From the NCBI RefSeq assembly GCF_013179735.1, contig NZ_JABMEG010000001.1, positions 1,364,001 through 1,428,000 on the forward strand: DNA of 64,000 bases. The letters are read 5' to 3'. How positions within the stretch are numbered: the stretch's first letter is position 1; every line of letters begins with the position of its first letter. Shown here one piece after another: positions 1 to 64,000 of the stretch. Source of the stretch: Permianibacter fluminis (GTDB lineage Bacteria; Pseudomonadota; Gammaproteobacteria; Enterobacterales; Permianibacteraceae). The notes beneath the pieces were generated by a model, which saw only the letters and a program-made list of their open reading frames with translations, did no database searches and had not been told where the DNA came from. The position numbers were made by a program, and so were the translations under genes.

Positions 1-62
1 TGATCGATTACAACCACGCCGAGAACCGGCTGGCGATTGGGGTCACCTTGCGGCCGAAATAG
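1..62 (+). CDS. pldA: C-terminal end of a PldA-like outer membrane phospholipase A (partial)
   Basis: Only the last 19 codons are present (frame starting at base 3, stop TAG at 60-62). The tail reads IDYNHAENRLAIGVTLRPK. It matches the family ending I know from outer membrane phospholipase A, where an I-D-Y-N segment is followed by R-(V/L)-x-(V/I)-G-V, that is, the last beta strand of the barrel. The alternating hydrophobic pattern fits an outer-membrane strand. Only a fragment is visible, so another beta-barrel protein is possible. Confidence 0.5.
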   Translation, partial: IDYNHAENRLAIGVTLRPK

Positions 63-306
63 CCCGCTTACGATCGCGCCACCGAAAACCCACCACAGCA
101 ACAGCCTTTATTTTTCCCACCCGCGGCAACGGGTACGCGTGTTCTTGCCACAACAACTCTGACCTCCGTGCCGGTACATTTTCTGGCGACCGAAGGCGCC
201 AGACTGCGGCATCAACGGTACAGATCGAGCGGTAACTCCAGCTAAGATGGCGGCGCATTGCCAGCATGGGCAGATCAGCCGTGATCACGGCTGCTGGAGG
301 TTGTGG

Positions 307-957
307 GTGTCCTCGTTTGATGTCACAGAGTTGACGGCAACAGCAACTGGCGATTCGGAGCCGGTGCGGTTGGCGGTAGTCGAAGCCAGTGAATTCACGC
401 TGCTGTTGCAGCGCTATCACGCCGGTGATGACTCGGTACAAAGCGCGATGATCACGGCGATTCATCGCGAGCTGCGTCGGCTGGCGCGCCGGCAACTGGT
501 TGGCAATCGCTGGCTGGGGACACTGAGCGCGACGGTGCTGGTCAACGAAACCTATTTGCGGCTGGTGTCACCGGCGGCGCGCCATGTGCAGAGTCGGGCG
601 CATTTTCTCAATCTCTCCGCCAAGGTCATGCGTCAACTCATCTGCGATTACGCCCGTCGGCGTTTGCGCGAACGGAAAGTGCTGGATCGCAATCTGGATG
701 CCAATGAAGCCATCGAACGGCAACAGCAACTGGATCAGGCCGATCAACTGAGCCGGCTCGATGACGCCCTGAAAGATCTGGCGCTGTTCGATGCCCGCGG
801 CGCTCAGGTGATCGAGTGCCGTTTCTTCGCCGGCTATTCGGAACAGGAAACCGCCGAGGCCATGGGCATTTCCCTGCGCACGGTCGAGCGCAGCTGGGCA
901 CAGGCGCGGGCCTGGCTCGCCAGTCAGCTTGATGTCCGGCGCGAAACCGCCGCGTGA
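307..957 (+). CDS. ECF-family RNA polymerase sigma factor (TIGR02999-like)
   Basis: The product is a 216-residue sigma-70 factor of the ECF group often paired with Ser/Thr kinases. Region 2 holds RELRRLARRQL and TLSATVLVNETYLRL. The C-terminal region 4 helix-turn-helix is seen in the stretch with EQETAEAMGISLRTVERSW. The GTG at 307 is chosen because GGAGG lies at 296-300 with 6 bases of spacing; an upstream ATG at 247 lacks this. The stop overlaps the start of the kinase gene (GTGA), so the two are translationally coupled. I infer that the kinase modulates this sigma factor or its regulon, which usually concerns secreted or surface proteins such as those downstream. Confidence 0.85.
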   Translation: MSSFDVTELTATATGDSEPVRLAVVEASEFTLLLQRYHAGDDSVQSAMITAIHRELRRLARRQLVGNRWLGTLSATVLVNETYLRLVSPAARHVQSRAHFLNLSAKVMRQLICDYARRRLRERKVLDRNLDANEAIERQQQLDQADQLSRLDDALKDLALFDARGAQVIECRFFAGYSEQETAEAMGISLRTVERSWAQARAWLASQLDVRRETAA

Positions 958-3230
958 GCAAGAGTCTTGATTTTCTGGTGCCGGGCGGCGCGCTGAGCGG
1001 GCCGCTGTTTGCCGCTTTTGTCGAACAGCTGGACGGTGATCGACCGCAACTGAAAACGGGTGATCGCGTTGGTGCCTTTGTCGTGCAACGGGAATTGGGC
1101 CGTGGCGGCGCCAGCGTGGTGTATCTCGGCGAACGTGTCGACGGTGGTTTTGGCCAAACCGTTGCCATCAAGGTGGCACGGGCCAGCGACGCGCACCGGC
1201 AGCGCTTCCGCTTTGAACGCCATTTGCTGGCCCAGCTCGAACACCCGTGTATCGCGCGATTGATCGACGGCGGCGAACTGGCAGATGGCTGGTTGTGGTC
1301 CGCGATGGAATTCGTCGATGGCGTGCCGCTGGATCAGTATTGCCGACAGCAACAACCGAGCTGGCGCCAGCGCGTGCAACTGGTGCGCGCGATTACCGAA
1401 GCGGTGCGCTATGCCCATCAGCGTCTGGTGATACACGGCGATCTCAAATGCAGCAACATTTTGGTTGATCAGCAGGGTCAACCGCGGCTGCTCGACTTTG
1501 GTATCGCCAGCCATGTCTGGCAACACAATGAAAGCGAAACCCTGGCGTTCTCACCCGGTATTGCCAGCCCGGAACAGCAACAGGGCCGGGCGCTGACCAC
1601 TGCTTCCGATACCTATCAGTTGGGCTTGTTGCTGGCGACCGTGCTGGGCATGCCGGCGCCGGCGAAATCTGCACTGTCACCACACAACGTGGCAGCGGCG
1701 AGCAGCGTAGTCGCGTCCGGCCAGATGCCGGTGGCGGTGCAGCGCAATCTGCAGGCGGTCATTGCCCGGGCCGGCCAGCCCGACGTGGAGCAGCGCTATC
1801 GCAGCGTTGATGAACTGCAGGCCGATCTGGATCGCGTGCTTCAGCATCGACCGGTGCAGGCGCAAGCGTGGTCGGCATTTGATCGCGCCAGATTCTGGTT
1901 GCAACGGGAGATTCGGCTGGCTTTTGCTGCCGCCGCCACGCTGCTGCTACTCGGCGGCCTGACCGGAGTTTATTGGTTTCATGTCTGGGCGGCACGTGAC
2001 GTCGCCGAGCGCGAAGCCCACAGCGCGCAGGTGACCAGCCAATTCCTGTCCAATCTGTTTCGGCTGACGCCGGCGCGTACGCAGCAGGCACTGACCGTCG
2101 AGGAGTTGCTCGACCACGCGGCCGAGCACGGCATGGCATTGCTGGCTGAACGCGAGATCGATCAGGCCATTGCTGCGGCCGCATTGGCGCGCGCTTACAT
2201 TGAGCAGAAGCAGCACCAGAAAGCGGCGCAGCTATTGGATCGGTTTATTGATCACGACACGATTTGGTCGCAGCTGACGGCCGAGCTACAGGCTGACATG
2301 CTGTTGATGCGCGTGCGCGCGGCCTGGCACCTGAACGAGGTCGAACTGGCCGAGCAACGCTTGCAGCAGATCGGCCAATTGCTGCGTGACAACACCAGCA
2401 ACAGTCTGGATGCGGCGCGGCTACGTTACGCCGGCCAGCGCGCCACGGGTCTCAGCCGGCACAACAATGATCAAGCGGCACTGCGGTTGCTGCAACAGAC
2501 GGTCAATCGCTGGCAACACGAGCCCATCGCAGACAGTCAGGAATATGCCGAGCTGGTGCTGTTGCTCGCGTATGGCTATGACGCCCGTGCCGATGCCGAG
2601 AACACCTTGCGTTATGCCGCCGAAGCGCACCAGCGTCTGGCGGCTGTGCTGGGCGCGGTGGCACCGGCAACATTGGATGCACAGCGCGACTGGGCCTGGT
2701 ATTGCATCAAGTACCAGCAGCTGGCTGCAGCCGACAGCGTCATGGTGCAGCAAGCCGCATTGACCCGGCAGTTCTTCGGTGTCGAATCGATTGAACATGC
2801 GCTGGCGCTGCAAATGCTCGGCAATGTTCAGTACGCGCGTCAGGACTATCCGGCGGCCGAACAGCAGCTGCGCCAAGCGGTCGAGATTTTTCGCCAGCGC
2901 CATGCCGATGAGTACGGATTTCTCTCGATGGCAGTGCAAAACTTGGCCGATGCGCTAGCCATGCAAGCGCGATGGTCCGAGGTATTGCCACTGCGCGAAC
3001 AGGTGCTGGCGATTCGCACGCCGGTCTTGCCAGCGGAACACAAGCTGCTGCGACTGTCGCAGCTGCGTGTGGCTGAGGCGCAGTGCCAGCTGGGTGTCAT
3101 GGCGCCGGCGCAGCGCTGGCGCGCGCAAGCCGCCGGCATGGCAGCGGAACTGTGGACCAGTGCAGACGGCAGCCTGGAAACCGCCATGGCCGGTCTGGAT
3201 CGCTGTCTGCGCAGCAGTCCGGCGCAGTAG
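954..3230 (+). CDS. Transmembrane serine/threonine protein kinase with TPR-like repeats
   Basis: The 758-residue protein has an N-terminal PknB-type kinase domain (about residues 35-300), one transmembrane helix (about 318-340) and a long helical C-terminal half with TPR-like repeats (about 360-740). Kinase motifs are visible: glycine loop GRGGASVVY, VAIK lysine, catalytic HGDLKCSN loop and DFG (LLDFGIAS). The usual HRD arginine is glycine, and the APE motif reads SPE. The catalytic Asp and Asn remain, so activity is plausible with altered activation-loop control. The C-terminal half probably faces the periplasm. It starts with GTG inside the sigma-factor stop codon. The arrangement is a known sigma/kinase pairing; its target here is not known. 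Confidence 0.85.
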   Translation: MSKSLDFLVPGGALSGPLFAAFVEQLDGDRPQLKTGDRVGAFVVQRELGRGGASVVYLGERVDGGFGQTVAIKVARASDAHRQRFRFERHLLAQLEHPCIARLIDGGELADGWLWSAMEFVDGVPLDQYCRQQQPSWRQRVQLVRAITEAVRYAHQRLVIHGDLKCSNILVDQQGQPRLLDFGIASHVWQHNESETLAFSPGIASPEQQQGRALTTASDTYQLGLLLATVLGMPAPAKSALSPHNVAAASSVVASGQMPVAVQRNLQAVIARAGQPDVEQRYRSVDELQADLDRVLQHRPVQAQAWSAFDRARFWLQREIRLAFAAAATLLLLGGLTGVYWFHVWAARDVAEREAHSAQVTSQFLSNLFRLTPARTQQALTVEELLDHAAEHGMALLAEREIDQAIAAAALARAYIEQKQHQKAAQLLDRFIDHDTIWSQLTAELQADMLLMRVRAAWHLNEVELAEQRLQQIGQLLRDNTSNSLDAARLRYAGQRATGLSRHNNDQAALRLLQQTVNRWQHEPIADSQEYAELVLLLAYGYDARADAENTLRYAAEAHQRLAAVLGAVAPATLDAQRDWAWYCIKYQQLAAADSVMVQQAALTRQFFGVESIEHALALQMLGNVQYARQDYPAAEQQLRQAVEIFRQRHADEYGFLSMAVQNLADALAMQARWSEVLPLREQVLAIRTPVLPAEHKLLRLSQLRVAEAQCQLGVMAPAQRWRAQAAGMAAELWTSADGSLETAMAGLDRCLRSSPAQ

Positions 3231-3543
3231 GCCGGCGTTTGTGGCCGGGGCACTGAACCGGCTCGCTAAATGGTTACCTTCAACCGCACAAAGCCTTTCA
3301 ACGACACCTGTTACTCTCAAACCTTCCCGCCACTCTAAACGACGCTCAGCTACACCGTCAGCTACAGAAACCGTCTTATCCAATAACCGGCTCCATGTCC
3401 AAAAAAAATCCGCCAGCAACTGGCGGATTTGCGGATTCGCGCTCGCATCACTGTCGTGACGCAACAAGAAAGCAAGCAACAACAACTCACGCAGCAGCGC
3501 ATGGACGCAGGTGTTGCCACGACGTTTTACCTGCGAGGTGTCT
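3231..3543. other. Intergenic region between kinase and heparinase-like lipoprotein
   Basis: This 313-base gap holds a perfect hairpin at 3406-3430 (listed separately) and otherwise no supported gene. The GAGGTG at 3535-3540 is too close to the ATG at 3544 to be a classic Shine-Dalgarno. The short reading frames on both strands lack ribosome-binding sites and family signals. Confidence 0.5.
3406..3430. terminator. Terminator-like perfect hairpin
   Basis: An 11-bp perfect stem (AAATCCGCCAG / CTGGCGGATTT) closes a CAA loop. It is preceded by five further A residues, which become a U-tract on the minus strand, and followed by only three T residues on the plus strand. It lies 175 bases after the kinase stop. 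It could end the sigma/kinase transcript, but plus-strand termination would be weak. Confidence 0.5.
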
Positions 3544-6500
3544 ATGTCCGGTATTGGCTGGTGGTCACGGCTTGTCGCTGTGGCGGTGCTGACATTGCTG
3601 TCAGCGTGCGGTGGTGGCGGATCCGGTGGGGGTGAGGATTCGGCGGGAAATGGCGGCGGCATTGTCGTTACTGTCAATCCGGGGACGGCAGCGCTGTCGG
3701 TCGGCAGCAGTCAGCAATTCAGCGCCACCGTAACCGGCAGCAATAACAGCGCGGTGAGCTGGACGGCGACCGCCGGCAGCATCTCCAGCAACGGCATGTT
3801 CACCGCACCGGCGCAACCGGGCACCGTGACGATTACGGCGACCAGTGTGGCCGATGCAAGCCGGCACGGCAGCGCAACGGTAACCGTGACCAGCACGACA
3901 CCGATCATCACCGTTACGGTGGCACCGGCAGCGCTTGCACTGAGCGGCGGCGCCACCCAGCAATTCACCGCCACCGTCAGTGGCACCGGCAATACTGCCG
4001 TGAACTGGACCGTCACCGCCGGCACCATCACCAGCAATGGTTTGTTCACGGCGCCGGGTCAAACCGGAACGGTGATCGTGACTGCAACCAGCGTTGCTGA
4101 TCCGCAACGCAGCGGCAGCGCGACGGTGACAGTGAACGGAGCTGCGGCGCCGCAAATTCTGGCGCAGCCTGCCGCTGTCTCGGTGCTCGCCGGCCAGACG
4201 GCGTCATTTCAGGTGGTCGCTCAAGGCAGCAACCTCAGCTATCAATGGCGTCGCAACGGCGCGACGCTGAACGCTGCAACGTCACCACACTATGTCACGG
4301 CGGCCGTCAGCAACGCTGACGATGGCAGCATGTACAGTGTTACGGTCAGCAACAGCAGCGGCAGTGTTACCAGCGCAGCAGCGCGGTTGAGCGTTGTCAG
4401 TGGTTTGTTGCCACCGAGCATCAGCAAACAACCGGTCGATCGCACGGTTACGGTGGGCAACGTGGTCGAGTTCTCGGTGACGGCCGAGGGGCCGGCGCTG
4501 CAATACCAATGGCGACGCAATGGCAATGCCATCGCCGGTGCCACCGCTGCGAGTTACTTGCTGACACCGGTTCAGGCCGACGACAACGCCCGCTTCGATG
4601 TGGTGGTCAGCAACAGCATCGGCATTCTCTACAGCGACACGGCGTTGCTGCGGGTCAATCCGGTACAGAGTCGTACCCCGGTCAGTGGCCATCCACGGTT
4701 GTGGTTGCGCGCTGCTGATTTACCGACGCTGCGCAGCTGGGCCACCAGCAGCAATCCCATGTATCAAGATGGCCTGCTGCAACTGGCCAATACAGCATTG
4801 CAGCGCATTGAATCTGGCGCGCTCGCCACGATGGACAACGGTGGCAGCACCTATACGCCGGCTGCCACCGAAGCGTACGCGGCGCTGATGGCGCTGATGA
4901 GCCTCATCGATGTCGATGCGAACCGCAATCCGCGTTGGGTCGCTGCGGGCAAGAACGCGCTGTTCCAAGTGATTGACCAAGCGTATCTCGGGGTCGGCAG
5001 CGGCCGGTTTCGCTCCGATGCCTTTTCGGCATCGGATCGTGGTCGCTGGCATGGTGTGGCTTTTCCGCTGACGGTTGACTGGTTGTACCCGCATCTGACC
5101 GCCGATGAAAAGCGGCGGATCCGTCGGGTATTTCTCCGCTGGGCGGCGGAAAATCGCGACGGCTACCCATCGGTTACCTATTACAACGAACACGTGGAGG
5201 ACGTGCCGGTCGGCAATGCCCGGCGCAATCATCCGGCGCTGCTTGATTTCCAGGATCCGAAGCGGCGCGCCATTCGCTACGCCGCCAACAATTATCTGAT
5301 GGCGCACGCCCGCAATATTTTCATGATGGCGAATGTGATCGACCCTGCCGATGACGTGGCCGAGGCCGGCGTCAGTGGTGACAGTGCCGGCAAGCTTGGT
5401 GATTTCATGCACGAGGCGATCGGCACCCACCTGTACATGACAGATTACATGTATCGCAACGACGGCTTCGGCGGCATCAGTCCGGAAGGCGCCGAGTACG
5501 GAGGCTCGCTCGGTTTCTATTACGGCATGATGCTGGCCCTGCATACCAGCGGCATGGACGACACAACGTTGTACGGTGACAAAGTGTCACTGCGCAATCA
5601 TCCGTTGTTCTCGCGGCTGCTGCCGGGTTTCTTCCATAGCCTGAGCACGCGGAAAGTGCACACCGATTATGGCGATGTGTACCAGCCAGCTTGGTTCGGT
5701 GACGGCGAGCAAGTCTATCTGCAGGATGATATCGATGTGCTGGCGCCATTTGGGCTGTATGCGCGCTACAACGGCAACAGCGCCGATCTGAATGCCGCCA
5801 AGTGGTTCCAGTATTACGCGCCGCCCGACAATCCGGCCCGACTGACGGCCAAGGCCGACCATGATGACGACATCATGGCGTCGATCCTGTATTTCCTGTT
5901 GTTTGAACCGGGACAACCCGGTAACCCGAACGCGGCGCCGCCGGCCGATCCGCGGCCGGCATACGCCAGCCATTTCTTTGCACCAAGTCTTGGTCGCCTG
6001 CAGGCGCGAACCAGCTGGAACGACAACGCCGATGTCCGCTTGTTCAATTACAAACTCAGTTGGAATTCCATCGACCACCAGCACGGCGATGGCAACATGT
6101 TTGACTTCTGGCGAAAAGGCGAGTGGTTGACCAAGGAGCTCACCGCGTACGGCGCTGGTGCCGCGTCGTCGGAATACAAGAACACCCTGACGATCCAGAA
6201 TGATCCGGCGGCGCCGGTTAGTGATTACCATCAGCGCTTTTTGGCGCGTGGTAGTCAGTACATCGGCGGTGCTCACGCCGGCGATCCGAAAGTGCTGGCT
6301 GAAGTGGTCAGCGATGATTACGCCTTTGTCACCGGTGATGCCACCAATCTGTACAACTACGCCGATGTCGACGGCAATCGCGCCAGCGACGTCAGCCACG
6401 CCAGTCGGTCGCTGTTCTGGTTGAAACCGGATGTGTTTGTCGTGTTGGACCGCGCCGAAACCCGCACCGACAATCGCTTCAAACGGTTCTGGTTGAATCT

Positions 6501-7071
6501 GCCGAGCAACGGCAATGCACCGCAGCGCACCGGCAGTCTGACGACAGCCATTACCCCGAACGGCCAGCGCCTGTTTGTCACGACACTGCTGCCGAGTGGC
6601 AGCGCCGCCAGCGCGAGCATTGAAGGTCCAGCGCTGAACCCTCCGGATGGCTTCTGGCAGGCAACCCTGGATCCGATGGCGGCCAACAAGAGCAATGGCA
6701 CCGGTGGCTATCGTCTGCGGGTGGAGGCGACCGGCCAGCCGCGACGGGCGCTATTCCTGCACGTGCTGGAAGGTGCCGATGCCGCCGTCGCTGCCAAGTC
6801 CGCCAGCGTGGTGCAAAGCGACAACGGCAATGAATACGTCGGTGCAGTGGTTGGCCAGCAGGCGGTGTTGATGCCAGCGCAGTTGGGCCTGCCATTTACT
6901 GGCACCCACTTTGTCGTCGCCGGTACCGTGACACGGATTTACCTTACCGGCCTGCTACCGGGCAGCTCGTACAGCATCACGGAACAGTCGAGCGCCGGTG
7001 GCCGTACGATCACTGTCAGTATCGGTGGTGCATTGGTCGCCGATGCCGGTGGCGTGCTGCAGATTCCCTAG
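3544..7071 (+). CDS. Secreted lipoprotein with bacterial Ig repeats and a heparinase II/III-like domain
   Basis: The start at 3544 gives a 1175-residue protein with a lipoprotein signal (lipobox L-S-A-C, Cys22) and a Gly-rich linker. Two Big_2-like domains follow (about residues 38-200), highly alike in protein and DNA. Then come two Ig-like domains with Y-Q-W-R-R-N-G cores (about 202-375). From about residue 380 a catalytic region begins with HPRLWLRAADLPTLR, with an alpha-helical toroid and a C-terminal part containing SIDHQHGDGNMFDFWRKGEW. That pattern is characteristic of the heparinase II/III-like superfamily of polysaccharide lyases. It is likely anchored in the outer membrane and degrades an acidic polysaccharide. 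The substrate cannot be read from sequence, and no sugar-uptake genes are adjacent. Confidence 0.75.
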   Translation: MSGIGWWSRLVAVAVLTLLSACGGGGSGGGEDSAGNGGGIVVTVNPGTAALSVGSSQQFSATVTGSNNSAVSWTATAGSISSNGMFTAPAQPGTVTITATSVADASRHGSATVTVTSTTPIITVTVAPAALALSGGATQQFTATVSGTGNTAVNWTVTAGTITSNGLFTAPGQTGTVIVTATSVADPQRSGSATVTVNGAAAPQILAQPAAVSVLAGQTASFQVVAQGSNLSYQWRRNGATLNAATSPHYVTAAVSNADDGSMYSVTVSNSSGSVTSAAARLSVVSGLLPPSISKQPVDRTVTVGNVVEFSVTAEGPALQYQWRRNGNAIAGATAASYLLTPVQADDNARFDVVVSNSIGILYSDTALLRVNPVQSRTPVSGHPRLWLRAADLPTLRSWATSSNPMYQDGLLQLANTALQRIESGALATMDNGGSTYTPAATEAYAALMALMSLIDVDANRNPRWVAAGKNALFQVIDQAYLGVGSGRFRSDAFSASDRGRWHGVAFPLTVDWLYPHLTADEKRRIRRVFLRWAAENRDGYPSVTYYNEHVEDVPVGNARRNHPALLDFQDPKRRAIRYAANNYLMAHARNIFMMANVIDPADDVAEAGVSGDSAGKLGDFMHEAIGTHLYMTDYMYRNDGFGGISPEGAEYGGSLGFYYGMMLALHTSGMDDTTLYGDKVSLRNHPLFSRLLPGFFHSLSTRKVHTDYGDVYQPAWFGDGEQVYLQDDIDVLAPFGLYARYNGNSADLNAAKWFQYYAPPDNPARLTAKADHDDDIMASILYFLLFEPGQPGNPNAAPPADPRPAYASHFFAPSLGRLQARTSWNDNADVRLFNYKLSWNSIDHQHGDGNMFDFWRKGEWLTKELTAYGAGAASSEYKNTLTIQNDPAAPVSDYHQRFLARGSQYIGGAHAGDPKVLAEVVSDDYAFVTGDATNLYNYADVDGNRASDVSHASRSLFWLKPDVFVVLDRAETRTDNRFKRFWLNLPSNGNAPQRTGSLTTAITPNGQRLFVTTLLPSGSAASASIEGPALNPPDGFWQATLDPMAANKSNGTGGYRLRVEATGQPRRALFLHVLEGADAAVAAKSASVVQSDNGNEYVGAVVGQQAVLMPAQLGLPFTGTHFVVAGTVTRIYLTGLLPGSSYSITEQSSAGGRTITVSIGGALVADAGGVLQIP

Positions 7072-7077
7072 CAGATG

Positions 7078-7105
7078 GCACCGCCGCTGTGGCGTGCGGC
7101 GGTGC
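7078..7105 (+). terminator. GC-rich hairpin after the heparinase-like gene
   Basis: A 10-bp perfect stem (GCACCGCCGC / GCGGCGGTGC) with an 8-base loop lies 6 bases after the stop codon. There is no T-tract, so termination may be partial or the hairpin may stabilise the 3' end. The rest of the gap to 7328 shows no gene. Confidence 0.4.
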
Positions 7106-7328
7106 TGTTGCTGTCGCTGATGACCTCGCGGGAGCGACGGTCACTTTCCTGATGACAGTTTGAAAGGATGATGCGGGTGTTGGCGGCAATCTGACTGCCG
7201 GTACGTACTCATGTGTCGACGATAAAACGCTTGCCGTTTGATCGCAGTGGTGGGCCGTGGCGACCAGACTCTGTTCAACTCGCGACGTCACCATCGGTGG
7301 ATTTTGGTTTTAGCAAAGGGATACAGAA

Positions 7329-7646
7329 ATGAACAAAGCCGTATTTTCAGCAGCCATGCTGCTCGTCATTGCCAGTGGCAGCGTCAGTGCTGCGGGCAGC
7401 AACAATGGCATCGCGCCGAACTCGCTCACAGCGAACGCGCTGCACTCCAATGCCTTGCATTCCAACGCATTGCACTCGAACGCGCTTACACAAAACGCAC
7501 TGACACAAAATGCGCTCCGGCCAAACGGTATCTATCCAAACGGTATCTATCCAAACGGCAAGCGCGCCGCTGGTGCCGGCGCGGTAGCGCCGATTGTCCG
7601 GATCGGCACGTTGCCTAAAATGGCTTCCGCCGCATTGGTCAAGTAA
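7329..7646 (+). CDS. Small exported protein with N-(A/G)-(L/I)-x-x pentapeptide repeats
   Basis: This 105-residue protein has a Sec signal peptide (about residues 1-22, ending S-A-A). The core is eleven consecutive pentapeptides (residues 26-80): NGIAP, NSLTA, NALHS three times, NALTQ twice, NALRP, NGIYP twice, NGKRA. A short hydrophobic tail follows. The start has AAAGGGA at 7316-7322. I do not recognise a named family; it resembles the asparagine-periodic segments I know next to uncharacterised secreted proteins in myxobacteria. It lies 7 bases upstream of a second exported protein and is very likely co-transcribed with it. The regular 5-residue period suggests a beta-solenoid or a processed repeat peptide, which is inference. 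Confidence 0.8.
   Translation: MNKAVFSAAMLLVIASGSVSAAGSNNGIAPNSLTANALHSNALHSNALHSNALTQNALTQNALRPNGIYPNGIYPNGKRAAGAGAVAPIVRIGTLPKMASAALVK
7404..7568 (+). repeat. 15-bp-period coding minisatellite
   Basis: Eleven units of 15 bp encode the pentapeptides of the small exported protein. Units coding NALHS and NGIYP are nearly identical in DNA (two NGIYP units are identical, AACGGTATCTATCCA). Other units vary mainly at wobble positions, so the repeat is maintained at protein level. Confidence 0.85.
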
Positions 7647-7653
7647 GCCTTTC

Positions 7654-8373
7654 ATGCGCGCTTGCCTGTTGTTTGCGGCCGCCGTATTCGGTTTGCTGTC
7701 CGGCTCGGTTTGGTCGGAAGTCATCCGCTATCAGTTGCGGGACGAACAAGAGGCAAGCAGTGAGGCCTCGCGTGAACGGCTGAAGTATCTGGTGGACTGT
7801 GCCTTGCCGGAAGGCGTGGCGGTCAGTGTCTCGCACAATGGCACGGTCTACCAGTTCGACGGCGCAATGGGCTTGGCGCCCGGATGGTTGACGCGCGGCC
7901 TCACCGTCGAAGAGCAGCAGCTGCTGACCACTTGCCTGTTGGCACGCACCAATTTTTTTGGCAAGCGCGTGCTGCTGTCGCTACGCGCCAACGACGATGT
8001 CACGGCGCCTGCTGCCTTACAGGTCAGCGCGCAAGAGGCGCTCGACAATCCCTATTTTGAGGCCGCTTTTTTTGGCAACATCTTCATCGACAACCCGCAG
8101 CTATTTGTTTGTGCCGGACCGGATGCCGGGGCGCGAGAAAAAAAGCTGGAGGCAATGCGGCGGGTATGCAGTTTGCCAGCGCCGGCTGAAGCGGGTGGGC
8201 CGGGTCATAGCCGTTGTAGCTTTTTGCTGGTCGGCGTCTGTTCGGCCAATACCTACAAGCAAAACGGCATTGACTATACCCGGCAGGCATTGAAGGTGTA
8301 TTTGCCCGACCCGGACCTTGCGGCCGCGGAATTTACGGGTGCGGCCGCGGCAGGTGCGCAAACTCACCACTGA
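7654..8373 (+). CDS. Uncharacterised exported protein, partner of the pentapeptide-repeat peptide
   Basis: The start at 7654 gives 239 residues with a signal peptide (about 1-21). It lies 7 bases after the upstream stop, which implies one operon. Visible segments are VDCALPEGVAVSV, a central LTTCLLARTNFFGKRVLLSLR and FEAAFFGNIF, with several cysteines after about residue 150 (VCAGPD, RRVCSLP, SRCSFLLVGVC). I recall the A-C-L-L-A-R...F-G...S-L-R pattern from uncharacterised secreted proteins of myxobacteria and related bacteria, but no function is known to me. The cysteines suggest disulfides in the periplasm or outside the cell. Confidence 0.75.
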   Translation: MRACLLFAAAVFGLLSGSVWSEVIRYQLRDEQEASSEASRERLKYLVDCALPEGVAVSVSHNGTVYQFDGAMGLAPGWLTRGLTVEEQQLLTTCLLARTNFFGKRVLLSLRANDDVTAPAALQVSAQEALDNPYFEAAFFGNIFIDNPQLFVCAGPDAGAREKKLEAMRRVCSLPAPAEAGGPGHSRCSFLLVGVCSANTYKQNGIDYTRQALKVYLPDPDLAAAEFTGAAAAGAQTHH

Positions 8374-8722
8374 CCCGGCGGTCATCGCAGCGTCATATTT
8401 TTAGTCATGCCGCTATCTTCCGCTGAGAACACGCTGTCGCAAGCAGAATCGCTGCGCTCGAACACCGAATCGCGGCGGCCGCGCAACATCATGGTGAACC
8501 GCGCTAATCCTCAGCAAGCAATCCGACCTGAGATCTGCCTCGGACTCACGTCCAGCCTCAACACGACGCCTACTGCCGTTTGAGCTGCGAAGTTGCTGGC
8601 GGTTGGCGGAAATATCCCGGCGCCGACGCATATACCCACAGACGCATAAAACAGAAGTCGCGTTCGGGATGAGGCATGGCCTCGTCGCCGTGCGCAGGTG
8701 CTCCAGGCGAGAGGTGGAAACA
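8374..8722. other. Intergenic region before the PQQ-dehydrogenase-like lipoprotein
   Basis: This 349-base gap must contain the promoter of the downstream gene. An open frame runs into it from 8603, but the lipoprotein signal and GAGAGGTGG at 8709-8717 place the true start at 8723. I see no RNA gene, mobile element or convincing terminator. Confidence 0.4.
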
Positions 8723-11191
8723 ATGCGGCAATTCTTGATGTGGCTCAGTGCAGGCATTCTGCTTGCCGCTTGCAGCGGTGGTGGCAGTGGTGGCGATGGA
8801 GGTAGTGGTGGCACTCCCGCTACCGATTTGCAGCCGCCACAGATCAGCAACCGCGCACCTGCCCCCGGCGCTGTCCAGATTGTCCCGACCGCCGCCATTG
8901 TCGTCACGTTCAATGAAACCATTGACGGCAGCCAGGTCCAGGCCGCGCTGCGCGTTGCCGGACAGGATGTGGCCTTGCAATGGCAGATCAATGGCGCGGT
9001 GTTGAGCCTGCAACCACAGGATGCGGATCAGCTGTCCGGTGCAGCGGTGTTCACGCTGAGTGGTGTGCGCGATCGGGCCGGAAACGTTATGCCAGCCGCC
9101 GAGTGGTCCTGGACCTTGCAAACGATCGAGCCGGCATTTGGTTTGGCACAGCGGCCGGACAATACCAGTTGTGTGGCTCCCGCGAGTGCCGGCGGCAGCA
9201 GTTCGCTGGCGGTTGCCAAAGCCTTTCCGCAACTCCCGTTCATGGGCGGTCTGCTCGGGTTGTATCAGGCGCCCGGGGACAATGCTCGCTTCTATGCGGT
9301 GATCCAATCCGGTCGCATTCTGCGTTTTCAAAACAGTGTCAATGTCAGCCAGACCGAGACGGTGCTGGATATTGGCAATCGGGTAAACAGCAGCAACGAA
9401 TCAGGCTTGCTGGGCATTGCCTTTCATCCCAATTTTGCCAGCAATGGTTTTCTCTACGTCAACTATGTTGCCAACGCGCCGTTTGCATCGCGGGTGTCTC
9501 GCTTTACCGTGCGCCCGGATGGTTCAGGCTTTGATCCCGCCTCGGAACAAGTCTTGTTGGAAGTGCCAGCGACAGCGACACATCACAAAGCAGGCCAAAT
9601 TGCTTTTGGCCCGGATGGCTATCTCTACACATCGTTTGGTGATGATGAGTCGCCGGCAAACGGCCAACTCACCAGCACTCTGCACGGCAAAGTGATTCGG
9701 ATCAACGTCAATGCTGGCGCACCGTACACCATTCCGGCTGACAATCCTTTCGTCAATGGTGGTGGTCGGCCTGAGATCTTTGCTTATGGTTTCCGCAACC
9801 CCTGGCGATTCAGTTTTGATCGCGTCACCGGCACCTTCTGGGTTGCCGATGTCGGTGAGACTCAGTGGGAGGAGATTGACCAGGTGACTCGCGGCGGCAA
9901 CTACGGCTGGAGTGAGCTGGAAGGTGATCACTGTCGCAATGCCAGCAGCTGCAATCGCACGGGCAAGCAGGCGCCGGTTTTTGAATATTCACACGAACAG
10001 GGTTGCTCCATTATCGGCGGTGCCGTTTACCGAGGCTCCGCGCTCGCGGCGCTGCGCGGTACCTATGTCTACTCCGATTATTGTGCGGGCCATGTCTGGG
10101 GGCTGAACCGAACCGGCAGCGACTACCAGCAGACCGACTTTGGCGACATGCATCTGCAGCCGGTGGCGATCGCGGAGGACAATGCCGGTGAGTTGTACTT
10201 GCTGCAGATATGGCAGGGCGGTACCGGTGGTCAGATTTACAAAATCGTCGCCGGCTCCGGGCCGACCAGCAGCACCATTCCCACTCGATTGTCCGCGACC
10301 GGATGCGTTGCTGCCGATGCGCCACAGCAACCCGCGGCCGGCCTGCTGCCCTATACGGTCAATTCGCCATTGTGGTCGGACGGCGCGAGCAAGCAACGGT
10401 ATATGGCGTTGCCGAACACCAGCACCATGGCAGTCGACAGTGTTGGTGATTTGAGCCTGCCGGTCGGCACCATTCTGATGAAAAACTTTTCCCTCGATAA
10501 CCGCTTGGTGGAAACCCGGCTGCTGATGCATCACCAGGATGGTTGGTCAGGCTACAGCTATGAATGGCGCGATGATCAGTCGGATGCTGATCTGCTCGCC
10601 ACCGGTAAGGACAAGGTGGTCGGCACTATCACCTGGCACTTTCCGAGTCGCGAGGAGTGCTCGCAGTGTCATACCGCCGCTTCCGGCAATGCCCTGAGCC
10701 CGGAGACGCGCCAGCTTAATCGGGATTATCACTATACCGCCAGCAACGTCACCGATAACCAACTGAGAACACTGGAACACATTGGCGTATTCAGCACGCC
10801 GTTGAGCGTCAGTCAGCGCAGTGAAAAATTTGCTGATCTGAGTGACAGCTCGACGACGTTGGCCGAGCGCGCGCGGAGTTATTTGCACAGCAATTGCAGC
10901 CATTGTCATCGTCCCGGCGGCAACACACCGGTGCAACTGGACTTCCGTTACGAGACGCCGCTGGCGCAAACCCAGGTCTGTGATCAACCGCCGGCGCTCG
11001 GCTCACTGGGGCTTGCTGATGCGCGGCTGTTGGCGGTCGGCGCACCGGAGCGCTCGGTTTTGCTGGCGCGAATGCGCGCGCTGGATGCCAACCGGATGCC
11101 GCCACTCGGCAGCCATGTGGTTGACCAGCAAGCCATCACCGTGCTGACCGACTGGATACGCTCACTCAACAATTGCGCCAGTGCGCTGTGA
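8723..11191 (+). CDS. Lipoprotein fusing an Ig-like domain, a PQQ-type sugar-dehydrogenase propeller and a diheme cytochrome domain
   Basis: The 822-residue product has a lipobox (L-L-A-A-C, Cys17). A Big_5/SbsA Ig-like domain spans about residues 35-135. A glucose/sorbosone dehydrogenase beta-propeller spans about 155-510, with LLGIAFHPNFASNGFLYVNY and EIFAYGFRNPWRFSFD. The C-terminal region (about 530-822) carries two heme c motifs, CSQCH near residue 645 and CSHCH near 723. It matches the TIGR03806-type arrangement of uncharacterised diheme cytochromes. The protein would oxidise a sugar or alcohol at the cell surface and pass electrons internally to its own hemes. The substrate and the PQQ dependence are inferred, and no PQQ synthesis genes lie in the window. 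Confidence 0.8.
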   Translation: MRQFLMWLSAGILLAACSGGGSGGDGGSGGTPATDLQPPQISNRAPAPGAVQIVPTAAIVVTFNETIDGSQVQAALRVAGQDVALQWQINGAVLSLQPQDADQLSGAAVFTLSGVRDRAGNVMPAAEWSWTLQTIEPAFGLAQRPDNTSCVAPASAGGSSSLAVAKAFPQLPFMGGLLGLYQAPGDNARFYAVIQSGRILRFQNSVNVSQTETVLDIGNRVNSSNESGLLGIAFHPNFASNGFLYVNYVANAPFASRVSRFTVRPDGSGFDPASEQVLLEVPATATHHKAGQIAFGPDGYLYTSFGDDESPANGQLTSTLHGKVIRINVNAGAPYTIPADNPFVNGGGRPEIFAYGFRNPWRFSFDRVTGTFWVADVGETQWEEIDQVTRGGNYGWSELEGDHCRNASSCNRTGKQAPVFEYSHEQGCSIIGGAVYRGSALAALRGTYVYSDYCAGHVWGLNRTGSDYQQTDFGDMHLQPVAIAEDNAGELYLLQIWQGGTGGQIYKIVAGSGPTSSTIPTRLSATGCVAADAPQQPAAGLLPYTVNSPLWSDGASKQRYMALPNTSTMAVDSVGDLSLPVGTILMKNFSLDNRLVETRLLMHHQDGWSGYSYEWRDDQSDADLLATGKDKVVGTITWHFPSREECSQCHTAASGNALSPETRQLNRDYHYTASNVTDNQLRTLEHIGVFSTPLSVSQRSEKFADLSDSSTTLAERARSYLHSNCSHCHRPGGNTPVQLDFRYETPLAQTQVCDQPPALGSLGLADARLLAVGAPERSVLLARMRALDANRMPPLGSHVVDQQAITVLTDWIRSLNNCASAL

Positions 11192-11204
11192 CGGGCCACC
11201 GGAC

Positions 11205-11573
11205 ATGTTGCTCTACACCTTGTCAGTACAACGCCACTCGCTGGATTCCCCGCTATGCCAGCATGGTTTGGGTTTGCAGCCAATTGAAGTGACGTCGGAT
11301 AAACGGGTCTACCTCTCCAGCAATGACAGCCTGATGGTTGTGCTGGTCAGTGCCGAACCGCCGCCGGCCAAACATTGTCGCGGTCACGTGATGTACCCGG
11401 TCAGCAGCACGGCTGAAGTCGATCAGCTGTATCAGCGAGCGACTGCCGCCGGCGCCGTCGCCTTGATGGCGCCACGGCGAACGGCGCTCGGTTACTACTC
11501 GGCCTATCTGAATGATGACGATGGCTATTTGTGGGAAATCACCGCCAACAGCCGCTTGCTGGATTGCAATTGA
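11205..11573 (+). CDS. VOC (glyoxalase/bleomycin-resistance) family protein
   Basis: This 122-residue protein has the second-half VOC pattern GHVMYPVSSTAEVDQLYQRATAAGA followed by GYYSAYLNDDDGYLWEI, typical of glyoxalase-fold proteins. The N-terminal half is less canonical and lacks the usual F-Y segment after the first strand, so it may be divergent or shortened. The start at 11205 lies 13 bases after the preceding stop, and no strong Shine-Dalgarno is seen. The substrate is unknown. Confidence 0.7.
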   Translation: MLLYTLSVQRHSLDSPLCQHGLGLQPIEVTSDKRVYLSSNDSLMVVLVSAEPPPAKHCRGHVMYPVSSTAEVDQLYQRATAAGAVALMAPRRTALGYYSAYLNDDDGYLWEITANSRLLDCN

Positions 11574-11620
11574 TGACGGCACGGGTGCCGACGAACAGTC
11601 AGCGTTGCCAGGAGATCACG

Positions 11621-13468
11621 ATGTCCGCAGAACCGACACCAAAGTTGCCGCTGCTGAGCGGCAAAAATTACCGCTGGCTACTGGTGCTGGCGAGTCTTCC
11701 GGTCGGTATGGCCATGGCGGCGCCGACGGTGGGCAACTGCCCACTCTTTCCGGACGATGCAATTTTCAACACCCGAATTGATGATCAAAGCCGCTTTCCC
11801 ACCCACGCGATGAGTGCGACCTGGATTAACCAGGTGGGCGCCAACCGGCCGCTGCACCTGGATTGGGGCCGCAACGAAGATCAGCAGCAATGGCAGGACT
11901 ATTACGGCATTCCGTTCAATGTGATCGACGGCACTGCACAGAGCACGTTGTGGCCGGTGGTCAGTTTCGACATCACCGATCCGCGTGCCGGCAACGGCGA
12001 TGGTGAGCCGGGTGAAAGCGATTGCGCCGTTGCTGCCGGGGCGGGTTTCACCCTGCAGCGGGATTGCAGTCAGCTGGCGCCGTCGGCGCGGAAATTTCCG
12101 TTTCCGCTCGCCAATCTGATCAAGGCGGAATACGGCAGCTGTAACGATTCACAGCAGTGTGGTGATCGCCATGTTCTGATAGTCGAACAGGGCAGCTGCC
12201 GGCTCTGGGAAAGTTATTTCTCGTATCAGGTGGATCAGCAGTGGTATGCCTACTCCACTGCGGCCTGGCAGCTGGACTCCAATGCCATGCGCCCCGACGG
12301 CTGGACTTCCGGTGATGCCGCGGGTTTGCCGATTTTGCCCTTGCTGGTGCGCGTCGATGAAGCCGAGGCCGGGCTCATCGAACACGCCATACGGGTGACG
12401 TTCGATAACGCAGTGATCGATCGCGCCTATGTCTGGCCGGCCCGTCATTACGCCGGTGGCGCCAACGCCAATGCGATGCCGTTTGGCGCATTGTTGCGCC
12501 TGAAATCCGATACCCCGATTCCGGCCAACTGGAGTGTCGAAGCAAAAGCCATCGCGACGGCGATGAAGCGTTATGGCTTGTATGTCGCCGATATTGGCCA
12601 GAACCTGTTTGTCCAGGGTGAACCGAGCGCACGCTGGGATGAGGCAACTTGGGATCAGTTGCAAACGCTGCGGATGGCGCAGTTCGAGTTTGTTGACCTG
12701 TCGGGACTGCACGCTGAAGCCGGTTTTGATCCGGATTCGTTTGCCGTGCCGGGCAACACGCCGCCTCCGGCAAACACGCCGGCACCGGCATTGCTCGACC
12801 CGCTGCCGGCATCTATTGAATTGGTAAACGGCAGCGCCACGGTGACGCTGCACTGGCAAGCCCAGACCGGCGTGCGGGCCAATCGCTGGCAAGTGCTGGT
12901 CAACAATGTGCTGGTGCATGAAGAAACCATCGCCAGCGGTACTGACTTGCCGGCAGCAAGCTACAGTCATGTCGCCAGCACGTCGGGCTGGTTGGCGTTG
13001 AAGGTTCGCTTGTGTGCGGATCAACAGTGCAGCGATTCGGCGACACGTTCCGTGCTGGTACAGCGACCACTGCCCGCCGTGCCGACCATTGCGATGCTTG
13101 CCGCAAGTTACGATCGTGGCAGCAACAACAGTGTAACGGTGCCGGTCAATTGGCAATCGGCGGCGGCGCAGCGTGCCAGCACCGTGACGCTGCTGGTGAA
13201 TGGTGCGGTTGCAGTGGAGCGCGCCCTGAGTGCGGGCGACGGGCCGGTAAGCGGTGAGCTGGATTACCTGGCAAATCAGGATGCTGAATTGACCGTGCAG
13301 GTTCGCTTGTGCAATGAGCGCTGTGTCGAATCGACGCCGATGTCGACGCGTGTCACCAGCACGCCATCGACACCGGCCAGCAGCGAGAGCGGTGGCTCGG
13401 GTGCGGGTAGTCTCGGTGAACTGCTGGCGAGCCTGTTGTTGTGGCTGGGCTGTCGTCGGCGTCGCTGA
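11621..13468 (+). CDS. Secreted protein with a GlyGly-CTERM (rhombosortase) tail
   Basis: The 615-residue product begins at the ATG with GGAGA at 11611. It has an N-terminal signal sequence (hydrophobic about residues 23-37, cleavage likely after M-A-M-A). The first about 390 residues form an unrecognised domain with motifs FPDDAIFNTRIDD and PLHLDWGRN. Two Fn3/Ig-like stretches follow (about 420-580). The last residues read SGGSGAGSLGELLASLL and then WLGCRRRR: Gly-rich, a hydrophobic helix and a basic end. This is the tripartite GlyGly-CTERM signal cleaved by rhombosortase in bacteria with type II secretion. Surface delivery is inferred; no rhombosortase gene is in the window. Confidence 0.75.
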   Translation: MSAEPTPKLPLLSGKNYRWLLVLASLPVGMAMAAPTVGNCPLFPDDAIFNTRIDDQSRFPTHAMSATWINQVGANRPLHLDWGRNEDQQQWQDYYGIPFNVIDGTAQSTLWPVVSFDITDPRAGNGDGEPGESDCAVAAGAGFTLQRDCSQLAPSARKFPFPLANLIKAEYGSCNDSQQCGDRHVLIVEQGSCRLWESYFSYQVDQQWYAYSTAAWQLDSNAMRPDGWTSGDAAGLPILPLLVRVDEAEAGLIEHAIRVTFDNAVIDRAYVWPARHYAGGANANAMPFGALLRLKSDTPIPANWSVEAKAIATAMKRYGLYVADIGQNLFVQGEPSARWDEATWDQLQTLRMAQFEFVDLSGLHAEAGFDPDSFAVPGNTPPPANTPAPALLDPLPASIELVNGSATVTLHWQAQTGVRANRWQVLVNNVLVHEETIASGTDLPAASYSHVASTSGWLALKVRLCADQQCSDSATRSVLVQRPLPAVPTIAMLAASYDRGSNNSVTVPVNWQSAAAQRASTVTLLVNGAVAVERALSAGDGPVSGELDYLANQDAELTVQVRLCNERCVESTPMSTRVTSTPSTPASSESGGSGAGSLGELLASLLLWLGCRRRR

Positions 13469-13513
13469 GGCGCGAGCACCTCACTGCACGATGGCGAATC
13501 GCCGACTGAGGAT

Positions 13514-14320
13514 TCAGGCGGCATCATGGTGTCGATGTTTCTGATACAGAAACTCCAGCAGCTTGGCCCTTAGCTGGTGATAGCGTGGCTGTTCGGCCAG
13601 TGCAAGCCGGTCGCGTGGTCTCGGCAAATCCACGGTCAGGATGTCGCCGATGCGGGCGGCCGGACCGTTGGTCATCATGACCACGCGATCGGACAACAAA
13701 ATGGCTTCATCGACGTCGTGGGTGACCATCACGACCGTCGAACCGGTGCCGGCAACGATGCGCAGCAGTTCGTCCTGCAGATGGGCGCGGGTCAGCGCAT
13801 CGAGCGCACCGAACGGTTCATCCATCAGCAATACCTGCGGCTCCATGGCCAATGCCCGGGCAATGCCGACCCGCTGTTTCATGCCGCCGGAAATTTCCTG
13901 CGGCAGTTTGCTTGCGGCGGCGGACAAGCCAACCAGTGCCAGGGCTTGCTCGGTGCGCTGCCGGAGTTGCGCTTTCTTTTCTTTGCCACCGAACACCCGC
14001 TCGACGGCCAGATAGACATTGTCAAAGCAGCTGAGCCAGGGCAGCAGCGAATGGTTCTGGAACACCACCGCCCGCTCAGGCCGCGGCCCGGCCACCTCGC
14101 GGTTGTTGCAGATCACCACACCGCTGCTCGGCAGCGTCAGTCCGGCCAGCAAATTCAGCAACGTCGACTTGCCGCAGCCGGAGTGGCCGATCAGGGAAAC
14201 GAATTCGCCTTTGGCAATCGCCAGATTAATCTGGTCGAGTGCCTGAAAACGACCCTGACGACCACTGAACACCATGTCGACCTGCTCGACGCTGATGAAT
14301 TTTGCCTTTCCGTTGCTCAT
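13514..14320 (-). CDS. nrtD: Nitrate/nitrite ABC transporter ATP-binding protein
   Basis: This 268-residue ABC ATPase has Walker A (GHSGCGKSTLLN), a Q-loop (VVFQNHSLLPW), the signature (ISGGMKQRVGIARA), Walker B (VLLMDEPFGALD) and the switch His (MVTHDVDEA). The sequence style matches the NrtC/NrtD/NasD group (TIGR01184), without the C-terminal substrate-binding-like domain of NrtC. The ATG at 14320 is preceded by GAGG. It is the last gene of a leftward unit with the permease and binding protein and powers nitrate or nitrite import. It converges with the GlyGly-CTERM gene, with only 45 bases between stops. Confidence 0.88.
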   Translation of the reverse strand: MSNGKAKFISVEQVDMVFSGRQGRFQALDQINLAIAKGEFVSLIGHSGCGKSTLLNLLAGLTLPSSGVVICNNREVAGPRPERAVVFQNHSLLPWLSCFDNVYLAVERVFGGKEKKAQLRQRTEQALALVGLSAAASKLPQEISGGMKQRVGIARALAMEPQVLLMDEPFGALDALTRAHLQDELLRIVAGTGSTVVMVTHDVDEAILLSDRVVMMTNGPAARIGDILTVDLPRPRDRLALAEQPRYHQLRAKLLEFLYQKHRHHDAA

Positions 14321-14384
14321 GTGCCGGCCTCGGTGATGGTGGAACGGTAACGGTTGTTCAGCAAAGCAAGTGCTGTGACATTTT

Positions 14385-15344
14385 TCAGTGGTAGCTGAAG
14401 CGCCGTGCCAACAGCACCAGGCTCTGCTCCAGCGCAAAGCCGATGCCGCCGACGACAAAAATGGCGATGATGATGTGGGCAACGTTCAGGTTGTTCCATT
14501 CATCCCAAACCCAGAAGCCGATGCCGACGCCGCCGGTCAGCATTTCGGCGGCGACAATTACCAGCCAGGCGACGCCAATCGACAAGCGAATACCGGTCAG
14601 CAGATACGGCAGCACGGCAGGAAACAAAATGTGGGTAAACACTTTCCACTCGCTGAGATTGAGCACGCGCGCCACATTCAGATAATCCTGCGGTACGCTG
14701 CGCACGCCCAGCGCGGTGTTGATCAAAATGGGCCACAGGCTGGAAATGAAAATCACCCAGATCGACGCTGGCTGCGCTTTCTGGAATACCAGCAGACCTA
14801 TCGGTAACCAGGCCAGTGGTGATACCGGTCGCAGCAAATGAATGATCGGCGCCAGCATGCCGTTGATGAAAGCGAACCGGCCAATCAGAAAGCCCAGCGG
14901 AATGCCCACGCCGGCCGCCAGACCAAAGCCCAGCCCGACCCGGCCGAGCGAATACAGAATGTTCCAGCCGATGCCCTGATCGTTCGGACCATTGTCATAG
15001 AACGGATCGGCAAACAACGCGGCGGCCGCCTGCCAGGTTGCCAGCGGGCCGGGCAACTCCGGGCGCAACTGTGCCAGCCAGGTCCAGATCATCAGCAGCA
15101 GTGCAAGGCCAAGCAGTGGCGGCAATAGCAACTGCGTCAGCGCGCGCAAACGTTCGCGATTGACCTGTGCACGCAGGGCAAACTCCGCTTCGTGTTTGGC
15201 CAGCACTGCGGCCCGAAGTGTCGCCTGCTCCGTGCGCTGCTGGCGTTGCCGATGCGTTTGCTCGACGCCGGGATCTGGCGTGTTTGGTGCTGTTGATATT
15301 GATGCCACTGCCGGCACCGCGCTCAACTGTCTTGCCGTATTCAT
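14385..15344 (-). CDS. nrtB: Nitrate ABC transporter permease
   Basis: The 319-residue protein starts with ATG overlapping the stop of the binding-protein gene (ATGA at 15341-15344). The N-terminal about 75 residues are polar and Gln/Arg-rich, followed by six predicted membrane segments. The EAA loop is seen around VPQDYLNVARVLNLSEW...LPYLLTGIR. The NrtB-like part includes LRPVSPLAWLPIGLL and a C-terminal segment with GFWVWDEWNNLN. It forms the channel of the nitrate importer with the adjacent ATPase and binding protein. The polar N-terminal extension is longer than in typical family members. Confidence 0.88.
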   Translation of the reverse strand: MNTARQLSAVPAVASISTAPNTPDPGVEQTHRQRQQRTEQATLRAAVLAKHEAEFALRAQVNRERLRALTQLLLPPLLGLALLLMIWTWLAQLRPELPGPLATWQAAAALFADPFYDNGPNDQGIGWNILYSLGRVGLGFGLAAGVGIPLGFLIGRFAFINGMLAPIIHLLRPVSPLAWLPIGLLVFQKAQPASIWVIFISSLWPILINTALGVRSVPQDYLNVARVLNLSEWKVFTHILFPAVLPYLLTGIRLSIGVAWLVIVAAEMLTGGVGIGFWVWDEWNNLNVAHIIIAIFVVGGIGFALEQSLVLLARRFSYH

Positions 15345-16735
15345 GCCGCCACACCTTGCGCGCTGTTGAGGCTGAAGCTGGCAGCGTAACGGGCCGGCTC
15401 CTTGCCATCCCAGATCTTGCCGTCGATCAGCTTGCTGCTGCGCAGGACGTCGCTGGGTACCGGGACTTTCGCTGCGGCTGCCGCTTGCTTGTAAATCGCG
15501 ATCTGGTTGATCTGACTGGCGACGGACAGATAATCCGGCTCGCTGCTCAGCAGACCCCAGCGTCGGTGCTGGGTGAGAAACCACATGCCGTCGGACAAAT
15601 ACGGAAACGTCACCTGACCGTCGTTGTAGAACTTCATGTAGTTCGGATCCTGCCAGCGCCGGCCGATGCCATTGTCGTACTGGCCGAGAAAGCGCGACTC
15701 GATCACCTCGGCCGGCGCGTTGACATAGGCTTTGCCGGCAATCAATTTGGCCACGGTCGCGCGGTTGCGCGGATCGTCGATAAACCGCGATGCTTCCAGC
15801 AAGGCGGCAGTGAGTGCCCGCGCGGTGTTGGGATGCTGCTGGACAAACGCCGCCGTGCAGCCGAGCACCTTCTCCGGATGATCGGTCCAGATGTCTTGCG
15901 AGGTGGCGAGCGTGAAACCGATTTTGTCGAAGATGGCGCGGGCATTCCACGGCTCGCCAACACAGAAGCCGTCCATGTTACCGACCCGCATGTTGGCGAC
16001 CATTTGTGGCGGCGGCACCACAATGGTTTTGACATCCTGAAACGGATGCACGCCGATGCTGGCCAGATAGTAATACAGCCACATCGCATGGGTGCCGGTC
16101 GGAAAGGTCTGGGCAAAGGTGTATTCGCGCGGATTTTTCTGAATGTGTTTGGCCAGCGACTCGCCATCACGCACGCCTTGCTCATTCAGCTGGTTCGACA
16201 GGGTTATCGCCTGACCGTTGTGATTCAGGTTCATCAGCACGGCCATGTCTTTCTTGCTGCCACCAATGCCCAGATGCACGCCGTACACGAGTCCGTATAA
16301 GACGTGCGCGGCATCCAGCTCGCCATTCACCAGCTTGTCGCGTACGGCGGCCCATGATGCCTCCTTGTTCGGCACAATCTCGATGCCATATTTTTTGTCA
16401 AAGCCCATTTGCGAGGCGACGATCACCGACGCGCAATCAGTCAGCGGAATAAAGCCAACCTGTACCCGGGTCTTCTCCGGCTTGTCGCTGCCTGCGGCCC
16501 AGGCTTGTCGCTGCGGCAACCAGCCGGCAACGGCGAGAGCGCTGGCGGCCAGCGCCAACTGTTTGCCAAACAGGCGCCGACCGCCGTTGATGACATCGGC
16601 GCTGATCCCCGCATCAGCGATCGCTGGCACGCTGGTGACATCGCCTGTTGGCGATGATTCATTGGCGGCGGTGCTATCACTTGTTGCGGCGGTAGTGGCG
16701 GGTTCGGCAGCAGTCTTCAGCAGGGCGACAGTCAT
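15341..16735 (-). CDS. nrtA: Nitrate ABC transporter substrate-binding protein with Tat-like signal
   Basis: The 464-residue product begins at the ATG at 16735 with GGAGA just upstream. A 50-residue Ala/Ser/Thr-rich N-terminus precedes a twin-arginine-like signal (GRRLFGKQLALAASAL). The mature part matches NrtA/NasF/CmpA proteins: VGFIPLTDCASVIVA, a segment with MRVGNMDGFCVGEPWNARAI, and HPEKVLGCTAAFVQQHPN. It binds nitrate or nitrite in the periplasm for the downstream permease and ATPase. The presence of an export signal argues that it is not the cytoplasmic sensor NasS. Expression is probably controlled by the leader terminator at 16755-16802. Confidence 0.88.
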   Translation of the reverse strand: MTVALLKTAAEPATTAATSDSTAANESSPTGDVTSVPAIADAGISADVINGGRRLFGKQLALAASALAVAGWLPQRQAWAAGSDKPEKTRVQVGFIPLTDCASVIVASQMGFDKKYGIEIVPNKEASWAAVRDKLVNGELDAAHVLYGLVYGVHLGIGGSKKDMAVLMNLNHNGQAITLSNQLNEQGVRDGESLAKHIQKNPREYTFAQTFPTGTHAMWLYYYLASIGVHPFQDVKTIVVPPPQMVANMRVGNMDGFCVGEPWNARAIFDKIGFTLATSQDIWTDHPEKVLGCTAAFVQQHPNTARALTAALLEASRFIDDPRNRATVAKLIAGKAYVNAPAEVIESRFLGQYDNGIGRRWQDPNYMKFYNDGQVTFPYLSDGMWFLTQHRRWGLLSSEPDYLSVASQINQIAIYKQAAAAAKVPVPSDVLRSSKLIDGKIWDGKEPARYAASFSLNSAQGVAA

Positions 16736-16754
16736 GGCATTCTCCAAAAATGAA

Positions 16755-16802
16755 AACGGCGTCCGATGTCCTGCACGTTGCTGCAGGGCATGGGACGCCG
16801 TT
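16755..16802 (-). terminator. Leader attenuator in front of nrtA (NasT-type candidate)
   Basis: On the minus strand a 10-bp stem (AACGGCGTCC / GGACGCCGTT) encloses a further hairpin, CCTGCA / TGCAGG with a 6-base loop, and is followed by TTTTCATTTTT. It ends 19 bases before the nrtA start, so it would stop transcription before the gene unless overridden. NasT, an RNA-binding ANTAR antiterminator, is encoded immediately upstream. The hexaloop inside a terminator arm is the feature ANTAR proteins recognise, although the loop bases here (GCAACG) do not match the A1/G4 consensus. Confidence 0.75.
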
Positions 16803-17079
16803 GTCCGAACTGATGAGGAAAATTCAACTTTGCACAATGAAGAGAGCAAAGCGCATGCCAGCAAACCCGATTTCAGCCGATGCGCGCTTTGCGGCCGGCG
16901 TACTGTGGATTGCAGCGGCATGACGACGGCATTTCGGCAAACTCTGCGCACCGCCGTGAAGCAGCTTGCACCATTTCGCGGCCCCAGATTGATCGCGGCG
17001 ATGCCTGTTGCCGTAACTTCGCTTGTGGCAGTGACTGTGCCTGTGACTGTGACGTATCGCTGCTACTGTGATGACGTTG
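16803..17079 (-). other. Structured 5' leader of the nrt operon
   Basis: This stretch lies between nasT and the nrtA attenuator and has no gene. On the minus strand, arms at 16880-16892 and 16846-16856 pair (GCAAAGCGCGCAT with ATGCGCTTTGC, two bases bulged) around a 23-base loop. It could be the upstream hairpin of a two-hairpin antiterminator or an alternative structure. A sigma-54-like sequence lies at 17028-17041. Confidence 0.5.
17028..17041 (-). promoter_or_regulatory. Possible sigma-54 promoter for the nrt leader
   Basis: On the minus strand the sequence GGCACAGTCACTGC has the invariant GG-N10-GC spacing of -24/-12 promoters and the GGCAC core. It lies about 290 bases before nrtA. Nitrogen-assimilation genes are often NtrC/sigma-54 controlled, which makes this plausible but unproven. 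Confidence 0.3.
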
Positions 17080-17646
17080 TCACGACTGCCAACGCTTCAG
17101 CAGGTCGCTGGCCACTTCGGCGAGCGAGCGGCGGTTGCGCATGGCTCTATCGCGCAACTTGCGATAGGCCGTTTCTTCATTCAAGCCATCGCGCGCCATT
17201 AGCAGGCCCTTGGCAGTCGCCACCGATTGCCTCTCGTGTTGTTGCTGGGTGATGGCGTCAAGTTCGGTCAAGCGCTGCTGGTCCTGGCGGAAACGGGCGG
17301 CGGCGATACGCATGATCGGTGGCAATTTGCTGGCATCAATGCCTTCTACCGAGTAAATGCTGACGCCGGCCGCCATCGCCGCGCTGATGCTGGCATCGGA
17401 ATCGTCGTTGCTGAACATCAACATCGGCCGGGGCGCATGGCTGTTGACCACACACAGTGATTCCAGCACATCGCGTGATGGCGAGGCGGTGTCGATCAAG
17501 ATCAGATCCGGTTGAAAATCGGCAACCCGGCGCAGCAAACCGATCGCGCCTTCCATTTCCTGCACCGATTCAATACCCGCCTGCCGCAGTGCGGCGACCA
17601 CCGGATCGATGCGGTCGTTGCTGTCTGCCACCACCAGCACTCGCAT
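17080..17646 (-). CDS. nasT: NasT-type ANTAR response regulator (antiterminator of nitrate assimilation genes)
   Basis: The 188-residue protein has a receiver-like domain (about residues 1-120, beginning MRVLVVADSND and with LILIDTASPSRD) and a C-terminal ANTAR RNA-binding domain (about 128-185, AKGLLMARDGLNEETAYRKLRDRAM). This is the NasT architecture: it binds leader RNA hairpins and prevents termination when nitrate or nitrite releases it from the sensor NasS. No nasS is present next to it, so the sensor must be elsewhere or replaced. It sits between the two transcription units that carry look-alike attenuators, which strongly suggests control of both. Confidence 0.88.
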   Translation of the reverse strand: MRVLVVADSNDRIDPVVAALRQAGIESVQEMEGAIGLLRRVADFQPDLILIDTASPSRDVLESLCVVNSHAPRPMLMFSNDDSDASISAAMAAGVSIYSVEGIDASKLPPIMRIAAARFRQDQQRLTELDAITQQQHERQSVATAKGLLMARDGLNEETAYRKLRDRAMRNRRSLAEVASDLLKRWQS

Positions 17647-17995
17647 GTCATGACCTCCACTAACCCGGCGATCTGCTGCAAGCGACGGGCCGCATCACGT
17701 CCGATTCCTTATAACCATCACATGCGCTGCCTGTGGGCATTGGCTTGCGGCAGTCGTGACATTATGTCTTGCAGTGATGTCTCGCCGGGGTGCATCGCAG
17801 GCGAGCGGTTTTGGGGCGTGGGCTTGGTGCAAGTGAGCGGATCGTGGTTGGCACTGGTGCACGTGCGAGTGATGAAGCGGCCATCGAGTTCATCACGGTC
17901 ACCATCAGCAATTCAAATTTGTCACCAGTTCATCTTCGTTTTTTAGCGGGAGAAATGCCGTACGGACTGGCTGTCGCGAGTCACTGCACCGATTC

Positions 17996-18009
17996 GGTGG
18001 CGGATTTGC
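17996..18009 (+). promoter_or_regulatory. Possible sigma-54 promoter for nirB
   Basis: GGTGGCGGATTTGC has GG-N10-GC spacing and a good -12 element (TTTGCA), but the -24 box is poor. It would give a leader of about 190 bases containing both hairpins. Low confidence. Confidence 0.25.
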
Positions 18010-18132
18010 ACCGACAGTGTGCATATTTCTGTTCTATCCCGCTCTTTCGCGCGCGCAACAAGCCGCCGCGACGAGCGCTGCCATCAGCGTTGGCAACGCT
18101 GGCATCTGAATTGCAATCCATTTCGGCAAGAC

Positions 18133-18190
18133 AACGGCGTCTTGTGTCCCGACTGGCGATTTCGCTAGCCGCGGCACAAGCGCCGTTTTT
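18133..18190 (+). terminator. Leader attenuator in front of nirB (NasT-type candidate)
   Basis: Arms AACGGCG-t-CTTGTG (18133-18146) and CACAAG-CGCCGTT (18175-18187) pair over 13 bp with one bulged T. A run TTTTTGCTTTTT follows, and nirB starts 22 bases later. An inner hairpin (CTGGC / GCTAG around six bases) sits in the loop. The left arm contains GACAACGGCGTC (18130-18141), which also occurs in the left arm of the nrtA attenuator on the other strand. The two leaders are therefore very likely controlled by the same RNA-binding factor. Confidence 0.8.
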
Positions 18191-18212
18191 GCTTTTTGCG
18201 CAGGAGCGGCCG

Positions 18213-20639
18213 ATGAAACAACAACTGGTGCTGGTCGGCAATGGCATGGCCGGCATGAAAGTCATTGAAGAGCTGCTGGCACTGGCGCCGGAGCGCTATG
18301 ACATCACGGTGTTCGGTGCCGAACCGCACGGTAATTACAATCGCATCCTGCTGTCACCGGTGCTCGCCGGTGAGAAGCAGCCGGATGAGATTTTGATCAA
18401 TCCCATCGATTGGTATGCCGAACGCGGCATCCAACTGCATTGCGGCAAGGCCGTCACCGTCGTTGACCGCGACGCTCGCATCGTGCGCACCGATTGCGGC
18501 ATCGTCCAGCCTTATGATCAGCTGATTCTGGCAACCGGTTCGCTGCCGTTTGTGCTGCCGATACCGGGCCGTGATCTGGCGGGCGTGGTCTGCTACCGCG
18601 ATCTGCACGATGTCGAGCAGATGCTCAGCGCCAGTCGGCAATTCCGCAATGCGGTGGTGATAGGTGGTGGCTTGCTCGGCTTGGAGGCCGCCTACGGTTT
18701 GCAAAAGCAGGGCATGGCGGTAACGGTGGTGCATCTGCTGCCGACGCTGATGGATCGACAGCTTGATGCCACCGCCGCCACGCTGCTGCAGCAAACGCTC
18801 GAAGCACGTGGCATCAAATTCAAAATGGCGGTGCAAACCAGCGCCCTGCTCGGCACGGAACGGGTCACTGCGGTGCAGTTTGCTGACGGCAGCAGCATAC
18901 CCGCCGATCTGGTGGTGATGGCGGCCGGCGTCCGGCCCAATATTGCATTGGCTCAGCGCAGCGGACTCGGCTGCGAGCGCGGCGTGCTGGTTTCCGACAC
19001 CTTGCAAAGTTCCGATGCCCGCATCTACGCCGTCGGTGAATGTGTGCAGCACCGGGGCCAGTGCTACGGACTGGTGGCGCCCTTGTATGAACAGGCGCGC
19101 GTCTGTGCCGCGCAGCTGGCAGGCAACAGCGAAGCGTTCTATCAGGGCTCGATGACCTCAACCAAATTGAAAGTGACCGGCGTCGAGCTGTTCTCGGCCG
19201 GCGAGTTTCAGGGCGGCGATGGTTGTGACAGCATTGTTTATCAGGATGCGGGTGCAGCGGTGTACAAGAAAGTCGTGCTGCGCGGCGACAAATTGGTTGG
19301 TGCCGTGCTGTATGGCGACACCGTCGATGGCGGTTGGTATTTCCAGCTGATGAAAGCGCAAACCAGCGTTGCCGCGCTGCGCGACAGTCTGCTGTTTGGT
19401 CCGGTCAGCGAAGCCGAAGGCGGCGGCCAACAGGCGGTGCTGGATTGGCCGGATGACAAGCCGGTTTGCGATTGCAATGGCGTCTGCAAAGGCAAGATTG
19501 TCGAGACGATACGCGGCAAGAATTTGCAAACACTGGATGCGGTGCGCGCCCACACCAAAGCTTCGGCGTCCTGCGGCGCCTGTACGCCGATGGTTGAGCA
19601 GTTGCTGGCTGCGGCCGTTGGTGACAACTACAGCGCGCCGGCGTTGCCGGCCATGTGCAGCTGCACCACGCTCAGCCACGATGCGGTGCGAAGCGCGATC
19701 CGCGAACAGAAATTGCTGTCACTGAGCCAGATCTTTCAGACCTTGGCGTGGCGTCACGCCGACGGCTGCGACAAATGCCGGCCGGCGCTGAATTTTTACT
19801 TGCTTGCGGCTTGGCCGGGCGAAGCGCAGGACGACAGTCAGGCCCGCTTCGTCAACGAGCGCATGCACGCGAATATTCAAAAAGATGGCAGTTATTCAGT
19901 GGTGCCGCGGATGTGGGGCGGTGTCACCAATTCCCACGAGCTGCGCAGCATCGCCGACGTGGTCGACAAATTTCAGATTCCAACCGTGAAAATCACTGGC
20001 GGTCAGCGGGTCGATTTGCTCGGCGTCAAAAAATCCGATTTGCCCGGCGTCTGGGCCGATCTGGCGAAAGCTGGTTTTGTTTCCGGTCACGCTTACGGCA
20101 AGGCGCTGCGTACCGTCAAAACCTGTGTCGGTTCCGAGTGGTGCCGGTTTGGTACCCAGGACTCGACCGCGATGGGCATCCAGTTGGAAAAGCTGACATG
20201 GGGCGCCTGGACGCCGCACAAATTCAAGATGGCAGTGTCGGGGTGTCCGCGCAATTGCGCCGAAGCCACCATCAAGGATTTCGGTGTCATTGCCATCGAA
20301 TCCGGTTGGGAGCTACATGTCGGCGGCAATGGAGGCATCAAATTGCGCGGCACCGACGTGCTGTGCCGGGTCGAGACAATGGCCGAAGTCGAAGAATACT
20401 GTCTCGCGTTCATGCAGCTCTATCGTGATGAAGGTCGCTATCTCGAACGCACGGCGCCCTATCTGGAGCGTGTAGGTCTGGCCTATGTCCAGCAGCGCGT
20501 GGTGCATGACGCTGCGGGTCGACAATTGCTGGCGCAGCGGTTTCGCGATTCGCAGCAGCACTTCCAGAAAGATCCGTGGGCGGAGTTGGCGAGCCCGGCC
20601 TCTCGTGAGCGTTTTATTCCGATTGTCGATTTAAGTTGA
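18213..20639 (+). CDS. nirB: NAD(P)H-dependent assimilatory nitrite reductase, large subunit
   Basis: The start at 18213 has CAGGAG upstream and gives 808 residues, close to the usual NirB length. Domains in order are an FAD/NAD(P)H pyridine-nucleotide oxidoreductase (about 1-400, starting QLVLVGNGMAGMK), two BFD-like [2Fe-2S] domains (CDCNGVCKGK near 418 with CGACTP; CSCTTL near 480 with DGCDKCRPAL) and a C-terminal siroheme/[4Fe-4S] nitrite/sulfite reductase half. Cluster cysteines are in CVGSEWCRFGTQDS (about 638) and SGCPRNCAEA (about 676). It reduces nitrite to ammonium in the cytoplasm with NirD. It is the first gene of nirB-nirD-nasA-cobA. Confidence 0.95.
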   Translation: MKQQLVLVGNGMAGMKVIEELLALAPERYDITVFGAEPHGNYNRILLSPVLAGEKQPDEILINPIDWYAERGIQLHCGKAVTVVDRDARIVRTDCGIVQPYDQLILATGSLPFVLPIPGRDLAGVVCYRDLHDVEQMLSASRQFRNAVVIGGGLLGLEAAYGLQKQGMAVTVVHLLPTLMDRQLDATAATLLQQTLEARGIKFKMAVQTSALLGTERVTAVQFADGSSIPADLVVMAAGVRPNIALAQRSGLGCERGVLVSDTLQSSDARIYAVGECVQHRGQCYGLVAPLYEQARVCAAQLAGNSEAFYQGSMTSTKLKVTGVELFSAGEFQGGDGCDSIVYQDAGAAVYKKVVLRGDKLVGAVLYGDTVDGGWYFQLMKAQTSVAALRDSLLFGPVSEAEGGGQQAVLDWPDDKPVCDCNGVCKGKIVETIRGKNLQTLDAVRAHTKASASCGACTPMVEQLLAAAVGDNYSAPALPAMCSCTTLSHDAVRSAIREQKLLSLSQIFQTLAWRHADGCDKCRPALNFYLLAAWPGEAQDDSQARFVNERMHANIQKDGSYSVVPRMWGGVTNSHELRSIADVVDKFQIPTVKITGGQRVDLLGVKKSDLPGVWADLAKAGFVSGHAYGKALRTVKTCVGSEWCRFGTQDSTAMGIQLEKLTWGAWTPHKFKMAVSGCPRNCAEATIKDFGVIAIESGWELHVGGNGGIKLRGTDVLCRVETMAEVEEYCLAFMQLYRDEGRYLERTAPYLERVGLAYVQQRVVHDAAGRQLLAQRFRDSQQHFQKDPWAELASPASRERFIPIVDLS

Positions 20640-20695
20640 CCGGTGTTGGCCAAACGTGAAGGCATCGTTTTGAAAACGAGTGAAGGGAATAGCGA

Positions 20696-21124
20696 ATGAC
20701 CGCATTAACGAAGAGTGCATCAACATCGACAGCCGCACGCGGCGGCCGCGGCGGCGAGCTGCCGGGATTGCTCGACAGCAACTGGCTCGCCGTTGGCCTG
20801 CTGCGCAATATTCCCCCACAAGGTTCGCGAGTGGTGCGGACCGAGCACGGCGAGATCGCGGTGTTTCGCAACAGCGCAGATGAAGTGTTCGCTTTGCTGA
20901 ATCGCTGTCCGCATCGCGGCGGACCGCTGGCGGAAGGCATTGTCCATGGTCGGCTGGTCAGTTGCCCCTTGCATGCCTGGCAGGTGCAACTCGACAGCGG
21001 CGAAGCAAAGGCGCCCGATATCGGTTGCGTGCCGCGGTTTCCGGTCAAGGTGGTCGGTGGTGAGGTCTATCTCGGCTTGCCAGCGCCAACGACATCGCGG
21101 GCGCGACTGAACACGGTGGACTGA
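20696..21124 (+). CDS. nirD: Nitrite reductase small subunit, Rieske-type
   Basis: The 142-residue protein has Rieske [2Fe-2S] ligands CPHRGG and CPLHAW at about residues 71 and 91. The N-terminal about 25 residues are Ala/Ser/Gly-rich and make it slightly longer than most NirD proteins. It lies 56 bases after nirB and 3 bases before nasA, so it belongs to the operon. It partners NirB in nitrite reduction. A Rieske protein serving NasA is a less likely alternative. Confidence 0.9.
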   Translation: MTALTKSASTSTAARGGRGGELPGLLDSNWLAVGLLRNIPPQGSRVVRTEHGEIAVFRNSADEVFALLNRCPHRGGPLAEGIVHGRLVSCPLHAWQVQLDSGEAKAPDIGCVPRFPVKVVGGEVYLGLPAPTTSRARLNTVD

Positions 21125-21127
21125 ACC

Positions 21128-23869
21128 ATGTCAGCCGCGAAGAGGACCGCTGATGCGCTGATCCCGGTCACGATCCCAATCCAGAATCAGGAACAGACCC
21201 GGACCACCTGTCCGTATTGTGGTGTCGGTTGCGGGTTGCGGATTCAGCGCAGCGCCGACGGTCGTCTCAGCGTGCAAGGTGATCCGGAACATCCGGCCAA
21301 TCTGGGCCGGTTGTGTTCAAAAGGTTCGGCATTGATTGACACGCTCGGGCTACAGGATCGCTTGCTGTATCCGGAGTGGCAGGACGCTGATGGCAGAATT
21401 CAGCGCATCAGTTGGGACACGGCACTCGATACCATTGCCAATCGCTTCGCTCGCATTCGCGCCGAACACGGTCCGCAGGCGATTGCCTTCTATGCCTCCG
21501 GTCAGATGCTGACCGAGGATTATTATGTCGCCAACAAACTGATGAAGGGCTTCATTGGCAGCGCCAATATCGATACCAATTCGCGCCTGTGCATGGCCTC
21601 GGCGGTCACCGGTCAGCAACTGGCATTTGGCGAAGACGTGGTTCCGGCGGCATATACCGATCTGGAGCAGGCCGATCTGGTTGTGCTCAGTGGCTCCAAT
21701 CTGGCCTGGTGTCATCCGGTGCTGTTTCAGCGGCTGCAGGCGGCGAAGCAGGCGCGGCCTGCACTGCAGGTGATCGTGATTGACCCGCGCCGCACCGAAA
21801 CCTGCGTGATTGCCGATCAGCATTTGCCGATCGCGGCGGGCAGCGATGTCTGGTTGTGGAGCGGTTTGCTGGTGCATCTGGTGCAGTACGGCCAGCTCGA
21901 TTTTGCCTTTCTTGAACGTCACGTCGACGGCTGGGCCGATTGCATTGCGGCGGCAAAAATTGCCGCGCCGAATCTGTCGACCGTCGCCCGCCAGTGCGGC
22001 ATCAGCGAAGAGTCGCTGCAGAGTTTCTATCGTCGTTTTGCGGCGACGGCAAACGTGGTGACGGCGTATTCGCAAGGCGTCAATCAAAGCAGTGCCGGCA
22101 CCGACAAGGTCAGCGCCATTCTGAATGTGCACCTGGCCACCGGTCGGATCGGCAAACCGGGCTGCGGTCCGCTGTCGTTGACCGGTCAGCCCAATGCAAT
22201 GGGCGGTCGGGAAGTCGGCGGCATGGCAACGACACTGGCAGCGCATCTGTCCTTTACGCCGGCTGATCGCGATTGCCTGCAGCGTTTCTGGTCCGCGCCG
22301 AATCTGGTTACCGGCCCGGGTTTGAAAGCAGTCGATTTGTTTGACGCCATCGCCGACGGTCAGATCAAAGCCGTCTGGATCATGGCAACCAATCCGGTGG
22401 TCAGTTTGCCCAATGCCAATCGGGTCCGGGCAGCGCTGCAGCGCTGCGAGTTGGTGATCGCTTCCGATTTTGTGCGGCACACCGATACCGTCGAGCTCGC
22501 GCAGCTACGCCTGCCGGCGCTGGCCTGGGGCGAAAAGGACGGCACAGTCAGCAATTCCGAACGGCGCATTTCCCGGCAGCGGGCGTTTCTACCAGCACCC
22601 GGTGAAGCAAAAGCCGATTGGTGGGCCCTCTGCGAAGTTGGCAAACGGCTCGGCTATGAAAGCGCTTTTGCGTTCACCAACGCGCAGGAGATTTTCACCG
22701 AGCACGCGCGCTTGTCGGAGTTTGAAAACACCGGAAAACGGATCTTTCGCCTCGGCGCACTGGCGCAGCTGGACGCGGCACAGTACGACCAATTGACACC
22801 GGTGCAGTGGCCGATCACGGCCAGCGGTGAAGGCCGCGTGCGGCTGTTTGGTGAGGGTGCATTTGCCCGCGAGAATGGTCGCGCCCGGATGCAGGCGCTG
22901 ACCGCGCGGCCGCCGGCACAGCCATTGACTGCGGCGTTTCCGTTGGTGCTGAACACCGGTCGCATCCGCGATCAGTGGCATACCATGACGCGCACGGCTC
23001 GTGCCAGCAAACTCAATGGCCACCAAAGTGAGCCGCTGCTGCACATCCATCCGCGCGATGCCGAACACTACGGTCTGCAATCAGGGCAATTTGCCGCCTT
23101 GGACAGTCACTGGGGTAACGCCCTGCTGCGCGTGCAATGCGATGACGGCATGCGCATCGGCAGTGTTTTCGCACCGATGCACTGGAGTGAACAATTTGCA
23201 AGCAATGCTCGCATCGATGCGGTGGTTAATCCCGATTGCGATCCGCAGTCGGGGCAGCCGGAATTCAAGCACACGCCGGTTCGGGTGCAAGCGGTGCCGA
23301 TGGCATGGCAGGGATTTCTGCTGACGCGCGAGCCGCTGGCGGCGCCACCGCGCTGTCGCTACTGGAGCCGGATTCCTGTTGTCGCCTGCACGCGTTACGA
23401 AGTGGCCGATAGCGAGCGCAGCGACGTGACGACGCTGCTGTCGGCAATTTTTGCGGCCGAGTCGATGCCTGCTGGTGAGCGTATCGACTGGGGCGATTCG
23501 GCACGCGGTGCCTATCGGGCCGCATGGTTGCAGGAGGGCCGCCTGCAGGCCTGCTTGTTCGTGGCGCCGGATGGCGGATTGCCGGAGCGGCACTGGCTGC
23601 AAAGTTTGTTCGGTCAGCCGAGCCTGTCGATGGCGGATCGCAAAGCCTTGCTGTCGGGGCGCAGCAGCAGTCCGGTCGCAGCAACCGGCGCCATTGTCTG
23701 TGCCTGTTTTGCTGTCGGTGAACTGACCCTGCGGCAACACATTCGTGCTGGCAATCGCAGCCCGGCCGCGCTGACCCGCGTCTGCCAGGCCGGCGGCAAT
23801 TGCGGGTCTTGTGTGCCGGCGCTGCAACGCTTGATTGATACCGAACTGCGCCAGCAGGTCAGCGCATGA
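21128..23869 (+). CDS. nasA: Assimilatory nitrate reductase, catalytic subunit
   Basis: The 913-residue protein is a molybdopterin oxidoreductase. The N-terminal [4Fe-4S] motif is TCPYCGVGCGL with a distal LCSKG. The Mo-bis-MGD domain contains ASGQMLTEDYYVANKLMKGF and TNSRLCMASAV. The molydopterin-dinucleotide-binding domain lies at about 590-720. A C-terminal BFD-like [2Fe-2S] domain (about 857-905) has CACFAVGE and AGGNCGSC. That extra domain is typical of NasA proteins that take electrons without a separate large flavoprotein. It reduces nitrate to nitrite for NirBD. Its stop overlaps the cobA start (ATGA). Confidence 0.94.
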   Translation: MSAAKRTADALIPVTIPIQNQEQTRTTCPYCGVGCGLRIQRSADGRLSVQGDPEHPANLGRLCSKGSALIDTLGLQDRLLYPEWQDADGRIQRISWDTALDTIANRFARIRAEHGPQAIAFYASGQMLTEDYYVANKLMKGFIGSANIDTNSRLCMASAVTGQQLAFGEDVVPAAYTDLEQADLVVLSGSNLAWCHPVLFQRLQAAKQARPALQVIVIDPRRTETCVIADQHLPIAAGSDVWLWSGLLVHLVQYGQLDFAFLERHVDGWADCIAAAKIAAPNLSTVARQCGISEESLQSFYRRFAATANVVTAYSQGVNQSSAGTDKVSAILNVHLATGRIGKPGCGPLSLTGQPNAMGGREVGGMATTLAAHLSFTPADRDCLQRFWSAPNLVTGPGLKAVDLFDAIADGQIKAVWIMATNPVVSLPNANRVRAALQRCELVIASDFVRHTDTVELAQLRLPALAWGEKDGTVSNSERRISRQRAFLPAPGEAKADWWALCEVGKRLGYESAFAFTNAQEIFTEHARLSEFENTGKRIFRLGALAQLDAAQYDQLTPVQWPITASGEGRVRLFGEGAFARENGRARMQALTARPPAQPLTAAFPLVLNTGRIRDQWHTMTRTARASKLNGHQSEPLLHIHPRDAEHYGLQSGQFAALDSHWGNALLRVQCDDGMRIGSVFAPMHWSEQFASNARIDAVVNPDCDPQSGQPEFKHTPVRVQAVPMAWQGFLLTREPLAAPPRCRYWSRIPVVACTRYEVADSERSDVTTLLSAIFAAESMPAGERIDWGDSARGAYRAAWLQEGRLQACLFVAPDGGLPERHWLQSLFGQPSLSMADRKALLSGRSSSPVAATGAIVCACFAVGELTLRQHIRAGNRSPAALTRVCQAGGNCGSCVPALQRLIDTELRQQVSA

Positions 23870-24846
23870 TTGCCACGCGCATCAATACCGAATTGCCCGC
23901 GATGGACAGTGGCGGTTGGTGGCAACGCCTGTACCGGCGCTGGTTTTCTTCGGAAAAGAGATTGTCGGAAAAGAGATCGTCGGAAAGGACAACGTCGGAA
24001 AGGACAACGTCGGAAAGGGCATCGTCGGAAAAAACAGCGACAGAAAAAATATCGCCGGCGATAAAAAAATCGTCAACCAGCATTCGTGGAAACGGCAAAG
24101 TGTTTCTGGTCGGCGCCGGTCCCGGCGATCCGGAATTGCTGACCCTGAAAGCTGCGCGCATTCTGGCCGCCGCCGATGTCGTGCTCTATGACCGGCTGGT
24201 TTCGACCGCCATCCTGGCGCTGGTGCCGGCACGCGCGCACACCCAGTATGTTGGCAAATGCAGCGGCGATCATCATGTTGCCCAGGCTGAGACCGAGCAA
24301 CTGCTGGTGCACTACTCACAGCAAGGTTTGCAAGTCGTCCGGCTCAAAGGCGGCGATCCGTTTCTATTTGGGCGCGGCGGTGAAGAAATGCAAACGCTGT
24401 GGCGCGCTGGCATCGAGGTGGAAGTCGTACCCGGCATCACCGCCGCGCTCGGCTGCGCGGCCTACGCCGGCATTCCGCTGACCCATCGCGATTACGCGTC
24501 ATCGGTGTTGTTTCTGACCGGCTGCAATCAGCATGGCGACTTGCCAGCCAGCAGCGAAGCGCTGGCACGCCGTGATCAGACATTGGTGATTTACATGGGG
24601 CTGGCGCGCATGCCACAACTCTGCGCATCGTTGCAGCAGTGCGGGCTTCCCGCCGATTGGCCGGTGGCGTTGATTGCACAGGGGACGACATCAAGTCAGC
24701 AGGTACTAACCGGTACACTGGCGACGATCAATGAAGAGCTGGCGGTGATGCCCTTGGTCAGTCCGACGTTAGTTGTGGTGGGAAGGGTGGTGGAGGTGTT
24801 GTTGCAGCAGCCGGCACGCTGGGTTGCTGCATCAGTGGATAGCTAG
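23866..24846 (+). CDS. cobA: Uroporphyrinogen-III C-methyltransferase with repetitive N-terminal extension
   Basis: The 326-residue protein makes precorrin-2, the siroheme precursor that NirB needs. The catalytic part (from about residue 80) has the SUMT signatures [18 protein letters not shown] and [13 protein letters not shown] and the usual about 245 residues. The first 78 residues are unusual: a Trp/Arg-rich start ([12 protein letters not shown]) followed by seven pentapeptides of the type (S/T)E(K/R)xx (residues 29-63) before the methyltransferase fold. The ATG at 23866 overlaps the nasA stop. A shorter start at the catalytic domain is not supported, because no ATG with a ribosome-binding site lies there. 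Confidence 0.92.
23950..24054 (+). repeat. Seven tandem 15-bp units within cobA
   Basis: The units start TCGGAAAAGAGATTG and TCGGAAAAGAGATCG, then TCGGAAAGGACAACG twice, and end with three more divergent copies. They encode [30 protein letters not shown] and TEKIS. Two adjacent units are identical, which indicates recent slippage. Confidence 0.9.
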
Positions 24847-24880
24847 GAGCGGGCTTGCTCGCGATTGCGCTTTTTTTTTT
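24847..24880 (+). terminator. Probable terminator of the nir/nas/cobA operon
   Basis: Directly after the cobA stop a short hairpin (GAGC-GGGCTT-GCTC) is followed by a GC-rich stretch and ten T residues at 24871-24880. The stem is short, but the T-run and the position fit operon termination. Confidence 0.55.
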
Positions 24881-24920
24881 AAATTTCAGAAAAAATGCGT
24901 TTCCAGGCAGCTGAAATGTT

Positions 24921-25044
24921 TTGCAAGGTCGGAGCGGCAATCACCCCCTCCCGGCCTCCCCCTTCGCAGGGGGAGGAGCAAAACGGTTCCCTCCCCTGTC
25001 AAGGGGAGGGCTAGGGTGGGGTAGTTGCCGCTCCGCGCTTGCAA
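24921..25044. repeat. Palindromic repetitive element with 20-bp terminal inverted repeats
   Basis: The ends TTGCAAGGTCGGAGCGGCAA (24921-24940) and its complement-like counterpart at 25025-25044 pair at 18 of 20 positions. Inside are two perfect hairpins: CCTCCCCC/GGGGGAGG (24955-24976) and CCCTCCCCT/AGGGGAGGG (24989-25010). It lies between the convergent cobA and psd genes. The second inner hairpin resembles the sequence at the window end (63970-64000). This is the structure of a non-coding MITE-like or REP-like element; mobility is inferred. Confidence 0.7.
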
Positions 25045-25057
25045 TACGCTGCTGCAG

Positions 25058-25903
25058 TCAGGCACGCGTCGCCATCACTTCGCCCATCCGGATACCGTTA
25101 CCCGGCTGCCATTGTGGGTTCAATGCATAAGCATTTTTCGGGAACAATGCGACTACCGTCGAACCGAGCAGGAAGCGGCCCATCTCGGCGCCTTGTTCCA
25201 GCACGATGTTCTGATCATCGTAACGCCATTCGCAAATGACGCCCGGTCGCGGCGGGTTGATCAGGCCATGCCAGACCGTCGCCATGCTGCCGACAATGGT
25301 GGCGCCAACCAACACCTGCACAAACAAACCGTGTTCGCCTTCGAACACGCACACGGTGCGTTCGTTGCGGGCAAACAAGCCGGGCACCGCGCGCGCGGTC
25401 AGCGGATTGACCGAGAACAGATCGCCGGGGATGTAACGCATCAATTTCAGTTTGCCTTTGCAGGGCATGTGTATGCGGTGGTAATCCTTTGGCGACAGGT
25501 AGAGCGTGGCGAACAAGCCATCCTGAAACTGCGCGGCCAATTCCGGATCGTCGCCGAGCAGGGTGTTGGTCGAATACTGATGGCCCTTGGCCTGAAAAAT
25601 CTGATCGCCGGCAATCGGCCCGGCTTGCGAAATCGCGCCATCGACGGGGCAGATCAGCGCGCTGCTCGCCAGCGGCCGGGCGCCGTCCTTCAGCGGCCGG
25701 GTGAAGAAGTCATTGAAGCTGGTGTAGCTGGCCGGATCCGGGTTGACTGCTTCGGCCATGTTGACGCCGTAGCGCTTGATGAATTTGCGAATGGCCCAGG
25801 TGGTCAGGCTGCCGGCTTGGGCGGAAGCAGCCTTGCCGGCCAGCACGGTCAGCAGCTGCTTGGGCATCAGGTATTGCGGCAGGACTTTCAGACGATCACT
25901 CAC
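25058..25903 (-). CDS. psd: Phosphatidylserine decarboxylase proenzyme
   Basis: The 281-residue protein matches the proteobacterial Psd family. It has FNDFFTRPLKDGARP near residue 63, the conserved CPVDGAIS, YHRIHMPCKGKL near 155 and the autocleavage site LGSTVV near 248, where the Ser becomes the pyruvoyl cofactor. It makes phosphatidylethanolamine at the inner membrane. The start at 25903 lies in a short divergent region with the DedA gene, another membrane-lipid-related function. Confidence 0.95.
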   Translation of the reverse strand: MSDRLKVLPQYLMPKQLLTVLAGKAASAQAGSLTTWAIRKFIKRYGVNMAEAVNPDPASYTSFNDFFTRPLKDGARPLASSALICPVDGAISQAGPIAGDQIFQAKGHQYSTNTLLGDDPELAAQFQDGLFATLYLSPKDYHRIHMPCKGKLKLMRYIPGDLFSVNPLTARAVPGLFARNERTVCVFEGEHGLFVQVLVGATIVGSMATVWHGLINPPRPGVICEWRYDDQNIVLEQGAEMGRFLLGSTVVALFPKNAYALNPQWQPGNGIRMGEVMATRA

Positions 25904-26197
25904 AACATTTCCTCGGGTGGTTCGGGCGGCTGGCGTCTAGGTTCGGCCAGCTACGACCGGCGTGATAGCGGCCGGTCGGAAAAAGGGGCGTTAAAAAACG
26001 GCTGTAAAAAAGGCCGGCTAGGATACCACCGTCGCCCGCCCGCGAAACCGGGCTGGCGACGGCTGGCTTTGCCGGCCCTATGCTAGGCTCGGCGCCGCGC
26101 GAAGCTGCTTTGCTCCGATCAACACGGCTCCGTGCCGGCCGAGATCGCTTCGGGCCGCCCCATATCGCTTCGCGACCCAAAAGGACAAACGCACGTC
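25904..26197. other. Divergent psd/dedA control region
   Basis: This 294-base gap between divergent genes must contain both promoters. AAAGGA at 26180-26185 may be the ribosome-binding site of the rightward gene. No RNA gene or clear operator was seen. Confidence 0.4.
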
Positions 26198-26914
26198 ATG
26201 GTGGATTCCCTGCTCGGCTGGACCTCGACTCACCCGGCTTGGGCGGTGCTGGTGGTGGCGCTGGTCGCCTTTCTGGAGTCGCTGGTCATCGTCGGCTTTT
26301 TCGTCCCGGGCTGGTTGCTGCTGCTGGGTCTCGGCACCCTGGTCGGCGCCGGTCACCTGCCGTTCTGGCCGATTGTCTGGGCGGCCTATGTCGGCGCCGT
26401 GCTGGGCGAGGCGGTCGGGTTTTGGCTGGGTCATCACCATAGCCAGCGCATCCAGAACTCGCGCTTTTTTGCCGGCCATCAGCCGCTGCTGAAGCAGGCC
26501 GAAGCGCTGTTCATCCGCTATGGCGTGCTGAGCCTGCTGGTCGGTCGTTTCGTCGGGCCGATTCGGGCGGTGCTGCCGTTTGTCGCCGGGTTGCTGCAAT
26601 TCCCCTGGCGCTTTTACTGGCCGACCAATTTGCTCGGCGGCCTGCTCTGGGCGCCGGCCTATCTACTGCCGGGCATTGCGGTTGGTGCCTCGTTGAACCT
26701 GCCGCTGGCTTCGTTGTGGCCGCTCGCATTTCATCTGGCGCTGGTGGCGGCGCTGCTGTGGGCGGCGCGTCAGCTCTGGTCGTTGCGACGTGCGGCCGCT
26801 GCGGCCGTGATCGCGCTGGCCACCGGCCTGCTGCTGCTATTGCCGGTACTGCCGTGGTGGCAAGTGCTGCTGGATGTGCTGAAGGCGATTGGCACGGTCA
26901 TCGGCAAAGGGTGA
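26198..26914 (+). CDS. DedA/VTT-family inner membrane protein
   Basis: This 238-residue polytopic protein has the DedA motifs FLESLVIVGFFVPG near residue 24 and GRFVGPIRAVLPFVAG near 122. It also carries the re-entrant-loop arrangement around GEAVGFWLGHHHSQRI. About six hydrophobic segments are visible, including a C-terminal pair past the core domain. The family includes lipid scramblases/flippases and maintains membrane and cell-wall lipid carriers. The start at 26198 follows AAAGGA; an upstream in-frame start at 26132 is less likely. Confidence 0.85.
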   Translation: MVDSLLGWTSTHPAWAVLVVALVAFLESLVIVGFFVPGWLLLLGLGTLVGAGHLPFWPIVWAAYVGAVLGEAVGFWLGHHHSQRIQNSRFFAGHQPLLKQAEALFIRYGVLSLLVGRFVGPIRAVLPFVAGLLQFPWRFYWPTNLLGGLLWAPAYLLPGIAVGASLNLPLASLWPLAFHLALVAALLWAARQLWSLRRAAAAAVIALATGLLLLLPVLPWWQVLLDVLKAIGTVIGKG

Positions 26915-27028
26915 GCCCCACCTGCGCGGCGATAAGTGTTGAGTCATGGATGCAGCGCGATGGCCGTTGCCTTGTCGATGCGCGTTCGGCAATCGCACCC
27001 GTCATAACCAACGACCATAATCGCTCGA

Positions 27029-27058
27029 TTGACAGCGTATCCGGGCAGCCCCTAGTCT
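27029..27058 (+). promoter_or_regulatory. Sigma-70-type promoter of the pheA attenuator
   Basis: TTGACA at 27029-27034 and TAGTCT at 27053-27058 are separated by 18 bases. The expected start site is about 27065-27066, at the ATG of the leader peptide, so the leader transcript would have almost no 5' untranslated region. Confidence 0.55.
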
Positions 27059-27065
27059 CGACGCC

Positions 27066-27128
27066 ATGAACACACGACTTCAGTCCTACTTTTTTTACTT
27101 TACTCTCCAGCGAGCCGGGGAGGGCTGA
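27066..27128 (+). CDS. pheL: PheL-type leader peptide of a Phe/Tyr attenuator
   Basis: A 20-codon frame, MNTRLQSYFFYFTLQRAGEG, contains five aromatic codons in a row (Tyr-Phe-Phe-Tyr-Phe at 27087-27101). Its last codons contain AGCCGGGGAGG (27113-27123), an exact copy of the distal arm of the downstream terminator. This is the layout of transcription attenuation: a ribosome stalled at the aromatic codons leaves 27117-27123 free to pair with CCTCCCC at 27167-27173 and block the terminator. A ribosome that reaches the stop at 27126 covers it. The gene downstream makes phenylalanine precursors, which supports the call. The mix of Tyr and Phe codons suggests response to both. Confidence 0.85.
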   Translation: MNTRLQSYFFYFTLQRAGEG

Positions 27129-27166
27129 GTCGCGAGCGGGTAAAACGCCAAGCGCCAGCAAAAAAA

Positions 27167-27193
27167 CCTCCCCAGCCGGGGAGGTTTTTTTTT
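27167..27193 (+). terminator. Attenuator terminator before pheA
   Basis: Stem CCTCCCC/GGGGAGG with loop AGCC and nine T residues. It is preceded by an A-run, so it also works as a bidirectional hairpin. The alternative partner for its left arm lies inside the leader peptide at 27117-27123. Confidence 0.88.
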
Positions 27194-27238
27194 GCCCCGC
27201 AGGGATGCGGGGCATGCCGACAATTGCCGGGAGCAATT
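27194..27238 (+). other. Two further perfect hairpins between attenuator and pheA
   Basis: GCCCCGC-AGGGAT-GCGGGGC (27194-27213) and CAATTGC-CGGGA-GCAATTG (27220-27238) follow the terminator without T-tracts. They may stabilise the processed mRNA or take part in folding; no function can be assigned. Confidence 0.5.
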
Positions 27239-27297
27239 GCGGCGCGCGTGGCCCACGAATTCTGATTTGACTTACCTGAAGCTATCCGGAGCCAGAC

Positions 27298-29349
27298 ATG
27301 AGTACTGACAACGCAGCGCAGCCGCTGCAGCAATTGCGCGAACAAATCAGCGCGCTCGACAGCAGCATGCTGGAGCTGTTGGCCCAGCGCCAGCAACTGG
27401 CGCGGGCGGTTGCTGCCAGCAAAATCGATTCGCAGTTACCGCTGCGCGACATCGCCCGGGAAGAAAAACTGCTGAGCCAGCACGTGCAGAAAGCCCAGCA
27501 GCTGGGCCTGCATCCGCGCTATGTCACCAAGATTTTTCACGCCGTGATCGAAGAGTCGCTGCGGGCGCAGCGGGCCACGCTGCACCCCTTGCCGAACACT
27601 GCTCGCGTTGCCGTGCTCGGCGGTCAAGGGTCTTACAGCGCGTTGGCGGCCGAAGCCTGGTTTGCCAATGTCGCCGAGCTGGAGCTGAAACCGGGCCGGC
27701 AATTTCGTGATGTGGTCCATTTGCTGCGCAGCGGTGACAGCGATTACGCCGTGCTGCCAATCGAAAACAGCATCACTGGTGCGATCAGCGCTGTCTACGA
27801 TTTGCTGCGCGATGGTGATCTGTATGTGGTCGGCGAGCATTACCTGCCGATAAAACATTCGCTGCTGGCCAAGCCCGGCGTTGGCATCAACCAGATTCAG
27901 AATGTGCTGGGCCATCCACAGGCGCTGGCGCAGTGTGATGATTTCCTGCAGCGCAACCGGCTGGCGCTCAGTTACTGCGACAGCACTGCCGCTGCGCTTA
28001 AGCAGGTCGCCAGTGCCGAGGCGCCGCTGGCGGTGATTGGTAGCGAAGCGGTCGCGGCGGAGTACGGTCTGGTGGTGCTGGCTGATGCCATTGCCAACAC
28101 CGCCGACAACGAAACGCGTTTCGTTGTGTTGTCACGCACGCTGCAATCGGTGCCGGCACCGGTGGCCAGCAAAACCTCGCTGATGTTCTGTACCTGGCAG
28201 CGGCCGGGCGCGTTGGCCGATGCCTTGTTGGTGTTCCGTGATCGTGCCATCAACCTGACTCGCATCGAATCGCGACCGATGCCGGGTGAACCATGGCAGG
28301 CGATGTTCTTCCTCGATTGCGAAGGCAATATCGAAAGCGAAACGCTGCAAGAAGCCGTGCAAGCGCTGAGCCGCTGCACGCGGGTATTGCGCGTGCTGGG
28401 TTGCTACCCCAGCGAGCGGCTGCCGCCGGCACAAGTGCCGGTTACGGTGTTGGCGCAAAGCGAAACGGAAAGCCGTACGGAAAACTCGTCGCCGGTGTCA
28501 GACCCCACGTCTTCGATTGGCCTAGCGGTCGCAGCGCCGGCAAAAAAACCGGCCAAGGCCGGCAAGGGCTGGAAGCTGGCCAGTCGCGAACACAAACCGG
28601 ATGACACCATTGTCGAAGTCGGCGGCGTTCGTATCGGTGACGATTTCATTGTCATGGCCGGACCGTGTTCGATTGAATCGGTCGAGCAAATCGAAAGCTG
28701 TGCCGCCTGGGCAGCGCAGCACGGTGCGCGGATTTTGCGTGGTGGCTGCTTCAAGCCGCGCACCTCGCCGTACGCGTTTCAGGGACTCGGCCTGCCGGGG
28801 CTCGACATGATGAAACAAGCCGGCGATCGGCACGGCCTGCCGATCATCACCGAAGTGATGAGCATCGAAGATATCGAGCCGGTGGCGCGGCAGTCCGACA
28901 TTCTGCAGATCGGTGCCCGCAACATGCAGAATTTCTCACTGCTGAAAGAGCTCGGCAAAACCCATCGGCCGGTGATGCTCAAACGCGGCCTGATGAATTC
29001 GATTGATGAATGGCTGCAAGCCGCCGAATACATTTTGGCTGGCGGCAACCAGCAAGTGATTCTGTGCGAACGCGGTATCCGCACGTTTGAAACGGCGACC
29101 CGCAGTACGCTCGACTTGAGCGCGGTGCCGGTGCTGCGCGAGCTGACCCATTTGCCGATCATCGTTGATCCCTCGCATGCGGCTGGCCGCCGTGATCTGG
29201 TGCCGGCGCTGGCACAGGCGGCCAAGGCGGTTGGTGCCCACGGCATCATTGTCGAGTTTCATCCGGAGCCGGAAAAGGCGCTGTCGGACGGCCCGCAAGC
29301 GCTCTACTTCGAGCAGTTCGCCGGCATGATGCAGCGGCTGTATCAGTAA
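27298..29349 (+). CDS. pheA: Fused chorismate mutase / prephenate dehydratase / ACT / DAHP synthase
   Basis: One uninterrupted 683-residue frame joins a complete P-protein and a complete class I-beta DAHP synthase. Domains: AroQ chorismate mutase (about 8-92), prephenate dehydratase (about 102-280; [23 protein letters not shown] and catalytic TRF in [10 protein letters not shown]), ACT domain (about 292-370; RPGALAD and ESRP, the Phe-binding motifs), a Lys/Ala-rich linker (about 385-430) and DAHP synthase (about 435-683; [42 protein letters not shown]). It would catalyse the first step of aromatic synthesis and the two Phe-specific steps, possibly with the ACT domain restraining all activities. 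The upstream attenuator fits this dual role. I do not recall a characterised example of this order. Confidence 0.92.
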
Positions 29350-29725
29350 GGACGTGCTGGTGCCGGTCCAGGTTTTGTTCCTGGTCTTGAGCAGGTTCTT
29401 GGTGCTGGCTGCGACAGCTGCCGCCTCGCTGCGGTGAGCGCAGTCACGGTCGGCACATCAGGATTTCTGCGGGTTGGCGCGGCGTTTTTGCGGCATTTCT
29501 TTTGAGCCAGCACGGCGTTTGGACGGCGCTCTTTTCGCCGATCCACACCGACCTGCTCAGACCCCCGTACCGGCCATGTGAGCTTTGGCTCACAGGCAGT
29601 CGGCTAAAAAGTGGACAAAAAGCGCCGGCGGCGGCGTGCAGCGGCCGGACCAGGCGCCAACCATAATGCCTCCCATCACGGTGTCATCCCGGACGCCGTA
29701 ACCGATGGAATCGCTGGAGGCAGCA
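29350..29725. other. Intergenic region after pheA
   Basis: This stretch of 376 bases has no supported gene. It contains a perfect hairpin TGTGAGC-TTTG-GCTCACA at 29577-29594 and several imperfect GC-rich inverted repeats soon after the pheA stop. No clear T-tract terminator is seen. Confidence 0.4.
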
Positions 29726-29923
29726 ATGGACGACCGTAAATCACATCAGTGGGTAACGTTTTCAAAAGGCCGCGTACGCCTGTTGGGCTGCTCCTGCTGC
29801 GGCCAGATCCAGCTGCCAAGCAACCGTGATGCGGCCTGTCCGCAAACCCAGCTGGGCGCCGGCGTGCTGATGCGCAACGGCTATCGCTGTGACGGCCTGA
29901 GCCTGTCCTCGGCCTCGCTGTAA
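29726..29923 (+). CDS. Small cysteine-containing protein
   Basis: The ATG at 29726 has GGAGG at 29716-29720 and encodes 65 residues. Four cysteines are arranged as LGCSCCGQIQ, AACPQT and YRCDG, suggestive of a small metal-binding (zinc-ribbon-like) fold, but the spacing does not match a family I know. A terminator follows 128 bases later. An upstream in-frame ATG at 29705 lacks a ribosome-binding site. Real expression is likely from the strong Shine-Dalgarno; the function is unknown. Confidence 0.6.
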   Translation: MDDRKSHQWVTFSKGRVRLLGCSCCGQIQLPSNRDAACPQTQLGAGVLMRNGYRCDGLSLSSASL

Positions 29924-30050
29924 GCGCGGGTACCAAGGACGGGTACCGCGAGCGGCAGTCCGCGCCGCTTTTGTCTGCAGGGTTTTTTTACTGGGTTTTA
30001 CCGAGCGTTTTTCACTGACTGTTGTTCCCCCCAACAGGTCTGTCTCCGAT

Positions 30051-30077
30051 GCCGGCTCTCTGAGCCGGCTTTTTTTT
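30051..30077 (+). terminator. Intrinsic terminator after the Cys-rich gene
   Basis: Stem GCCGGCTC/GAGCCGGC with a TCT loop is followed by eight T residues. Confidence 0.9.
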
Positions 30078-30134
30078 GCCGCCGTTGATCCGGAGGGCAA
30101 CCCCTAGCGTAATGGCTCAAGTGACCGAGTTGGT

Positions 30135-30163
30135 TTGACGGCCTGTGCCAACAGCCCTAGACT
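30135..30163 (+). promoter_or_regulatory. Sigma-70-type promoter upstream of the yybP-ykoY riboswitch
   Basis: TTGACG at 30135-30140 and TAGACT at 30158-30163 have 17-base spacing. The transcript would start near 30170, just before the riboswitch aptamer. Confidence 0.6.
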
Positions 30164-30178
30164 CGGTCCTGCATTCCC

Positions 30179-30303
30179 AAAGGGGAGTAGCCTAACCGCC
30201 GATGGTCGTCATCACGGGAACCACCTGTTCCCCGGCCCGGCGGGCGCTCGCAAGGTTGTATCTGCAAGTGCCGGCGAGACCTTTGCCATCCCCGGCAAAG
30301 GTC
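30179..30303 (+). ncRNA. yybP-ykoY (Mn2+-sensing) riboswitch
   Basis: The conserved 5' element AAAGGGGAGTAGCC is at 30179-30192. The distal element CCGGCGAGACC at 30271-30281 continues into a 10-bp hairpin GACCTTTGCC-ATCCCC-GGCAAAGGTC (30278-30303). This pair of elements is the hallmark of the yybP-ykoY aptamer, known to sense Mn2+ and to precede Alx/TerC, MntP and P-type ATPase genes. The gene downstream is a TerC/Alx protein, an expected partner. The final hairpin has only a short T-run, so control may act at translation initiation or by Rho. Confidence 0.88.
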
Positions 30304-30447
30304 GTCTTTGTAGTGACAACACCATTGCCGGAGGAATTTTTCCACCGTCGCAAAGGAGCGTTGTCGTGCCACAGTCGTCTTGCATCCCGTTGTCTTCTTT
30401 CGCCGCACAGCCTGTCTGTGCTGTTTGCGTTCGCTGAAGGGGGCACC
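30304..30447 (+). other. 3' part of the terC leader
   Basis: This part of the leader holds CAAAGGAGCG at 30351-30360 and the strong GAAGGGGG just before the ATG at 30448. No upstream short gene is supported. Confidence 0.35.
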
Positions 30448-31446
30448 ATGGAGAGCATCGGTAATATCTGGTTATGGAGCGGCTTCAGCCTGTTCGTGCT
30501 GTTCGCCGTCGCGCTCGATCTGCGTGGCGTCAAAAAGCACGAAGACGAAGTGGTCAGCTTCAAGCAGGCGCTGTGGTGGTCGCTGCTTTGGGTCGGACTG
30601 GCCTTGCTGTTCTGCGCCGGGCTTTGGCTCTGGCTCGATGCCACCGCCGGCCGTGAGCTGGCCCATCTGAAAGCCAGCGAGTTCCTGACCGGTTATGTCA
30701 TCGAAAAATCGCTGTCGGTCGACAACCTGTTTGTCTTCCTGATGATCTTCACCGCGTTTCGGGTGCCGCCGGTGCTGCAGCGGGAAGCGATTGTGATCGG
30801 AGTGATCGGCGCTATCATCCTGCGCGTCATCATGATCCTGATCGGCGCCTGGCTCATCGCGAAGTTCCACTGGATTCTGTACCTGTTCGGTGCCTTCCTG
30901 CTGGTCACCGGCGTCAAGATGCTGGTATTTGCCGATGCCGCGCCAGATCTGGAAACCAACCCGGTACTGAAATGGATGCGTGGCCATTTGCGCATCACCA
31001 ACGACTATCGCGGCATGCGGCTATGGGTGCAGGAAGCGGGTTACCGGTTTTACACCCCGCTGTTTCTGGTGGTTGTGCTGATCGGCGTCACCGACATCAT
31101 TTTTGCGGTGGATTCGATCCCGGCCATCTTCGCCATCACCACCGATCCTTTCATCGTCATGACCTCGAACATTTTTGCCATTCTTGGTTTGCGCGCGCTG
31201 TTCTTCCTGCTGGCCGGGATGGCGGAAAAATTCCGTCTGCTCAAATACGGTCTGGCGCTGGTGCTGGCGTTCATCGGGGTCAAAATGCTGTTGCTCGATG
31301 TCTATAAAATACCGGTGGCGATGTCGCTCGGTGTGGTGCTGTTTTTACTGATCGCCAGCATGCTGGCATCGGTATGGGCCAGTGCCGAGCGCAGCGAATC
31401 GAGAGCGCGCAAACAAGCCAAACGGCAACATGGCGGGCATACATGA
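30448..31446 (+). CDS. alx: TerC/Alx-family membrane protein (Mn2+ export type)
   Basis: This 332-residue polytopic protein has the TerC signature acidic membrane motifs SVDNLFVFLMIF near residue 92 and VTDIIFAVDSIPAIFAIT near 214. About nine membrane segments alternate with short loops, and the C-terminus is Arg/Lys-rich. The start at 30448 follows GAAGGGGG. Alx proteins export Mn2+ and are induced through a yybP-ykoY riboswitch, which is present directly upstream. The stop overlaps the next gene (ATGA). Confidence 0.9.
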   Translation: MESIGNIWLWSGFSLFVLFAVALDLRGVKKHEDEVVSFKQALWWSLLWVGLALLFCAGLWLWLDATAGRELAHLKASEFLTGYVIEKSLSVDNLFVFLMIFTAFRVPPVLQREAIVIGVIGAIILRVIMILIGAWLIAKFHWILYLFGAFLLVTGVKMLVFADAAPDLETNPVLKWMRGHLRITNDYRGMRLWVQEAGYRFYTPLFLVVVLIGVTDIIFAVDSIPAIFAITTDPFIVMTSNIFAILGLRALFFLLAGMAEKFRLLKYGLALVLAFIGVKMLLLDVYKIPVAMSLGVVLFLLIASMLASVWASAERSESRARKQAKRQHGGHT

Positions 31447-32303
31447 CCATTGCAACAACGGCGGGGCCGGGCTTCCCGATGGTCCCGTCGTTGTCGGCAG
31501 AGCTGGAGTGGGCGATTGACTCTCCGCCTTTGCTAACCGACTTGTTGCTGCCGCACCAATCATTCAACGCAGCAGAATGTCGACAATTGTGGCTGCAGTG
31601 GCAACCAGCGACCGGCCCAGACTGGCAGTTGCCGAAACGGCTGGGGCGCCGATTTGAGGCGCTCTGGCAATACTGGCTGGCATCGCATCCGCGCTGGCAG
31701 CTGTTGGCAAGCGGGCTGGTGGTTGCGGAAGCCAAGCGGACGCTCGGCGAGTTTGATTTGTTGCTGCGCGACCGCCAAACCGGCCAGGTTGAACACTGGG
31801 AGCTGGCGGCAAAGTTCTACCTTGGTGAAGGCGATCTGGAAGATCCCGCCAACTGGCATGGCACCTTGCATCGGGACAGGCTGGAGCAAAAGCTTGCCAA
31901 GCTTTGTCAGCAGCAATTGATGCTCGGTCACAGCAGCGCGGGAAAAGCCGCATTGGTGCGCGCCGGACTTTCGCTGCAACAGACTCGGGCAATAGTAAAA
32001 GGACGTCTTTTCTATCCGTTGGCCCAGCGTGATGCGCGAGTCTCATTTGCGGCGCCCGACCATGAGCGGGGCTGCTGGGCAACTCGCGCTGAGTGGCGCG
32101 ATTGGTTGTCAACCCAGGGCGAGCTTCTTGCTATGCCGGTGGCACACGAGCACTGGCTGGCGCGAATCCCGCAGGCAGTCTGCAGAGACTCTTTTCGTGA
32201 GCTATTGCTGCAGCCACACTGGCCGAGTTTTTCGACATTTCTGTTATCGAATGGCGAAATGGCCATGGTCGTGCCGGATGACGGTCAGGCGAGACGGCAC
32301 TGA
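31443..32303 (+). CDS. DUF1853 family protein
   Basis: This 286-residue cytoplasmic protein matches DUF1853: LGRRFEALWQYWLASHPRWQLLASGL near residue 61 and RTLGEFDLLLRD...EHWELAAKFYLGEGD near 100. The pattern E-F-D-L-L plus E-x-W-E-L-A-x-K is reminiscent of a PD-(D/E)XK nuclease core, an idea from motif shape only. It is translationally coupled to the TerC gene. The function of the family is not known to me. Confidence 0.85.
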   Translation: MTIATTAGPGFPMVPSLSAELEWAIDSPPLLTDLLLPHQSFNAAECRQLWLQWQPATGPDWQLPKRLGRRFEALWQYWLASHPRWQLLASGLVVAEAKRTLGEFDLLLRDRQTGQVEHWELAAKFYLGEGDLEDPANWHGTLHRDRLEQKLAKLCQQQLMLGHSSAGKAALVRAGLSLQQTRAIVKGRLFYPLAQRDARVSFAAPDHERGCWATRAEWRDWLSTQGELLAMPVAHEHWLARIPQAVCRDSFRELLLQPHWPSFSTFLLSNGEMAMVVPDDGQARRH

Positions 32304-32346
32304 TTGGTAAATCAAGCGTTATTGAAGACGATGAGACGAACAGTGC

Positions 32347-35300
32347 TTATTTGCTTGTCGCATTGCGATCAGCGATGACGGCCTCAATTGCATCAAACAA
32401 CATCGAAAGTTCTTTGCCGGCCGCTGCAAAATCATCCTTTTGCAATTGCTGGTAGGCGCGTTCGGCTTGGCTGCTGATGGCCGGAAAGCCAAACGTCCCG
32501 GCGGCGCCTTTCAGCTTGTGCAATTGGCCTTTCAATCGCGACCAATCAGCGTCCGCGAGTCCTTGTCGGAGCCCGTCAAGATCACCCGATAGCCGCGCTG
32601 CGAACTGTTTGCTCAACTGCTCAAGCATCAAACGAATGCTCTCAGGTGCCGCCCCGGCAGTTGCTGTTTTCACGGCATCAGCCGGGGCGTCCACCTTGGC
32701 GGTATCCCGTTTGGCCAGATAGCGAGTCAATACCGCGAGCAGCTGCGCTTCCTTGATGGGCTTGGCCAGCAGATCATCGCAACCCGATGCTTTGAAACGC
32801 TCGATATCCGTTGCCATGACATCGGCGGTCAACGCAACAATCGGCCCGCGATAACCTAGTGCCCGGAGTTCCGCGGTTGCTGCGCTGCCGTCGAGAACCG
32901 GCATGTGCATGTCCATCAGAATAAGGTCAAATGAGTCCGCAAGCGCGGCATCACGGGCTTCCGCGCCATTCTCAACCACGCGGATTTCTGCTCCGGTGCT
33001 CGCAACCATCAGGCTGACCAGGCGCCGCAGATCTTCAACATCGTCGGCTATCAATACTTTTCCAGACAAGCTCGGGACTGATAGCAATGGCCGTGAACTC
33101 GCTTCTGACTCGGGTACACAATCGGCATCCCCGAGCCAGCTTATCTCTTGTTGTTCCGTCGGCAGTGTGATGACAAATTGGCAGCCGTTTCCGGGCACGC
33201 TCTCCAGCAAAAATGTGCCTCCCATCCGCAGGATCAGCTGGCGACTGATGAACAGACCAAGACCGCTGCCGCCGAATTTTCGGGTGGTGGACACATCTGC
33301 CTGAACGAAGGGTTGAAACAGTTTCTGTTGCTGCTCGGCAGTCATGCCAATGCCGGAATCGCGAACCGAGATCTGCCATTCCTGTCCGGTCGACTCCGCC
33401 GACAAACTGACCGTGACGCCGCCTTCTTCGGTGAACTTGACCGCATTGCCAATGATGTTGAACAGAACCTGCTTGATGCGAGTGGGGTCGCCACTGACAT
33501 AGCGCGGTAACGGAAATTCCGGCACGAAACTTAACGAAATGGCCTTGCTTTCGGCGCGTTGCCGGGTGGTTGCGACAATGTCACGGACCAGCGCAAGGGG
33601 GGAGAAAAGCACCTGTTCGAGTTCGATTTTGTCGAACTCAAGCTTGCTGGCATCAAGGATGTCGTTGACCAGATCCAGCAGGAAGTTTGAATTTCTCGCG
33701 ATCACCTCGAGCGCCTCGGTCACTTCAGTCGAGGTGCCGGATTGACGGAGTGCTTGCTCGGTGAAGCCGATGATGGCGGTCAACGGCGTTCGAAGCTCAT
33801 GGCTCATGTTGGCTAAAAATGCCGACTTTACGTTGGCCATATGCTGGGCGCTGTCACGGGCGTTCACCAACTCCAAAGTGCGCTCGTTGACTCGATGCTC
33901 AAGCTCCTGATTGGCCGCGTCGAGCAGGGTGAGCGAGGCACGAAGCTGGCCATACATCGCAGTCTGGCGGTTTACCAAATCATTGAAGTCAACCGCTAGT
34001 TCCTGAATCTCGGCAACGGGTGTTTGCATGTCAACCGGGTGCAAGGTGTCGGCATCGGCCAAATCGAGGCCCCGGATGCGCTGGAGCAGGTCGTCCAGTG
34101 GTGCGGCAATGACGCGGGAAAAGCTGGCCGCAAAAAGATGACTGGCCAGCATAATGGTCAGGCACAACATGATGGTCAGCAGAGTGAGCGTGGCGGCAAT
34201 TTGCGCCAGCGGCAGATATGGTTGCAAAAGTGCCAGTTGCCAGCGCGTAAAATCGATCATCTTCAGGCTGATTAAATGGCTACGATTGCCATTGAGATAT
34301 TGAATGGACATGCCATCGTGCTGGCGAATGGTGTCGGCCGGTGAGAGTCTGGGATCTGTGGGGCTGATTGTTTCAAGGACCTTAATGCCAGGAAAGTCAC
34401 TCGCTATAACCGTTCCTTTGTGGTCAAACAGTACGCCGAAATTTTCATGCTCCGTTGATTTTTCAAACACCATGGCATCAAGCGTTCGAAGATTCAGCGA
34501 GCCTTCGACAATGCCTTGAAAACTGGTGTCGTCTGCCAGTATCGGAGCGCTCAATGCAATAATGGGGTCAGTGCCAAAGCCGCGGCCCCGGAATACGCCA
34601 CTGGTGAAGGGTTGCAGGGTGTGCTTCGGTACCCGGAAATAGTCGCGGTCAGTGACGCTGCTTAACTGGCTGGTGAACCCCGCCGGCGCGGCGGCAATGA
34701 TTTTGCCTTCTGCGTCAGCTATGAGCAGTGTCAGAAATCCGGGGTAGGTAGTTGCCAGAACACCCAATGTTCGTTTGTAGCGCTCTTCGTCGTTGGGTTT
34801 GATGCTGGCGGCGTGAGCATCGATGGCGGTACGGTGCTGATCAATATGGGTGGCAACAATCTTGGCTCGCTCGGCCGCTTCCTGCGCCAGCTCGTCCGCT
34901 CGGTGACGCAAGTCCTGATCAATATAAATGCCAAGCGCGATCAGCGCTGCCATTGATAACGGAGTCGCTGTTGCCACGGTCAGGCGATTCGCCAGTAGCT
35001 GGCTGAACGTCTGGGTCTTGCCGCGTGCGGCCTCGGTTACTCGGATGACCAGCAATGCGCCCAATTCGCTGTTCAGCAATCCGGCGAAAAGAATGGCGAT
35101 ACCAATTAGCCAAAGCAGCAGGTTCGCATTGAAAGGTTTTGCCGCCCAGATTGCGAAGGGCAGCAACAATAGCGCCATGACCGGCAGGCTTCTTTTGATG
35201 GGCCAACGCCAGCGATGCAATAGCCAGAATGCCAGCAGCAGATGAACCGCACTGAAGACCCGGACCGGCCAATGCGGTATCGGCAGCATGACCAGCGCCA

Positions 35301-35496
35301 GGCTTGCCAGCCCCCACCAGAGTCCCAGTCGCTGTGCAACCAGCGTGATAGCCATGTTGCCAAGCAGGAATGGCATGACATCAGAGGGCTGCGGCGCGAG
35401 CGAATTGCTCAACACGCCGATACCCGTGATATAGCCAAAGAAGGCCAACCGACGCAGCAGGCGTAATTTGGTTGAGCGCGGGGGCGAATCGGACAT
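32347..35496 (-). CDS. Membrane hybrid sensor histidine kinase with Cache, receiver and Hpt domains
   Basis: The 1049-residue protein has an N-terminal multi-pass membrane region (about 14-185), a periplasmic Cache-like sensor (about 205-425), another membrane helix and a HAMP-like linker (about 430-500). A HisKA domain follows (NMSHELRTPL, near 577), then HATPase (NIIGNAVKF, DSGIGM), a receiver (IADDVEDLRR and LILMDMHMP) and a C-terminal Hpt (HKLKGAAGTFGF, near 980). It can run a full internal His-Asp-His relay. It is the last gene of the leftward chemotaxis operon, 5 bases after cheB, which suggests that its output feeds the same system. Confidence 0.9.
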   Translation of the reverse strand: MSDSPPRSTKLRLLRRLAFFGYITGIGVLSNSLAPQPSDVMPFLLGNMAITLVAQRLGLWWGLASLALVMLPIPHWPVRVFSAVHLLLAFWLLHRWRWPIKRSLPVMALLLLPFAIWAAKPFNANLLLWLIGIAILFAGLLNSELGALLVIRVTEAARGKTQTFSQLLANRLTVATATPLSMAALIALGIYIDQDLRHRADELAQEAAERAKIVATHIDQHRTAIDAHAASIKPNDEERYKRTLGVLATTYPGFLTLLIADAEGKIIAAAPAGFTSQLSSVTDRDYFRVPKHTLQPFTSGVFRGRGFGTDPIIALSAPILADDTSFQGIVEGSLNLRTLDAMVFEKSTEHENFGVLFDHKGTVIASDFPGIKVLETISPTDPRLSPADTIRQHDGMSIQYLNGNRSHLISLKMIDFTRWQLALLQPYLPLAQIAATLTLLTIMLCLTIMLASHLFAASFSRVIAAPLDDLLQRIRGLDLADADTLHPVDMQTPVAEIQELAVDFNDLVNRQTAMYGQLRASLTLLDAANQELEHRVNERTLELVNARDSAQHMANVKSAFLANMSHELRTPLTAIIGFTEQALRQSGTSTEVTEALEVIARNSNFLLDLVNDILDASKLEFDKIELEQVLFSPLALVRDIVATTRQRAESKAISLSFVPEFPLPRYVSGDPTRIKQVLFNIIGNAVKFTEEGGVTVSLSAESTGQEWQISVRDSGIGMTAEQQQKLFQPFVQADVSTTRKFGGSGLGLFISRQLILRMGGTFLLESVPGNGCQFVITLPTEQQEISWLGDADCVPESEASSRPLLSVPSLSGKVLIADDVEDLRRLVSLMVASTGAEIRVVENGAEARDAALADSFDLILMDMHMPVLDGSAATAELRALGYRGPIVALTADVMATDIERFKASGCDDLLAKPIKEAQLLAVLTRYLAKRDTAKVDAPADAVKTATAGAAPESIRLMLEQLSKQFAARLSGDLDGLRQGLADADWSRLKGQLHKLKGAAGTFGFPAISSQAERAYQQLQKDDFAAAGKELSMLFDAIEAVIADRNATSK

Positions 35497-35501
35497 GTCG
35501 A

Positions 35502-36548
35502 TCAGATTCGCGTCGTGCTGCCGCCGGCCGCGCGAATCATAGCGGCAGCGATGTCAGGCAAAGGCAGTTGCTCGCAGGCGGCGTTGCGCTCGACAGCCTC
35601 CCTCGGCATGCCGTAAACGACACTGCTCGCTTCATCTTGGGCAATGGTATGCGCGCCGGCATTGCGCATGGCAAGCAGTCCGTCTGCGCCGTCCTTGCCC
35701 ATGCCGGTCAACAAGGCCGCGACCGCATTTTTGCCGGCGGCAAGGGCGGCAGAATGAAACAGCACGTCAACGGCCGGCCGGTGCCGATTCACCGGAGCGT
35801 CATCCGACAATTGGGTAATGTAATTGGCTCCACTGCGGGTCAGTTTCAGATGCTTGTCACCCGGAGCGATGAAGACGTGACCCGGCAACAGACGCTCATT
35901 TCCCTGTGCTTCACAAACCTTGAGTCCGGTGACGCGGTTGAGTCGCTCGGCGAAAGAGCGGGTGAAGCCTGCCGGCATATGTTGGGTGACCAATACGCCC
36001 GGACAATTGGCTGGTAAGCGCTCGAGTACCGCTTTGATGGCCTCAGTGCCACCGGTAGAGGCGCCGATCAGCAACACCCTTTCCGTGCTGACAAACTGAA
36101 CAGGAGGACGGGTAGACCTTGTTTCTGGCTTGCGTAGCCGCCTCTGCACTTTTGCGCTGGCGACGGTGCGGATCTTGTCGGCAATAACCTCGGCGTACTC
36201 GTTTAGCCCTTCGCGCAAGCCGAGTTTGGGTTTGGTGAAAAAGTCGACCGCACCGAGCTCCAGTGCGCGCAAGGTAACGTCAGCGCCCGCCTCGGTCAGC
36301 GACGATAGCATCAGTACCGGCATGGGATGGCCGTGCATCAGTCGTTCGAGAAATTCGAGTCCGTCCATTCGCGGCATCTCGATATCCAGCGTCAGCACGT
36401 CGGGATTGGTTTTGCTGATCAGGTCACGAGCGATATAGGGATCCGCCGCGGCACCGACCAGCTCCATATCCGGTTGCTGCCGGATGATCTCGCCGAGCAC
36501 GGCCCTGATCAGTGCCGAGTCATCGACCACAAGAACTTTGATGGTCAT
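35502..36548 (-). CDS. cheB: Chemotaxis protein-glutamate methylesterase/deamidase
   Basis: The 348-residue protein has an N-terminal receiver ([11 protein letters not shown], phosphoacceptor in [12 protein letters not shown]) and a C-terminal esterase domain. The catalytic triad regions are [17 protein letters not shown] and [11 protein letters not shown]. It removes methyl groups from the chemoreceptors and counteracts CheR. It lies 9 bases after cheD and 5 bases before the hybrid kinase. Confidence 0.95.
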
Positions 36549-36557
36549 TCGGGCGCC

Positions 36558-37163
36558 TCAGGTGAACAAATCGACATCGCCCGCGACGCGGGCATCGCGC
36601 AAACGGCTGCCGTATTCGGCTTCGCGGTCGAGGATGGTGTTGTTGTGCATCGTGCGCAGCTTGCGGACCAATACCCGGCCTTCGTGGCTGAAGAAATAGA
36701 CTTTGCGTGGCCACTCGCCCATGACGTCATGCGCCACCACCGGAATCCTTTCAGTGCGTAGGTATTCTTCGGCAAATTCGGCATTGCGACTGCCGACGTT
36801 GCTGGCGGTCAGGCCGCGCAGGACGTTGCCGCCGCCAAAAACCTTGGCCTCAAAGCGCTGCCGCCTGCCCCCCAGTTTGATCAGATGGTTGATCAGCAGC
36901 TCCATAGCAAACACGCCGTAGCGTGCGGACGCGCCAATCGGGTCGCTGGCATCGATTGTGTTGGGCAGCATGAAGTGGTTCATGCCGGCGATGCCACTGT
37001 CCCGATCGCGCAAACAGACCGAAATGCACGACCCGAGCACCGTCACAATCAGCATGTCCCGCGTGGTGGCGTAATACTCGCCGGGAAGAATCTTGACCGC
37101 CTCGCAGTCAAAGTGGCGATCAAAGTAGCGGTTGGGAGCAAGAACGGCCTCGGTATCACTCAC
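36558..37163 (-). CDS. cheD: Chemoreceptor glutamine deamidase CheD
   Basis: The 201-residue protein has the CheD core: [13 protein letters not shown] (catalytic Cys), GMNHFMLP (catalytic His) and KVFGGGNVL. The C-terminus ends GDVDLFT, which resembles the end of the MCP-like protein at the head of the operon (GEIDLF). The start overlaps the cheR stop (ATGA). It deamidates receptor glutamines. Confidence 0.94.
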
Positions 37164-37999
37164 GATGCCTTCCTTGTCGATTGCAGTTTGTACACCGTCC
37201 GGCCAATTGGACTGAACAGATTGGCGACATGGGCGAGCGACTCGGAATGGCCAACGAACAGCAGGCCATCAGGTTGCAGCACAGACGCACAGCGTTGCAG
37301 TACCGCGGCTTGCGTCGGCTTGTCAAAATAGATCATGACGTTACGCAAAAAAATGGCATCAAAGCCCGGCTTCAGTGGCCACTTCGTATCGAGCAGGTTC
37401 AGTTGCCGAAAGCTCAGCAGCGCCTGTAGCGCCGGATGAATGCGCACCAGTCCTTGCTTGCTGCCCTTGCCGCGAAAGAAAAACTGCTGCCGGCGACCCG
37501 TTGACAGGCGCTCGATTTTTTCCTCACTGTAAATGCCAGCTTCGGCGGTCGCCAGGACCTGAGTATCGAGATCAGTGGCGAGAATTTTCACCGGTGGCGT
37601 CAAGCTGCCGAAAGACTCAACGGCAGTCATTGCCAAGGAATACGGCTCTTCGCCGGTCGACGCCGCGCCACACCAGATCCGAATGGGGTTTGATCGGCGT
37701 GGCAGAAACTGGGCGAGCATGTCGAAGTGGTGGGGCTCACGGAAGAACGACGTCAGATTGGTTGTGAGCGCGTTGACGAACTCGCGCTGCTCTTCTGGAT
37801 CTGTATCTAACTGCGCCAAATACTCGCGAAAGTCGCCAATGCCGGTGGCGCGCAAGCGGCGCGCCAGCCGGCTGTAGACCAGATCCGCTTTGCCATCACT
37901 CAGCGATATGCCGGCAATGCGGTAAATGCGCTGCCGGACCTGGTCAAAATCCGCCTTGGTGTAGGCAAACTCACGCGCGGTATCGAAGCCTTGCGTCAC
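37160..37999 (-). CDS. cheR: Chemotaxis protein methyltransferase
   Basis: The 279-residue protein has the N-terminal helical domain ([16 protein letters not shown]) and a SAM-binding domain with [27 protein letters not shown] and [15 protein letters not shown]. It methylates the receptors. It lies 15 bases after the receptor gene, whose last residues form a CheR-docking-type pentapeptide. Confidence 0.95.
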
Positions 38000-38014
38000 G
38001 CTCTATGCTCGCAC

Positions 38015-40858
38015 TCAGAATTGCTCCCACTCATCATCCAGATCCGCTGGCGGTTTGCTGGTTGCTCGTGTTGATTTGCGCGCGGTAGTGCTTGGCTTAC
38101 GGCTACTGTCAGGTGCTTTCGCCGGTGTGCGGCTCGCGGTTCGGGTCGGCGCCGAGCTGAGTGCCTGGCTGCCACCGGTTTCGAAATAGCGCACCGTTTC
38201 GACCAGTTGCCGCGCCTGATCTTCCAGCGACTCAGCGGCAGCTGCGGCCTGCTCGACCAGCGCAGCGTTTTGCTGGGTGACTTCATCCATTTGGGTGATG
38301 GCCGAACCCACTTGCTCAATGCCACGACTCTGTTCCTGCGAAGCCGCGGCAATTTCCGACATCAGGTCGGTGACCCGGCGGATGGCGTTGACAACTTCCT
38401 GCATGGTATCGCCGGCCTGCGAGACCAGCTTGTTGCCGTTTTCGACTTTTTCCACCGAATCGGAAATCAGCGTTTTGATTTCCTTGGCGGCGGCAGCCGA
38501 ACGCTGAGCCAGATTGCGCACTTCTCCGGCCACCACGGCAAAGCCTCGACCCTGTTCGCCGGCGCGGGCGGCCTCGACCGCGGCATTCAGCGCCAGAATA
38601 TTGGTCTGGAAGGCGATGCCGTCGATGACGGTGATGATGTCGACAATTTTGCGTGCGCTCTCGTGAATGGCACTCATGGTGGTGACAACATCGCCGACCA
38701 CGGTGCCGCCACGCTGGGCAATGTCAGACGCGCTGACCGCCAGCTGATTGGCCTGTTTGGCGTTATCGGCGTTCTGCTTCACGGTTGAAGTCAGTTCTTC
38801 CATGCTGGAGGCGGTTTCTTCCAGACTCGAGGCCTGTTCTTCGGTGCGACTCGACAGATCGGCGTTACCGGAGGCAATCTCGTTGGCGGCGGTGTTAATG
38901 GTGTCCGTTGCTTCGCGGATGCGCATCACCACATCGGTCAGTTGGGCACTGGTTTCGTTTGCCGCGTTTTTCATGTCGCCGAACAGGCCGCGATAATCCT
39001 TGCTGATCTGTTTGGTCAGATCGCCTTTCGCCATCGCTTGCAGTACCGACTGAATATCGCGCATGCCCGCTTCCGAGGTTTCCAGCAACATGTTCATGCC
39101 CTCGGCAAGCTGGCGGAAGAAACCGTCTTTGTTGTCGACCCGCAGCCGGTTACCGAATTCGCCGTTGGAGGCCGCCGAGACGATGTCAGCCACTTCTTTT
39201 TCGACGGCCACTTCCAGCGTGCGGTCCTGCCACTCCACCACCGCGCCAAGACGCGCGCCGTTGGCACCCATGATTGGGTTGGCAGCAACGGTCAGGGTGC
39301 GGCCGCCAAGATGGATGGTGCCGCGATAGGTATCCTGTAACCGGGACAGCAAGCCGCGTTGATGGGCCGGATTCTTGTGGAAGCGATCTATGCTGCCGCC
39401 CATGATGTTGTTGACGTCGAACTGCGGCAGCTCTTTGCGGATATCGGACTCCGCCTTGCGGAACATGCTGATGACCGCGTTGTTCATGTAGGTGACGTCG
39501 AAGTCGGGATTGGCAATCATCACGTTGGCGGTGACGCTGTCGAGCGCTGTCTTCAGAATGGTTCCTTGCTTGATCTGTTCACGCGCCTCGGCGAGGTCAA
39601 AACCCAGCCGGGTATACAGTGAACGGAACGAATCTACCAGCGCACCAAATTCATCGTCGCGGGTCTTTTCAATGGTCTGGTCAAAGCGGCCCTCGGCAAT
39701 GCGGAGCATTTGCCCGCCGACGGTAGCAATTGGAGTGGTGATGATACGAATGGCTGCTGCAATCGACAGGCTGGCCAACACTGCTGCAATCGCGATCACG
39801 GCGATGATGAACCAGGTCATGTTGCGATGGCGCTCATTGGCCGCAACAATGTCGCCGTCGACCAAGGTGAGCTGCATCGCGATCAGTTCGGAAATTTTGT
39901 TGCCAATCGCATCGATGGGGCCGTACAGGGCGCCATCGTAGTCGTTGAGACCGTTTGCCACTTTGCCGGACATGCCGCGAAGCTTTCCTTCAAGTGTGGC
40001 GATGGCCTCGTCAGCAGGCTTGAACAGTTGCTCGGTTTCGGCGACCAGATGTTGCTCCTGTTCGCTTTGGTCGGTTGCCTTGAATTCTCGCCATTTCTCA
40101 CTAATCGTTGCCTGGGCTTTTTTAACCGAGCTTGCCGCTTGCTCGGCGGTGAATATGCCAGCATTGGCTTTGTTTACCGCGTCGATGATGTCAACGGCGT
40201 AGGCATCAGCAATCGCTTTGAGCTGGGTTATGGGGTGTAATCGGTTTTCGTCGACAGAATGCAGTGCCTCGTTGGCTTTTTGCAGCCCGATATAACTGGC
40301 GGAACCAATGACCAGCATCATCGCGAGCAAGAAACCGGCGGTCAGTTTCAATCGGCTGGCGATGCGCAGGTTGTGGATTGCCGAACGCAACCGGGCCACT
40401 CGGCCGGTCTGGATGATCTTGCCCTCGGCAATGGCCAGGCCGGCGGCTTTGCCGGCGCGAAAGTCGCCGTAAATCTTTTCGATCTGCGACACCATGCTGC
40501 GGTCCGGCTTGCTGCGCACCGACAGATAGCCGGTAACGCTGCCGTTTTCCCAGATCGGCGTGGCATTGGCGAGCACCCAATAGTGGTCGCCGTCCTTGGT
40601 GCGATTTTTGACGTAGCCGGTCCATGGCTTGCCCGCTTTCAGCGTGCGCCACAAATCCTCAAATGCTTCTTTCGGCATGTCCGGATGGCGGATGATATTG
40701 TGCGGCTGGCCGAGCAACTCGGTTTCAGTGAAATCGGCGATCTCGCAGAAGTAGGGATTGATGTAGGTGATCATCCCCTTCAGATCGGTTTTCGAGACGA
40801 TGAATTCGCCGTCCCGCATCTGGCGTTCGACACCGGTAATCGGGCTGTTGACGCGCAT
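38015..40858 (-). CDS. Methyl-accepting chemotaxis protein with two PAS domains
   Basis: The 947-residue receptor has an Aer-type N-terminal PAS domain (about 15-125, [18 protein letters not shown]), a transmembrane helix near 178 and a four-helix-bundle sensor (about 200-345). A second membrane helix (about 352-372), HAMP and a second PAS domain (about 440-550) follow. The long cytoplasmic signalling coiled coil (about 590-885) has the hairpin tip [22 protein letters not shown] as its conserved core. A basic Ala/Thr/Arg linker ends in DEWEQF, whose last five residues match the xWxxF CheR/CheB tether. The PAS domains suggest redox or energy sensing; any cofactor is inferred. Confidence 0.92.
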
Positions 40859-40924
40859 GAGCTACTCCTTGTTCACCTAATCGGTTCTGGCAGCGCCAGC
40901 ATTGGCTGCCGCAATACGGCGGTT

Positions 40925-41410
40925 TCAGGTTTGTGAATCCATCTCTTCGAACAGCGCCATGTCGGCGCTGGCCAGCAGGCCTTCAATATCCAGCAGTATG
41001 ATCATGCGGTCGTCGATGGTGCCGAGGCCGTCGATGTAACTGGTGTTCACGGTAGAGCTGAATTGCGGCGCCGGTTTGATCTGCTCGGCCTTCAAGGCCA
41101 GCACATCGGAGACGCCATCAACGACTATCCCAACCACACGGCCGTGAACATTCAGCACAATCACCACCGTGAATTCGTTGTAAGTGGCTTCACCGACATT
41201 GAATCGAATGCGCAAATCAACGATGGGCACAATGGTGCCGCGCAAATTGATAACGCCTTTGATGAACGGTGGCGCGTTGGCGATGTGGGTAGTCGGTTCG
41301 TAGCCACGGATCTCCTGCACCTTCAGGATGTCGATGCCATATTCTTCGTTGCCAAGAGTGTAGGTCAGCACTTCCTGGCCCGCAGTAACCGCAGTGGTGG
41401 CAGCCGTCAT
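40925..41410 (-). CDS. cheW: Chemotaxis coupling protein CheW
   Basis: The 161-residue CheW domain contains [25 protein letters not shown], a conserved [13 protein letters not shown] and VVDGVSDVL. It couples CheA to receptors. The start overlaps the cheA stop (ATGA at 41407-41410), and the receptor gene follows 66 bases later. Confidence 0.95.
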
Positions 41411-43446
41411 GCAGCACCTCGTTGCGCGTCAGCCTTGAGCTCCCGGATCAGGGCCGGTTGGCCATAGCGCTGGATAAGTTGTTCGATATTCAGAATGAGG
41501 GCAACACGGCCATCACCCATGATGGTGGCACCGGCAATACTGTCGACGCGGCGGTAATTGCTTTCCAGACTCTTGATCACTACCTGCTGCTGGCCGAGCA
41601 GCTCGTCGACCAGCAGGGCGATCTTGCCGCCCTCGTTTTCCAGCACGACCAGCAAGCCCTGCGTCGGGTCGGTGAATTTGGGGACGACGCCCATGTGCAA
41701 ATGCAGCGCGCTGAGCGGGATGTAGTCGTCGCGCACCATTACTACCTGACCGCTACCACTTATCGTGCGAATGTCGCTGGCCTTCGGTTGCAGCGATTCA
41801 CTAATGAACACCAGCGGAATGATGTAGCGCTCGCCACCCACCGCGACCACCATGCCATCGAGGATGGCGAGAGTCAGCGGCAGCCGGATGCTCATCGTGC
41901 TGCCGAGACCTTCGTTGGACTGAATCTCGATGCGCCCACCAATTTCCTGAATGTTGCGCTTGACCACGTCCATGCCGACACCGCGGCCGCTGACATCCGT
42001 GACTTGCTCGGCGGTGGAAAATCCGGGCGCAAAAATCAGTTGCCAGACATCACTGTCAGCCATGTCGTGACCTACCGGCAGACCGCGTTCACTCGCCTTG
42101 GCAAGAATCTTCTCGCGGTTGAGACCGCCACCATCATCCGACACTTCAATGACGATGCTGCCGCTGCGCTGAAACGCGGACAGCCGGATGCTGCCTTTTT
42201 CCGGTTTACCGAGCTCCAGTCGACGTGCCGGCATTTCAATGCCGTGGTCGATGCTGTTACGGACCAGGTGAGTCAGTGGGTCTGCCAGCTTCTCAATCAG
42301 GCCTTTATCGAGTTCGGTGGTTTCGCCCTCGATGATCAGCTCAACCTGCTTGCTGAGTTTCTGGGCCAGATCGCGCACCACGCGCGGAAAGCGATTGAAA
42401 ATGAACGATACCGGCATCATCCGGATCGACATCACTGCATCTTGCAAATCACGGGTATTGCGTTCCAGCGTGTTCAACCGGTTCTGCAGGCGCTCGGCGC
42501 TGGCATGTTGGTAGTCTGCTGCTGTCTGTGCCAGCATCGATTGGGTGATGACGAGTTCACCCACCAGATTGATGATCTGATCAATTTTTTCGGTATTGAC
42601 CCGAATCGATGTTGACTCGATCGGGACCTCCGCTTTTTTGCTGGCAGCAGCAGCCGGCGCACTGCTGACCGGTTGTGTGGCTGCTGATGCTGCTGTCGTT
42701 GCTGCTGCTTGTGTTGGTGTTGGCGCTTGCGTTGTTGGTCGCGGCGCGGCAGGTGCACGCTTTTGAGTCGTTTCCACAACCGCGCGAGCCGTGGCGACCG
42801 GCGGCGGATTCAGAACCTCATCAACGTACTGGGCGACAGGGTCGCTGTCGCTGGCAGTCGGTTCAAAAAGGCCAAAGTCGGATTCGCTCGCAGGTGCGCC
42901 CGGGCTGTCGGCAAATAAGCCAAAGTCGCTGCCATCAACGGCGGCAGTGGCAGCGTCAGCAACGTTCTCTGCAGAAAAAATACCGTAAGCCGGTTCTGTT
43001 TCAGCCGGCTCGATGAACAAACCATAACTGCTGTCGTTGCCGGCGACAGTCTGTTGTGGCGCCCGGATAAATTGCTCCAGTTGCTCACATATCCGGTTTG
43101 CCGCAGCGAGGTCTGGGTCCTGGCCGGTGCGATAGGCCGTGGCGATATCTTTCAGGGTGTCAACGGCACTCAGGAAGCTGTCGACCATGCCGGGCTGCAG
43201 CGACATGCTGCCGTTGCGCAATTTGTCGAGCAGGCTTTCCAGTACATGGGTGACGCTCGACAGTGCTTGAAAACCGAATACCCCGGCACTGCCTTTGATC
43301 GAGTGGGCCGCACGAAAAATGCTATTCAACTGGTCAGCGTCAGGCGTGTCGGTGTCAATGGCCAGCAATAGATGCTCCATCTCGGCCAGATGCTCTGCCG
43401 TTTCCTCAAAGAAGACGCCGGTGAATTGCGAGAGATCGATGTTCAC
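41407..43446 (-). CDS. cheA: Chemotaxis histidine kinase CheA with FGLF-type motif repeats in place of P2
   Basis: The 679-residue kinase has an Hpt domain with phospho-His48 ([14 protein letters not shown]), a disordered linker (about 130-290), a dimerisation domain (about 295-355), HATPase ([30 protein letters not shown]) and a CheW-like regulatory domain (about 545-679). Where many CheA proteins carry the P2 CheY-binding domain, this one has four short repeats: YGLF (141-144), YGIF (154-157), FGLF (175-178) and FGLF (191-194), each in an acidic context, followed by Ala/Thr/Gln-rich sequence. It phosphorylates CheY and CheB. Gene order resembles the F7 system of Vibrio cholerae cluster III. 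Confidence 0.95.
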
Positions 43447-43470
43447 GCCCAGTCCTTGCAGGTGTCGCTA

Positions 43471-43833
43471 TCAGGGCAGCACTTTTTTGACAATTTCAAG
43501 CAGCTTCTGCGGGTCGAATGGCTTGACCAGCCAGCCGGTTGCGCCCGCCGCGCGCCCGGCTACCTTCATGGCATCGCTGGCTTCCGTTGTCAGAACGAGA
43601 ATGGGGGTTTTGCCGTAGCTGGGTAACGCGCGCAGCGACTTGATCAGGGTCAGGCCATCCATGTTTGGCATGTTTTGATCGGTGAAGATGCAGTCAAATT
43701 TGCCGGACTTTGCCTTGCTCAAACCGTCCACGCCATCTACCGCATCAGTGGTTTGGTAGCCGGCGCTTTTCAGCGTGAAGCTCACCATTTGTCGAATCGA
43801 CGTCGAATCGTCAACGATCAGGATGTGTTTCAT
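43471..43833 (-). CDS. cheY: CheY-like response regulator
   Basis: This 120-residue single-domain receiver has the acidic pair in HILIVDDSTSIR, phosphoacceptor Asp in CIFTDQNMPNMDG, the Thr of LVLTTEAS and the Lys of WLVKPFDPQ. It sits directly before cheA on the transcript and is the natural phospho-acceptor. Whether it binds a flagellar motor or another output cannot be seen. Confidence 0.94.
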   Translation of the reverse strand: MKHILIVDDSTSIRQMVSFTLKSAGYQTTDAVDGVDGLSKAKSGKFDCIFTDQNMPNMDGLTLIKSLRALPSYGKTPILVLTTEASDAMKVAGRAAGATGWLVKPFDPQKLLEIVKKVLP

Positions 43834-43963
43834 GGACGAAGGCTCATGCAGAGGGGTGAAAGACAGCGTTGCTGGCGGCCGCTCATGTCGCCGGGTATTG
43901 CCGGACTACTGATCAAGAATAGATGAGCATGGACAGGGGTCAAATGCCGCCCGGATGAAACCT

Positions 43964-45652
43964 TCAAAGGGGAATGTCCGCGGACACCGCATTGCCGCTG
44001 GCATTGAAATGGACATTGGCGGCGAGACTCCGAACCAGTTGCAAACCGCGACCCCCTTTGCGCTCGTCACTGGGGCTGGCTGCGGGAATATGACTGACAT
44101 CAAAGCCGGCGCCGCTGTCACTGACTTGAATCCTGACAAAAGGACTCGGAGATTCGGGGTGCAGACTCAGTGTCAGCCGCAGCGTTGCCTCGTTCAGATG
44201 CAGCACTCGGTTCTGGCGCTCATTGAGGTAGCGGAGGAAGCCATCGGGACCTTCTTTGAGTTTGCTGTCCAGGCGCAGCAAACCGTGATCGATGGCATTG
44301 GTTACCAGCTCCATCATGACGGTGTGCAGCCGGGCGAGTCGTGCTTCCGGGAAGCCGACCCGGCGCAGCCATTCGATCGCCATTGGCAGCAAGTCAAAGT
44401 TCGGGATCAGCTGATCATGCAAAGTGATCTGTAATTCGCAGGCGGTCAGCTCCGTGTCGTCATGACCACTGTTCGTTGTGGTTTCGACGCAACTGGCTGA
44501 AGGTAGCGTCGCCAGAATAATCGCGACATCGTCTTGTGCGGGCTGGCCCTGCAAATGACCGCTGAGGTGTTCCTGCAACTGCGCAAGCTCAAGTCGGGCA
44601 CCATGTTTGGCGGCGAGCCCGGCAATGGCGGCGGAACCGAGCACCTGATTGTCGGCATTGCAGGCATCGGTAAGACCATCGGAAAAAAACAGCAGCCGGT
44701 CATCGGCCTGGTAGCGCTCGCTGTCGACATCGGCATGAAACTCATTGGCTGACGACAAGCCCAGCGCAACGTGACGAGAGCGAAACTCGCGCAGTGGCAA
44801 GCCCGATTGTCGACATAGCAGGCCGGTCGGCATGCCGCCATTCCAGACATCCAACTGCAGTTGAAACGGATCAATTTCGATGAGTACTGCCGCAACAAAG
44901 CGATAGCTCGGGGTAAACAGGCGAATTTGCCGATTCATCTCGCGGGCAATCGTGCTGATGTGATGGCCCTTCCGGGTCATCGAGTGAAATACCTGGGTAA
45001 CCGGAATCAGACCAATTGCCGCTGACAGGCCATGACCAGTCGCGTCAGCCAGCAGCAGGTAGCGGTGGCCATTAGTGCCAACGCTGGTGCAAATCATGTC
45101 GCCGCTAAATTGGGTTGCCGGAATCAGCAGTTGTTGGCATTCCGGGACCTGGTTTTCGTTCGAGGTAATCAGTCGTTCATACAGATAGAGCGCCGCGGAG
45201 GCTTCGCGTTCCTCCTGGGCAATGTGGGCTTCCAGTTGGGTCTTTTGTTGCCGTATTTTTCGCTGCATCAAGGCCAGGCGAGACAACGCCTGAATCTTGG
45301 CTTCAAGGATGGTGAAGTCCAGTGGTTTGGTAATGTAATCATCGCCACCAGCCAATAGACAATCCCGCTGGACCTCGATCTCGCTGTGCGCGCTGAGAAA
45401 AAGTATCGGTAACCATTCGGTTTGCAGCTGACGCAGCTGCTGAACAATCTCCTTCCCTGACATGTCGGGGAGTTCATAGTCAAGCAAGACCACGTCGGGT
45501 GCTGATTGGCGAAACAGCGCCAGTGCTTCCGCACCCGATTCGGCTACTTCGACCCGGTAGCCGACACTGCTGATAAAGGCGGACAGCAACTGGTGCTGCA
45601 AGAAGTCATCTTCAATGATGAGTACATGCAGCTGCTCTGGTGCGACTGGCAT
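43964..45652 (-). CDS. Response regulator with PP2C phosphatase and anti-sigma-type HATPase domains (HsbR-like)
   Basis: The 562-residue protein has a receiver (about 8-125, VVLLDYELPDMSG), a short coiled coil, a SpoIIE/PP2C phosphatase (about 165-380; FSGDMI, ADATGHGLSAA, SDGLTDA, QDDVAII) and a C-terminal HATPase_c_2 serine-kinase domain (about 410-562; MMELVTNAIDHG, VSDSGAGFDV, KGGRGLQLV). Phosphatase and kinase in one chain are the HsbR arrangement of Pseudomonas, which toggles phosphorylation of a STAS partner. The STAS gene lies 3 bases upstream. Embedding in the chemotaxis operon suggests that CheA may phosphorylate its receiver. Confidence 0.9.
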   Translation of the reverse strand: MPVAPEQLHVLIIEDDFLQHQLLSAFISSVGYRVEVAESGAEALALFRQSAPDVVLLDYELPDMSGKEIVQQLRQLQTEWLPILFLSAHSEIEVQRDCLLAGGDDYITKPLDFTILEAKIQALSRLALMQRKIRQQKTQLEAHIAQEEREASAALYLYERLITSNENQVPECQQLLIPATQFSGDMICTSVGTNGHRYLLLADATGHGLSAAIGLIPVTQVFHSMTRKGHHISTIAREMNRQIRLFTPSYRFVAAVLIEIDPFQLQLDVWNGGMPTGLLCRQSGLPLREFRSRHVALGLSSANEFHADVDSERYQADDRLLFFSDGLTDACNADNQVLGSAAIAGLAAKHGARLELAQLQEHLSGHLQGQPAQDDVAIILATLPSASCVETTTNSGHDDTELTACELQITLHDQLIPNFDLLPMAIEWLRRVGFPEARLARLHTVMMELVTNAIDHGLLRLDSKLKEGPDGFLRYLNERQNRVLHLNEATLRLTLSLHPESPSPFVRIQVSDSGAGFDVSHIPAASPSDERKGGRGLQLVRSLAANVHFNASGNAVSADIPL

Positions 45653-45655
45653 CGA

Positions 45656-45943
45656 CTAGTCCATATCGAACTTGGTTTGAAAGTTGGCAATGGTCAGCAG
45701 TTCGCGTGGCAGTCCGCGTACCTGCCGCAGCCGGACTTTTTTGTTGGCAGCGTCTGCCTTTTCTTTCAGTAACATCAACATGCCAAGCGCTGAGCTGTCG
45801 ATGTAGTCCACATCGGCGAAGTTGATCTCAATTTCCCGGATATCGCGATTTCCCAGCGCGGGCTCATACTGCTCGCGAAAGCGGGCAAAAAAGGAAAAGT
45901 CGAAGCGGCCTTGAAGTCGAATAACGGACACGGGGTTGGTCAT
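45656..45943 (-). CDS. STAS-domain anti-sigma factor antagonist (HsbA-like)
   Basis: The start at 45943 has AGGAG upstream and gives 95 residues. The STAS core reads VSVIRLQGRFDFS and then VDYIDSSALGMLMLLKEKA, with the conserved Ser as the phosphorylation site. It is the expected substrate of the adjacent phosphatase/kinase protein. In the related Pseudomonas system the antagonist links to flagellar anti-sigma factor or diguanylate cyclase control; the partner here is unknown. Confidence 0.9.
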   Translation of the reverse strand: MTNPVSVIRLQGRFDFSFFARFREQYEPALGNRDIREIEINFADVDYIDSSALGMLMLLKEKADAANKKVRLRQVRGLPRELLTIANFQTKFDMD

Positions 45944-46095
45944 TGCGCGGCTCCTGTTGACGGGCATTCGGTCGTCGCCATACGTATTGCCTAAAGGGGC
46001 GGCCTGGTTGCGGATTCGGTGTGGTGCTTAAGAACTGTGTGTTGGGTCGCCAAAGGCAAGTTGGCGGGCAATCTTCATTCAGTGACATTTTCCGA

Positions 46096-47316
46096 TCAGA
46101 ACAGATCAATTTCGCCGGCGCGCAAGGATTGCTGCGATACCGGTTGATGTTGCTGGTCGCTTTTTTGCTGATCAAGCCAGCGCCGCAAGGCATCGAAGTC
46201 CTGGTTCATCTGGCTGGCGCGAGTGAGGTCGGTGCCTGAGACGATTCGTTTCAACTCCGACTGCGTGCTTTCAATCAGTTGTCGCGCCATGTCCTGAAAT
46301 TGCAGGCTGATGATGGTTTTCTGGATGGCGCCGTTTACGTCTGCGGTAATGGCCGCCAGTTGATCGGCGGTCTTTCGGTCGGCCTCGTCAATGTTGCCAA
46401 GAATTTGCATCATTGATTGCACTCGCTGTTTCGACGTAATGGCAAAACTCATATCGCGCGAGGCGAGCATGCTGATGCTTTGCTCGACTTCGTTGACGCC
46501 ACGCTCCACCTCGGCGACCACTTTGCGAATTTCCTGACTGAAACCGGTGGAGCGGTTCGACAGCGCCCTTACCTCATCAGCGACCACGGCAAATCCACGG
46601 CCGGCATCACCGGCGCGCGCGGCTTCGATGGCCGCATTCAGTGCCAGCAAATTGGTCTGGCTGGCAATGGCATCGATGTCCTGCAGTGCTTTCAGAATGC
46701 CTTTCATCAAATTGCTGATGGCGCCGACCCGCTCGACCAATTGAACGGAGGTGTGACTGATGTCGACCGTGGCTTCAACGAATGTCGTCAGCGTACTCGA
46801 TGTCTCTTGAATGAACTGGTGAAAGTCCATTTCCTCACCTGAGCTGTCCGCTTCGCGGTGGGTGAGCTGTTCGGCCAGCGCATGCTGTTGGCGGACCAAC
46901 TCTTCCATGCGCAGAAAGCCACTGGTCAATTGCGCAATGGCATCGGCCAGCAGGCTGTTCAGTTGCTGGCAATTGGCCCCGGCGCTTTGCGAGCTCGCCT
47001 GCAGCACGGCGGCTGACTCGCCAATAACGCGGCGTTCGTCCGTTACTCGGGTGAGGTCGGCCGCTGGCTCCGGGGGGGCTGCGTTTTGCGCATTTGCGCT
47101 CAGCCAGAGTGCCAACGTAGCCTGGGTCAGCAGCGCCAGGAAAATTGCCACCCAGCCGGAGTCGGTCAGCCACAGGCCTGCGGCGGCAACGGCGAAGGCA
47201 AGGCCGGTTGCAATGGTGAAACGCGAAATGGTGGTCGGCACAGAAGCATCCCAGGCAGTTGAAGACGGCGACTTGACGGGCATTGGCTGGCAAGCTGTGT
47301 CGGCAGAACATGCCAC
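46096..47316 (-). CDS. Short membrane MCP-like signalling protein
   Basis: The 406-residue protein has two adjacent membrane helices (about 33-72) and no periplasmic sensor. A cytoplasmic MA domain (about 150-370) has the hairpin tip [23 protein letters not shown]. The C-terminus ends AGEIDLF, similar to the CheD end. The lack of a ligand domain suggests a sensor of internal or membrane state, or a scaffold. It is the first gene of the operon. Start choice is uncertain: ATG at 47316 or 47283, neither with an ideal ribosome-binding site. Confidence 0.85.
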
Positions 47317-47470
47317 CCGAGCAATGTCACCAAGAAAATGCCATCAGAAAGAACGTAGCAGGAGTTGCCATCAATGCAACCGGGGCAGGGCTGTGAGCCG
47401 GCAAAAGCGCAGTGTCACGAGCTGATGGCCGTTGAGCCGTGTTGTACACCAGGTCTGCGCTACCAGTAAA

Positions 47471-47493
47471 AAGGCCCTGCAATGCAGGGCCTT
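47471..47493 (-). terminator. Terminator of phaR
   Basis: On the minus strand AAGGCCCTGC-ATT-GCAGGGCCTT forms a perfect 10-bp stem followed by further T residues. It lies 34 bases after the phaR stop. Confidence 0.88.
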
Positions 47494-47526
47494 GGAGTCA
47501 CTAAGCAGGGGTTGGCACCCGAGCAT

Positions 47527-48024
47527 TCAAGGTTTCTCGCTGTCTTCTGGCTCCGGGGTCTTTCGCGCCGGTTCTGCGGTGAACGCTTCCTGGCTGAAAA
47601 AATTGCGCTGCATCGTTTTCAGCATGTTCAGGTTCTGCTCGGCGATGTTCTGCATGAACTGCATCGGGTTGGCAGACCACACCGCCTTCATCGGGTCGGT
47701 GGCGTCGCGGCGCTGGCTTTCGAACAACTTCATGCTTTGTTCAAGGAAGCGGCCGGCCATACCCTGCATGGAATCGCCGTACATGCGGATGCAGTGACAA
47801 AGAATATCGGTACTGAAAATCGGGCTGCCTTTTTCTTCTTCTTCGGCAATGATTTGCAGCAGCGTGGCGCGGGTCAGATCGTCATCGGTCTTGGCATCGA
47901 CGACCCGGAACGGCGTGTAGGTCATCACCAGTTCCTTGATGTCGTTCAAGGTGATGTAACTGCTGATCGCGGTGTCGTAGAGCCGACGGTTCGGATACTT
48001 CTTGATGGTTCTGATGTCGGACAT
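47527..48024 (-). CDS. phaR: Polyhydroxyalkanoate synthesis repressor
   Basis: The 165-residue protein begins MSDIRTIKKYPNRRLYD, the PHB_acc_N DNA-binding signature, followed by the PHB_acc domain (FSTDILCHCIRMYGDSMQGM). The C-terminal about 20 residues are Pro/Glu-rich. The ATG at 48024 follows GGAGC. PhaR represses phasin and PHA genes until it binds PHA granules. No pha genes are in the window. Its neighbour acs supplies acetyl-CoA, a PHA precursor. Confidence 0.93.
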   Translation of the reverse strand: MSDIRTIKKYPNRRLYDTAISSYITLNDIKELVMTYTPFRVVDAKTDDDLTRATLLQIIAEEEEKGSPIFSTDILCHCIRMYGDSMQGMAGRFLEQSMKLFESQRRDATDPMKAVWSANPMQFMQNIAEQNLNMLKTMQRNFFSQEAFTAEPARKTPEPEDSEKP

Positions 48025-48365
48025 TTCTATTAATGCTCCAGGTCCTTTTTTATTCGGGTCTTGTTTTGTTGACGGTCTTGCAAACGTCAACACAGGTGCT
48101 CGGGAAAGCGTTCCAACCAAGCGTCGTTTCCTGACGCAGCACCGGAGCATATTCAGGCCCGCTGGCCGGCACAAGTCTTTCTGGCGTGCCAGATCTTTGG
48201 CGTGCGCGGCTTGGTCGCGCTAAGTGCGGACCCGTTCGCCGGTTTATTGACAGTTGCCGCCGGCCACCCCCGCCCGGCACCCGCTGGCATATTGCGCTGG
48301 CGGTCGGGCGCCCGTGCCGGGCCAGAATGCAATGGCTTGGCCATAACGGCCCGGTGCTGCCGGCT
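48025..48365 (-). other. Intergenic region between acs and phaR
   Basis: This 341-base gap lies downstream of the acs stop and upstream of phaR on the minus strand, so it holds the phaR promoter and the acs 3' region. GC-rich inverted repeats are present, but no T-tract terminator or RNA gene was seen. Confidence 0.4.
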
Positions 48366-50312
48366 TCAGCGGACCAGCCGGTTGTCGATCAGCTGCTGCA
48401 CCACCGATGGGTCGGCCAGCGTGCTGATGTCGCCCAGATTGCTGAACTCGTTTTCGGCGATTTTGCGCAGGATGCGCCGCATGATCTTGCCGGAACGGGT
48501 CTTCGGCAGGCCGGGCGCCCACTGAATGTAATCGGGCTTGGCGATGGCGCCGATCTCGCGCGCCACTGTCTGACGCAGTGTCTCGACCAGCTCTGGCGAG
48601 CCTTCGATGCCCTGCTTCAGCGTGACATAGGCATAGATGCCCTGGCCCTTGATGTCGTGCGGGCAGCCGACCACGGCCGCTTCGGCGACCAGATGGTGCG
48701 CCACCAGCGCGCTCTCCACTTCGGCCGTGCCGATGCGGTGGCCGGACACGTTCAGCACGTCGTCGACCCGGCCGGTGATCCAGAAATAGCCATCGGCATC
48801 GCGGCGGGCGCCATCGCCGGTGAAGTACATGCCCGGATAGGTTTTGAAATAGGTATCGATGAAGCGCTGGTGATCGCCGTAAACCGTGCGCATCTGCCCC
48901 GGCCAGGAGTCGAGCAGCACCAGATTGCCGCTGACGGCGCCATCCTGCAGCGCGCCGTTGGCATCGACAATCGCCGGCAACACGCCCGGCAGCGGCTTGG
49001 TCGCCGAGCCCGGCTTGAGCGCCGTGGCGCCCGGCAGCGGCGAGATCAGGATGCCGCCGGTTTCGGTTTGCCACCAGGTATCAACGATGGCCAGTTTGCT
49101 GTTTCCCACCACCCGGTGATACCACTCCCAGGCTTCCGGGTTGATCGGCTCGCCGACCGTGCCGAGCAATTTCAGCGAGGCGCGTGATGACGACTGCACC
49201 GGCGCTTCTCCTTCGCGCATCAGCGCGCGGATGGCCGTCGGTGCGGTGTAGAAAATATTGACCTGATGTTTGTCGACCACTTGCCAGAACCGGGAGAAAT
49301 CCGGGTACTGCGGCACGCCTTCAAACATCAGCGAAATCGCGCCGTTGCAGAGCGGGCCATAGACGACATAACTGTGGCCGGTGATCCAGCCAATATCGGC
49401 GGTGCACCAGTGAACATCACCATCGTGATAATCAAACACAATCTCGTGGGTGAACGAGGCCCAGACCAGATAGCCGGCGCTGGTATGCAGCACGCCTTTC
49501 GGTTTGCCGGTCGAGCCCGAGGTGTACAGGATGAACAGCGGATCTTCCGCGCTCATTTGCTCCGGCGGGCAATGCGAGGATTCCTTGCTGATCAGCGCTT
49601 CGTAATTCAGATCTCGGCCACTGTGCTGCAGCCAGTGCGCGCCAGTGCGCTGCACTACCAAGACGTTTTGCACGCACTCCGTGCCTTTCTTGGTCAGTGC
49701 GGTATCGACCCAGGCTTTCAGCGGAATGGTTTTGCCGCCGCGCAGACCTTCGTCGGCGGTGATGACGATTTTCGATTGGCAATCTTCAATGCGTCCGGCC
49801 AGCGCTTCCGGTGAAAAACCGGCAAACACCACCGTGTGCACGGCGCCGATGCGCGCGCAGGCCAGCATCGCCACGGCTGCTTCCGGAATCATCGGCAAGT
49901 AAATGGTGACCCGGTCGCCTTTCTTGACGCCCAAATGCTTCAGCGCATTGGCCAGTTTGCAAACGCGGGCATGCAGATCGGTGTAGGTAATGTATTCGGC
50001 TGCTTCAGCCGGATTGTCCGGCTCCCAGATCAGCGCGGTCTGGTTGCCGCGCTTGGCCAGATGGCGGTCGAGGCAATTGACCGACACGTTCAGTTCGCCA
50101 TCGGCATACCAGCGGATATGCAAATCCTCGGCGGCGTAACTGACATCCTTTACCTGCGTAAACGGCTTCGCCCAGTCAAGCCGACGGCCGAGCTCGGCCC
50201 AATACCGATCCGGGTCCTCACTGTGTTGCTTGCACAGCGCCTCATACAGCGCGGCCGTGACCTTGGCGTGGCAGGCCATGCTGGCCGGCACCGGATAAAC
50301 ATGTTCGGACAT
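48366..50312 (-). CDS. acs: Acetyl-CoA synthetase
   Basis: The 648-residue AMP-forming ligase matches the usual Acs length. Motifs are [11 protein letters not shown] (AMP-binding P-loop, near residue 262), the region TWWQTETGG near 410 and the C-terminal hinge/lysine segment [15 protein letters not shown] near 605, where Lys acetylation controls activity. It activates acetate to acetyl-CoA. ATG at 50312 (MSEHVYPVP) is preferred over 50318 because AAGGGAG then has proper spacing. Confidence 0.96.
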
Positions 50313-50318
50313 AGCCAT

Positions 50319-50809
50319 CTCCCTTTGTTCTGGTTTTATACCGCGCCCGCCAGAGCGGGGTCATGCCGAAAGCGATGAATTTATCGATTTTGTTGCTGCG
50401 GGGCCTGTTCCCACACCCGCTCGACGGGGCCGATGCAGGGAATGGCAAAGCGTCCCTATGACCGGTTTGTCGAGCTGAGCGTCAAGCGCAGTGTGCTTGG
50501 CCGATCGGGCAGGGGAAAGGGTGAGCGCGCTGCTGAGTTCAAACCCTTTTATGCATCCCGGCCGCCGGAACCCCCGTACCGGAGCGCGAGCATGGCGCCC
50601 GGTCTGTTTCCGGTCAAGCAAGCCAACGCAATTCAACCGGGCTGTCATATGGCGGATTTCCTTGGCCGGTCTGGGGGCCTCCGGTATTCTTGCCGCCCGC
50701 CCGGCCCGGTTCGCCGGGCATACTGGCCTGACCCTATCGGGCATGCTCGCATGACCGCGGCGCTGCCGATTCCTGCTGCCCAACCGGCAGCCTTCGTTTG
50801 AGTGGAACC
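50319..50809. other. Divergent acs/terC-family control region
   Basis: This 491-base region separates divergent genes. A perfect GC-rich hairpin GCCCGGC/GCCGGGC lies at 50699-50719. No yybP-ykoY-like element is seen here, unlike the other TerC-family gene. Short frames inside are not supported. Confidence 0.4.
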
Positions 50810-51535
<726 letters not shown>

Positions 51536-51555
51536 CAGGGGTTGTCAAACAAAAA

Positions 51556-51582
51556 GGGCGAGTCGGTGACTCGCCCTTTTTT
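51556..51582. terminator. Bidirectional terminator after the YgdQ-like gene
   Basis: Perfect stem GGGCGAGTC/GACTCGCCC with a GGT loop, preceded by five A and followed by six T residues. Confidence 0.93.
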
Positions 51583-51879
51583 CAACACAGATTATCAGCC
51601 TCGTCGCTGTAAAACGCTATACAAATAGGGAATGTCGTGCATCGGCGAACAGAGTCGAAAGAATTTAATTGGGAAATCTGATAGCAGCATTTAATGTGCG
51701 GCGCCAAACTGGCGACACTCTAGGTAAGTATTTATTCATTCGCTCCGCCGGAGATTCAGTATTGGTAAGTTGGGTGGACGTCATCAAAATCCAACGGATG
51801 CTAAGAACGAGTTGAAAAAAGCAGGGATTACCAAGTCACCCTGTTGAACTCTTTTTGTTAGTTTATAGATGAGTTAAAT
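51583..51879 (+). other. AT-rich region upstream of the RHS gene
   Basis: Base composition becomes visibly more AT-rich than in the flanking genes. It must contain the RHS promoter, but no convincing box pair or ribosome-binding site is visible before the ATG at 51880. Confidence 0.4.
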
Positions 51880-54800
51880 ATGCTGAACCCAGATCTCTCA
51901 ATTCTATCAATGGCTTCTCCAATAAAAACAATGCAAAACTCCGCAATGGAGGCTGCCTGTTGGCGTAAAAACGCACAGCTAATTTTTCAAGGTCTAATTT
52001 TTGTTCTGGCCTCGAAGCTGAGTTTTGCCTGTGATGGGATAGAATCAAGCTGCTCGATAGCTAGACAGCATGGTTTTGGTAATCTACAAGCTGATGGTGT
52101 AGATATCCACGCCTCCGGTAATATTTTTTTGACTCGCGACACAGCGGTGGACGCGTTTTGCTCCATCGCTGCTCAAGACTTCTATTTTAGTAACGAATCG
52201 GCGTGCCCGGCGAGCTCTCGAGATGTGACAGCTATGAACGGGAGACAGCTGAAATCTTGCCCTGACAAGATTGAACAAAACGGAACGGGTGCATTTGTGT
52301 ACTTTACGTTCACCCGTAAAAATGACGGTTGTGACAATGATTATACTGAAACTGATAGTTTCTCCAGAGGGAGTCTAACCAGCTCCCTCACATGTACAAC
52401 TGCTCCATATGTTTTTGGCCCAACCGCGACGGCAAATCCAGATATCGGCCTTTGCTGGCGCTGTTCGACGGCGGAGCGAAGCTTGATAGCGCCAAAGTTT
52501 ATTTCAAATACCGATGCTCGTTGGTTTCAGTCAGGGGAGTGCCCAGAAGATTTTGGTCAACAGGGTTCGTGTATGGCGACAGGCAATAGCTTCGCCAAAT
52601 ACGCAACTCCTAATCCTATCGCCTGCCGCACCGGCGAAAAAATGAAAACTGAAACCGACTACAGCGGCCCGGCTGGACTGTCGTTCACTCGTCACTACAG
52701 CAGCATGCCTCAACTTGGTGGTGCGCCTTCGCTGCTGCCGCAATGGTTCACCACAGACGACATAACCTTTAGCTTCGTTAAAAAGGCCGAGCACGGCCAA
52801 ATAGCTGAGTTGCGCTTTGGTGACGGTGGTCGGTTACTGTTCATTGGCAGCGGTACCGCAACCACGCTAACTTCAAGCTCCGCCGCCCACGGCAGTCTGT
52901 CGAACAGCACCGGCAGCTGGGTTTGGTCGAATGCGAAAGGGGAAAAATACGGCTTTGGTGCTGGCGGTAAGGTTGCGACTAAAACGCTCAAGAATGGCCA
53001 GTTATATAGCTATGGATGGCAGGATTATGGCGCAGGAGTCTATCGCTTAACGAGCGTGACTGAACCATTCGGTCGCCGGGTTCAGGTCGAATACGACATG
53101 CAAGGAAGGATGAATGCGATAATCGACCCAGCTGGCCAGCGTTACCGTTATGACTACGATGGCAACGGAAATCTAATAGCCGTTGCTTTTCCCGACGATA
53201 CCCTCAGCGTTGACGGCGATAACCCCATCAAGACCTATCTCTATGAAGATGCCCGACTGCCGCATCATCTGACCGGCATCATCGACGAGAATGGCAATCG
53301 CTATTCGCAATATGGTTACGACGCTCAGGGCCGAGCCACATTAAGCGAGCTCGGTAATCATGCTGAAAAAGTGACAATGGAGTACTTGGAAACAGGCAAC
53401 TCACTTGTCCAATACCATCAGGATGACCTCACCTATCGCGAGCGCTTGCTGGTCATCGACCGTAGTCATGGCGCGGACCGCATTACCCGTGATGAAGATT
53501 TTCCGTGTCTCAATTGCAATGTTGGTGCGGTGGTCAATGAGTACGACAGCAATGGTTTCTTGAACAAATCGACCGACCGCAATGGCGTGATAACGACTTA
53601 CGTTCGGGATAGCTCAGGGCGCGAGACATCACGCACCGAAGGCGTTGGCACCGCGCAGCAGCGCACCAGCACCACCAGCTGGAGCAGTATCAATAGCCAG
53701 CCGTATCAGATTAAGACCGGTACACGCACGCTGACGCACACGTACAACAGCAAGGGGCAGCTGACCCAACTGGCGGACAACGACAGTGCAACGAGTACGA
53801 CGCGCACCACCAAATACACCTACACCACCACCGGTCAACTCGCGACTGTTGATGGTGCGCGTACCGATGTCAGCGATATCACCAGCTACAGCTACGATGG
53901 CCAAGGTAATCTGCTGACGGTGACCAATGCCAAAGGCCAGATCACCAATCTTTCCAACTACGACGCCCACGGCAAACCCGGTCAGATCACCGACCCCAAC
54001 GGTCTGGTGACCACGCTCAGCTACACGCCGCGCGGCTGGCTGAAAACCCGTACCGTCGGCGGGCTGACCACGACGTTCGATTACGACAAAGTCGGTCAGC
54101 TGACCAAAGTCACAATGCCGGATGGCAGTTTCGTTGCGTACGAATACGATGCCGCGCACCGGCTCACGGCCATCAGCAACGCCAATGGCGAGCGCATCGA
54201 GTACACGCTGGATTGGGCCGGCAATCGCATCAAGGAAGAAGTGAAAGCTGCCGATGGCAGTGTGGTGCTGCGCCGCTCCAAGGTATTCAACGCGCTGAAC
54301 CAGTTGCTGCAGGATTTGAATGCCGCCAATGAAGTTGTGGCGAGCTACACCTACGACGCCAACGGCAATCTGACCGGCACTAGCCGCCTTACCGATACCG
54401 GCAGCAATAACAGCAGCTACGGTTACGATCCGCTGAACCGCCTGAGCGCCATCACCGATGCGCTGAACGGCGCCACCGCGTTCCAATACGACAGTCAGGA
54501 TCAGCTGACTCAAGTCACCGACCCGAAAACGCTGGTCACCCAATACGGTGTCGATGCGCTGGGCCAGCTCAAGCAAACAGTAAGTCCGGATACCGGCGTC
54601 GCCAGCCAAACCTTTGATTCCGCCGGCAACGTCAAGACCAGCAGCAACGCCCGTGGCCACACCACCACGTACAGCTACGACGCGTTGAACCGGGTCACCA
54701 AGATCACGTATCACGACGGCGTCGTGGTGAACTTTGTTTATGACGAAGTTGCAAGCGGCAACTACGGTATCGGCCGCCTGACCTCGGTCACCGACAGCAG

Positions 54801-56415
54801 CGGCAGCACCGCCTACCGCTACGATCAAGCCGGTCGCCTGCTGCGCAAAACCCAAACGCTGTCGTTTACCCCGAGCAGCTCGCTGGTCACCCAATATGCT
54901 TACGACAGCTACGGTCGTTTGGCCAGCGTCACCTATCCGTCCGGCAATGTCGTGGCCTTGCGTTACAACAGCGCCGGTCAGCTGCTTGCGCTCAGCGTCA
55001 ACGGCAGCGACCGCGTTTACAACCTGCGCTATCAGGCGTTCGGTGGCGTCAAAGGCTGGAACTGGAGTGATGGCAGCGCCTACAACCGCAGCTTCGATCT
55101 GGACGGTCGCCTGACCAGCTACCCGCTGGCGCAGCAAACCGTCACGCTCGGTTACGACCGCGCCGGTCGGCTGACTAGTCAGATTGGAGAACAAACCCAA
55201 ACAGGCAGCCAAAACAAACAGTTTGGTTACGACGCGCTCGATCGCCTCACCGGCTACACCAGCGTCATCAACCAGTTGTTCACGTACGACGCCAACGGCA
55301 ATCGCGAATCGTTGACGCAAAATAGCGCCTACAGCGATTACGACAACGCCAGCACCAGCAACCGCATTCTGGGCATTACCGGCGCGGAAAGCCGCAGCTA
55401 CAGCTACGACGCCGCCGGCAACACCCTCAGCGACGGCCTGCGCAGCTACAGCTACAACACCGCCAACCGCCTGAGCCGCGTCAGCAAAGGCACGGTGAAC
55501 GTGGACAACGGCTACAACGGCCTCGGCCAGCGCGTGCGCAAACTGGTCAGTGGCAGCCAAAGCGGTGATACCCGCTATGCCTATGACGAAGCGGGGCAGT
55601 TGATTGGCGAATACAACGCCGATGGTTCGCTGATCAACGAAGTGGTGTACCTCGGCAACATGCCAGTGCTGCTGCTGCGGCCGAGCGGTGTGTTCAATAT
55701 CGAAACCGATCAGCTGAACACGCCACGCGCCATCTCAACCAGCGGCCAAATCGTCGTCTGGCAATGGGACAGCGCGCCGTTCGGTGAAACGCTGGCGAAC
55801 GAAGATGTCGATGGCAACGGCGTGCCGCTGAATTTCAATCTGCGCTTTCCGGGGCAAGTTTTTGATGCGGAGATCGGGCTGCACTACAACTACTTCAGGG
55901 ATTATGATCCGGTGACGGGGAAGTATGTGGAGAGTGATCCGATTGGGTTAACGGGAGGGATTAATACTTATAGCTATGCGCTGAATAATTCGATTCTCTA
56001 TTCAGACCCTACAGGACAAATTGTCCCCTTAGTGCTTGGCTGCCTAGCGTATTTGCCCTGTACAGTTCTCGTGGGTGGCACTGTTATTGCTGTCGGAAAC
56101 GCGATTGTGAATACCAATAGCGCCACGCATGCCACTAGTACTAGCTCGACACAGACAGGCGACAAAGCATGTGAAGATGACGAAAAACCATGTACGCCAC
56201 CGGAGGGCACCTTGTGTTACGAGGGGCCCGACACCTCGCATTTTCATGGAGGGTTGACCACGCACTACCATCTTTTTCAAATGCAAAGAAAGAGAGATGC
56301 ACATTCGACTTGCTTCTGGCGCTACCTTGGGGGGAAAGTTGGGGTAGGTGTGGTTGCTCTCCCACCCCCAGGTATGCAGGCATGCTCGACATATCCCGGA
56401 TTCATAGGACGCTAA
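51880..56415 (+). CDS. RHS-repeat polymorphic toxin with variable C-terminal tip
   Basis: The 1511-residue protein has an N-terminal hydrophobic segment (about residues 33-50, ending S-F-A-C) suggesting export. A Cys-rich unknown region (to about 245) follows, then an RHS domain opening with TETDYSGPAGLSFTRHYSS and dozens of YD repeats of Y-D-A-x-G-N-L type. The conserved core end is FNLRFPGQVFDAEIGLHYNYFRDY followed by DPIGLTGGINTYSYALNN. Beyond it, the last about 135 residues are a distinct tip with a hydrophobic stretch, then CYEGPDTSHFHGGLTTHYHLFQ and CFWRYLGG. This tip is the presumed toxin, with a His/Cys-rich motif I do not recognise. Its 5' quarter is AT-rich, suggesting transfer. An ATG further in (51946) could be the real start. 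Confidence 0.88.
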   Translation: MLNPDLSILSMASPIKTMQNSAMEAACWRKNAQLIFQGLIFVLASKLSFACDGIESSCSIARQHGFGNLQADGVDIHASGNIFLTRDTAVDAFCSIAAQDFYFSNESACPASSRDVTAMNGRQLKSCPDKIEQNGTGAFVYFTFTRKNDGCDNDYTETDSFSRGSLTSSLTCTTAPYVFGPTATANPDIGLCWRCSTAERSLIAPKFISNTDARWFQSGECPEDFGQQGSCMATGNSFAKYATPNPIACRTGEKMKTETDYSGPAGLSFTRHYSSMPQLGGAPSLLPQWFTTDDITFSFVKKAEHGQIAELRFGDGGRLLFIGSGTATTLTSSSAAHGSLSNSTGSWVWSNAKGEKYGFGAGGKVATKTLKNGQLYSYGWQDYGAGVYRLTSVTEPFGRRVQVEYDMQGRMNAIIDPAGQRYRYDYDGNGNLIAVAFPDDTLSVDGDNPIKTYLYEDARLPHHLTGIIDENGNRYSQYGYDAQGRATLSELGNHAEKVTMEYLETGNSLVQYHQDDLTYRERLLVIDRSHGADRITRDEDFPCLNCNVGAVVNEYDSNGFLNKSTDRNGVITTYVRDSSGRETSRTEGVGTAQQRTSTTSWSSINSQPYQIKTGTRTLTHTYNSKGQLTQLADNDSATSTTRTTKYTYTTTGQLATVDGARTDVSDITSYSYDGQGNLLTVTNAKGQITNLSNYDAHGKPGQITDPNGLVTTLSYTPRGWLKTRTVGGLTTTFDYDKVGQLTKVTMPDGSFVAYEYDAAHRLTAISNANGERIEYTLDWAGNRIKEEVKAADGSVVLRRSKVFNALNQLLQDLNAANEVVASYTYDANGNLTGTSRLTDTGSNNSSYGYDPLNRLSAITDALNGATAFQYDSQDQLTQVTDPKTLVTQYGVDALGQLKQTVSPDTGVASQTFDSAGNVKTSSNARGHTTTYSYDALNRVTKITYHDGVVVNFVYDEVASGNYGIGRLTSVTDSSGSTAYRYDQAGRLLRKTQTLSFTPSSSLVTQYAYDSYGRLASVTYPSGNVVALRYNSAGQLLALSVNGSDRVYNLRYQAFGGVKGWNWSDGSAYNRSFDLDGRLTSYPLAQQTVTLGYDRAGRLTSQIGEQTQTGSQNKQFGYDALDRLTGYTSVINQLFTYDANGNRESLTQNSAYSDYDNASTSNRILGITGAESRSYSYDAAGNTLSDGLRSYSYNTANRLSRVSKGTVNVDNGYNGLGQRVRKLVSGSQSGDTRYAYDEAGQLIGEYNADGSLINEVVYLGNMPVLLLRPSGVFNIETDQLNTPRAISTSGQIVVWQWDSAPFGETLANEDVDGNGVPLNFNLRFPGQVFDAEIGLHYNYFRDYDPVTGKYVESDPIGLTGGINTYSYALNNSILYSDPTGQIVPLVLGCLAYLPCTVLVGGTVIAVGNAIVNTNSATHATSTSSTQTGDKACEDDEKPCTPPEGTLCYEGPDTSHFHGGLTTHYHLFQMQRKRDAHSTCFWRYLGGKVGVGVVALPPPGMQACSTYPGFIGR

Positions 56416-56416
56416 A

Positions 56417-57028
56417 ATGCCAAGCTGGACAGCTGCTTCTCTTTCAAAAGACTCACAATGGCGAGTAGTTGGGTTCGATGTTAGATGCCTGCTTCTTGCT
56501 TGCCAAAAGATTGAGCGCGCCACTTCGTGCGGAGTGCCTAACGACTCGAAGGGTCTGCAAGACTACCCCGCAACCATAGACTGCACTGTTTGGCCTCAAA
56601 TTGAGCAAGGAGAGCCAGCACCGATGCGAAATGGTTTCAATCTACTGGATGAATTGATGCGAGAGGTGGCTTTTGGAAGCGGCGAAGCGTTTTTGTCGGT
56701 AGCATTTCAAATGCCAGACTCTTTAATTGATCCTATTGCTGATATGTTCGGCATTGCCGATAAATCCAGATGTCATTGCTTGGATGAAGAGTGGATGCTG
56801 GCCGGGTATGATGTTGTCGACATCAGAACACAGTCTAGCGTTCTTCATAGCGCTGAGTTTCTTCCGACGGCATATGGCCCAACAGGTGGTTGCCTTGTAT
56901 CTGCGCTAAACCAGTTTAGAATTCTGGCGGATCAAAAAAAAGCAATTGATATTGCTGTTGAGGCAGATCTAAAGTTTCCGGAACATGCTCCGTTTTCTCC
57001 TTGCGCTGTTTGGATTAAGCTCGCGTAG
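56417..57028 (+). CDS. Candidate immunity protein for the RHS toxin tip
   Basis: The ATG comes one base after the RHS stop, the usual toxin/immunity spacing. The 203-residue protein is soluble, with an acidic C-terminal half (LDELMREVAFGSGEAFLSVAFQ, MPDSLIDPIADMFGIAD). It has no signal peptide and matches no family I know. Lower GC than the neighbours and a dedicated terminator support a horizontally acquired module. Its role as immunity protein is inferred from position only. Confidence 0.7.
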   Translation: MPSWTAASLSKDSQWRVVGFDVRCLLLACQKIERATSCGVPNDSKGLQDYPATIDCTVWPQIEQGEPAPMRNGFNLLDELMREVAFGSGEAFLSVAFQMPDSLIDPIADMFGIADKSRCHCLDEEWMLAGYDVVDIRTQSSVLHSAEFLPTAYGPTGGCLVSALNQFRILADQKKAIDIAVEADLKFPEHAPFSPCAVWIKLA

Positions 57029-57073
57029 CCACGATTAAATCTCGTAGGTACGAATTCGCGTCAGCTAGCGTAG

Positions 57074-57107
57074 CTTGGGTCGTGCCAACGGCATGACCCG
57101 AGTTTTC
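57074..57107 (+). terminator. Terminator after the immunity gene
   Basis: CTTGGGTCGTGCC (57074-57086) pairs with GGCATGACCCGAG (57090-57102) over 13 positions including two G-U pairs, loop AAC, followed by TTTTCTTTT. Confidence 0.85.
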
Positions 57108-57141
57108 TTTTCTCGGGGTTGGGGGAACAGCCAAAAAGCTT

Positions 57142-57168
57142 CCCGGAACCCGCTGCGCTTGTTCCGGG
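57142..57168. repeat. Short palindromic REP-like sequence
   Basis: CCCGGAAC (57142-57149) and GTTCCGGG (57161-57168) form a perfect 8-bp stem around an 11-base loop. The sequence resembles dispersed palindromes seen in many proteobacterial genomes. Only one copy is visible in the window. Confidence 0.45.
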
Positions 57169-57230
57169 CTACGCTCTATTCAATTGCCATCATGTTGGCG
57201 CGAAATTGCCTATGCGTTGGTCTCCTCAAT

Positions 57231-57268
57231 AAAGGGAAGCGGCAAGATCATTGCCACTTCCCTTTTTT
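57231..57268. terminator. Bidirectional terminator between immunity region and FG-GAP gene
   Basis: AAAGGGAAG-c-GGCAA (57231-57245) pairs with TTGCC-a-CTTCCCTTT (57251-57265) with one internal mismatch. T residues follow on the plus strand, and an A-run gives a U-tract on the minus strand. It probably serves the leftward FG-GAP gene. Confidence 0.75.
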
Positions 57269-57321
57269 GTTTTCGCGTCAACAACGCATCAACAGCACAT
57301 CAATAACACACCAACAACGCG

Positions 57322-58548
57322 TTAAAGCGCCGGTGCGAACGTGAAGGCGTAAATTTTGTTGGCGTCGTATGCCGGGACGAAGACTTCGACATAGCCATCG
57401 CCGTTGACATCGGCAATGGCGAGTTGACCAACGGTGCCGCCGACATCGACCACAATCCGCTCCTGATAATTCCAGTCACTGCTGGAGGTTGAGGTTGGCG
57501 CCAGCCAATGTACGCGCTGTGAACCGTCGCCGGAGACCATGATTTGCGGTTTGCCATTGGCGTTGCTGACCTGGGGATGGAACGCAAACGCGGTACCCGG
57601 TGACGCCTGGCCCGCACCACTGTTGCGGGTCTGGATGTTGGTGAGCAAGGTGTGGCGGATGAATGTGCCCGTCTTCACTTCTTGCGGCACTTCATAGGCG
57701 AAAACGGCGGCTTTTGCGGCCTGGTTTTCATGGTTGGTCACCAGCAGATCGCGGCGGCCATCGTTGTTCAGGTCCTCGATGCTGACGTCAAAAGCGGCGC
57801 CTAAACTGCTGTCCAGCACGCGCGACTTCAGCACCCCGCCTTCAAACCAGTGCAACGACAGTTTTTTCGCAAAGAACTCGGTCGCAACAATTTCCGGGGT
57901 GCCGTCACCGTTTAGATCGTCAATAACGAAATGAACGTCCGGCCCGGACTTCAACACGTGTTCGGTCCAGGTGGCGGTGAGTGGGTTGCTGCTCGGCTGC
58001 TTCAGCCACAACAATTCGCCCTTGGCACTGCCAAAGAGCGGTTTGTTGCCGCGGGCGGTCAGAATGTCGAGGCGGCCATCGTTGTCCACATCGAACCACG
58101 CAATGCGATGATAGAACCAACCGCTCTTGTCGCGGGTCAGTTTGCGCGTGGATTTGGTGTCACGGTCCAGCAGCGTGATGGCGCCGGTACCTTTGCCAGG
58201 CACAAGAAAACCGCCAGCGACCGCAATCAGCGGCGCGCCGCCGCTGATTGACTCTGGCACCGTGTGCATGCCGTTTGGCCAGGTAATGGTCGTGGCGAGC
58301 GTTTGCTCGGCTGCCAGCGAGACGTTGCTGACGAAGCTGCCGATGTTGGCAATGTGCCGCACTTCATCACGGCCAAACGGTTGAAACGAACTGATCAGGA
58401 GCGAGGGATCTTCGCTCGGTCGCAGCTTCTCAATTTGCAGAAACGCCGGTTTGTTACTTGGCAGAACGCCCAGGCTTCTCAGAGTGTCTTCGGCGTGTGC
58501 CGAGACAACTCCAGCGATCAACGACAGCGCGATTAGCTTTTTCAACAT
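57322..58548 (-). CDS. Exported FG-GAP/VCBS repeat protein
   Basis: The start at 58548 follows AAGGAGAGG and gives 408 residues with a Sec signal peptide (LKKLIALSLIAGVVSAHA). The repeats contain Ca2+-binding-type loops: FDVDNDGRLDILTARG, DDLNGDGTPEIVATE, EDLNNDGRRDLLVTN and ADVNGDGYVEVFVPAY. These indicate an integrin-like seven-bladed beta-propeller in the periplasm or outside. No catalytic motif is visible, and the role is unknown. It stands alone between terminators. Confidence 0.82.
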   Translation of the reverse strand: MLKKLIALSLIAGVVSAHAEDTLRSLGVLPSNKPAFLQIEKLRPSEDPSLLISSFQPFGRDEVRHIANIGSFVSNVSLAAEQTLATTITWPNGMHTVPESISGGAPLIAVAGGFLVPGKGTGAITLLDRDTKSTRKLTRDKSGWFYHRIAWFDVDNDGRLDILTARGNKPLFGSAKGELLWLKQPSSNPLTATWTEHVLKSGPDVHFVIDDLNGDGTPEIVATEFFAKKLSLHWFEGGVLKSRVLDSSLGAAFDVSIEDLNNDGRRDLLVTNHENQAAKAAVFAYEVPQEVKTGTFIRHTLLTNIQTRNSGAGQASPGTAFAFHPQVSNANGKPQIMVSGDGSQRVHWLAPTSTSSSDWNYQERIVVDVGGTVGQLAIADVNGDGYVEVFVPAYDANKIYAFTFAPAL

Positions 58549-58877
58549 AAAACCTCTCCTTGGCGCCATGGTGATGGCACCCTTTCGTTTTTACGTGGAT
58601 AACCGACAGCGAAACGGTCGAATGACTTTCGGCGTATTGAGGCGCCGAGACTGCGCAACCTAGCAAATGGTAGGAGGTCGTACAAGTTGCTCTATGTCGA
58701 TGAATTGTATGAGTTATGTAGTGATTTTGTAGCGCGGTGGGGAAGGGGTGGCCGTGGGTCTGCGTAGTGCCGCAGTTTTCGCCCGCGACGGCAGAATGTT
58801 GGGGTTACATAGACGGTGAAACTTGGCAGGCCAGATCCAACGCAGCAGAACTTTCAATTGAAAACAGGTTGCGCAAA
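58549..58877. other. Region upstream of the FG-GAP gene
   Basis: This 329-base stretch separates the FG-GAP gene from the SDR terminator and should contain the FG-GAP promoter on the minus strand. An AT-rich patch lies at about 58680-58735. No gene or clear motif is supported. Confidence 0.4.
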
Positions 58878-58904
58878 ACCCCGCAGAGAGTTCATCGGCG
58901 GGGT
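58878..58904 (-). terminator. Terminator of the SDR gene
   Basis: On the minus strand ACCCCGC and GCGGGGT form a 7-bp stem with a 13-base loop, followed by TTT. It lies 13 bases after the SDR stop. Moderate strength. Confidence 0.6.
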
Positions 58905-58917
58905 GTGCGTTTGAGCG

Positions 58918-59667
58918 TTAACCCGCGACCATTGCGGCGACTTGCTGTTCCAGTGCTTTCGGCGAGCTGAGGTAGGCGGAGCCCATGCTTTGGCTCATCG
59001 GGTCCGGGAAAATTTCCTCGATGCCGGCTTCAATCGCGGTGACGATGGCGCGCGCGGCGTCAGCAGGGGAAGTTTTGTCGAACGGCACTTCAGCGGCCAT
59101 GCGGGTGTCGATTGGGCCCGGATACACGCCGAACACTTGCGTGCCTTGCGCCTTCAACAGAATTCGCGCGGCCTGAGTGATGGAGTGGGTGGCGGCCTTT
59201 GACGCGCTGTAGGCGACGAACAACGGAAAGTTGACCAGCGAGGCAACCGAACCGATGTTGACAATGGCGCCTCCACCGTTGGCCGCCAGTACCGGCGCAA
59301 AGGCCTGACTCAGCTGGAACGTGCCGAAATAATTGACTTCCATTTCCTGACGACCTGCAACCAGCCACTGCGGATCCGTGAAAGCACCACCGGCGTGAGC
59401 CGCCACACCGGCGTTGTTGACCAGCATTTGCAAATCGGTGGCGCGGCTGACCGCCGCACGGACCTGTTCCGCGTTGGTCACATCCAGCTCCAGGGCAACA
59501 ATTTTGCTGCCATGGCGACGGCTCAGTTCGGCCAGATCAGACAGTTGGCGAGCTGCGGCGTACACCTTGCTGGCACCGGCGGCTATGAGTGCATCAACGA
59601 TGGCGGCGCCGATACCGCGGTTGGCGCCGGTCACGAGTGCGGTTTTACCTTTGACTGAAAAGCTCAT
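58918..59667 (-). CDS. Short-chain dehydrogenase/reductase
   Basis: The start at 59667 has AGGAG and gives 249 residues, a classical SDR length. Motifs are the Rossmann TGANRGIG near residue 14, ELDVT, NNAGVAAHAG, GSVASLVNF, catalytic YSASK and YPGPIDTRM. The NADP or NAD preference and substrate are not determined. It is divergent from a TetR repressor and shares the operator region, so it is the likely regulated target. Confidence 0.92.
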   Translation of the reverse strand: MSFSVKGKTALVTGANRGIGAAIVDALIAAGASKVYAAARQLSDLAELSRRHGSKIVALELDVTNAEQVRAAVSRATDLQMLVNNAGVAAHAGGAFTDPQWLVAGRQEMEVNYFGTFQLSQAFAPVLAANGGGAIVNIGSVASLVNFPLFVAYSASKAATHSITQAARILLKAQGTQVFGVYPGPIDTRMAAEVPFDKTSPADAARAIVTAIEAGIEEIFPDPMSQSMGSAYLSSPKALEQQVAAMVAG

Positions 59668-59717
59668 CTGAGAAACTCCTTTGAAGTTGGACGGGCGTAA
59701 GGAAGTGATTTCGATAA

Positions 59718-59775
59718 ACAGAACGGTCTGTCTGTTTGATGGGTTGACTATAGACAGACCATTCTGTATTGTCAA
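59718..59775. promoter_or_regulatory. Divergent promoters overlapped by a double TetR operator
   Basis: Two inverted copies of a 16-base box occur: ACAGAACGGTCTGTCT (59718-59733) and AGACAGACCATTCTGT (59752-59767), complementary at 15 of 16 positions. The leftward SDR promoter is near consensus: TTGACA (59775-59770) and TATAGT (59752-59747) with 17-base spacing, with the second box filling the spacer. A rightward promoter, TTGACT (59744-59749) and TATTGT (59767-59772), also has 17-base spacing and would start at or next to the TetR ATG. Repressor binding would block both. Confidence 0.82.
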
Positions 59776-59778
59776 GCC

Positions 59779-60351
59779 ATGAAAACGACCCCCAGCAAAA
59801 CCAACGACTTCCCCGTTCGCGAACGGCTGCTCGATGCGGCTGACCGGCTCTTCTATCAGGAGGGGATTCGGGCGGTCGGTGTCGACCGGTTGCTGCAGGA
59901 GGCGGGCGCTGCGAAGGCCTCGCTGTATGCCCATTTTGGTGGCAAGGATGAGTTGATCGCGGCGTATGTGGGCCGACGAATTGAGGCCGCGCGCGCGGAT
60001 ATTGATCAGTATCTGGAACAATTTCCGGAGTCGGAGCGGGCGCTGCGTTTCTTCGACTTTGTCGTGGAATGGACCCTCAAACCGGATTTTCGCGGCTGCC
60101 CGGTTCAGCATTTGGTCGGCGAGATAGCCGATTGCACGCACCCCGCCCGGGTGCTGGCGGTGACCCAGCGGCAATGGCTGGCTGAGCGATTTCAGCGTTG
60201 GGCAAAGGCGGCCGGCGCAAACGACCCGGAGCGTACGGCCGGCGCGCTGCAGGTGTTGTTTGATGGTGCCGTCTCGGCATCGTTGCAGGACGGGCCGAAG
60301 CGCGCACGTGATGCCCGTTGGACGGCAGAGCAACTGCTCGGCCGGCGTTAA
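59779..60351 (+). CDS. TetR-family transcriptional repressor
   Basis: The 190-residue protein has an N-terminal TetR helix-turn-helix (RLLDAADRLFYQEGIRAVGVDRLLQEAG...AKASLYAHFGGKDELI, residues 13-58). The ligand-binding domain contains VEWTLKPDFRGCPVQHLVGE. No ribosome-binding site precedes the ATG, and the predicted transcript starts at the ATG, so translation may be leaderless. It most likely represses itself and the divergent SDR, responding to an unknown small molecule. Confidence 0.92.
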   Translation: MKTTPSKTNDFPVRERLLDAADRLFYQEGIRAVGVDRLLQEAGAAKASLYAHFGGKDELIAAYVGRRIEAARADIDQYLEQFPESERALRFFDFVVEWTLKPDFRGCPVQHLVGEIADCTHPARVLAVTQRQWLAERFQRWAKAAGANDPERTAGALQVLFDGAVSASLQDGPKRARDARWTAEQLLGRR

Positions 60352-60438
60352 CGGGAGCGAAATGAGTCTGCTCGGAACTACGAGCTGCACGTCCACGTGA
60401 CAGCGTGAGAGCTTGAAAGCCTAGCCAGATATCGCATC

Positions 60439-60478
60439 AACACCCGATACCGGTAACACAGCCGATATCGGGTGTTTT
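60439..60478 (+). terminator. Terminator of the TetR gene
   Basis: AACACCCGATA (60439-60449) pairs perfectly with TATCGGGTGTT (60466-60476) over 11 bp with a 16-base loop, followed by further T residues and TTTCTTTT. Confidence 0.85.
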
Positions 60479-60545
60479 CTTTTCGGTTCTCGTCGGAGCA
60501 AACCGGGTCGCGTTTTGCTCCGACTATTTTTTCACCGCAAACTGG

Positions 60546-61721
60546 CTATCGCCGTTCGGCGGCCCAGCGCTTGAATTCGTCGCGATTGGCCAGCCACTGG
60601 TAGCTTTCGAGAGCGACCAGTTTGTCCGGATCGAATTCGGTTTCGAATTGTTGTTCGTAGTCGCTCAGCGTGGCCAGTGCCAGTTTGGCGTCCTGGGTGC
60701 TGCGGGCGATTTCGATCAGCGTCCAGTACGGTGAGCGGACGTCGGCTTCGAGTTCGATGCTGCGTTGGCAAGCAGCGCGGGCCTTGACGTAGTCCTTGGC
60801 AAAGTAATGACCGTTGCACTTGAGGAAGTTGCTGACGCCGTCTTCGACCACGCGTCGTTCAAACGTCTCAAGCGCCTTGATCATGCGGTCGTATTGCTGC
60901 TGATAAAAATAGTGATCGATCAGCATGAATTGCAGCGCGGGCTGGTTGCCGTGGTTGTCGGCGAGGTATTGCAGTGCAGCGCGGTATTTGGCTTCGTCGA
61001 GGTTGGTTGCCACGGCAACTTGCAGCGTCGCCCAGTTGACGGTCTTTTTGTAGCCGTCGGGGAATTGCTGCAGGGTGTTGTAGGCGCCGGGATAATCCAG
61101 CGCCTGCATTTTCTTAGACAGTTCCTGGACAATTTTCAGCACATCGCCGTCGAACTGAACGGTGCCGAACAGGGTGGTGATGAGGTTTTTGTCCTTGACC
61201 ATGCTGGCGGCCAAGCGGCGCATGAAATCGCTGATGCGGCTGCCCTGGCTGTGCACAAACCAGTCGCCAATTTTCTGTTTGTTGTCGATTTCAAACTGCA
61301 GGTATTCGTAGCCTTCGGATTCGCCTTCGGCGTTGCTGTAGTCAATCCGGATGATTTGTTCGCTGCCGGTGGATTTCTTGAGGGTCTTGACCAGTTTTGC
61401 CTGACCGTGTTTGGCCTCGATTTGGGTCATGGTGCTGGCGGCCATGCGCTCGCGGGATTTTTTCATGCCGGCGATAAAATCTTTCTGGTCGCGTTCCGGC
61501 AAGCCCATGCCGGCGGTCACGCGCGCGCCGAGCGCATCCATGTCGATCATTTGCGCAAACGCGGCCTGATCACGCTGGTTGAGGATTTCCGCCAGTTGTT
61601 GTCCGGTAGCCGCCAGCGGATTGCTGGCATTTTTTTCCATGGCGGTTTCGGCGTGGCTGGCCGACAGCCCGAGCAACAGGTTGCCGGCACAGGCCAGCAG
61701 CAGCGGAAGACGACGATTCAT
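60546..61721 (-). CDS. Exported helical (TPR-like) protein of unknown function
   Basis: The start at 61721 gives 391 residues with a Sec signal peptide (MNRRLPLLLACAGNLLLGL...SHA, cleavage near 24). The first half has an alpha/beta region with mixed charged segments (GMKKSRERMAASTMTQIEAKHG; IGDWFVHSQGSRISDFMRR). The second half contains helical repeats (KYRAALQYLADNHG, YDRMIKALETFERR, YVKARAACQRSIELE) resembling TPR units. I do not recognise a named family. It is a single gene divergent from a beta-lactamase-fold protein. Confidence 0.75.
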   Translation of the reverse strand: MNRRLPLLLACAGNLLLGLSASHAETAMEKNASNPLAATGQQLAEILNQRDQAAFAQMIDMDALGARVTAGMGLPERDQKDFIAGMKKSRERMAASTMTQIEAKHGQAKLVKTLKKSTGSEQIIRIDYSNAEGESEGYEYLQFEIDNKQKIGDWFVHSQGSRISDFMRRLAASMVKDKNLITTLFGTVQFDGDVLKIVQELSKKMQALDYPGAYNTLQQFPDGYKKTVNWATLQVAVATNLDEAKYRAALQYLADNHGNQPALQFMLIDHYFYQQQYDRMIKALETFERRVVEDGVSNFLKCNGHYFAKDYVKARAACQRSIELEADVRSPYWTLIEIARSTQDAKLALATLSDYEQQFETEFDPDKLVALESYQWLANRDEFKRWAAERR

Positions 61722-61895
61722 GGGGCATCCGGTCAGTGAGCAGGTGGTCAGCCATGCTGCCTGTGGTCCAGGCGCATCGCAAGCGCGCGGCGCCCGATGC
61801 CGAAGCGCGAAGACTGGCGACAATCGGTGACGACCGGTTACAGCGGCGCAGCGGGCAGGCACACTGGCAGCCTGCCGTGACAAAGGAACCAACCC

Positions 61896-63176
61896 ATGTC
61901 GGAAGTCGATGAGAGGCGCCGCCGCAGTGTGCAAGCGGCCGGGCTGGCGCTGCTGGGTGCGGTGCTCGGGCCCGGTTTGACGGCATGCGCGCACGGCAAT
62001 GCATCGGCGCGGGCTGTGGCACCGCGCGCGGCAATGCCGTGGCAATTGGATGCGGACTTTCTGGCGGATTTGCCGCGGCTGATGCGCGCCTATCAGGTGC
62101 CCGGTGTGGCGATGGCCACCGTGCATGATGGCGAGCTGACGTGGTGTTATCACACCGGGCTGGCCAACGCTGAAACCGGCGCCATTGTCACGGGCGATTC
62201 CTTGTTTGAGGCAGCGTCGCTGAGCAAACCCGTGTTTGCCTGGTTGGTGCTGCGGCTGGTTGATGAGCAGCGGCTTAATCTCGATCAACCGTTGACCTCA
62301 CTGCTGCGCCCGTCATGGCTGGCAAACGATCCGAACTGTGATCGCATAACGGCGCGGCACGTGCTTTGCCACAGCACCGGCTTGGTCAATTGGCGCAAGC
62401 AGCCGCTGACCGAAAAATTGCAACCGGCGTTCACTCCCGGTACCCAGATTCGCTATTCCGGCGAAGCGTATTTTTGGCTGCAACTGGTGGTTGAGCAATT
62501 GATGAATGCCAGTTTGGAGACGCTTGCCCAGCGCTATCTGTTTGCACCTGCAGGTATGCGCGACAGCAGTTTTGCTTGGGATGATGCGCTCGCGGCGCGT
62601 TCGGTTTTTGGCCATGCCGCGCCGGATGCCGGTGCGCTGGTACCGCTGCCGCCGCAGGGTATGCGTGCGCAGTGGCAGTTGGTCGAGTCGCTGGCGCGTA
62701 GCAGGCAAAAGCCACTTGGCCAATGGCGCTATGCCGATGCCGAACAGGCCTACGCAGCGTTGGCGGACAAGGTCCCGACCGACGCCGTGGGCTGGCCCGG
62801 TGATTTGATGGCCAATTGCGCTGCCAGTTTGCGTTGCACCGCAGCGGATTACGGCCGGTTCTTGCGGGTGCTGATGGCAATGGCTGATGCACCGAAATTG
62901 AGCGAGAGCAGCCAGCAGCTCTACACCGAAACGCAGATCGAAACCCGGCCCGACTGGAGTGGCAAAACGCTCGGCTGGAATCGTGAGCAGACCCGTGTTG
63001 GGCCGGTGTTGTATCACGGTGGCAACAACGCCAATCAATTCAAAACCTTCGCAATTGCCGAGCCGACCGGGGGCCGGGCTCTGGTGGTGATGACCAACGG
63101 TGGTGGCGGCAGCATGGTGTACCAGCAGATTGTCCGGGCAGCGACCGGCCGGGATTTGCTGGCCTTCGAACCCTGA
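61896..63176 (+). CDS. Serine beta-lactamase-fold lipoprotein (class C-like hydrolase)
   Basis: The 426-residue protein starts with a twin-arginine-rich n-region (RRRRSVQ) and a lipobox L-T-A-C (Cys31), so it is probably a lipoprotein, possibly Tat-exported. The beta-lactamase domain has SLSK (Ser nucleophile, near residue 110), a Tyr motif YSG near 188 in place of Y-x-N and HGG near 375 in place of K-T-G. These are features of the esterase/DD-peptidase branch rather than of a clinical AmpC. Activity on beta-lactams cannot be inferred. Confidence 0.88.
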   Translation: MSEVDERRRRSVQAAGLALLGAVLGPGLTACAHGNASARAVAPRAAMPWQLDADFLADLPRLMRAYQVPGVAMATVHDGELTWCYHTGLANAETGAIVTGDSLFEAASLSKPVFAWLVLRLVDEQRLNLDQPLTSLLRPSWLANDPNCDRITARHVLCHSTGLVNWRKQPLTEKLQPAFTPGTQIRYSGEAYFWLQLVVEQLMNASLETLAQRYLFAPAGMRDSSFAWDDALAARSVFGHAAPDAGALVPLPPQGMRAQWQLVESLARSRQKPLGQWRYADAEQAYAALADKVPTDAVGWPGDLMANCAASLRCTAADYGRFLRVLMAMADAPKLSESSQQLYTETQIETRPDWSGKTLGWNREQTRVGPVLYHGGNNANQFKTFAIAEPTGGRALVVMTNGGGGSMVYQQIVRAATGRDLLAFEP

Positions 63177-63296
63177 ATTTGGCCGCCGCCGGAACCGCTA
63201 ACGCTTGTCCCGGGTCAGACAGGCTGGTTAAATGGCCGCGGTTCGGCTGGCGCGGGTTCCGTACCGGATTATGACAAAGTGAAATCGGAGAGGCAG

Positions 63297-63902
63297 ATGA
63301 AATTCTTGGCAGTGGTTGCAGCAGCGTTGTTCTCGGTGGCCGCGGTCGCCGCCCCAGGCGACTGGAAAGAAGGCGTGCATTACAAAATCGCTGAGCCCAT
63401 GGGCAAAACCGCTGAACCCACCGTGGTCGAAGTGTTTTCCTATGGCTGCCCGGTCTGCTACGGACTGGATGAGCGCATTGAAGCCTGGAAGAAAACCAAG
63501 CCGGCCAATGTCAAGTTTCTGCGCATTCCGCATTACGGCATTCATGATGAAGGCAGCTGGTTGATCAAGATGTTCTATACCGCCGAAGCGCTCGGCATTT
63601 CCGAACAGATGCACAAGCCCCTGTTTGATTTGATTCACAAGGACAACGGCGGCCACAGCCCGATCCGCAACGAGAATGATGCGGTGGCGTTTCTGGTGAA
63701 GTTCGGCAAGCCGGAAGCGGTGGTGCGAGAAACCATCAAAGGTTTTTACGTCAACACCAAGGTCAATGTCGCCAAGGCGTTTGTCCAGAAGTTCCGGGTC
63801 AACAGCGTGCCGGCGTTTGTGATCAACGAAAAGTATTACACCGACGGAACATTGGCCAAGGCCGATCTGTTCAATGTGCTGAGCGAATTGCCGCTGAAAT
63901 AA
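63297..63902 (+). CDS. dsbA: Thiol:disulfide interchange protein DsbA with CPVC active site
   Basis: The start at 63297 has GGAGAGG and gives 201 residues. There is a Sec signal peptide (MKFLAVVAAALFSVAAVA). The thioredoxin fold has the active site FSYGCPVCYGLDERIE near residue 51 and the cis-Pro loop VNSVPAFVINEKY near 170. DsbA oxidises cysteines of exported proteins. The usual dipeptide between the cysteines is Pro-His; here it is Pro-Val, which should change the redox potential. Confidence 0.93.
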   Translation: MKFLAVVAAALFSVAAVAAPGDWKEGVHYKIAEPMGKTAEPTVVEVFSYGCPVCYGLDERIEAWKKTKPANVKFLRIPHYGIHDEGSWLIKMFYTAEALGISEQMHKPLFDLIHKDNGGHSPIRNENDAVAFLVKFGKPEAVVRETIKGFYVNTKVNVAKAFVQKFRVNSVPAFVINEKYYTDGTLAKADLFNVLSELPLK

Positions 63903-63969
63903 TCGGCTTTGTAGAAAGTCGCCAATAGGCGAATGTCACTCACATAAGGTGAAGGCATCGCGCTGGCGC

Positions 63970-64000
63970 TCCCCTCCTTGTCAAGGAGGGGATGGGGGTG
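63970..64000. repeat. Partial copy of a dispersed C/G-rich palindromic repeat at the window edge
   Basis: CCCCTCCTT-GTC-AAGGAGGGG (63971-63991) followed by a G-rich tail resembles the inner hairpin and tail at 24989-25021. The element runs off the window end. Confidence 0.5.

Follow-up and report, generated by a model that had tools for sequence, protein, structure and literature searches.

The region at positions 27029–27193 of the window (the whole 64,000-nucleotide stretch of Permianibacter fluminis DNA analyzed here; all features are on its forward strand) is very probably a pheL-type ribosome-mediated transcription attenuator, the leader peptide of which would be read from an RNA lacking a 5′ untranslated region. 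Sequence comparison indicates that this leaderless type of pheL, its 5′ end being placed by promoter geometry, is conserved and, of the four attenuators compared, is specific to pheL. The original prediction had proposed a promoter, a 20-codon peptide, a terminator and a repeated terminator arm, and every one of these elements was found in its expected place. The −35 box TTGACA (27029–27034) matches the consensus at 6/6 positions, and among the 70 leaders of the short-distance class described below, 96% have TTGAC. It is followed, after an 18-nt spacer, by the −10 box TAGTCT (27053–27058), with the ATG 7 nt further on, a layout which recurs in the sister species and five further families. The leader peptide pheL, MNTRLQSYFFYFTLQRAGEG, is encoded at 27066–27128 by 20 codons with a TGA stop at 27126–27128; it lacks a Shine-Dalgarno site, and the peptide is kept in relatives. 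As expected for the end-product-rich short ORF of an attenuator, it has five consecutive aromatic codons among the 20, also kept in the sister species: TAC TTT TTT TAC TTT (Tyr Phe Phe Tyr Phe, codons 8–12, 27087–27101).

Downstream of the control codons, region 1 (27104–27108) forms a protector hairpin with GGGGAG of region 2 in the full-length fold of 27066–27195, and its CTCTCC is kept in the sister species. Region 2, GGGGAGGGCTG (27117–27127), includes the last codons and the stop; in the predicted antiterminator, 27117–27123 pairs with region 3 (CCTCCCC, 27167–27173), with further pairing to CAGC at 27156–27159. Region 3 is common to the antiterminator and the terminator. Folding assigns region 4 (GGGGAGG, 27178–27184) as the distal arm of an intrinsic terminator with a U-tract (27160–27193), which has a 14-bp stem and a stability of −20.8 kcal/mol (27160–27195) and is seen in relatives too. 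The arm is part of an exact repeat, AGCCGGGGAGG, present at 27113–27123 and 27174–27184.

When the ATG lies 6–7 nt from the −10 box, the established geometry of sigma-70 promoters has transcription begin with the A of the ATG or with the preceding base, and the start is accordingly predicted at 27065–27066. From the window itself, the leaderless idea, advanced tentatively in the original prediction, looks weak: the −10 box matches the consensus at 3/6 positions and follows an 18-nt spacer, the promoter is absent from the consensus-scan list, and its score of 9.7 places it no higher than roughly the 95th percentile when upstream regions are shuffled. Comparison of sequences appears to rescue it, and the promoter stands above chance because it is conserved in the sister species and in relatives. 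The sample, drawn from genomes of a single order, comprised 209 regions upstream of pheA, of which 146 had a Phe/Tyr leader and a terminator (137 non-redundant). The spacing of −10 box and ATG, from which the promoter class was itself in part assigned, was bimodal among the 137 leaders, with 6–9 nt in 70 of them and 26–44 nt in most of the remaining 67. As a control, the short-distance definition was applied to 2,137 further ATGs from these regions, and only 1.8% fit it.

The short class made up 45/47 leaders of six families: 2/2 in that of the window (f1), 17/17 in f6, 12/14 in f7, 2/2 in f8, 10/10 in f10 and 2/2 in f20; the two leaders of f7 which do not fit are L016 and L058. Families f11, f15, f18, f21 and f25 do not belong to it. 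Alteromonas, Salinimonas, Bowmanella, Aliagarivorans, Rheinheimera and Alkalimonas are among the genera with the short distance, while Enterobacter, Kosakonia, Pectobacterium, Photobacterium and Grimontia have the long one. The short class is undercounted, since short-distance leaders are also present at loci scored as having none (L165, L083, L106, L029, L179 and L185), the detector missing leaders poor in aromatic codons. On a PheA tree with many open forks, the short and long forms need 4 changes.

The surroundings of the start codon are also those of a leaderless mRNA with an AUG start and no Shine-Dalgarno site. The median anti-Shine-Dalgarno pairing was −0.45 kcal/mol in the short class vs. 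−2.8 kcal/mol in the others, and in the window the duplex has +0.4 kcal/mol at the pheL ATG vs. −5.8 kcal/mol at pheA on the same transcript. A pyrimidine precedes the ATG at −1 in 89% of the short class, and the fourth base is A in 99% of it vs. 57% of the others. It is unlikely that pheL has instead an ordinary 5′ untranslated region, made from a real promoter further upstream, with TTGACA/TAGTCT near the ATG being incidental. Although the weak −10 box of the window and the longer 5′ leader of pheL in Enterobacteriaceae and Vibrionaceae would agree with this, the same −10/ATG spacing recurs in six families, and a search 13–60 nt upstream of short-class leaders revealed no second promoter better than random (best score 5.8 vs. 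5.5 shuffled). Moreover, a longer leader would supply no binding site for the ribosome, since a Shine-Dalgarno site is missing. The leaderless reading of pheL is therefore much better supported than when it was proposed: the promoter–ATG distance which points to the 5′ end is kept in six families and is lacking in other families and in other attenuators.

The short distance is not a general property of leaders in these genomes. Among leuA, trpE and hisG leaders of short-class genomes it was found in 1/36, vs. 45/47 pheL leaders (Fisher p ~1e-19, with rows that are not independent). The sole non-pheL leader with leaderless-like geometry is a His-rich one before hisG (L298, genome G053), the best promoter of which lies 6 nt from the ATG. 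The genome of the window has a leadered his leader peptide before hisG (L299), MLRNNRHHHHHHTELPWGPRR, with a terminator; its best promoter lies 55 nt upstream, and an SD-like AAGG precedes the ATG. Another feature was observed at the −35 box of Alteromonas and relatives (e.g., L067, L080 and L087), where TGTAAA-N6-TTGACA overlaps the box in 23/70 short-distance leaders vs. 3/67 others. The TyrR box is TGTAAA-N6-TTTACA, and the resemblance makes it possible that repression is added to attenuation in these bacteria. No TyrR-box-like sequence was seen upstream of pheL in the window.

According to the proposed mechanism, RNA polymerase would start at the ATG or at the base preceding it, and the ribosome would load directly onto the 5′-terminal AUG. 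When charged tRNA-Phe, perhaps together with tRNA-Tyr, is plentiful, the ribosome should reach the stop codon and mask region 2, whereby regions 3 and 4 would pair to form the terminator. A stall on the aromatic codons would leave region 2 free to form the antiterminator with region 3, and transcription would proceed into the aroQ-pheA-DAHP synthase gene. The element would thus respond to a shortage of Phe or Tyr.

Folding of the RNA, suggested as a check of the original prediction, gave alternative antiterminator and terminator pairings which depend on the ribosome position. The RNA 27066–27195 is more stable than its shuffles (z = −2.5; 5/200 shuffles were as good). The effect of stalling was scanned on RNA cut just after region 3, with the ribosome assumed to cover the RNA up to 12 nt beyond the first A-site base. 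Pairing of region 3 with region 2 upstream had a predicted probability of 1.00 with the A site at codons 1–13, hence also at the control codons, which fell to 0.18 at codon 15, 0.00 at codon 16 and 0.02 at the stop. The sister species behaved similarly, the probability staying at 0.96 or above through codon 14 and dropping to 0.20 at codon 15, and in a leader from another family (L005) the antiterminator was held to codon 15 and gone at codon 18. The model thus predicts that a ribosome at any of the five aromatic codons spares the antiterminator, and that one at codon 16 or beyond destroys it; the two structures are predicted to be mutually exclusive and switched by the ribosome position. The terminator is present in every full-length equilibrium fold, whatever the state of the ribosome, and antitermination therefore rests on the order in which the hairpins fold, a dependence general to such attenuators. 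The ribosome-free RNA ending after region 3 also prefers the antiterminator in the fold, so that termination by default without translation is not predicted.

The Rfam model RF01859 (Phe_leader) aligns over its positions 1–125 of 125 at 27065–27193, with 29.1 bits and an E-value of 0.0045. This score is below the gathering cut-off of 55, and at the gathering threshold Rfam has no matches anywhere in the window; the element seems to work like a Phe leader, yet it is not filed as a member by Rfam's own criterion. Its place before pheA, the Phe-rich peptide, the terminator and an antiterminator made of the peptide-end sequence and the left terminator arm are shared with the E. coli pheL attenuator. 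It differs from RF01859 in the Tyr of its peptide and in an ATG located 7 nt from the −10 box with no Shine-Dalgarno site, whereas enterobacterial pheL lies at least 26 nt from the −10 box.

The sister species (L004) retains TTGACA-18-TAGATT-7-ATGAAYACACG with the same spacer length and the same 7-nt gap, as well as the aromatic codons, CTCTCC, GGGGAGGG, both arms and the terminator. In comparison, the bases of the spacer and the N-terminal middle of the peptide have diverged. Relatives at ~41% PheA identity show an identical layout, and the N-terminal halves of the peptide vary freely from genus to genus. In one member of the window's own family (L191, genome G002), no recognizable leader peptide or attenuator was found before pheA within ~520 bases upstream, so the attenuator was apparently lost or gained within this family. 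Overall, the reading as classical attenuation, already made in the original prediction, is supported by the homology to Phe_leader, by conservation across many pheA genes and by the folding at different stall positions.

In the trpL attenuator of Sinorhizobium meliloti (rnTrpL), the RNA begins at its 5′ end directly with the leader-peptide ATG (PMC7298713). The element in the window shares this 5′ end as a prediction, but concerns another amino acid in another bacterial class, and no homology is claimed. The predicted leaderless RNA of ~128 nt resembles rnTrpL (PMC7298713), and the terminated leader might by this analogy act mainly as a small trans-acting RNA or a leaderless mini-mRNA, as with rnTrpL/peTrpL of Sinorhizobium, and not just as an attenuator in cis. 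We regard such a role as very unlikely, because the sequence gives no pointer to targets and the N-terminal halves of the peptide differ freely among genera. A chance assembly of a random short ORF with the terminator of the upstream DedA-like gene, to which the A- and T-runs on both sides of the hairpin would be suited, has almost no probability, since the sister species keeps the peptide, the repeated arm and the terminator, the elements are found again in front of pheA in families where another gene lies upstream, and the Phe_leader alignment is full-length.

The gene regulated by the putative attenuator (27298–29349) encodes a protein of 683 aa in which chorismate mutase, prephenate dehydratase, ACT and DAHP synthase type I beta domains follow each other (Pfam CM_2, PDT, ACT and DAHP_synth_1; TIGR01361). 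A fusion of aroQ-pheA to aroA-I-beta in Shewanella was called a bizarre “pseudogene” in 2005 (PMC1173090). The protein in the window has the same domain order, but the active-site motifs of its DAHP synthase domain (approximately codons 424–683) are intact, as they are in the sister species and in genome G293, and nearly so in G076, whereas the domain is degenerate in most relatives sharing the fusion. Loci L010, L018, L030, L054 and L057 were excluded from this comparison of motifs. It may thus be the intact form of the Shewanella-type “pseudogene” fusion, judging from these motifs. The genome of the window also encodes an aroFGH-type DAHP synthase. A second DAHP synthase of type I beta is located in the same genome directly beside trpE (G000:C1:3458247–3460657), and likewise in the sister genome; each of the two copies is thereby tied to one aromatic branch.

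The mixture of Tyr with Phe codons, which the original prediction had explained by the presence of DAHP synthase in the target, is real, but its link to that enzyme is at most possible. Tyr within the aromatic cluster occurs in 7/137 leaders, including those of the window, the sister species and two f8 genomes. Nearly all the sampled fusion genes with a degenerate DAHP synthase domain have Tyr-free leaders, and so does G076, one of the few with intact motifs. By sequence, Tyr appears to track the clade (the family of the window plus a part of f8) at least as well as it tracks DAHP synthase. Given the shared clade, the small sample and the pure-Phe leaders on fusions, the proposed reason is possible only. 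The only chorismate mutase besides the fusion in the genomes of the window and the sister species is a small, separate one; these two genomes yielded no aroQ-tyrA, nor did G293, G247, G053 and G009, and it is present in two other f8 genomes, G165 and G265. A joint Phe/Tyr signal would possibly be sensible where aroQ-tyrA is missing, since the chorismate mutase of the fusion may supply both branches.

In the usual textbook account of attenuation, the leader peptide has a Shine-Dalgarno site of its own. Leaderless mRNAs are common genome-wide in Actinobacteria. Leaderless leader peptides of attenuators have been described there for Corynebacterium glutamicum ilvB (PMC11857589) and for mycobacterial polycysteine short ORFs (Canestrari 2020, as cited in PMC13236596). 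In contrast to these actinobacterial examples, the predicted leaderlessness is here confined to pheL among the leaders tested. No report of a leaderless pheL or of a gammaproteobacterial leaderless leader peptide was found in the open-access literature, a scope which leaves outside the main 2004 comparative paper (Vitreschak) and the Shewanella start-site map. The attenuator itself is known; its conserved leaderless form is new as far as checked, and priority is not claimed.

A form predicted to have no 5′ leader, kept over deep divergence in one of four attenuators tested, raises the question of why direct 5′ loading suits pheL. A speculative answer, which we consider conceivable though rather improbable, is that pheL, alone among the amino-acid attenuators tested in several gammaproteobacterial families, senses both the charging of tRNA with Phe (locally Tyr) and a supply of 70S ribosomes or initiation factors favoring leaderless mRNAs. 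If true, aromatic synthesis would be tied to the state of translation via the 5′-terminal AUG of pheL. The leaderless and leadered pheL of related families form a natural pair for testing how the timing of ribosome loading affects the setting of an attenuator, and leaderless translation in gammaproteobacteria would have a natural substrate in the leaderless pheL.
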